Assembly (NCBI RefSeq): GCF_964204645.1
Contig: NC_134025.1
Span: 30,658,001-30,722,000 of the forward strand
Direction: 5' to 3'
Length of the DNA stretch: 64,000 bases
Source of the DNA: Tubulanus polymorphus
Lineage: Eukaryota; Nemertea; Palaeonemertea; Tubulaniformes; Tubulanidae
Shown here: piece after piece, positions 1 through 64,000 of the stretch
Position numbering within the stretch: the stretch's first letter is position 1
Layout of the letters: each line of letters starts with the position of its first letter
The notes under the pieces: model-generated
Databases searched by the model: none
Seen by the model: only the letters and a program-made list of their open reading frames with translations
Told to the model about the DNA's origin: nothing
Position numbers and translations under genes: made by a program

Positions 1-2129
<2,129 letters not shown>

Positions 2130-5100
2130 ATGAACTACGCACATTCCATAAGTATTTGCCTGCACTTCATGTTCATGGTCATTTTAATTGTATTTTCAAG
2201 TACCGATAGCGGCTCATCATCAATGTCATCATCGTCGTCGTCATCGGAATCATCCGCGGAATCAAACGTTGTCGTCGATTCTTCTTCGACGAAAAACGAA
2301 TCACCGTTGTCACCGATTATACCCGACGATTCGTCGAATAGTGAAACTAGCGATCGTTTTGAACTGCTGCAATCTGTCCTACAAAAATTACGATATAAAA
2401 TGAAATCCAAAAGGACCGCTTCCATACATAGTAATAAGAAAAATAAACGTATGAGTACAAGATACGGATGGCCGGTCGAACGCAATGGAATGACTGCGAT
2501 AGGTAAGTAGCACGTTTCTATTTTACATTTTTAATCTTCTTAAAAGCAAGAATAACAGAAGCCTCGTAATGTATTGAACATCACCAGTCGTAATGCTGCG
2601 GTAGGAAATTTGAAACGTTACGCGAGATTAGATTTGGCTTTTTTAGAGTTCTGCTTACATAAACCTATTTAAACCTGGCAGTCCATTTTGAAATGTGTCG
2701 ATTCTTGCGATTAAGTAGTTGTCCTCTAGGCTGAGTGCTATAGGGATAGCTTTGATACCCAGTCTACGAAACCAGGCCCTAAGGTTAAAAAAGGATAACT
2801 TTGATATTTAGTCTATAAACCAGACCAGGTTACCTAAAGATACCTTGATTATGAAATCAGGCTCTGAAAGATGTAAGCTCCGAGGAACTGGAATGTTAAT
2901 GTGTTAACTGCTTCACATTATCAAATTAATAAGTAGCTCACTAGGCACTGCGTGGCACTGCGTGGCACTGTGGGGCAGTGTGACACTGTGGGGCAGTTTG
3001 ACACTGTGGGGCAGTGTGGCACTGTGGGGCAGTGTGGCACTGTGGGGCACTGTGCACAGACACTGCGGATTTCTTGTCATCTTGACTTATACTTCAATCA
3101 GATGCAAAATGAAAATTTCAACATCAGCATTTTTGTCTTAGGTAACAATACGAATGAGTTCGAAAAATAGAAACATATCTTCAGCTGGTGCAGAATCAGA
3201 AGTTATTTCTAGGGGGGGTCCGAGGGACAAAACCGTCTTTAACACAATAAGGAAATGAAACGCTTCCAAACGATTAAAGATCTTTCAACAAGAAAATTCT
3301 TATCTAAAGAGGAATCAGTTTCTATACAATTCCAAACAGATGAAACTATCGCTGGGTATTACACCACATTGATAAATGGTTGTGAAATAGTATTCACAGT
3401 GATGGGTATTAGTGTTAATCCACAAGTATCTAACAGAGTTAAACGGTATTAATCTGCAGTGTAAATTAACTTCATCTTACATCATCAGAACCAGTCTCAA
3501 CATTATCTATAATTCTACATGTATGTGGGGTCCACGTATCTGCATCAAATTCTACATAAATCAGCTCGGACTGCGTTTGAGAATTCTGAAGTCAACTCTA
3601 GCTCGATGCTTGTTCAGAAATAACCGAAATGTTGCGCGGCATCGAGAAACTCTTCAGTTTTTGAATGTTTATTCCGCAGGATTTCGCGTCAATCAAAGTA
3701 AAATCATTATTCACAAACTGTCAAATACCATACAGTTTATGACAAAAGGAAACTACATCTTAGAAACATCTTAGGGCTTTTATATTCTTACATCAGGTGT
3801 GTGTGTGTGTGTGTGTACTTAAAGCTGGTTCAGTTCATCAAACAACTGTTCAAAACAATCAAAGTTCAATAATACCGTGTTCAGCCTCTCCCCAATTCCA
3901 CCGGTTTGGAATGTACTAATGTTACCACACACACAATACAAACGTTAAATAAACATTTACTATTTCATCTAAACAACAGTTTTTCTCCCTATAATTCTCT
4001 CTTTTATAAATATGTGACTTCACGTCTCGCCTTAATTACCCGTCGGCATCAACTCACTCTACTTTTTACCCAATTAACTTGTATGTCACCCCCCTTGTTT
4101 TAATTTAATTACCAGTGCTTCCTCACTACCTAAAAATGGTGACAAAATATTGTATCTTATACATTTTTGATAATAAGTTTCATGTTTATCTTAAATTTGT
4201 AGATACAGTAGAACTCTGTTCATTTGGATGACAGCGGGACCTCGCCCAGATTTTAAGTAAAATCCGAATCATGAATAAAAGTTTATATATGATTCCAGGT
4301 TAAATGGGCCAAATATTTCATTTGAATTAAATGAAAATCCGAATGAAGGGAGTTCTACTGTCATTGGCTGAAACTCAAGTATCGAAAATCTCTCCTTACA
4401 ACAAACTGTTTATCATTTTAATGTGTTTTAGAATTGAAGCCACAGATACAAACATGAAATACGATAGACATTCTGTACCTCATCGTCGTACGCGGAAACC
4501 TTTTACAGTTTTACTCAAAAACAATTACGTTTGCAATGCCTGATTGTAATACAGAGTGAATGTGACTGATCTAATTTCCCCGAGGAATTCACGCAGTAAT
4601 CACTACAAACTATCATTGCTTATTCTCAATTTCCAGTCACATTAACGTAAGACAAAATGTACATGTTTTATTCAACCCTTAGAAAAAAAAAGAAGAAATC
4701 TTCAACTTCTTGACATAATATTAGGCGAGACCAGACGTTTCAAAAGGCACCTAAAACAAAATTTCTTCTCTTCACAGCTGCTATCAGTAACAAACTGAGT
4801 TTTCTTACAGGAATATTTAATAGAAATACCTTAAAATTAATCAGTTATCAATGATTCACATTTCTGTAAGTGTGAAACAAATCATTTCAGTATTTCATCC
4901 TGAGAAATACTGAAATTCAACGGAAAAGTTGCAGAAGGTCTGTCTTTCATTCTCCTTTCCTCCGCTGTTCTAGTATTGCTCTAGATAGGATTTTAATGGC
5001 AATGCTGAATTTTATTGAATATCATAGGCGTCCCCAAGTGGGGTGCGGGGCACCCCCTTTTCGAGAGCTTACTTCTCAAGTTACTATGTAATCAATGTTC

Positions 5101-8100
5101 AAAATTTTTCTTGCCAATTTGACTAGACCATTTTGTAATCATATGACTACACAAGTGGCGCCACTTCACGGTCTGTGATTCGGTGATAAAAATCGTCTAA
5201 TGTGCGGTCGCTGACGACGGACGACGATTTTCATAAAAATCGCCGACGATTTAAATCTTTCTACTGGCGACTAAAAATCGCCTAGGGTGCGCCCGGCTTA
5301 AAGCCTCCAATTTTAAAAAAGTTTTTTGGGGGAGGCCCACCAAACACCAGACATTGTGCTTGGATGCTGGATTGATGCTAATTCGAACCGCCTATGAAAA
5401 TTCCTGGGGACGCCTATGAATATCTTTAGTGTGAATGTGAATTTCTGCTATCGGAGTGCTATCACTTCCAAACAATTTTCAAATCTTACTAACAACTGCA
5501 CAAATTATTCTGTCATTTCGTTTGAAGTGTAAGTCTCGTCATGATGACAAAACCGCAGGGAAAGTGTTCAGAAATTCCATTAGAATTAGCCGCTAGATAT
5601 TGAGTGAATGATACTGTGAACGTAAGGCGTGCTGCGTGGGTGTTATATACATACAGCTTCAATCTCAATCATATATCATTATCACTCAATCATAACTGAT
5701 ATTTCAATAAATACTACTCTCGAGTTCTTCAATAAATATCAACCCTTCTCAGGGCGGATCTGAGGGGAGGAGAACTTGTTTTGAAGAATTTGTCACATAC
5801 CCTTTTGATGTCCATATCATGTACATAAGATATAATTGGGTGTACGAGCCACAGGTTACATCACGCACAGGAATAAACATCATCTCAACCAATTCACATA
5901 ATATAGAATTTTTGAAAACAAATTCATAGTTTTGAATGCTAATATGAACTGTCCATGAATATAAGTTTTAACAGTATATTCAGTTTCATTTAATCTCTGG
6001 AAATCTATCAGTTTTATTCATACATAATACTGTAAAATGTAAATATTTTTTGTTGAATGTGCACGAAAAATTCACTTTGATGGAGTCTCACTAATCACTC
6101 CTGTATAGTTCACTGCAGTTTAGCAGCTGGAATGGAATTCGCAATGATAAAATAATGATACTCATGATTCTAAGAATAATAGTAAACTGGTTTGTAAACA
6201 TGTCTGATTTGGCAGTATATAGTTTGTTTTGATGCAGGTTTGTTACTTCATTTCTACAGTTATCACACGCAATTAGTACTACTCAACTCATAACCATTGA
6301 TTAGCTAGGGTAATCTTCAAGACAATTTTTTCATCTTTTCAGTTCATCGAACTCCACTCAGAACATTATTGAGGGTTTCTCTTTTTTCGCCTCAATCGCC
6401 TGAGCCCGACTTCAGGCTCCTTTTCCCCGATTAAAAAGGGAGCCTACAGAAAAACCTCCGAACAAAAAATTACACTTCCACTAAAATTCAAATGATGAAG
6501 TGTAGGTTGACCAGAGACCAGCGAACAATGGTCAAAGACTACAATTTCTAAAATTCTTGATGATTTCAATGTTTTATTCTATGAACTCTTACAACTGCCA
6601 CTCTGCACTTGGTATCATTGATGTAATTCTCTTCTCATCAAAAGACATCAAGTCATTTCTAAGAATAGCTCACAATTTCATATAATGCATAATTCATTAT
6701 GAAACATGAAGCAGATTTGAATGATGAGGCCGAGACTGCTGTTAACGTGTTTTAAGTTGACCAAGTGCATTCTTACCGATTCACGAGACAACTGAACCAA
6801 TAAACCTATCATTTTATACATCCTACTAATTGCAATTACATAAACCTCTTAAGCTCAAAAATGCTCTTATGAGTTTAGACTGGTTTTAAGTTGTAAGATT
6901 GGCTATAGAACCAAAATGAGCTGAGACTGGTCTTAAGTTGTTAGATTGGCTATAGAACCAAAATGAGCTTAGACTGGTCTTAAGTTGTAAGATTGGCTAT
7001 AGAACCAAAACGAGCTTAGACTGGTCTTAAGTTGTAAGATTGGCCATAGGACCAAAGTGAGCTAAGACGGGTCTTAAGTTGTAAGATTGGCTATAGAACC
7101 AAAATGAGCTGAGACTGGTCTTAAATTGTAAGATTGGCTATAGAACCAAAATGAGCTTAGACTGGTCTTAAGTTGTAAGATTGGCTATAGAACCAAAATG
7201 AGCTGAGACTGATCTTAAATTGTAAGATTGGCTAATGAACAAAAATGAGCTGAGACTAGTTGTAAAATTGGCTATAGAACTAAGATAAGCTTAGATCGGC
7301 CTGATAGTATATAGTCTCAAATCTAAGACCAGAATCTGTAACAGACCTTGAGATGTTTAGTGACAAGTGACACTATATAATTCCACTCACTGGCACTAAT
7401 TTCAAATCACTGTAATTCAGTATTAAGTGTAAGTGCTGATTACATAGCAGTGATCAGTGTAAATAACCGACGAGCGAACGAACGGAACAGGGTGTAAATT
7501 CTTAATCACTACCCATGTATTACGACGTCACAGACGACAACACTATGCACAAAACTGTACAGAAACAAGATCAAGTTTCAGCCAATGTTGTCAACGTACA
7601 TGAAAAAAATTGATTGCCATTGCTGGCTGCCGTGTAGAGAGAGGAGACAGCGATATATCCGTCTATTTTTAACGAGATTTGTGTAAAACAAGTTTACAGT
7701 CTTTCAGTGACAATATCCCAAACATAAGTAAAATCAGCAAATCTGAACGTTTCAAATACAAGATTTGTGTCGAATGAATAAAACTTTCCATTCAGGTATA
7801 GGTTATAACTAAATATCTCAAAATTCAAAGGAAAAACGATTGATTTCAACATAGGACAAAAATAACGAGATCTCATAGGATGTAAAACATCTCTGATATC
7901 TGGCGACATTGATCAATATATAATCAGTAGATGAGTTTGGAGAGAGATGCGACTGAGTATCTAATTATATCGTTAGGAGCTAGAATAACGGGTTACATGT
8001 GATAATGACACATTAAAATCCACCCGTCTCTATCTCCTCATTCTCTCACCCTAGTCCCTCTATCTCTCCTCTCTCTATCTCTCTCTCACCCTAGTCCCTC

Positions 8101-8180
8101 CATCTCTCTATCTCCTAGTTCTCTCACCCTAGTCCCTCTATCTCTCCTCTCTCTCTCTCCTCATTCTCTCACCCTAGTCC

Positions 8181-8214
<34 letters not shown>

Positions 8215-11200
8215 CTCATTCTCTCACCCTAGTCCCTCTCTCTCTCCTCTCTCTCTCTCTCTCTCCTCATTCTCTCACCCTAGTCCCTCTCTCTCTCCTC
8301 TCTCTATCTCCTCATTCTCTCACCCTAGTCCCTCGCTCTCGTCTTCTTTCCCTCACCCTCCCTCTCTCATTCTCTGATGTCACCAGGTTTTGATTGCATC
8401 AGGGAAAATAGCTACAAGTGATGATGTAAAAAATGTATCAATTATTTCTCGACAGGCTCTGATGTCATTTCATAGTACACGCACACACAAGTGTGTAAGG
8501 ACTGGTGTAGGTAGGGCGTAATGCTGACTGGTGTCTGTAGGGGGTAATGCTGACTGGTGTCTGTAGGGGGTAATACTGACTGGTGTCTGTAGGGGGTAAT
8601 ACTGACTGGTGTCTGTAGGGCGTAATACTGACTGGTGTCTGTAGGGGGTAATACTGGCTGGTGTCTGTAGGGGGTAATACTGACTGGTGTCTGTAGGGCG
8701 TAATACTGACTGGTGTCTGTAGGGGGTAATACTGGCTGGTGTCTGTAGGGGGTAATACTGGCTGGTGTCTGTAGGGGGTAATACTGACTGGTGTCTGTAG
8801 GGGGTAATACTGACTGGTGTCTGTAGGGGGTAATACTGACTGGTGTCTGTAGGGGGTAATACTGACTGGTGTCTGTAGGGGGTAATACTGACTGGTGTCT
8901 GTAGGGGGTAATGCTGGCTGGTGTCTGTAGAGGGTAATGCTGGCTGGTGTCTGTAGGGGGTAATGCTGGCTGGTGTCTGTAGGGGGTAATACTGACTGGT
9001 GTCTGTAGGGGGTAATACTGACTGGTGTCTGTAGGGCGTAATACTGACTGGTGTCTGTAGGGGGTAATACTGACTGGTGTCTGTAGGGGGTAATACTGAC
9101 TGGTGTCTGTAGGGGGTAATACTGACTGGTGTCTGTAGGGGGTAATACTGACTGGTGTCTGTAGGGGGTAATGCTGGCTGGTGTCTGTAGGGGGTAATGC
9201 TGGCTGGTGTCTGTAGGGGGTAATGCTGGCTGGTGTCTGTAGGGGGTAATGCTGACTGGTGTCTGTAGGGGGTAATGCTGACTGGTGTCTGTAGGGGGTA
9301 ATGCTGACTGGTGTCTGTAGGGGGTAATACTGACTGGTGTCTGTAGGGGGTAATACTGACTGGTGTCTGAAGGGGGTAATACTGACTGGTGTCTGTAGGG
9401 CGTAATACTGACTGGTGTCTGTAGGGCGTAATACTGACTGGTGTCTGTAGGGCGTAATACTGACTGGTGTCTGTAGGGGGTAATACTGACTGGTGTCTGT
9501 AGGGGGTAATACTGACTGGTGTCTGTAGGGGGTAATACTGACTGGTGTCTGTAGGGGGTAATGCTGGCTGGTGTCTGTAGAGGGTAATGCTGGCTGGTGT
9601 CTGTAGGGGGTAATGCTGACTGGTGTCTGTAGGGGGTAATGCTGGCTGGTGTCTGTAGAGGGTAATGCTGACTGGTGTCTGTAGGGGGTAATGCTGACTG
9701 GTGTCTGTAGGGGGTAATGCTGACTGGTGTCTGTAGGGGGTAATACTGACTGGTGTCTGTAGGGGGTAATACTGACTGGTGTCTGTAGGGGGTAATACTG
9801 ACTGGTGTCTGTAGGGGGTAATACTGACTGGTGTCTGTAGGGGGTAATACTGACTGGTGTCTGTAGGGGGTAATACTGACTGGTGTCTGTAGGGGGTAAT
9901 ACTGACTGGTGTCTGTAGGGGGTAATACTGACTGGTGTCTGTAGGGCGTAATACTGACTGGTGTCTGTAGGGGGTAATACTGACTGGTGTCTGTAGGGGG
10001 TAATACTGACTGGTGTCTGTAGGGGGTAATACTGACTGGTGTCTGTAGGGGGTAATACTGACTGGTGTCTGTAGAGGGTAATACTGACTGGTGTCTGTAG
10101 GGGGTAATACTGACTGGTGTCTGTAGGGGGTAATACTGACTGGTATCTGTAGGGGGTAATACTGACTGGTGTCTGTAGGGGGTAATACTGACTGGTGTCT
10201 GTAGGGGGTAATACTGACTGGTGTCTGTAGGGGGTAATGCTGACTATAATTCAATAGAAGAGCGTCAGTACAAAATGCAACAAGCATTTCCCATGGATCA
10301 GTTGTACGATACCGATTCTGAGCACATAGCTGATTAATCCAACAAATCTGAACCAATGGGCCTTGATAGGTAAACGCGCTGTAAAGAGATCTTCCAAGAC
10401 TCCTCTATTCAAAGCACTATCAGATAGTTATCACTGGGGAAAGAGGACTCAGATCATATCATGTATCGAATCACTATTGATATTACTGTCATAACAAAAC
10501 CAACAACAAGAAATCAATGCAGTTTTCATTTATTTCCTCCGCGAGTAGTTCGGTAATAAATCTAAATTTGTCTTACATCCCTGTTCTACCAATTCTCAAG
10601 ACCTTGTAGGAAAAATTACGAAAAGTTTACCTCGTAATCATAAAACCTTTAACAAATCCGTAATAAGATATCAACATTTTCATTCAGATCTAAGTATAAT
10701 TCTGGGCCCGGTTTTATTAACTGGTATTATCTTTAACCCGGGGGTTAACTTAATTGAAAATGAATTGAGTTAGCCCTTGGGTTAAAGTAAATACCAGTCC
10801 ATAAAACCAGACCCTGAAATAATGTCGATTAATTTTGTCGATCTGCCTACGTTAAGAGTACTGAAGGCGCAATGACCAATCCCTTTTACAGGTATCAGAA
10901 ACACTGGTGTTTTTATATCTCTCAAGATGAGAGAGGCATAAAACTTTACTTACGGGTCACTGGTTGACAGGATCAACAAAATAAGGCAGAGTGGGTGTCG
11001 AATAGATTGGGTTTGTGTAATTGCTCCGTCGGTTGGACATTCATGAGACAAGCTGTCTGTAATTCGAGATCGCATCTACCAGAACTTTCACAAAAAGTCA
11101 AGGCACGTCATTTTTTCCAGCCCCGCGCGAGTGATTTAAAATCTCCTGTATCTAATACATTTTCTCAGGGGATTTTGATGCTCATAATACCGGTATACAA

Positions 11201-14200
11201 AACTGCGTTATCCACTTCTTTTTGTTAAAACTCACGAAGAAGATTCCAATACAAACATAAACCATAAACACATAGATCTCATATCAACTTCATAGCATCG
11301 AAATACAAGTGTGGTTTATATCAATAACGCTACGTTTAGAAATAAATTGATGACATTTTAAGGATGATTTTAATCAAGTATCACTCACTCCATATCAGAC
11401 ATTCAGAACTTCAGAACTACCACGGTAATGATAGGTTAATAAGAATATTACAATGAATATATATCATCATATTCTATCTGTTCCCAAGGACCCTATAGAA
11501 AAAATCACTAAATATTTACCTCTGTCACTTGCGGTAATTCTCTCTTCTGCCTTCAGTCTGCTGAAAATAAAGATTATGAATTTAAGGAGTTTTTTTTTTT
11601 TTTACTATTTACCCAAAATGTTCAATTCATAACTCCCTCTTCCTGTTCAGGGTTCATATCAATCTCCCCTCTTCCTGTTCAGGGTTCATATCAATCTCCC
11701 CTCTTCCTGTTCAGGGTTCATATCAATCTCCCCTCCTGTTCAGGGTTCATATCAATCTCCCCTCTACCTGTTCAGGGTTCATATCAATCTGCCGTCTACC
11801 TGTTCAGGGTTCATATCAATCTCCCCTCCTGTTCAGGGTTCATATCAATCTCCCCTCCTGTTCAGGGTTCATATCAATCTCCCCTCTTCCTGTTCAGGGT
11901 TCATATCAATCTGCCCTCTACCTGTTCAGGGTTCATATCAATCTCCCCTCTACCTGATCAGAGTTCATATCAATCTCCCCTCTACCTGTTCAGGGTTCAT
12001 ATCAATCTCCCCTCTACCTGTTCAGGGTTCATATCAATCTCCCCTCTTCCTGTTCAGGGTTCATATCAATCTCCCCTCTACCTGATCAGAGTTCATATCA
12101 ATCTCCCCTCTACCTGTTCAGGGTTCATATCAATCTCCCCTCTTCCTGTTCAGGGTTCATATCAATCTCCCCTCTACCTGTTCAGGGTTCATATCAATCT
12201 CCCCTCTTCCTGTTCAGGGTTCATATCAATCTCCCCTCTACCTGTTCAGGGTTCATATCAATCTCCCCTCTACCTGTTCAGTAGAGGATGCATGTCTCCA
12301 CCCTCAGATGTTGGGTTTGGTATTTCCAACTTTCTGTTGTTTACATGTCGTCCTCTCAGTAAGAGACGCTTTGACGCGGCTGTGCTGATAACTTGTGACA
12401 CTTCATTAGTCAGTAACATTGTAGATACTGTTAGAGGTCAAACAACTGTAGGATGAACAACTGTCATCTAACAGATCTCTTAATTATTGAACAATACCTC
12501 ACAGTAGATATCACACCATTCCAAATTATACCATCTCCATACATCATCAACTAGGAGGTCGCCCACCTCTATTGTCACTTAGACCAATAGGCCTATATTT
12601 GCCTTGATGAAACTGATAATTGAAGATGGTAGACTAACTTGACCAGTAGTAAGATAGTTAACTAACTTGACCAGTAGTAAGATGGTTAAGTGACTTGACC
12701 AGTAGTTAAGTGGTAAACTGACTAGACCAGTAGTTAGGTGGTAAACTGACTTGACCAGTAGTAAGATGGTAAACTGACTTGACTGGTAGTAAGATGGTTA
12801 ACTGACTTGACCAGTAGTAAGATGGTTAACTGACTTGACCAGTAGTAAAGCGGTAAACTGACTTGACCAGTGGTAAGATGGTAAACTGACTCGACCAATA
12901 ATAAGACTGAATTCTACGAATATCTAACAATTTCCGTGTAAAGGTGAATATCATAGTATTGGAGAGGCATTGGTGATAAGTGGATTTACAGAGAAAAACA
13001 ATTATCTCTTCATTTCATACAGAACGGCTCATAACAGCTACAGACGTTACTGTACGTGACTGCGTGCGTTTAATGAACTAAATTAATTTTCAGGAATTTA
13101 CACAAAACTCTGATTAAATCTACAGGACAGATTTCAGGATTCGGCTTCACAAAGCGTAATTAACCTGTAATTATATATAATCAAATAACTAATCATCATT
13201 TAATTAATGTGATTTTGATCGAGGTCTAATTGTGATTTTAAAGTTCTCGAGGCTTAGTGAACTGGCCCGGGATCATTGAAATGAAGTATAGATGCCATAT
13301 ACCACACCTTTTACTGAACTGGTTTAATCAGCACGAGTTCCGGCTATGACGCAGTAGTTAAAGATTTTATTACCAATTAAGAAGTATTTGAAAGCAAAGT
13401 AAACGAAGAGAAGAGAGGCCACTAAATACAGCAGCAGCAGCGGCAGCGGCAGCGGCAGTGGCAGCAGCAGTGGCAGCAGCAGCGGCAGTAGAGCTCAGAG
13501 CTCTCATGCTCCGTTACAAATCAACAAATCAATGAATGAAATAAAACTACTTTCAACAACATCAAACCGCAATAAAACACCACAAATACATCGAGGAACC
13601 AGCCACCCACGCCTGCTTGCCTGCCTGCCCCGCACTAACAGTCATAAAAAATACATCGATGTCTCTCGCTACCTAGATTCATCATCATCATACGCATTAA
13701 TCTGATATTCGAGAATAAACAGTGATTAACTAAACATATAAACATCATGGTGTCACGTATTCATTGGATCATTTCATAATTCCCTAGAACCACAAGAAAC
13801 GTGTCTTCGGTTTTCCCCTCAGATCAATCTTCTATCAGTCAATTTTTATACAAACTTTTATTTACAAATCGAAAATTTTTGGCGAACATGTTTCCTCTCA
13901 AATCAGTTTTGACTTTGTATTAGTCGAGTCATGTAGACCACCAGGGGCCAAAGTCGGTTTTCGTATCTAGTCGACTAGTGGTCGCAACTAACAACCGAAT
14001 GTGCTTGATTTTCTAACTATTTCTGGAATATAGTTCCGACTAACGGACATTCGGTTTCGTTAAGTTCAACTATAGTCGACTAACTCAGATAACCGAAGGT
14101 GGCCAGGGCTGCCAACTCCTGTAATGTGCTATCGATATCAATTTGAACTTTTTTTCAGGAAAATTTTATTCAGTAAATGAAAGAAGTGTTCGAATTAATC

Positions 14201-17200
14201 AGTAATCAACATAAAGACATTCAGAAACGCCTTTCACATTCAGTACGCATCAAACGCATGTAATCAGTATTTCTTAACATAAATAGAGTCACAAAACACT
14301 GAAAATCAGGAACAGTTAGCAGCTCTGGGCCCGGTGCACACGTCCCCTATGAGTCATGGATTAGAAAATCCTAAATCAGATTCAATTGAAATTATGTTGA
14401 CGTTTATTCATAAGGTAAAAAACAAAGTGTTCTGAAAATCAATAATGATGCTGATGTTAGACTTGGATTCACCTGTTACAATCAAGCGAACAACCATTAA
14501 TCATCAATGTGAATTCAGACCTTTATCACGATCACTGAGGCAATGATGGCTTTGCATGTGTAATTGCCATAAAATCAGTTGTGGGTGGAAAGATAGATAG
14601 ATAAAGAGTTGTAAGCGGATAATTAGACATTTGCCTGTTATAAGTAGATCATAGACTGAGTTCAGTTCATGTTAACCTTTTAACAGCTCCTCCAGCGGCT
14701 CCTGGATAGATGACTCTATCTAGTGTGCTCCTGGATAGATGACTCTATCTAGTGGGCTCCTGGATAGATGACTCTATCTAGTGAGCTCCTGGAGAGATGA
14801 CTCTATCTAGTGGGCTCCTGGAGAGATGATTCTATCTAGTGAGCTCCTGGATAGATAACTCTATCTAGTGTGCTCCTGGAGAGATGACTCTATCTTGTGG
14901 GCTCCTGGATAGATGACTCTATCTAGTGGACTCCTGAATAGATGACTCTATCTAGTGTGCTCCTGGATAGATAACTCTATCTAGTGTGCTCCTGGATAGA
15001 TGACTCTATCTAGTGGGCTCCTGGAGAGATGACTCTATCTAGTGGGCTCCTGGAGAGATGTCTCTATCTAGTGAGCTCCTGGAGAGATGACTCTATCTAG
15101 TGGGCTCCTGGAGAGATGACTCTATCTAGTGAGCTCCTGGAGAGATGACTCTATCTAGTGAGCTCCTGGAGAGATGACTCTATCTAGTGAGCTCCTGGAG
15201 AGATGATTCTATCTAGTGTGCTCCTGGAGAGATGACTCTATCTAGTGTGCTCCTGGAGAGATGACTCTATCTAGTGGGCTCCTGGATAGATGACTCTATC
15301 TAGTGGGCTCCTGGAGAGATGGCTCCATTGGGTGGGGTCATGGATGGATGAACTGATTTTAATATTTAAGTCCAACAAATTGAATTTGAATCAACAACTT
15401 GAACCAACAAATTGACTGCACCAATAGCTGTAAACATCACTTTTTTATCAAGCATTTTCCACTCAATCTATTAATCAGTAAAACCTGAAGGTCAGGGGCA
15501 TATAGGCCTATAAGCTGTATTCTTCCAGAATATAGTCTCTGAGAAAATGTGACTTACATATTTTCTGAAAGTACCTAATTAGACAAGTCCAGAATACTTT
15601 GGATACAAGGAAAAAGAGTCATTTTAAAAAGGCCTCTAGAATGAGCTTCAAAGCTGCCAGCTGCAGTGCCTGATTGAGCTAAATGATGCAAGAATGCAGA
15701 TTTTACTGGGACAAATCCAAAGAGATACATCAGGTGGTGAAGACTCAGGGAGGAAGAATATTGTCGGTTGTTTACTGAAAATCTGTCTTCTGCAATTGAA
15801 TGGAAGTTTAGTTTGAATAGTTTGACAGATCGTATGATTTCTTGTCTACCACACGTATCGGGTTTTAAGAAGGGGCGTGCATGCAGGGCACAAGCGTATG
15901 TCATCTACTTATGTAAATGAAAAGCTCGTTGGACGAGACCGGTGTGATCAAAAATCTCCGGTAATGACTATATTTTTAAATGACGCAATGTTTCTTAGTC
16001 TGGTCTGAGATATGATTACTGAAATAGTAAATCAATCATTTAATTTCGACTAGCTCACCTCTAAACTGTTTGGATTCAAACAAGAGGCCAGAAAATCAAA
16101 TAATTCTACTTTCGTTTTCTAAATCAGCGCGTGGTACAGCATGCTCTGCGACCTTGAATACTACTACCGCGCTCCCAATACTCGCTACCCTTTGAATAAT
16201 GAAGTCGGAGGAACTACTCACGTCCCTGTGTAAGAATGGATAGCGGAGCATTCCGCAATATGGCTTTTTTAGACAAGTTACACCGAACGTCAATAGGAAA
16301 TAGATTAAAAATATGAATTTGAAATGAATTCCATTTAAAAAAACGATTACATGAAATACGATACAAATACATGGAAAAACGAGGAGGTTTCGGAAGGATT
16401 TGGTGAAAGATTTTGCCGGAATTCTCGAATTTTGAGTACCAGTGAACTCTTGCCATTATTTGATTTAGATGTATTGTGAAGTAATCACTTATCTGTTTTT
16501 GCTCTGTAATTGTAGAGTGCCCTGATTCACAGTCTGGTCTAACACAACTCTTCCCGTGTCCATCCCGAGATTCTAAAGGCCGATACGTATGCATAGATGA
16601 CCATGATTTATGTGACCTTATTGAGAACTGTCCACGAGGAGAAGACGAAGATAAAACAGTTTGCATGTTTCATAAAATGGTAAGAAAGAACATTTCATTT
16701 TAGTAAGCGATTTAGTCGTTGCGTCTATCTACAGATTACGAGTGAGATTATAGTTGAATCAGGGCCCGCAGTTGCACAATCGGGCTTAGATTTAAGACCA
16801 GTCAAAAATCAATTTGATTCTGTGACCTAACAACTTGATACTACTTTAGTAGTTTGCAGTTCTGCGACTAACCTTACAACTTACTTGTAGATAGTTGAGT
16901 CTATTTTTCTTACATTTCATATGGAATCCTTCCCCTGCCCTCTTCATTCAAATCTATTTTAAATCAGTCATAAACTCTTAAGATGGGGGTAGAACTATTC
17001 TACCCGATGTAAACCAATAACAGCTCTTCTAACTTATGTTTAGGTCCTGTTTAGTTATATAACCAGAAAACTAAAGTTGTCTGAAACCTTTTGTGATTTT
17101 GTAGACACGGCTTTGCAACTTGACTACGATAGATAATTTCATTGAATGATAACTGATTTCTATTCATTTCTATTTTTCAGACATTAAACTTTTTCAAGGC

Positions 17201-17243
17201 AATAATGGCAGCCGTTTTTGATCTTTCGAAATCGATAATCTAA
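2130..17243 (+). CDS. Small secreted LDL-receptor class A domain protein (three exons, 199 aa)
   Basis: Exons: 2130-2502, 16516-16679 and 17181-17243; phases agree (ATA G|AG at the first junction, codon boundary at the second) and all sites are GT/AG. The protein opens with a hydrophobic signal peptide (MNYAHSISICLHFMFMVILI...), followed by a Ser-rich acidic stretch (residues about 25-75), a Leu-rich amphipathic segment (RFELLQSVLQKL) and a basic stretch with two KR sites (MKSKR, NKKNKR) that could be proprotein-cleavage sites. Exon 2 encodes one LDLa domain: six cysteines with the end LCDLIENCPRGEDEDKTVC, whose Asp/Glu residues fit the calcium cage. A short amphipathic tail ends in FDLSKSII. 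Secreted animal proteins with a single LDLa domain include Jeb/HEN-1-type ligands and insect prohormone-4, but I cannot assign it to either. The 14-kb first intron could hide a further exon. The ATG at 2130 was chosen because it begins the signal peptide. Confidence 0.72.
2946..3054. repeat. 18-bp minisatellite
   Basis: About six copies of a unit like CACTGTGGGGCAGTGTGG, with a shorter GTGGCACTGC variant at the start. Seen directly. Confidence 0.9.
4206..4360. mobile_element. 155-bp MITE with pogo/Tigger-like ends
   Basis: Near-perfect terminal inverted repeats of about 24 bp begin CAGTAGAACTC at the left and end GAGTTCTACTG at the right, with three mismatches further in. The left flank is TA but the right flank is TC, so a TA target duplication is imperfect. 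The CAGTAGAAC start resembles known pogo/Tigger termini. No transposase is encoded. Confidence 0.55.
5022..5419. mobile_element. Inverted-repeat element of about 400 bp
   Basis: The ends mirror each other: TCATAGGCGTCCCC at the left and GGGGACGCCTATGA at the right. The interior has a second palindromic part around 5185-5285 (ACGACGATTTT / AAAATCG motifs). There is no open reading frame, which fits a non-autonomous DNA element. Confidence 0.5.
6868..7290. repeat. 47-bp minisatellite related to a MITE
   Basis: About nine tandem copies of a 47-bp unit containing AGACTGGTCTTAAGTTGT and ATTGGCTATAGAACCAAAAT. The same sequence, reverse-complemented, lies inside the palindromic element at 30849-30994, which suggests the array was amplified from a copy of that element. 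Confidence 0.9.
8028..8370. repeat. CT-rich irregular minisatellite
   Basis: Repeated CTCTCACCCTAGTCCCTC blocks separated by CT runs of variable length, seven or so copies. It lies about 140 bp before the large 26-bp array. Confidence 0.9.
8508..10246. repeat. 26-bp minisatellite, about 67 copies
   Basis: The unit is GGTGTCTGTAGGGGGTAATACTGACT (26 bp, allowing rotation), with recurrent variants: TACTG or TGCTG, GACTG or GGCTG, and GGGGGT, GGGCGT or GAGGGT. Because 26 is not a multiple of 3, three copies make 78 bp, so the minus strand stays open for 628 codons as a 26-residue repeat. I judge that frame to be an artefact of the repeat, not a gene. The array carries a G-run in each unit, giving strong strand asymmetry. 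Confidence 0.95.
10702..10815. mobile_element. Palindromic MITE-like element (GGGCCCGGTTTTAT family)
   Basis: The left half CTGGGCCCGGTTTTATTAAC is mirrored by a right half ending GTCCATAAAACCAGACCCTG, and the inner ACTGGTATTATCTTTAACCC is mirrored too. It is nearly all inverted repeat with a short centre and no coding capacity. Confidence 0.55.
11640..12284. repeat. 32-bp minisatellite, about 21 copies
   Basis: The unit contains CTGTTCAGGGTTCATATCAA followed by TCTCCCCTCTAC (32 bp). Several units have lost 5 bp (TCTCCCCTCCTG), giving 27-bp versions. Two units carry a GATCAGAG variant that recurs 128 bp apart, which suggests duplication of multi-unit blocks. Confidence 0.95.
12628..12905. 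repeat. 28-bp minisatellite
   Basis: About nine copies of a unit like TTAACTGACTTGACCAGTAG followed by TAAGATGG, with point variants and one-base length changes. Confidence 0.92.
13429..13489. repeat. CAG/CGG compound trinucleotide tract
   Basis: About 20 trinucleotides mixing CAG, CGG and TGG (CAGCAGCAGCGGCAGCGG...). No exon signals surround it, so it is treated as intronic. Confidence 0.9.
14108..14323. mobile_element. Short inverted-repeat element, copy 1 (GCTGCCAAC family)
   Basis: It begins GCTGCCAACTC and ends AGTTAGCAGC, so the ends are inverted. Inside are TTTTTTTCAGGAAAATTT and ATCAGTAATCAAC phrases, shared in the same order with the element at 39466-39641. Two related copies with inverted ends indicate a dispersed non-autonomous element. 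Confidence 0.55.
14694..15330. repeat. 29-bp minisatellite, about 22 copies
   Basis: The unit GCTCCTGGAGAGATGACTCT plus ATCTAGTGG is 29 bp (starts at 15017 and 15046 are exactly 29 apart). GAGAGATG and GATAGATG versions alternate in blocks. Confidence 0.95.
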
Positions 17244-18762
17244 ATACGTCGAGGATTTATAAACGTGAAGCAGAAAGGACGTTTTAAACGCCTGATTGTG
17301 GACAGATCGAGTGCGCGGTGCTCTTTAGCATCATTTCAACAACTGGATTTTTATACATAGGAGAATGGAGAAAATGAGCGCGCTGCGACTCCCCGCAATG
17401 TTTGGGACGATTACGACGACTAAAAAGGCACCGAATCATCCAAAACTTCGCGAATTATTTCTCAACAGTTTAATAGATATATATATATATAAGTATATTA
17501 TATATTCATCGAATTTTTTGTCTCAACGATTCGTGAATTTATTTCTTGAAAAGACGTTGCAAAAATTGTGAATCATGTTGTATGAACTTTTGATGTCGAC
17601 TGAATTTCAAACGCAAAATAATGTGATATAGGTCTATGTAAATTTGAAGCATTCATTTAGCCTATGAGTGTTCGGCCCTAGAGAGGTAGGAAACGGTCCT
17701 AAGGACATCAGAAAAAAATATTTCTGAAAATGTATCAAGAAAATTGTTCACTTAATTTGAAATTTGTGGCGTCCTGGGTGACATTGTTAAATGAAATATA
17801 ATCAATTGCGTATAGCCTAAATACCGAAAGATGTTGAATTATGTGAAAGACAAATGTTTGTGGGAAAAAATAGTTTTTCCTTATGTACTTTACACATAGA
17901 ACGGGTGGTGGACAAACAATTCTTTTTGTATGCATATATTATGCCTTCTCAAAAAATGAACGGACTGGAACAGGACACGGCCCTAATCACACAAAGGTTT
18001 TCGATGAATCTTTCAAGATGGGTTTATTAATCTGACATTTCTTAAATTATGATTTATTGCTTAAATCCTAAAAAAATTCAATTCAATTATTCTAGTTTAT
18101 TGATGCATAGATATTTATAAATTATTTATTCGTATTGTAATATATTTATTTATTGAATTATTTGTAATTAATTCAAAGTTTATACGGACCTCATTGCGAT
18201 GTCACGAGGTCACAGTTGTTGGATCCCCTAGTCAACTATTAAAAAACCCTATTTATTTCATTATAAAATGCATTCGTAACTTTCTCAAATTTCCCAATGC
18301 TTCATTCAGAATAACCGTCAAGTGATGTACGGTACAGAAGATTCTGGGGGAAATATGGGACTTTCTATAATGGTCAGAAATGATTGTAAAAATCACCTTC
18401 TTCGTCAATGTACTTCTTATTCTTGAATAAAGAATATTCTATGTTGTAAATATGAATTCAGAAAGACATGATTGTACATGTATGTATGAGAGGCCTATTA
18501 CTGGTTCAGCACGTGGCAAAGGTGACCACAATCTCACAGTTTGACGATTTTGTGGTTCAATTCGTCTGATAGAGGTCTTGTACGTGACGTCATTGATTGT
18601 TCGCCAATCAGTATGAGACGTTCCGTAACGTAAAAAAAAAGAAAATTACAAACTTGGAGGGTCCGTTTTGTATTATCACTGCAAGACCTTTGTAAGAAAT
18701 AATCGGGACCAGTTTCAAGTGTAATGATAGCATTTACAAGTATAGATGAATACAGAAAGTCT

Positions 18763-18931
18763 GGGTCCAGTTTCACGAAACTAGATTATGATATTTGATA
18801 TTTAATCTTTATTCGTTAAAGTATTACATTGCTTATATGACATTCGGAATTAGTTATTACGATTAGTTGTAATCGATGACCGTCTCAGTTTCAAATGAAC
18901 TGACCAATCAGCTTCGTGAGACTGGAGCCCG
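18763..18931. mobile_element. Inverted-repeat element (GGGTCCAGTTTCACGAA family)
   Basis: The left end GGTCCAGTTTCACGAAACTA mirrors the right end, which reads AGCTTCGTGAGACTGGAGCC. Related termini occur at about 23036-23275. There is no coding capacity. Confidence 0.45.
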
Positions 18932-20120
18932 ATTGCATTTCATCAGTTTAATATCCACGCGATATTGAAACAGATGTGACGTCACCACACATCAGCATGG
19001 CGCATGAAATTGAGCTGTAAATAAATCTCTACAAAAAGCTGTAAATTCTCTTTGAATAATTGAGTATTTTATCAATAGAAAGGGATATAATTCTCCAACG
19101 TTGTGTCATTATTCATTGATGTTAGCAATTATAATCTTGCAGATGGATGGTAATTTTTATTAAAAGCCTTACTATAGCCATTATACACGCCACCATTCAA
19201 ATAAAGGGGTCCTTAATCTTATATGTTCCACGGTCGACGATTTCTGGCTAATCTGCTGCAGCCCTGAACCTGCACCTCTGATGATAAAATGTCTAATGTC
19301 TGGTGTTAGTAGTTCATTTTCAATTAAAAATGTTTCTGGTGACGTCATGAACTCATGTGAAGTGAGGACGACGAGTTTTCGAAAGTTTGCTGATAAAATG
19401 TCTGGTGTCTGGTGTTGTGGATTAGGAAGAATGGCGATAAGGGTACAAGCTGAGGGGGTGCAGGGTCCAGGAAGCAGATTGATTCGACTGCATGTTATAA
19501 CCCACATGTATGACCATTTTTGGTCATAAATTGGGTACGAGTCAAAATCTAAGACAGAACCAGTTTATTCTATATATGCGCGCTAAACTATCTCTGTAGG
19601 CGTAAGGAAATCTCGGAGAAGCATTAGCAAATGTAAAATGGGCATTTTTAATTTTTACTGGAGATAATTACCGCACTCTTTACTAAGATGATAAATCGCT
19701 GGCATTTCTCATGATTATCTATAAAATGATGATGTAAATTTCTATAAGTTGATGTAGTTCGTGATGTTGTTCATTTCGTTTTCCAAAATGTTCATAAACC
19801 GGTTCCCCACTCTCGCACGGTGCCCGATCGTAAAACCGCGGTTTGCACGGTGCCCGATCTCCTGATGTTTGACAGTTATGTATGTGTTTATTTGTTAAAT
19901 AAGCATCGAAACCTCTAGTAAAAAAAAAAATGTTTAAAACGAAGTTATATCGATATTGAATAAGTATATCGACAGTTTATGTAATAAATATACCCCCTAC
20001 GAGGGTATATACATATATATATACATATATATATATACAGCTATAAATAAAGTGACAATATTTATGATAGCGACTTTGTTGTCGATTGATTGAATTTCTG
20101 TTGTATTCTTTGAATAGTCA

Positions 20121-20204
20121 GGACCCGGTTCAACAAGTCAGAGTTAGGATTTGACTCGTTGAAAATTAATTAACTCTTACTCACAACTCTATGGAACCGG
20201 GTCC
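20121..20204. mobile_element. 84-bp palindromic element (GGACCCGGTTC family)
   Basis: Perfect 11-bp inverted ends, GGACCCGGTTC and GAACCGGGTCC, with further inner complementarity (AGAGTTAGG / AACTCTTACTC type). Related palindromes lie at 25217-25332 and 36332-36454. Confidence 0.5.
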
Positions 20205-21679
20205 AGTGTGGAGGTGTTTTTGAAATTTTACTTATCATTTTAGAGCTTTCTGAGCATCTCTGAGAGGCATTTAGTCAAGAAACATAGGTTTGATATTTAG
20301 GAAAAATATCTATTGTGTATCTCAGGTGGTTAGAACGGCAAATTTTGATACAGAGAAAAAATAAAAAGGCAGTTTAAAATTCCGACCGTGTCGGGCGACA
20401 CGGTCGACACGGTCTAAATCTGCCCCTGGTGTATGGCGAACGATGCTGCTCGGGTGGGTAGAAGGTATTATTGGGGTCGAGGAACTAAATCCCTGCCCTT
20501 CCCATCGTGGTTGTTCAAACAGTACGCGGTTATGATACCAGAGGTTAAAATGCCAACAGGAAATATGCTGCACAATGTCCGTATATTCATATTCAAAATT
20601 ATAACAACTAAAACAGAATTTGAATCTAATGCTTTCAAGGAAACTTCTGAATCGATTTATCATAACAAATTAGTGCGTCAATTATTGATTTGATATCATA
20701 AATTGCAACAGGAAATTCATTGATCTAGATATCTTCACTGTGTATTCATTTTCTAATTACCAATAATCTAGACATATATATATATCTAAATGTCATCTAG
20801 TGTGAATATGACTATCATGTCCAATGTTAATATATTCTCATGTTTTAATGACCTATGCCTAACTTTTTAAGGAAGTGATTCACTTTTTAATTTCTATCAT
20901 TTAGAAATATGTGATATCTTAACTGTGCATTCAATACGTGAGAATCTAGTGTTTGATAAGAATATCATATCTAATGTAAATGGATTATCATACGAGCCTT
21001 AATTGTCATCCCCGCATCCTTCATGTCATTTTTACTACTGGCATTATTACCTGGATTCATTCAAACCTACAAATTTGATCCTGTTGGACACAGAAGGGGG
21101 GCCCACGTGTGGCTTTCAGCTCAGTGGAAAGTGAGAAATTCAATATTCACTTTACGTGGGTGACACCGGTGTGGCGTCGTGAGTGGTCTCGGGGTGTTGA
21201 TTATCATTAACGAACAACCATAGATGACGTCAGTAACAGACCACCTACCGGGTGCATCAGGACCGAACTTGGTGCAGTTCGAAAAAGGGGAAAGTTTTTC
21301 CGCCGAAGTCAAACAAATCATTTATGTGCTGTTAAAAAACAACAGCAAAAAATATGTTCCCCGATAATGATGAAATATCATTATAGCATGTTCAGTGCGC
21401 CACCTCGGCAGTCTAACTGGAATTTATTCTTTTTGGTTGTTGTATCTGTAAGTTGTTATTCGCATTATCCATCGACAAAATGATTGTCCAGACAAACTAC
21501 GGCGAATTTAGCAAGTTTTACTGTTAAGTCCGATCAACAACAGCATCCTCTTAATCTCACGTGCTGGGCTAAATTTTTCTTCGTCCCGACGATGGCGTTA
21601 CGACAGACTTTGACTGTAGGCCAGACTGATCATTTGAAATAACATGTGAAATAATAAGAATTAGAAATAAAAATAATCA

Positions 21680-23373
21680 TTTATTCTTCGTTAAGAGCCA
21701 TATTACAAGTGTGTGTATCCCCTTTATCCAAATATCAATTATTACATACATTATTTACAAAAGCCCAGTAACATAAAAACATGTTAAACATATGAACAAT
21801 TTCACTTTTTATTCTTTGGACTCAAGATAGAGAAAATAATAGACCAGATGAACCTCAAAGTAAGAATCTCACGGAAATTTTCAAAATTATCCATCGGTAA
21901 CCTGTCAGAGGCAGAATTAAGTGTCTCACGTTGTAATTTAAGTACGTCTTTAAAGCATGTACATCCTTGACATGTCATCTCTCTGCTAATGACAGTTCAT
22001 GATTATTACACCCAATATACTGCAATCATTCGGATATAATGAGAAAACCATCTCAAGATATGAATAAATTAGATTAATCGAATGCGTGACTTTGATGCGT
22101 GACAAGTGATGAAACCCAATATACAGGGAACAATGCAAACAATAGTTATATTTGGAACGTAATAGTTGAAGTCAACGAAGTCATATTATCAGTACATCGA
22201 CACTTTCAGAAACAGTTTTACAATACACACGTGTGGAATGTATCAATTTACATTTTCATTTCCAAGTTTAGTTCATACACATCTTACAAAATTTAACTTT
22301 ATAAGGCGAAATATAAAGCATCATAGAAAGCTAATAAATATACAAGATAATTTCATAACCTCTGGTTCTGTTGAAATCAATCAATCTATACTTGAGTGCA
22401 TGAGTGGTTTGTGGAAGGTTTGTTTAACGTCTCATACTGGACCACGATCTCACAGACTGACATCCAGAACATGATTATTACACAACCAGAGGTGACGCGA
22501 CCATAATTTGGTGGTATCTCAGCTTAAATACCGCAGTAGAGCAGCAAGACAGCATGAAATCTAAAACAATGTAGAAGATTCGTTTTCGAGTCGATGATTT
22601 CAGTTATAGTGACTTTTCAATTATGGCTCAATTATACTATATCGATATCTATGTCTACCAAAATTGATCAGTAATATTTGAATTATGTTATTCTGTGTAC
22701 AAAATAGAAAAGAAAAATTGACTAGTTCATTTCAGGAGACAATACTTCTGGTTACAGTTACATTCAAGACCTAAAACGTTGAAGTCTGATTTAATTCTAC
22801 TGGTATGTAGAATGTTACATTATGAATTACTTTGTGATTATTTATATCATCTGTTATCAGCAAACAGTTGATGCTGAACATAAAATATGAAAAACAACTC
22901 ATCGGAAAAACGTTGGAAGAAATATTCAACAATATTCATTTAACGCACAAAACATCGGTGATAATATTGAGCAAATTACAAAATAAAATTCGGTAGCTTG
23001 TGATGAAAGCAAACAACTGAAGATCAACAGCAGGATCCGGTTTCACAAAAAAATCATTCGCTCCTAAATCGATGTAAGATAAACTGAATCAGTGGAGAGA
23101 TTGAATTGATTTTAGAGTTGAATGATTTTATGCGAAACAGGGTTAAGTTTCACGAAAGAGTTTAAGCTTGAAACGGTTAAGTTTGAATTATTGTCATCAT
23201 TCATTAACACGATGGAACCAATAGAGAAATTAAACAAAAAATTTGAGTTAAACTTTTTCGCGAAACCGAACTCAGGACCTGAAATTTGAGCAAAATATCA
23301 CAGCTCGCTTAACATCGAATATCAAAAACAGAAATTACGATTAAACAGAAACGATAATATTTCAAAGTTCGAT
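21680..23373 (-). other. Putative 3' UTR of IGF2R
   Basis: The 1.7 kb after the IGF2R stop codon (reading the minus strand) contains no recognisable exon. The first good AATAAA on the minus strand that I would choose is at 21680-21685, but UTR length is a guess. Positions 23036-23275 hold two adjacent inverted-repeat elements with ends like GGTTTCACAAAAAAATCATT. Confidence 0.35.
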
Positions 23374-42992
<19,619 letters not shown>

Positions 42993-44550
42993 TTTAATTA
43001 TAGATCATGTGAATTTTGAGAACCCGGAAGTAAATTCGACGGCTCACGGAAATTTCCCATCCAGGAAATGCTGGTTGATAGTGAACTCTAATTCACGGTC
43101 AGCAGTAGTGATTCCAGTCAACAACCGCAATAAAGTCCGGCGCGATGAACAGCGGTGAGTGGGAATTTTTCCTATCGTATTTCAGCCAATCGTTGAATGT
43201 GGCTTGTGTTAATCATGGTTAATGGTACCAGCCTTCGTTCTGTTTGAAACTGCAGGTCGGACTCGCCAAGACTTAAAACGCAGATTATCATTTCATAATG
43301 TAAATCGTTGTTTTTTCACTATGAAGATGGATGGCAGGATTCTGTAAACAGTTGTTTGTAGGTTTTTCTTAGTACCGGGATGCCAGTTGCTACTGTGGCG
43401 AGTCTCTCTGGCAGCTAGTTGTTACAATATCGGTCACATGTAATCTAATCAAATAAGATTTGCACAACAAGATGAATTTGACGACCTGTTCAAAACGGCT
43501 GACTCGAAAATACCGCCCCGGTTATTGAAATATTATTTCCTATGAATGAGTTTCAGTTTGTCTTTACAAAATTTTGACCATTTTATATCAGCTTTTTGAA
43601 AAAGATTTGTGAGCACGCCATCTTCAAATCGTATCAAATCACCGTGTTAAATTCAAAAATTCGACCAAATCAAAATTGAAAACCTTTTCTCCTGCCATGA
43701 TTGGATGAATTGGTCTTTTAGTCTTCTATCTTAGAAATAGTGGTTCATTTTATATTTCCTCTGTGTGAAATAATGTGCTTAGCCTGAACGTTAGTCAGGA
43801 TTTTAAAAGGTTGTATGTGCCAAAATTTGTTGACATAGTTTTTAGACTTAACTTTTAGACGCAATAAAATAATTGATATGCATAATATTCTCGTTTTTGG
43901 ATTTCAGTGATGTTTTAAAAATCATGACTTGGCCAAAAAGTGTGTGCTGCGCCTACAGTTCTGTACATACTGGCCATGCTTTTTAACATTTGTTTGGAAA
44001 CCAATTTCTTCGTTCTGAAATCATTTAAATGTATCTTGGCTGACCAGTGCGTTGCGCTCTTAAAAATTGTACCAGAAATTGTAGAGCAGATGTATAACAT
44101 GAACAGCTCGAGTTCACATTGGACCATAACATTAGGCGGTGTTCCGCATTCGAACGAGTATTTACAGAACTGTAGATGTACTCTTCCCTTAGCTTTGATA
44201 ATTATTTCAAAGGCTCATATAAGGGAAGTTGTATAACGTGACGGATTTGACCGACTAATTCGATTTCACCTAGAGTTCTGACTTAAGAGCTTTCATTGCT
44301 CTGTACGATGATCATACCTTGTTATTTAAAAACAGTAACTTCATCTTAAAGGAGACTTTAGTATTCACATAAGGGAGTTATAGCCAGGAATAACTTGGTC
44401 TTAACAAAATTAATGATATCATTGTTGATTATTTACTGATAGTATAATCATTAAATGTTTCTAAAGCTAGAAGAAAAAATGTCAGGACACGTATTTCAAG
44501 TGAAGTGATAATGTCTGAAAGTCTTAATTAAGATGATGCAAGTAGGCAAA
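42993..44550. other. Intergenic region: IGF2R promoter side
   Basis: Contains the 5' flank of IGF2R (minus strand). I see no TATA box close upstream of 42992. A 98-codon plus-strand frame at 43940-44236 has no family signature and no splice context. Nothing else was recognised. Confidence 0.45.
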
Positions 44551-44861
44551 TAGTTTTATTCTTATGACAACTATTATACGCTAAATGACAGTATTATACT
44601 CAAGGAATTTATCATGTAAGTTCCTCATAAACATATAATAATTTCATTTTCATTGACATTATTTTTACTAGAAAACTATATTTAAAACTATAATATGAAA
44701 CTTATCTTCATCCGTCGACTCTAACCTGCAATATAGTTTTCTAGTAAAAATAATGTTAATGAAAATGAAATTATTATATGTTTATGAGGAACTTACATGA
44801 TAAATTCCTTGAGTATAATACTGTCATTTAGCGTATAATAGTTGTGATAAGAATAAAACTA
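44551..44861. repeat. Large palindrome: 132-bp inverted repeats with captured GPCR sequence
   Basis: The left arm 44551-44682 and right arm 44730-44861 are reverse complements with no gaps and only two mismatches over 132 bp. The 47-bp loop (44683-44729) contains GAAACTTATCTTCATCCGTC plus GACTCTAA (44697-44724), identical over 28 bp to coding positions 45201-45228 of GPCR copy 2, in the same orientation. It lies 330 bp before that gene. There is no coding capacity and no clear target duplication. Confidence 0.92.
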
Positions 44862-44985
44862 CACTGTTCATCATTCATGTTGTATCACTTCAAACTTTTA
44901 GTTTAGTTTGGTTTAGTTTAGTTTATAGCAACTTTTTCATGAAGTTGCGTATACCTGTGCATACCTGTGCATCACCAATTAGTGG

Positions 44986-44992
44986 TATAAAA
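44986..44992 (+). promoter_or_regulatory. TATA box of GPCR copy 2
   Basis: TATAAAA in GTGGTATAAAATAGCTTTAA, about 200 bp before the start codon, in the same sequence context as before copy 1. The downstream leader GCTAATTAGGGTTTGGTCGA and the following CACCAGACACA are identical in both genes. Confidence 0.6.
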
Positions 44993-45193
44993 TAGCTTTA
45001 ATTTCATAGTATGTTTCTGCTGATAGAAATCTAAACTCAGATTTAGAAATATTTGTGACATGTAATGTATCGAATTCAACGTAAAACTGGTATTGATATC
45101 GCTGCAGCCGCTAATTAGGGTTTGGTCGACACCAGACACAAATCTATTTCTCTCTCGCGTAGAGTAGATCGGACCGCGGCATCATCCGCTCCT

Positions 45194-46315
45194 ATGGACG
45201 GAAACTTATCTTCATCCGTCGACTCTAAAACGGGAGTTAGAGTCTATTCTCCAGCTGAGCCAGTCGTCGATGGCACAATTTATTATCGTGATAATTGTGG
45301 GGTTAGATCATTCGAAGGAACTTACGAGATATATCTAAGGCTTTATGGAGGCTTCTCCATCATAATACTCGGCATTCCGTTAAACATTTTGATTATCGTT
45401 GCATTACGAGCTCAGAGTTCAACTCACATTTCGTTTTATCTTTTACGTTGGTTGGCGTTTTGGGACATCATGTTTTTGATCTGGCGCGGGATACAGGGAC
45501 CTGTGCGTTATCTACTAGCGTGGCTAATACAAGGAGAGTTTATATTTGAAATACGGTGGCATTCTTATTTCATGCCATGGCTTTATGTCCTGGCACATTT
45601 ACCACGATATACATCTCAAATGACCCGGAACTGGATAACTGTCGCTGTCGTCGTACAACGAACTTTATCAATTTTATTTCCATTTTTCACTAAACGAACT
45701 ATTACAAGATTTAGAATCAAAGTCATGAACGTTTTTGTTTCCATAATTTCTGCGGCAATGTATAGCCCTTATTTTGCTACCGTTAAAATTGTTTATTTTT
45801 GGGATGTCTGCACAAACCGTTATCACAGGAAAATCATTGAAAAAGAAGCAAAGCATTTAAAATATATTTTTTCGTTAATGTTTGCCGTTTACGGACCAAT
45901 CTTTAAGGAATATCTACCGAGTGTATCATTGATTCTTTTCAATATTGTTTTGATAGTAAAACTGCGACAAATTCAGAATAAGCGCAAAGAAGATTTCACC
46001 TCACACGGAGGTGAGGATAAAAATAGAAATATTGATGTTAAAGCTACTAAAATGGCGATATCAGTTGTTTTGATTTTTCTGGTTTTTGAAGGACCTAGTT
46101 CACTCTCAACGATATCTCGTTACATTCGATCTCGCTTCAAGAATCTTCCTGATTTACCACGTGAATGGCATATATATGTCGACCCAGCTGTCGGAACTCT
46201 TTTTCCAATGTTGAATTCTTCATCTAACTTTTTCTTGTACTGTATTGTAAATAGTACGTTTAGAAAAACAGCTCTGAAACTTTTACGAGACCGATGTAGG
46301 CGAAAAGCGACGTGA
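45194..46315 (+). CDS. Intronless rhodopsin-class GPCR, copy 2 (373 aa)
   Basis: A close paralogue of the nested receptor: the same N-terminal YYRDNCGVRSF, helix 1 IIILGIPLNILIIVAL, helix 2 FYLLRWLAFWDIMFLIW, helix 3 end WITVAVVVQRTLSILFPF, the identical third-loop phrase FTSHGGEDKNR and helix 7 NSSSNFFLYCIVNSTFRK. Differences cluster in the extracellular loops and helix 4. Both copies are open over full length, so both seem functional. The ATG at 45194 (CTCCTATGG) matches the start of copy 1. It is transcribed away from IGF2R. An AATAAA begins four bases after the stop. Confidence 0.86.
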   Translation: MDGNLSSSVDSKTGVRVYSPAEPVVDGTIYYRDNCGVRSFEGTYEIYLRLYGGFSIIILGIPLNILIIVALRAQSSTHISFYLLRWLAFWDIMFLIWRGIQGPVRYLLAWLIQGEFIFEIRWHSYFMPWLYVLAHLPRYTSQMTRNWITVAVVVQRTLSILFPFFTKRTITRFRIKVMNVFVSIISAAMYSPYFATVKIVYFWDVCTNRYHRKIIEKEAKHLKYIFSLMFAVYGPIFKEYLPSVSLILFNIVLIVKLRQIQNKRKEDFTSHGGEDKNRNIDVKATKMAISVVLIFLVFEGPSSLSTISRYIRSRFKNLPDLPREWHIYVDPAVGTLFPMLNSSSNFFLYCIVNSTFRKTALKLLRDRCRRKAT

Positions 46316-46318
46316 TCA

Positions 46319-46324
46319 AATAAA
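46319..46324 (+). terminator. Possible poly(A) signal of GPCR copy 2
   Basis: AATAAA directly after the stop codon at 46313-46315. If used it would give a very short 3' UTR, so a later site is also possible. Confidence 0.3.
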
Positions 46325-48951
46325 ATGTCTAACTCGCATAAGTTGTCACAAGGTAGTCGTTATTTCAAATCCTAATTCGTATTTCCAACATAACTAATTG
46401 CAAGTCGTCATTTGTATAATTTGTCAACATAATGATCGTGTCCCAACTACGAGAAACTTCAACTTGTCCTAAAAACCGTGAATGATGTTGAATGTTTACG
46501 CTTGTTTTTTATCGTGCTGAGTTTTGTTCTATTTTAAAAATTAGATAAAAAATGTTCCTTTCCACACGTTACCAGAGTATAAAAGAATTAATTAACGCGT
46601 TGCATTTTGATAACGCTGAAGTTTGTTTAAAGTATCATTTATGGTATTTCTCGATGCAATATGTCTGTGGTACATAAGGAGGTTCACTCTTGCACAGTTC
46701 AAGTATTTCTAGTACTTCTGTCACTTGGATGTTATCTCTAATCTGGGGATAACTACAAAATATATAAACAACATTTTAAGAAGATTAATTGCGTTGAAAT
46801 TTAGAATCAAAATTGAAGCTAACTTTTCTCTATTCATACGTAAAGCCGAACGAACAAACAAACAAACAAAATACCATTTACATCTCGAGCTGGACTACTG
46901 ACAAGTCCGGCCGCGGCTTAACCTTGACCGTTATGTGCTGCCGCACAAAATTACATTGACGGTGAATACGGGAACTAACTCGATTACTCATTATTCCTGC
47001 TGTGGCACGCATTTGATAAATTAGTTCACACATTTACCGTCAACGATATGTAAAGGGGCAGCACTAGACAGTTAAGATCGATGTTCTTACTGTGGCATGC
47101 GAATTATACACATTTTCGATAGTCATGTCGATGAAATGAATGTAGCTTCAGTACTTAAAAATCAAAGTTACTATCAGCGGTTACCCCTGTGAAGCTGGCT
47201 CCCGGGTCCAGGTTCCCGATTCGGCTCCCGATTCAAAAACATTTTGAATCGGGAGCCGAACCGGTAGCCGGCTACTGGTTCCCGGTTACAGACCGAATAC
47301 CCACGAGCCCGACGGTAAGCTGTGTACACAGTCCGCCAGCCACAGTAGGACACAGCAAGAGGCTCACAACCTCAGTCCTGACCCCGTCCAAACCTCAGCT
47401 GCGAGACCTGGCCAAACCATCAGCTGGCCATCATGAACTTCGAAACCCAAACTTTCGCGCTGCCATCACTTACACCAAACCCCAGTACCCTCCACTACCT
47501 CCTAATAGCTGACACCCCACGTCCAAACCCTCGACTCGCGGACCTTTGAAAATATGGAAGAAATTTATTAGTAGGCTATATACGTATAAGATGTTTACTT
47601 GAGATTGTGTGGAACAGACTACGATCAGAGACATCCGCGTGTCTAATGAAAAGACGCTACTACGCTTCTCGTGTTGCGGGATCAGATCAAATGAATGAAT
47701 GATCTTTCAGTAAGATCTATGTTTCAGTGAGACTAGTTCACGACACCGTCTGAGCAGTGATCATAGACAAACTCCTATTCAGCAGTAATCCGAGAGCAGA
47801 CGATCGCCTGTCAACTGCACACATTCCACACTTAGACGTTCAATCTCTTCATCTCGTTATCAAGAGTTCGAACATAACTTTAATGAACTCATACCCAGAA
47901 CTCTGAGTTCATCACTAATCTTTCATTATTTCGTCATGAAAAAAAAACCTACAATCGAACGGACGCCGCACTTTATTTCCGGATTCTTCTTTTTCTTATT
48001 CAGTAATATAGCATTTAACGATTAAATGTTCTAAATGAAGCAATCAGGAAGAAATATTCGTGAAAGCCTGGGTCATAAATATATGGCACCATCATAATTC
48101 ACGCTAAGTATTTGTATACAGAAAACCAATTAATCGAAACCTCAGATAGAGTGATATGATGGTACGATTTATTTTCTCCACGAAAATTTTTTTTAAATTA
48201 ACAATATATACATAAGATAGTTGATTAACAATCTGGAGAGGGACAACAAGCAAGCTTTAAAGATGTACACAGCTGCAAGTGCTGAGGTGAGGTGGCCCTG
48301 TCAACAAAATTGTGGTTAAACGGACTAACCGTCCGTTTTTTTATGAATAAAATAACTTAAAATCAAATCTCCTACGAACAATTTTGGTAAAGAGAAATGC
48401 CTTTTGGTCGAGTAGGTTCCTACTTGATTTAATAACCACGCGAAGAGGAAAAAATAGCCTAGAAAAACATATAGCTTTAAAAGCCTGCGACTGAAGTAGG
48501 TAAATTGAGCCCATCGTCAGTCATTGCGCTGCGAAATTGCGTTAGTTCACGTTTAGCTTATTTTTACCGGTAACGGAAGAAACGGATGCTGGAAACGGGG
48601 ATGAGGCAGCGCGAGCGCTACGACATTTTTATATAGACTCGTATATTAGTTCTGGTAAGCTACCGACGATGAATTCTAGTCTCCTCTATCTATTCTTACG
48701 TGTGATAGTCTAAGATCGGTATAACGTAATCATAACTCATTCTCTCAGACTCGGTATTCATTAAATTCTAATTTGTTTTATATGGTAATTACGCGAACTC
48801 CATCTGTCGTAATTAAATACTAGTTCTTATGAATTCATTATATCGACGCACGAAAGTAGATTCAGCGTAAATTCAACAACCAGGATATGTTGTGATAGGA
48901 GTTGATTGTTCCCAGTCAGAGGACGCGTGTGCTTCATTCGCTAACTGTGTT
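46325..48951. other. Intergenic region upstream of CNRIP1
   Basis: Includes an AAAC run at about 46855-46871, the perfect hairpin at 47220-47260 and a C-rich segment at about 47280-47540 whose composition differs from its AT-rich surroundings. The 107-codon frame at 47189-47512 begins in the hairpin and has no family signature. The remainder is plain AT-rich DNA. Confidence 0.45.
47220..47260. repeat. Perfect 19-bp hairpin
   Basis: TTCGGCTCCCGATTCAAAA at 47220-47238 is exactly reverse-complemented at 47242-47260, leaving a 3-base loop. Further partial copies of GGTTCCCG/CGGGAGCC surround it (47205-47285). Confidence 0.85.
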
Positions 48952-51943
48952 ATGGCATTCAAGTTAAGTCTGAAATTGAAACGATGCCACGGCAACGATG
49001 AACAACAAGTGTTTTATAAAATCGACGGTCAACGATTTAAAAATGAACGCACTTTGAAACTTAGTTCGTCGACCGAGTACGAAATAGAACTGACGATAAA
49101 GCCACGTCACGAAATCAGGTAGGTTTTTATCTATAACAATCCGATGTATATTTTGTCCTCTGTGTCGTGTCTGATATCGGAGCTATAAATAAACTCATAG
49201 CGATACACGACCACGACAAGGTAGAGAATATTCATATTGATTCTCTTATCATCGCGAAGCTTTTTCATCGAGAACTTAAAAGTAAATCATTATGTATATA
49301 TCTCTATATACCACGCGTACTTTGTTTTTTCCTCTTGGTATAAAATGTCAAAAGCTTGTGATAAAAGAACTTGTTTACACACTTCATCACAAGGGCTCTC
49401 AAGAAATACTCATGATTTTTCTGATGTCAAATTCTTGTTTTAAATCACTCAGATATTGCCTTTTCATTTTCTACTCGCAACCCATTTCCGTCTACAGTTG
49501 TGAGTTGTGGGCAGACTCGAAAACTGTGGCCCAAATTTGGCTTATTTGGCTAAATTTGACTGAACTATAGTTTTAACTCAGAAAACCTGCCTCAGTTCTA
49601 CAGATGTGAGTTAAGATTTGAATCAGGAGTTAATTGATTGAAACTGAACGGGTCGCGAGTTAACCTGAACCATTGACTCAAGGCCTGAACTAGAGAATCA
49701 TCGGGTGTATCTCTTTATTTTGCCCTCACATGCGACATCATCATAGAAAATTCCAAACTTGTTTTTGCTGATCTCGAAGAAATTGATGTGCTTTATTTCA
49801 GTTCAATGGCGATTCAAGGAACTGATGTAAGTTTAACGAAAGTTCTGACCCGGAATAACGATGATGTAGCGGATATTGTAGATAAGAATGCATACACTGG
49901 CTCGTGGAATACTATCGGAATGCCACCGAAGAAAGACGGAGAAAGATATCAGATGCCTGTCACTATTCAGGTAATGAAAAAACAAACTCATCTATATCAA
50001 TGACCTTCCTTAACCGTGAACCAGATTCAGGACAATTGAAACTACTTCTACTTTGCAAATTACTGATTGATATCGAAGAGAATGGATAAGATTTTGTTTC
50101 AAATTTCTGAAGAAAAAATTCTATTGAGGATTTATAAAACGAGTACAGATCAAAAAAGATGGCCCGACTGAATCTAATGTGTCCGGTCTATAGTTTATAG
50201 AATATATGTTTAATACCTCAGGGTGTAAATTCATTAGAAATCTACGTTACGATATAAGACCAAAATGTGCGTCAGAGATTTGAGATATTCGGCACTAGTT
50301 ATTCGTATCATCTCAACTGCTCGTCTGGACTAAGTAATGAAATTATACGAATTCATTCAAGTAAATTCGTATCAAAAATGTATAAACCGCAATAAGACCA
50401 AGTTTGTATCTGAGGTTAACAATCATAGGCGAAGCATACTGTATATAATGTATACATATATGGTGTATTTTCTGTATGATAGCGATGGCGACAATATTGC
50501 TTTTCTATTTTGAAAATAATTTCGTGTATAATATTCATGAGTTTCTGGTAACATCTGCCGCATGTTTCCTATGCTGACAGTATAAATCAGTAAAGAGATC
50601 CAGCCTCCTGATAGTTCGCCCTAGCGTGAATCACTCAGACATGTTCATTAAACATGCTTCAGGTGAAAATCATCTTTTAAAAACATCGACCCGTTTTCAT
50701 TTTTGTAGTGTCCCTTACAAACCCACAGAGTCACCTGTCGGGAATATGAATACACCTTTACTTTTCTGTTTTCGTAGAGAATTGATTGTCTAATTCAATT
50801 TTTTAAAAACCCCACAATTACCAGGTACCAATAACTAACAGAGTCTTTCGACGTTTCGACTCCGGGCAATTACATGATACGTTTTTAAAATAGGTTTGAA
50901 AATGAGTCGAAATGTCACCACTCTGTCGGTTTTTCCTCCAGTAAGTCACGTCTGCGGTATCATATCAATCTACTTTATTTTCTAAATCTTTTCATCGACC
51001 CCAGTTGTAATACGGTCAGACGTTATATGAAAACTTGCCCTCGGCTGCGGCGTCGCAGGTTTCTTCCAGACTCCACACGTATCGAAAGTCAATTTGCAGG
51101 ATCTTAATTTACTTCCGTATAATTCTGACACAGTACTGGTGCGTCGTACGTGCCAGAAGCCGTGATCGCCTAGTGTATATGAAATGTGGTGTGTGTTACG
51201 CTTGAAGTCATTTCGTCTGTCGGGCGCACTAATCGAATCTTCAGATGACGCGATTGATGAAAAGGATTGATTTTCACTCAAGTCTACCTGATAATCCTGT
51301 TTGTAACCTTGAACCTCTTATTCTGTACCCGCCTCGTGTATATTTAGAAAATTGGCAATTTTTTGAACAAGTTTCAAGAGTCATTTCGTTCGCGTTGGCA
51401 GATTATTTGCTTCTACCTCTCATTGAGCGCATGTTATTAGTTAACATATTCTCTCGACCTCGGGCTTACATGAGTTCTAATCTTACAAGCCAGGATACTT
51501 AACATAACTACCGAGACATAATGTAACCGAAGGTCTTTCTTTGATCCGTTCATATGATCTTTTTCATTGACAATTTTAAGATCGTAGAATGATTGTACGC
51601 CACAAGCGTCATATTGGCCGTAAAAGCGCAAGCGGTTGATTGAAGTAAAATGTGCAGGTGACGGCATTTTGACGGCCAATCTGACGCGTGTGACGTCAGT
51701 ATTTCTCTTGAACATACGCACATCATAACTGGGTCGTTTCTGATTTTCAAATTTTCAAAAATCTTTTTCTAATTTCAGATTCCAGAAATCGGTGAATTTG
51801 TGACGCATCTACAATGTAAACTGTATCGCGAATCGGACACTGAACACGTGACCTGGGGTCAACCGTTACATTGGATCGAATTCGATTGTCAAAAACTATC
51901 CGATCGATCGTTCATAGATATATTTAAAGAGTCCTATAGATGA
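48952..51943 (+). CDS. CNRIP1: CB1 cannabinoid receptor-interacting protein 1 (CNRIP1), 166 aa, three exons
   Basis: Exons 48952-49118, 49802-49970 and 51779-51943, with matching phases (AG|T, then a codon boundary). Family hallmarks: VFYKIDGQRFKNERTLKL in exon 1 (human VFYKVDGQRF), a Lys-Pro strand TIKPRHEI, YTGSWNTIG and KKDGERYQMPVTIQ in exon 2, then IPEIGEFVTHLQCKLYRES, WGQPLHWIEFDC in exon 3. Human CNRIP1 has 164 residues, so the length fits. In vertebrates it is a small cytosolic protein with a RhoGDI-like fold that binds the CB1 receptor tail; invertebrates without CB1 also carry it, so its partner here is open. The ATG at 48952 aligns with the family start. Confidence 0.92.
49971..51778 (+). 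other. CNRIP1 intron 2
   Basis: 1.8 kb with normal donor (GTAATG) and acceptor (TTTCAG). Several short frames (50982-51281, 51437-51721) show no similarity that I recognise. Confidence 0.6.
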
Positions 51944-52252
51944 TGATAGTTGTACTAACAGTATCCTCCATCCGATATTAGAATGTATTATGAATAGAAT
52001 ATATGTATATATATAGTCATACATTATTTTATGGTTTGGTTATTATGTCAAACAATGTATTATTATTAGTCACGTTTGTTAGATATAGATATATGTTTTA
52101 ACCTGGTAGTTTGGGTTTTAACTGGAAAGAATGTATCTCTGTAACCTATATTTGCAGATGGTTTATCTATTGTTTTGTTTTGTATATATCAAATTAATAT
52201 ATATACATATTTGAAGTTAAAAAAAAACAGCGAATGAATCACAAAAAAACAG

Positions 52253-52410
52253 TAGTCAGTGGTCAGTAGTCAGTAGTCAGTGGTCAGTAGGTGGTAATCA
52301 GTGGTCAGTAGTCAGTGGTCCGTGGTCAGTGGTCAGTAGTCAGTAGTCAGTAGTCAGTTGGCAGTAGTCAGTTGTCAGTTTTGTCAGTAGTCATTAGTCG
52401 TTAGACCAGA
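52253..52410. repeat. 7-bp GTCAGTA/GTCAGTG tandem repeat
   Basis: More than 20 imperfect 7-bp units (AGTCAGT, GGTCAGT) with a few insertions. Confidence 0.9.
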
Positions 52411-53217
52411 AACAGTTATAGCTGTCGATATTTAAAGTATACTCGTCCCCAGCGACGCACAAGGAAAATGTCAACGAGCAAATCTTTTTTCTACGACCGT
52501 ATCTGAACAATATTATCTTTCTTTCGTCTTCGTTGTCGCACTGAAAATCTTGGTTGTGGCAGAGTTTCTTATAGACATCGGAAATAGCGATTTATCAGTT
52601 ATTAATAACCTAGAATTTCATCCCAAATAGGACGATGTTAATAATTTCATGGATACGTTTTACGATTTACGATTTACGATTTTATTAACACTCCAACCAT
52701 ATCCACGGTTTATGGAGGAAAAATATTACACATATATTTACAAATATCTACAAAACAACAAAGAATACAAACTTTAAGAATAAAAACGTAACAAAATCTA
52801 TATAACAAGCCACAATCCTGCCCCCGGAGTGGCGGCGTTCACTGGGTTGACGGTGACCAACGACAGCCTCGAACGTGGCTGACGATATTGAGTGGCGCTC
52901 AACGTCTGGAGGGATATAAAAAATCCCATGGGAATGTATAAATCTCGTAGGATACGGTATCAATGAGATTATTACTGGTAGACTGATGTCTCTTACTTCA
53001 CAGTGCAACTATTAGATTGGATCATTAGATTAGGAGTTTTAGTAATTTCAGCACGTTCAAATCCTGTTTCACTGAAACTAATCACATGCAAAGTTAAGCG
53101 AGAACTGGGACCATGCGTTGTCTTAGCAACTAAAACACGATAGTTTATCTTTGTGTGAAAATGTCCGATTGATAATTGTTTTTACCAGTAGCTGATATAA
53201 CAGAACACCTCCGTATT

Positions 53218-53389
53218 GTGCAGATTACAGCGGGAATCCCAGTGCAGATTACAGCGGGAATCCTCGTGCAGATTACACCGGCAATCCTCGTGCAGATTAC
53301 AGCGGCAATCCTCGTGCAGATTACAGCGGCAATCCTCGTGCAGATTACACCGGCAATCCTCGTGCAGATTACACCGGCAATCCCCGTCA
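53218..53389. repeat. 24-bp minisatellite, about 7 copies
   Basis: The unit CAGATTACAGCGGCAATCCT plus CGTG is 24 bp, a multiple of three, so several frames stay open over it (Cys-Asn-Leu-His or Ile-Cys-Thr-Arg repeats). These are repeat translations. Confidence 0.93.
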
Positions 53390-54669
53390 GGTAATAACGG
53401 CATATGAATATTTGATGATCAGCTTTCTCACGGTGTCTGAGACATCGAGGATTCGTAATTTCAGACACTGCCACCGTGAGATTCAGAAATACAGTGTCCT
53501 ATCTAGGGACACTAGTGATTCTACAATCAAACTGTAAGCAAAACTATAACAGTTGATTCAATCTACGCGAGCAACTGCTCCATATATTCAACTGATGCGC
53601 TCGGTGCGTTTTACTGGGCTTTCAACTGATCTGGCCTGGTTGATTCACTGGGGGATGTTAGATGATTTTGCGGGGATACTAGTGACATTCCGGGTGTTCA
53701 GCTATTGGGATTTTATGGGACGCTGTACAAAGTCAGTGGGATATCGATTTGCAATGAGACTGGTAATTGAACTGATCTACACTGCTGAATGACTGAGACG
53801 TTGGGTGATTTTGCTCTGGAAACTGGGATTAGGGACATTGAGATGACACATTTAGAGACGTGCCGAAACCTCTCCCTGATTCTCCCTGATTGAACAACGT
53901 ATTAATCAACGCCATCCTTCCTTGAGTTGATATCGATGAGTGGACGATTGATGCGAAGGGATATTTTGGTGGAACACGTTAGTTTGAGATAGTGAGGACA
54001 CATTGAAACGACTGTAATAGTTGTAGGTATAGGTTTTATGCGTCATGAACCTTTTCATATTGGCTCCATTATGATCCATACTGAATAAACATTGCCATCA
54101 ATAATTCTCTTTAGAAAAGTGTTTGAACATTAAATGAATGACGCACGTGTTTGACAGCAGCAGCGGCAGGAGCGGTAGCGGTAGCGGCAGATGCTACACG
54201 CTCCAGCGCAGGAGTCTGTGTCCCGGTGACGCCGTCTGGTCCATTGTTAGACGATTTTCTTTGTTCGACTCATCACTTGCATCAGTACCACCCAGACCTT
54301 CATCCAGTGCACTTCTATCGATTTTAGATCATCTATCACCCGCGCGTCTTCTGATTGCTGCTAATTCGTCAGATATATATTCGATTTGAAAGGATTTAGA
54401 ACTTTAACAACTGCGGTATATCGCTGCGGCGAATGAGTCAGAGTTTGTATTCGCGTTTTCAGCATCTCCTGCAACAAGCTACTGTAAAACAACGCGAAGA
54501 AGAAGAATATTTTTTGTTGTGAGTCAGAAAATAGCCGACGAAACAGCTGCAAATAATACGTTCGTATAGTGAAGAAAAACCGGGGTTTGATTTTTCTGCT
54601 TGGGAACACACACGGATTATTAGCGAGGAGAACATCAGAACCTGTATCAGTGCCGGGTCGGTCGGAACC

Positions 54670-55926
54670 ATGTCGATAATAGCGATATCCTACTCAGCTG
54701 TATTGTTGCTAATTTTCGGCATTTTCCTGGCGTCCGAAATTCGGCAGGTTTCGGCAAACGACGACGATACCGCCGCCGGAATCGACGAAGAGGATCATAC
54801 GTATTCGTACGTGAATAAAGATTGTCCTGCTCCGGGACCGTGTGTTTGTATCGGTCGTCAGATCGACTGCAGTCATAAAAATCTGAGTGAAATTCCGGTG
54901 TTTGATACTAGCGTTCGTCTGCTGACGACTTCTACTCAATACGTCGAATTAAGACTCGATCATAACGAAATTCAGGAAATCAACGAGGCAGCTTTTATCG
55001 GCTTGGATTTAGAACAGCTTTACTTGTCTTACAATAAGATTTCGAGGATTAACGAACGCGCGTTTGAAGGGTTGAATAATTTGAAATGGTTGGATATCGC
55101 CGAAAATCGAGTCTCGTCGTTAGCCGCGGATATGCTGCATAATCTGACGAATTTGGAGGATTTGGTTCTCAGTGGAAATTACCTACGTTCATTGAACGAG
55201 TCGTTTTTCATTCGTTTAGATCGGTTGCGTGTACTGATGCTTATGGACAACGAACTCGAGACGTTCCCGACCGGTATTAAATATCTACCGATCCTCAGTC
55301 ATTTATATCTGCAACGAAATAACATCGATTACGTGCCCGATTACGCGTTTACGAATTTGAAAAATCTGGTGTTGATCAATTTGAGTAAAATGCGCACGAA
55401 TTTGACATTGTCACCACGTGCTTTTTGCGGACATCAGCAACGACCTGAAATCAGCAGCGCCCAGAACGACGATACTGACGACGCTAAGCCGTCTGCAAAA
55501 GGAATCTCATTTGTTGATCTGAGCGATTCTGGAATCCGGTCTTTGGATATTTGTCAACTGGCTTTCGTATCATCGATCACCGAACTGGATTTAGAAGGGA
55601 ACCCTATTGAATGCGATTGCGATCTGTTTTTCTTCCGACACATGAAACGTAATGTGAAAAATGTTCAATGCGTCAAACCGGACAAATATAAACACAAGAC
55701 TCTGTTATCATTAGAGGCTGCAGACGGTACCGGCTGTGTGTGGGACTCTGATTCATTATTCGCTAAGTGTTCTGAGATTTGTGACGTCGCGCCAGCTGCA
55801 AGTATTCAAATAATCAGAACTAACGCGAAAAAAGAACAATTTCTTAAAAATAGCGGCAGCAGAAGCAGCAGATTGGAGATCGCAAATATTTCTGTTTTAT
55901 CAGCGATATTTCTAAGTAAATTGTGA
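54670..55926 (+). CDS. Secreted or GPI-anchored leucine-rich-repeat protein (418 aa)
   Basis: A single exon. The signal peptide spans about residues 1-29 (SYSAVLLLIFGIFLAS). The LRR N-cap has CPAPGPCVCIGRQIDC at about 53-68. About seven or eight LRRs follow (for example VELRLDHNEIQEI, LEQLYLSYNKISRI, LKWLDIAENRVSSL, LEDLVLSGNYLRSL, LSHLYLQRNNIDYV, ITELDLEGNPIECD). The C-cap begins ECDCDLFF and has four cysteines. The end, after a Ser/Arg stretch, is a short hydrophobic tail (ISVLSAIFLSKL) with no basic stop-transfer, which fits a GPI signal. An Asp-rich insert interrupts the LRRs at about 256-275. The family covers many cell-adhesion and neuronal proteins; no orthologue was assigned. The start at 54670 has a good context (ACCATGT). 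Confidence 0.88.
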   Translation: MSIIAISYSAVLLLIFGIFLASEIRQVSANDDDTAAGIDEEDHTYSYVNKDCPAPGPCVCIGRQIDCSHKNLSEIPVFDTSVRLLTTSTQYVELRLDHNEIQEINEAAFIGLDLEQLYLSYNKISRINERAFEGLNNLKWLDIAENRVSSLAADMLHNLTNLEDLVLSGNYLRSLNESFFIRLDRLRVLMLMDNELETFPTGIKYLPILSHLYLQRNNIDYVPDYAFTNLKNLVLINLSKMRTNLTLSPRAFCGHQQRPEISSAQNDDTDDAKPSAKGISFVDLSDSGIRSLDICQLAFVSSITELDLEGNPIECDCDLFFFRHMKRNVKNVQCVKPDKYKHKTLLSLEAADGTGCVWDSDSLFAKCSEICDVAPAASIQIIRTNAKKEQFLKNSGSRSSRLEIANISVLSAIFLSKL

Positions 55927-58900
55927 GTGGATATTCACCGTCCACCGTCGTCGTGTTTCTTCGGTGTAGACTTCAAGACCTCTCAGTTCTTGGTTAAATT
56001 CGACATTTCAGCGTTGAATTAATTCATTTTCAAATCTGAACTCTTGATTCAGAGAAATCAGTATGAAATGCCGTGTAATACAGGAACTCGCCCGTCGGAG
56101 CTGAGTATCCGCGGTTTCGAGGGTGAATTCTTAAATTAAACCAGAGAAAACACAATTTGCTAGAATTCTTTGGAAATAATAATTCACTAATTGTCTTGTA
56201 AATTAACTATAATTCAATTTGTGCTACGTAGCTGCTTTGAATACTCGGGGCCTTATAGAGTTAGAGTCGTGACTCTGAAGCAGGTCACGTGTCCGTCCGT
56301 ATTCCCTCAAATCGTCGTGTCATTTTTTTTTTCAAAAATTGCATTTCTATTAATTTTATTTTGTACCGGTATGTCGACTATTTCTATAGATAACGCTTTT
56401 ATAATGAAAATATGTTGCAACAATTTTAAAATGAATGTAATATGTATATACGATATTTTTGCATGCAGAGAATCAGAATCATGTAAATGATATTTAAAAG
56501 CCATCACAGATCGATGGCCCCCTCTCTGTTTGAAAGCTCGATCAGTGTATAAATGGCAGTAAAACTGTTTTATAGAACCCACGATGTAACTGTGTTGTGA
56601 ACAAAATCAATTAGCCAGGAAATTATATGATTATATTATATACATATATGTACTAATTAAATGCTTTTTATATACACAACTGTACGAATCACTTTGGTTG
56701 TTTCTTCATTTCGTCAAGATCTTCCGCTACCTGGAATCAGCTATAACCCCTGTAGACAGCATGAGCTATTACATCGATAATTACAATAATTTGGAGAAAA
56801 GCACCGTTTTCTGTGAAAAAAGGAGAAAACTCTAGTGACGAATCGGTGAATAATGTTTTTGAAGTGTTGTCACATCTTTCAATTAATTCTGTACCGTATT
56901 TCATTGATAATCATAACAGCATCACTAAGAATGATAAGAGCGAGGAGATCGGAGAGATGAGAGAGGAGAGAGGAGAGCAGCGAGAAGAGAGAGGAGAGAG
57001 AGAAGGAGGGAGGTCCCTATCTATGATTCACTAATGTCGCTGTCAGAAAGCAGTTCATGCATTTTTTATATATTGAGCGATCGATAATCTAATCCAGCAA
57101 ATCTGATCACTGATGACATTTGTCGTCGTGGAGAAAGTGCTCTGAGATAACAGTGAGTGATGGTCACTTGCAGAGCAGGGGTTAGAGAGGGGTCGGGTAA
57201 CTCACAGACAGACAGAGCAGGGATGAGAGACTAGTCGGGTAGCTTACTGACAGAAACAGAAAAGGGGTGGCAGAGGTCAATCCAGCGCTGATTAGAGGAA
57301 TCAGAGTTGGAGTTTGCAGTCTCTGAGTCTGCAGGAGTGACCTGATGGTCAACTCATCTGACTCAGCCAGAGTGTGAATCGTGTGAAGATGGCTGAGATC
57401 AATCTCTGAGTCGGAGTGAATGGTCAACTCATCTCAGGCAGACCAGGGTCTTGCGTCTCTGAATCGGGTGTGGGGCACTGGTAAGTTTCTGACTATATGC
57501 TACAGACTCACTGCGCTAGGTGAATGACCAGTCTGTTGACTCGGGGTGTCACTCCGACTATACTACAGACACGCTGAGCTGTGAGAATGACCTGTCTGTT
57601 ATGTCTGGTACTGCGAGAAATCTCTGATAATCTGATGCATTGTCACGTTTATGATGCTGTTATTTGCCAAATGTCACAATTTATCAAACTGTAAATTTGT
57701 GTGCGGCGCGCAGTTGCTAGTCACGTGTTCTCTCAGCGCTCAGAGAGGTCATTTCCTTCGCAATTCAAGAAAAAATTCGACAATGCACAAAAAAATGTTT
57801 GAGCGCTATCTTTTATTCGATATTCACTCATGAATATTGGGGTACCGGAAAATATCAGCTCAATGAAACTTTTTGTTCACCTTTTTACTTTTGAGTTCTA
57901 GGATTCTATCTTGTATTATCGTCACAACCCGGCCATTAATTTTAAGTGTTTCATGATTCAGTTGAAAAGTTAATCTTAAGAAACTGGATCCACAGCAGCC
58001 TTCCACGTGTGTTCCTTCTCTTGATTCTGCCAGCAAGAAGTCTCTTTAGAATAATTACCTTTTCTCCGGATAGAAAAGATTAAGAAAACTTAAGAAAAAG
58101 AAAAGAAACCGTAATATATAATATTCAATGAAGCATATATTTATTTTCACATTACAGTCAATATATCTTTGTACAATATACGGGGAGGATTGAGGAGGAT
58201 TGAGGAGGATTGAGGAGGATCGAGGAGGATTGAGGAGGATTGAGGAGGATTGAGGAACAAGTATATTTCATTATCATAACAATGTTTCTAAGAGTTCTAA
58301 ACTGTGGTTATAGTTATCGGTACAATTCTTTATACTTTTTTTTTTTTTACAAAAAAAGGTTAATTTACAGTAAAACTGTACACATTTAGACACGTTAACA
58401 TCCACTAGTCTGATCTACACACTTATCTCTCACATTCTCCTCATTACTACAAATGCATTTTATTGATCATTTTGAAATAAACTATGTGAATAATGGTTGG
58501 TATTTTTGATATATCGATATCAGAGAAATGAAAGCCGGTTACATAAAGCGAAGCTGCGCCTGGTTTCAAAGCTCCTCAACCGCTGGGAACATTTCAAAAG
58601 GTTCCCAGGGATTATCTCCACATCTATGAAATTCAGCCACGGATTATCATCGATATAGGATCAGAATAAACACGAGTAGAGATTCTGTAGAATAGCAGAC
58701 GATTATACTTCAGCGCCATCTATAAATTCGGCTAGATACTAATAGCCATTTTTTTCAATCCTAAACTTATTTACATCATTTATATACAAAAATAACAAGC
58801 AAAATATAACGTAATTTGCGCATTATTATGCATTCAATATCATACTTTACATGTCAGTTACACGTACATGATAATTATTGATCGTGAACCGTCATTTAGT

Positions 58901-59593
58901 TATTGTGGTTTTGAGTGAAATTGGTTCATTTTGAATCATTATCTCCAGTCATTATTCATACAACGTTCTGCATCGAACCGGATTCACAACAATCGAAGTA
59001 TCATGAGTCACCATGAAATATATCTCAACTAGAACGAACAATGTCAATAGAGGTTCAGGTTTACAATACACTTCAAACAAAGCAGCAGTATTGAGAGAGA
59101 GCTCCCTAGCATAGAGAGGAGAGGGGGGGGGGTAAGAGACAGCACCCTGTAGCAGAAGAGAGGGAGAGAAGTAGAGGGGGGTTCAATAAAAACATGTAAT
59201 CATTAAAGCTTTATACATACTGCGCTGATCAATAGCAGAATCTATTAACAAAATATTTGTTCATTTTAATATCGTTCAAACTTTGAGAAGAATTCACAGT
59301 AAAAACATTACAAAAACCTACCGATCACAGAAATCATTTAATCATCGTAATAATTCATTCCTCTAATAGATCGAACTAGATTTCATATCAACTTTCACGA
59401 GTTATGATTAAATGCATCACTATAGAATCTAACCTGAATACGTAGAGTTAACTACAGCAGAATACCGGCTCAACATCATCACAGGTTAAACAGAAAAACA
59501 TTAATTCAACCAATCACAATGCAGTAATTCTGATCGAATACTCTCACACATCGAGTCATGCTATCAATATTATTTTACTAATATTTACAAAGG
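55927..59593. other. Intergenic region between the LRR gene and REPS
   Basis: Contains the LRR 3' UTR, a GAGAGG-rich patch at 56935-57012, a loosely repeated stretch at about 57170-57620 with GGTCAACTCATCT phrases, the 10-bp array at 58181-58254, poly(T) at about 58340 and a G run at about 59120. The part beyond 58100 may be REPS 3' UTR on the minus strand. No exon was recognised. Confidence 0.45.
58181..58254. repeat. 10-bp GAGGATTGAG tandem repeat
   Basis: Seven units of GAGGATTGAG with one C variant. Confidence 0.93.
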
Positions 59594-59599
59594 TTTATT
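59594..59599 (-). terminator. Possible poly(A) signal of REPS
   Basis: TTTATT on the plus strand, AATAAA on the minus strand, 436 bp after the REPS stop. Other candidates lie further on (about 58140 and 58460). Confidence 0.3.
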
Positions 59600-59957
59600 T
59601 ACATGTTTTATGGCAACAACAGCAATTTCTGTAAACATCGGGATCCAATTCGGCAATTCCAGGTTCAGTTTGACGATACATTTAGAATCAGTTCATATCC
59701 GATGTTCCTACCTCAGGAGGCTAAGTCTATCTGTGAACTGGATCCAGAAACAAAACTAACTGATAATCAGACAACACAGTATTTAACGTATTTACTATTG
59801 TATCTAGAATGTATTTAACATGTATTCGTTATGATTTATATTCATATTAAACACGTATGATGATTTTTAGTTTGTTAATTTTTTTGGGCGAGGGGGATAG
59901 GGCGGGGAGAGGCTTCATAATTGTCTATATCATAACAGGAGAATAAATGTACATAAA

Positions 59958-59958
59958 C

Positions 59959-60005
<47 letters not shown>
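59958..60005. repeat. (AAT)n microsatellite in the REPS 3' UTR
   Basis: About 15 AAT units starting 30 bp after the REPS stop codon (minus strand reads ATT). Confidence 0.95.
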
Positions 60006-60007
<2 letters not shown>

Positions 60008-60034
60008 CAGAGAATTGAATGATTGATGATAGAA

Positions 60035-63000
60035 TCAGCTCGAGAACGGTCGAAGATGTTCCAATTGTATTTCTATTCCTATTCGTTGTTCCATAACTTC
60101 TTGTAATTCTTGATTCAATTCTCCGTTTAAACGCGATAGCACAGTGTTGCGTTCCCGTTGACGACGTATCGCAGCTTGCAGATCTTGTTTATCTTTACTT
60201 ATTTGCCTGAAAATCAGAGGATAAAATTCAGAAACATTCATCGCACAAATAAAGCATATCATTCGATGGCGGTGGGTGAGAAAATACGATGCAGTCAGTA
60301 TCGATAGTGTTCTCAGGTTTATCATGGTTATCCGGAATCTGGTCAGATGTAAGCAGCACAGATTTCAAAGGACATGATTTTTACATCATAGTTGCAGTAC
60401 TGCATCAAGTTCCACAGTTATAGAGTAACTGACTGTTCAGAACTGTGAAATTAGGATCAAGGGCGAACATGCCAAGTTCCACAGTTATAGAGTAACTGAC
60501 TGTTCAAAATCAAAAGCTTTAACAATCAATTGATAACTCAGAACTGTGAAACTGGGATCGAGGGTGAACACGACATTCTATAAATCTTGATTGTACCCCA
60601 TTCACCCAAATTTAATATCTACTATCCTCAGTTATCTAACAGCCTCGATTATCCCCCAACGATATAATACATTGATTGGTCTCAACAGTGGCTGATAATC
60701 GACTGTAGATGGCTGAACAATGCACACATACCGAGCTTGTTTTTCTATTTCTTCTTGGTTTTCATCTTTACTTGGACTAGTGACCTATAAAAAACGGAAT
60801 GGAATTTCACTATAGCAAACATTAACATACAGTAGAATAGGAGACCATTGAATGAATCGTATATCGATATAATAACATACATTCATTTCAGTCGTTAATA
60901 CTGTAGATACCGTATCTGAAATTAGAAAATAACAGGAAACTTTCAAATTCTCAAATTTCATACAAAAACTCATTACGAAAACATCTACAAAATACTATCG
61001 AAATTACCTCCTGTTATATCCGATGATTTCTGGTTACCCCCAGGAGCCTGAAATTTAAATATACAAATCGGTTTATTTATCATTACATTATTGTCTTTAT
61101 GTTATTGATTTAAACATGCATCATCTACAATAGCCAGAACTGACCAGTCATTTATTTCTTTAACGCAGTAGTTTTCAACACAAATTACAGTAGTTTATCA
61201 TCAAAAATAGTGGTTTAATCAACAACGAACTAGAAATAAATCTGATTTTGAGCACATTTTTTCAATGTTATTTTTAGAGTAATTGAGTTCTAAAAATAGA
61301 AATAACTACTCTCAGTCAGATCTGAATATCAGTACCAGTAAAACATGTGAAATAAATAGCGATCTAAATATATCAATCAGTGACGATCAATCATGCTGTT
61401 AATTGAACAACTCTCCATCAATCTGAATAAATATTCCACAAGCTGAATAAAGCGATGTGCATGGCAGCCATATTATCAGCTTTTATTTCGACAAAAAACA
61501 TTAAATTCCATTTCTTAAAATTAACATATGACAAAAAATCAAATGAAACTACAGTAGACTGAGCTGTACTCGGTACCAGTCAACTCAATGTTACTTAAAT
61601 CTTGTTCATTCGTTTTCCCTGATTCTCTGGTCACCTCAGGGAAATAATCTCAATACTAAGTTCCTCAACCCTTAACTCTCAGCACTACCGAGGAGTAAGG
61701 CAGAGTCTACTGTACATTGATCCCTGATTCTCAACTCATTCTCAGCGCTACCGAGTTCCCTGATTCTCAACTCAGTCTCAGCGCTACCGAGTTCCCTGAT
61801 TCTCAACTCAGTCTCAGCGCTACCGAGTTCCCTGATTCTCAACTCAGTCTCAGCGCTACCGAGTTCCCTGATTCTCGACTCAGTCTCAGCGCTACCGAGT
61901 TCCCTAATTCTCAACTCAGAGTCTCAGCGCTACCGAGTTCCCTGATTCTCAACTCAGAGTCTCAGCGCTACCGAGTTCCCTGATTCTCAACTCAGTCTCA
62001 GCGCTACCGAGTTCCCTGATTCTCAACTCAGTCTCAGCGCTACCGAGTTCCCTGATTCTCAACTCAGTCTCAGCGCTACCGAGTTCCCTGATTCTCAACT
62101 CAGTCTCAGCGCTACCGAGTTCCCTGATTCTCAACTCAGTCTCAGCGCTACCGAGGAGTAAGGCAGAGTCTGCTGTACATTGATCATTCATCTAAATCAT
62201 TCATAAAGCATTTACGTAGAACCGTATAATGAAACCCAGTGAATTTAAAAACTATAATGACTACAAAGAGAGAGAGAGGCGTGAGTGATGTGTGTGTGTG
62301 TGCATCATAAGCTATCAGCGTAGAGCACTTACAAACAGACGATTCTCATGTAACGGTTCTGAACCGCGTTTATGAATAAATCGCGTAGCCGCGACGCACG
62401 GTAACGGTTCAGACGCACGTTTAAATCGACGCGCGAGATGCACTCGACTCTCGGAGTCGACTGACGACTGCCAACTGGGGTCGCTCTGTTGAGTGAAGAG
62501 CTGACGATTAATTACCTGAACAAATTAATCGAATCATTTAAATCACACTCTCATCTCATCTATTATATATATAAAAGTTAATAGTACTTACATCTCTAGG
62601 TGAAGCTCTAGGTGGAACTGCCGGGGGTGGCGCTAAATGTCCAAAACTACTACCACCAACTGAAATTATTCATAAAATATTCTTAATATAATATCACAAC
62701 ATTGTTTTGTGTATGCCGCACCCCTCCCAGACAATCAACATTTTAGCAGTGAAGTCTAGAAGATCTGAATTTCCATTGTGAGGTGATGTTATCTTTGGGG
62801 GTCAGGCCTTAGGTCCAAACAGAGACCTGGTGAAGTATTGGCCGTAAGTTGATAGTGAAGGGGTAAAGACAACAGGTGCCAGTTTTTAGACTGGTATCAT
62901 CTCAATTGAAAGAAATTGAGTTTATATAAAACCGACTCCAGTTTGTCTGATGGGGCTGGGTGTGTACAGTCAGCTGACTCACTGGTGAATTAGGGGCGAG

Positions 63001-64000
63001 TGAATATAAATTACCTGACTGTGCCTTCTTCGGGGTTGGTCTCGGTCTGCCTTGTAGCGGTGTTAAGTATTTAGCGTGCGGGTCCTCGCCATCTACAGTA
63101 CTAGAACGCTGTCGAGTCGGGCTGAGAACATTCTCCTGCTGCGGGTAATAATCACTAACAGTAGGATCTACAAACACACAACAACAAAAAATACAGTCAA
63201 ACTACATTAATTGATTATTTCATCGGATGAGTTCAATTCAATATTAAGCAGACATTTGTATAACTCATAAACATAATGATCGTCACAACAATGATGAATT
63301 TAAACATCAGTACCTGAAAACGTTCTTGATCTTTCAAACAGTTCATTAGGAGGAATAGGAACCCCATCAGGAGACATTCTTACAGCTACTGGATGAGCTA
63401 TTTTACAATCCTACAATATACGTATCAAATTACATCGACTTCAGTTGTGATATTTATCAAATGTGAAATGATTTGACACGAGATGAAGTAACTCACGGGA
63501 TCTGATAATGTCACTGGTTTAAACTCAAAATTCACAGGTTTAGTTCCTGGTGAAGATACAGCACTGGATGATGGTGATTCTGGTGGAAAATTGGTTGCCC
63601 ACTGTTCATAAAAAGGACAACATACTTTGAGAGTTATGATTTCTGATATTTTCAGTATTTTGCTGTTTTAATTAGGCACAACTTCTCAACTGTACCTGAT
63701 TTGGCTGATTTTGAACTTCAGTTGGAGTATGACGTTTTAATGTGCTACCAGGAGGCAGATCAGCAGCAAATGGTTCATCTATAATCAAATTACAACATTA
63801 GCACTGCACATAGGTAAATAGTTGATAACAACATGATAATCTTTTGAGCCTAAAATCCATATAAAATATGCTCATGATACTACCAACCAAAAATTGAAAG
63901 CTTTGACGAACAAACGAGTTTTGAGAGTTGATTCTAACTCACCGTTTACTAATGGTGTATATGGCATCAATGACGCTGGCAATTTATCAGGAATTTCAAC
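60035..64000 (-). CDS. REPS1: RalBP1-associated EH-domain protein (REPS1/REPS2), 3' part
   Basis: Eleven exons, all in phase: 64000-63943, 63778-63696, 63601-63497, 63410-63314, 63167-63015, 62659-62592, 62515-62333, 61047-61008, 60915-60881, 60784-60732 and 60206-60035; 348 residues before the stop. The first visible residues [11 protein letters not shown] match the end of the REPS EH domain (human LPEKLPESLMP), so the EH domains are beyond 64000. A Ser/Pro-rich linker follows, with an SH3-type [12 protein letters not shown] and an AVRMSPDG motif (human PIRMTP). The C-terminal coiled coil has [20 protein letters not shown] and ends LEHLRPFSS (human LEQLRPFSHL). In mammals this coil binds RalBP1 and the protein links Ral signalling to endocytosis. 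REPS1 is favoured over REPS2 by the PFS ending only. Confidence 0.9.
61672..62160. repeat. 36-bp minisatellite in a REPS intron
   Basis: About 13 copies of a 36-bp unit containing TTCCCTGATTCTCAACTCAG and TCTCAGCGCTACCGAG; two units carry an extra AG-type insertion. Since 36 is a multiple of three, frames stay open on both strands with 12-residue repeats, which are not genes. GAGGAGTAAGGCAGAGTCT stands at both edges (61691 and 62152). It lies between the exons at 62333 and 61047. Confidence 0.95.

Follow-up and report, generated by a model that had tools for sequence, protein, structure and literature searches.

A single compound repair event very probably hit one copy of a dispersed repeat lying upstream of an Srw-type GPCR gene in the window, by which we mean the whole 64,000-nucleotide stretch of Tubulanus polymorphus DNA analysed here. 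Comparison with other copies of the repeat shows 179 bp inserted there, composed of an inverted 132-bp copy of the adjacent repeat sequence and a short loop in which 28 bp of the neighbouring receptor gene are embedded. The donor, the resident template, the likely order of steps and the site as it was before the event can all be read in one assembly. The features concerned are as follows.

43691 (approximately) to 44940, minus strand (the reading of the resident arm): resident repeat fragment, interrupted by the 179-bp insertion
44551 to 44729, no strand assigned: inserted stretch of 179 bp, left arm plus loop; elsewhere 44550 is joined to 44730
44551 to 44682, no strand assigned: left arm (132 bp), apparently copied in inverted form from the resident right arm (130/132 bp)
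44683 to 44696, no strand assigned: 14-bp linker holding AAAACTATA (44684-44692), which is complementary to 44732-44740 of the resident arm
44697 to 44724, plus strand: GPCR-identical 28-mer, an exact match to 45201-45228
44725 to 44729, no strand assigned: 5 bp, CCTGC, separating the 28-mer from the resident arm
44730 to 44861, minus strand: right arm, resident repeat sequence and putative template for the left arm
45194 to 46315, plus strand: Srw-type GPCR open reading frame (PF10324, E 1.6e-17), with the same ATG in most aligned relatives
45201 to 45228, plus strand: part of codons 3-12 in the Srw-type GPCR gene, donor of the copied 28 bp

A single palindrome within a dispersed repeat

The first-pass annotation had described two 132-bp arms with two mismatches around a 47-bp loop, and an inverted-repeat scan and alignment recovered the structure as described: the two 132-nt arms are 98% complementary, the loop between them is 47 nt long, and the two mismatches fall at 44566/44846 and 44655/44757. 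Among ungapped inverted repeats whose arms reach 45 nt and lie no more than 2000 apart, sought within the 64-kb window, it was the sole one reported by the repeat finder. Its predicted RNA fold reaches -191 kcal/mol compared to a shuffle mean of -44.7, with 0 of 100 shuffles equally low, a value that restates the palindrome in other terms.

The arms match a dispersed repeat, with at least 118 matches on both strands, the window included; most places count twice in this number because the query is a palindrome, and the number is a lower bound since 40 of the 77 candidates were scored. The left flank (44408-44550) and the right flank (44865-44939) match the same repeat family, and both fall in one continuous repeat copy on C12 (locus L029). 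The arms look like an arbitrary slice out of a longer repeat. This repeat is apparently noncoding; the longest listed open reading frames in L029, L030 and L032 amount to 133, 93 and 131 aa, judged by length only and with introns left aside. On C12, the host repeat also forms local clusters with internal duplications, at L009 (C12:3247084-3248900) and L029, which suggests that it is a complex repeat.

The insertion site is uninterrupted in other repeat copies

The sequence 44408-44550 was joined to 44730-44773, leaving out the presumed insertion, and aligned with 33 loci (L009-L039, L045 and L046), whereby an alignment with at least 15 bases on either side of the joint was taken as spanning. 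The joint 44550|44730 was spanned by 20 alignments from 18 loci, corresponding to 19 distinct places (L018 and L029 are one place, and L009 has three spanning places); many of these copies are related and hence not independent. In L029, the closest spanning copy, the counterparts of 44550 and 44730 are neighbouring bases, with zero bases lost or gained at the joint. Matches that did not span the joint occurred in six loci, or five places (L032/L021, L046, L025, L038 and L028); L032 and L021 are one place, in which the match stops 8 bases beyond the joint. L016 and L027 gave secondary partial matches besides. No match to the joined sequence was obtained in nine loci, namely the GPCR loci L033, L035, L036 and L039 as well as L019, L022, L030, L034 and L037.

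As the joint is uninterrupted in other copies and shows neither loss nor gain of a base relative to L029, the stretch 44551-44729 represents one 179-bp insertion. The spanning copies are paralogous and 13-25% diverged from the window; they are neither an allele nor the locus of a sister species. Of the origins proposed in the first-pass annotation, the one by break repair, in which a templated insertion is combined with an inverted duplication, is supported by the empty-site comparison. The converse arrangement, in which the left arm would be resident, was rejected; it gave one spanning alignment (L038), which consisted of AT-rich matching around AAAACTA. The window's own junction was crossed by two alignments (L015 and L010), each with a weak AT-rich end of ~20 bases.

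The arms also bear on the polarity and age of the event. Both lack the same ~105-125 bp that are present in many family copies, which indicates that the left arm was copied from the window's own repeat copy. G stands at 44566/44846 in the left arm and likewise in 18 of 18 aligned family rows (a further row is gapped, and the 18 include related copies, so that they do not count independently); on that strand, the right arm has C. Since the left arm keeps the family base, it is the right arm that has changed since the event. The family is divided at 44655/44757, with 7 G and 8 A as counted from the alignment, two gapped and two non-homologous rows being set aside; G, the base of the left arm, also occurs in the closest spanning copy. 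This second site says little about polarity. Two differences in 132 bp, against a divergence of 13-25% between the window and the spanning copies, suggest a recent event. The near-identity of the arms had been ascribed either to recent origin or to gene conversion; the former is consistent with the two differences, and the latter is not needed.

The loop holds an exact copy of a receptor gene segment

The identity of loop positions 44697-44724 with codons 3-12 of the GPCR gene, pointed out in the first-pass annotation, is exact: 28 of 28 bp match the donor at 45201-45228, 504 bp away. Counted from the ATG at 45194, which is 333 bp beyond the end of the palindrome, the 28-mer extends from the second base of codon 3 to the second base of codon 12. 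It had been considered that the match might prove to be a common repeat. Across the 267.8-Mb genome, however, the 28-mer has these two sites only at up to three mismatches, and a reversed-pattern control of the 28-mer found zero sites in the same genome at the same tolerance. Six related GPCR copies were aligned, including the window copy at 33682-34994, and all six differ within the 28-bp stretch; they have much of the upstream region in common and mostly the start codon too. Given that the 28-mer is unique in the genome and that the six relatives differ, the donor is the adjacent GPCR gene itself. Most simply, the sequence would have been copied from the gene into the loop.

The two GPCR copies of the window (33682-34994 and 44976-46308) are 78% identical over 1.3 kb and lie in the same orientation, and similarity to the upstream region of the relatives starts at 44957. 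Further copies are located on C1 (L033 and L036). On C11, the interval 7353916-7364915 contains five matches to the GPCR upstream region at a regular spacing of ~2.7 kb, with the upstream part alone compared. The Srw-type set looks like an expanding receptor family. Elsewhere in the window, a 26-bp tandem repeat at 8500-10245 (67 copies, 97% matches) probably accounts for the high G+C content and the strand skew at 8-10 kb, and 42111-42229 comprises ~40 near-perfect TGC triplets (98% matches) that can be read in open frames as poly-Ser, poly-Ala or poly-Leu. In five contig-end stretches of the genome, inspection by eye of their outermost 120 bases, at the start and at the end, disclosed none of the known telomere repeats.

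The 28 bp are bordered by short stretches on both sides. For CCTGC, there was no match of at least 8 bp covering all five bases within 3 kb; GACTCTAAC (45236, other strand) covers its first base and TGCAATAT (46655) its last three, and both are short enough for chance. Nothing convincing was found within 3 kb as a source of either the 5-bp or the 14-bp linker. The 9-mer AAAACTATA in the 14-bp linker is a possible fold-back primer, judging by its complementarity to the resident arm. The donor exon contains a short inverted repeat at 45221-45244, with GACTCTAA at 45221 and TTAGAGTC at 45237, the first half of which coincides with the last bases of the copied 28 bp. This repeat may have halted the copying polymerase.

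A model for the repair event

From the arrangement of these parts, we infer a mechanism of local template switching, that is, a fold-back templated insertion. Read on the minus strand, the arm end ...ACTAGAAAACTATATT is followed by GCAGG, the 28 nt, ATATTATAGTTTTA and the inverted copy AATATAGTTTTCTAGT... In the proposed sequence of steps, a break would open at 44550|44730 of the repeat copy, and the right-hand fragment would be extended at its 3' end (minus strand, ...CTATATT), first by 5 nt. The same 3' end would then copy 28 nt from the GPCR exon, ~470-500 bp off on the same fragment or its sister, and subsequently gain 14 nt, nine of which form a stretch complementary to the end of its own arm. 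Thereupon the strand would fold back and copy 132 nt of itself, and finally the displaced end would be attached to the left-hand fragment, using hardly any homology or none. With the loop already in place, the inverted copy would be able to extend up to the last resident base.

Two joints bear on the details. The linker sequence TATAGTTTT complements AAAACTATA, which lies close to the end of the arm, and priming through this 9-mer predicts that CTAG should come at once; a second TATAGTTTT sits between instead. The fold-back priming step via the 9-mer is therefore not clean. At the far joint, from GGCAAA to TAGTTTTATTC, there is no exact microhomology. A 7-bp motif, TAGTTTT, is common to both arm ends 4 bp off the joint; among 1956 other positions, 58 (3%) are equal or better.

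Alternative explanations

It is possible, as a tentative variant, that the templates were switched at a stalled fork and not at a break with two ends. This variant is contained in the compound-event model, so that the likelihoods of the two overlap. Short-range replication switches create perfect inverted repeats (PMC7954356, PMC8794818, in the text available from these reports), and the products of fork and break are hard to distinguish by sequence. A fork would, however, require three switches plus a direct copy from 0.5 kb off, and the left joint is devoid of exact microhomology, as in end joining.

The palindrome might also have arisen in two events, an inverted duplication with a small spacer whose centre was later broken and refilled with a piece of the GPCR gene. 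Palindrome centres are fragile, and the 28 bp in the loop have unexplained bases on both sides. Nevertheless, we regard it as unlikely: compared with L029, the resident repeat is complete at the joint, and the inverted copy extends to the last resident base. A hairpin would need a loop to copy that far, and the 47 nt would supply one if they came first.

There is little chance that the structure is an assembly or amplification artefact in the form of a chimeric inverted read. Inverted chimeras near their template are a known product of amplification, but here two sites distinguish the arms, and in one of the two cases it is the resident arm, not the copy, that bears the changed base, as expected of time since the event.

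Least probable of all is a fold-back transposable element that captured GPCR sequence in its loop, the second origin put forward in the first-pass annotation. Fold-back elements and MITEs have long inverted arms around a loop, as is the case here, and the arms match many places in the genome; moreover, L022 holds an imperfect palindrome at 58-250 (83%, ~193 bp) near a family match, although the window arm has no match in it. The genome search for the arms, suggested earlier as a way to recognise such an element, did yield many copies, but not paired arms with other loops: the arm matches had a single orientation at 20 of 20 other loci tested, a set that covers part of the weaker matches. Furthermore, the arms are an internal slice that ends within a longer repeat, and the flanks continue that repeat. 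Terminal inverted repeats with a target duplication (TA at both ends) were considered and rejected, as the TA lies within the arms and the flanks continue the same repeat copy. A target-site duplication was not found in the sequences outside the arms, GGCAAA and CACTG.

Possible consequences of the hairpin

The likeliest function of the palindrome is none. A transcript of the palindrome would fold into a near-perfect 132-bp stem, which had led to the speculation that it might silence the GPCR gene. This finds no support: the GPCR match would sit in the single-stranded loop, so that a Dicer-type product would come from the arms and match the repeat family, not the GPCR. There is a slim chance that a 132-bp hairpin gained in one step in the GPCR 5' region acts, if transcribed, as a source of small RNAs against the repeat family or alters expression of the GPCR gene; in that case, the locus would be a newborn hairpin locus whose mechanism of birth is still legible. 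What the locus does illustrate is that gene-adjacent repeats can gain long hairpins and scraps of exon in one step; no function is shown by it.

Comparison with known systems

The closest likeness is to fold-back insertions in yeast, where, in the available text of the report (PMC11724301), inversions range from 2 to ~150 bp, most being shorter than 14 bp. Both cases comprise an inverted local duplication with a loop of similar size, 41 nt there and 47 nt here. The yeast insertions are primed by short inverted microhomology, for which the candidate here is the 9-mer, and their far joints have 0-5 bp of homology with a median of 2 (PMC11724301). Unlike the yeast cases described there, this would be a natural, inherited event in another eukaryote, and its loop contains an additional 28-bp direct copy of an exon (PMC11724301).

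As in the template switches reported for great apes and RNA genes, one mutation would have created a near-perfect inverted repeat from local sequence (PMC7954356, PMC8794818, as far as the available text goes). In the great-ape data given there, the copied fragment has a median of 12 and a maximum of 128, compared to 132 here (PMC7954356). The four-point model as presented in these sources involves one switched fragment, whereas two templates are seen at this locus (PMC7954356, PMC8794818).

Polymerase-theta end joining also produces inserts copied from near the break, and the identity of the loop to nearby sequence resembles them (PMC4490562, available part). Theta's own inserts are typically up to ~30 nt, a limit that the 28 bp fit and the 132 bp do not (PMC11724301, available part). 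For this reason, a hybrid of the kind proposed for yeast in the same text (PMC11724301), in which a replicative polymerase is combined with end joining, would suit the 132 bp better than theta.

Taken together, the palindrome belongs to a known kind of mutation and stands out by its size, by the use of a second template and by its readability. The 132-bp inverted copy is at or above the top of the published ranges compared, and lies near the upper end of short inverted templated insertions as far as the available text of those reports gives it (great apes 128, yeast ~150).
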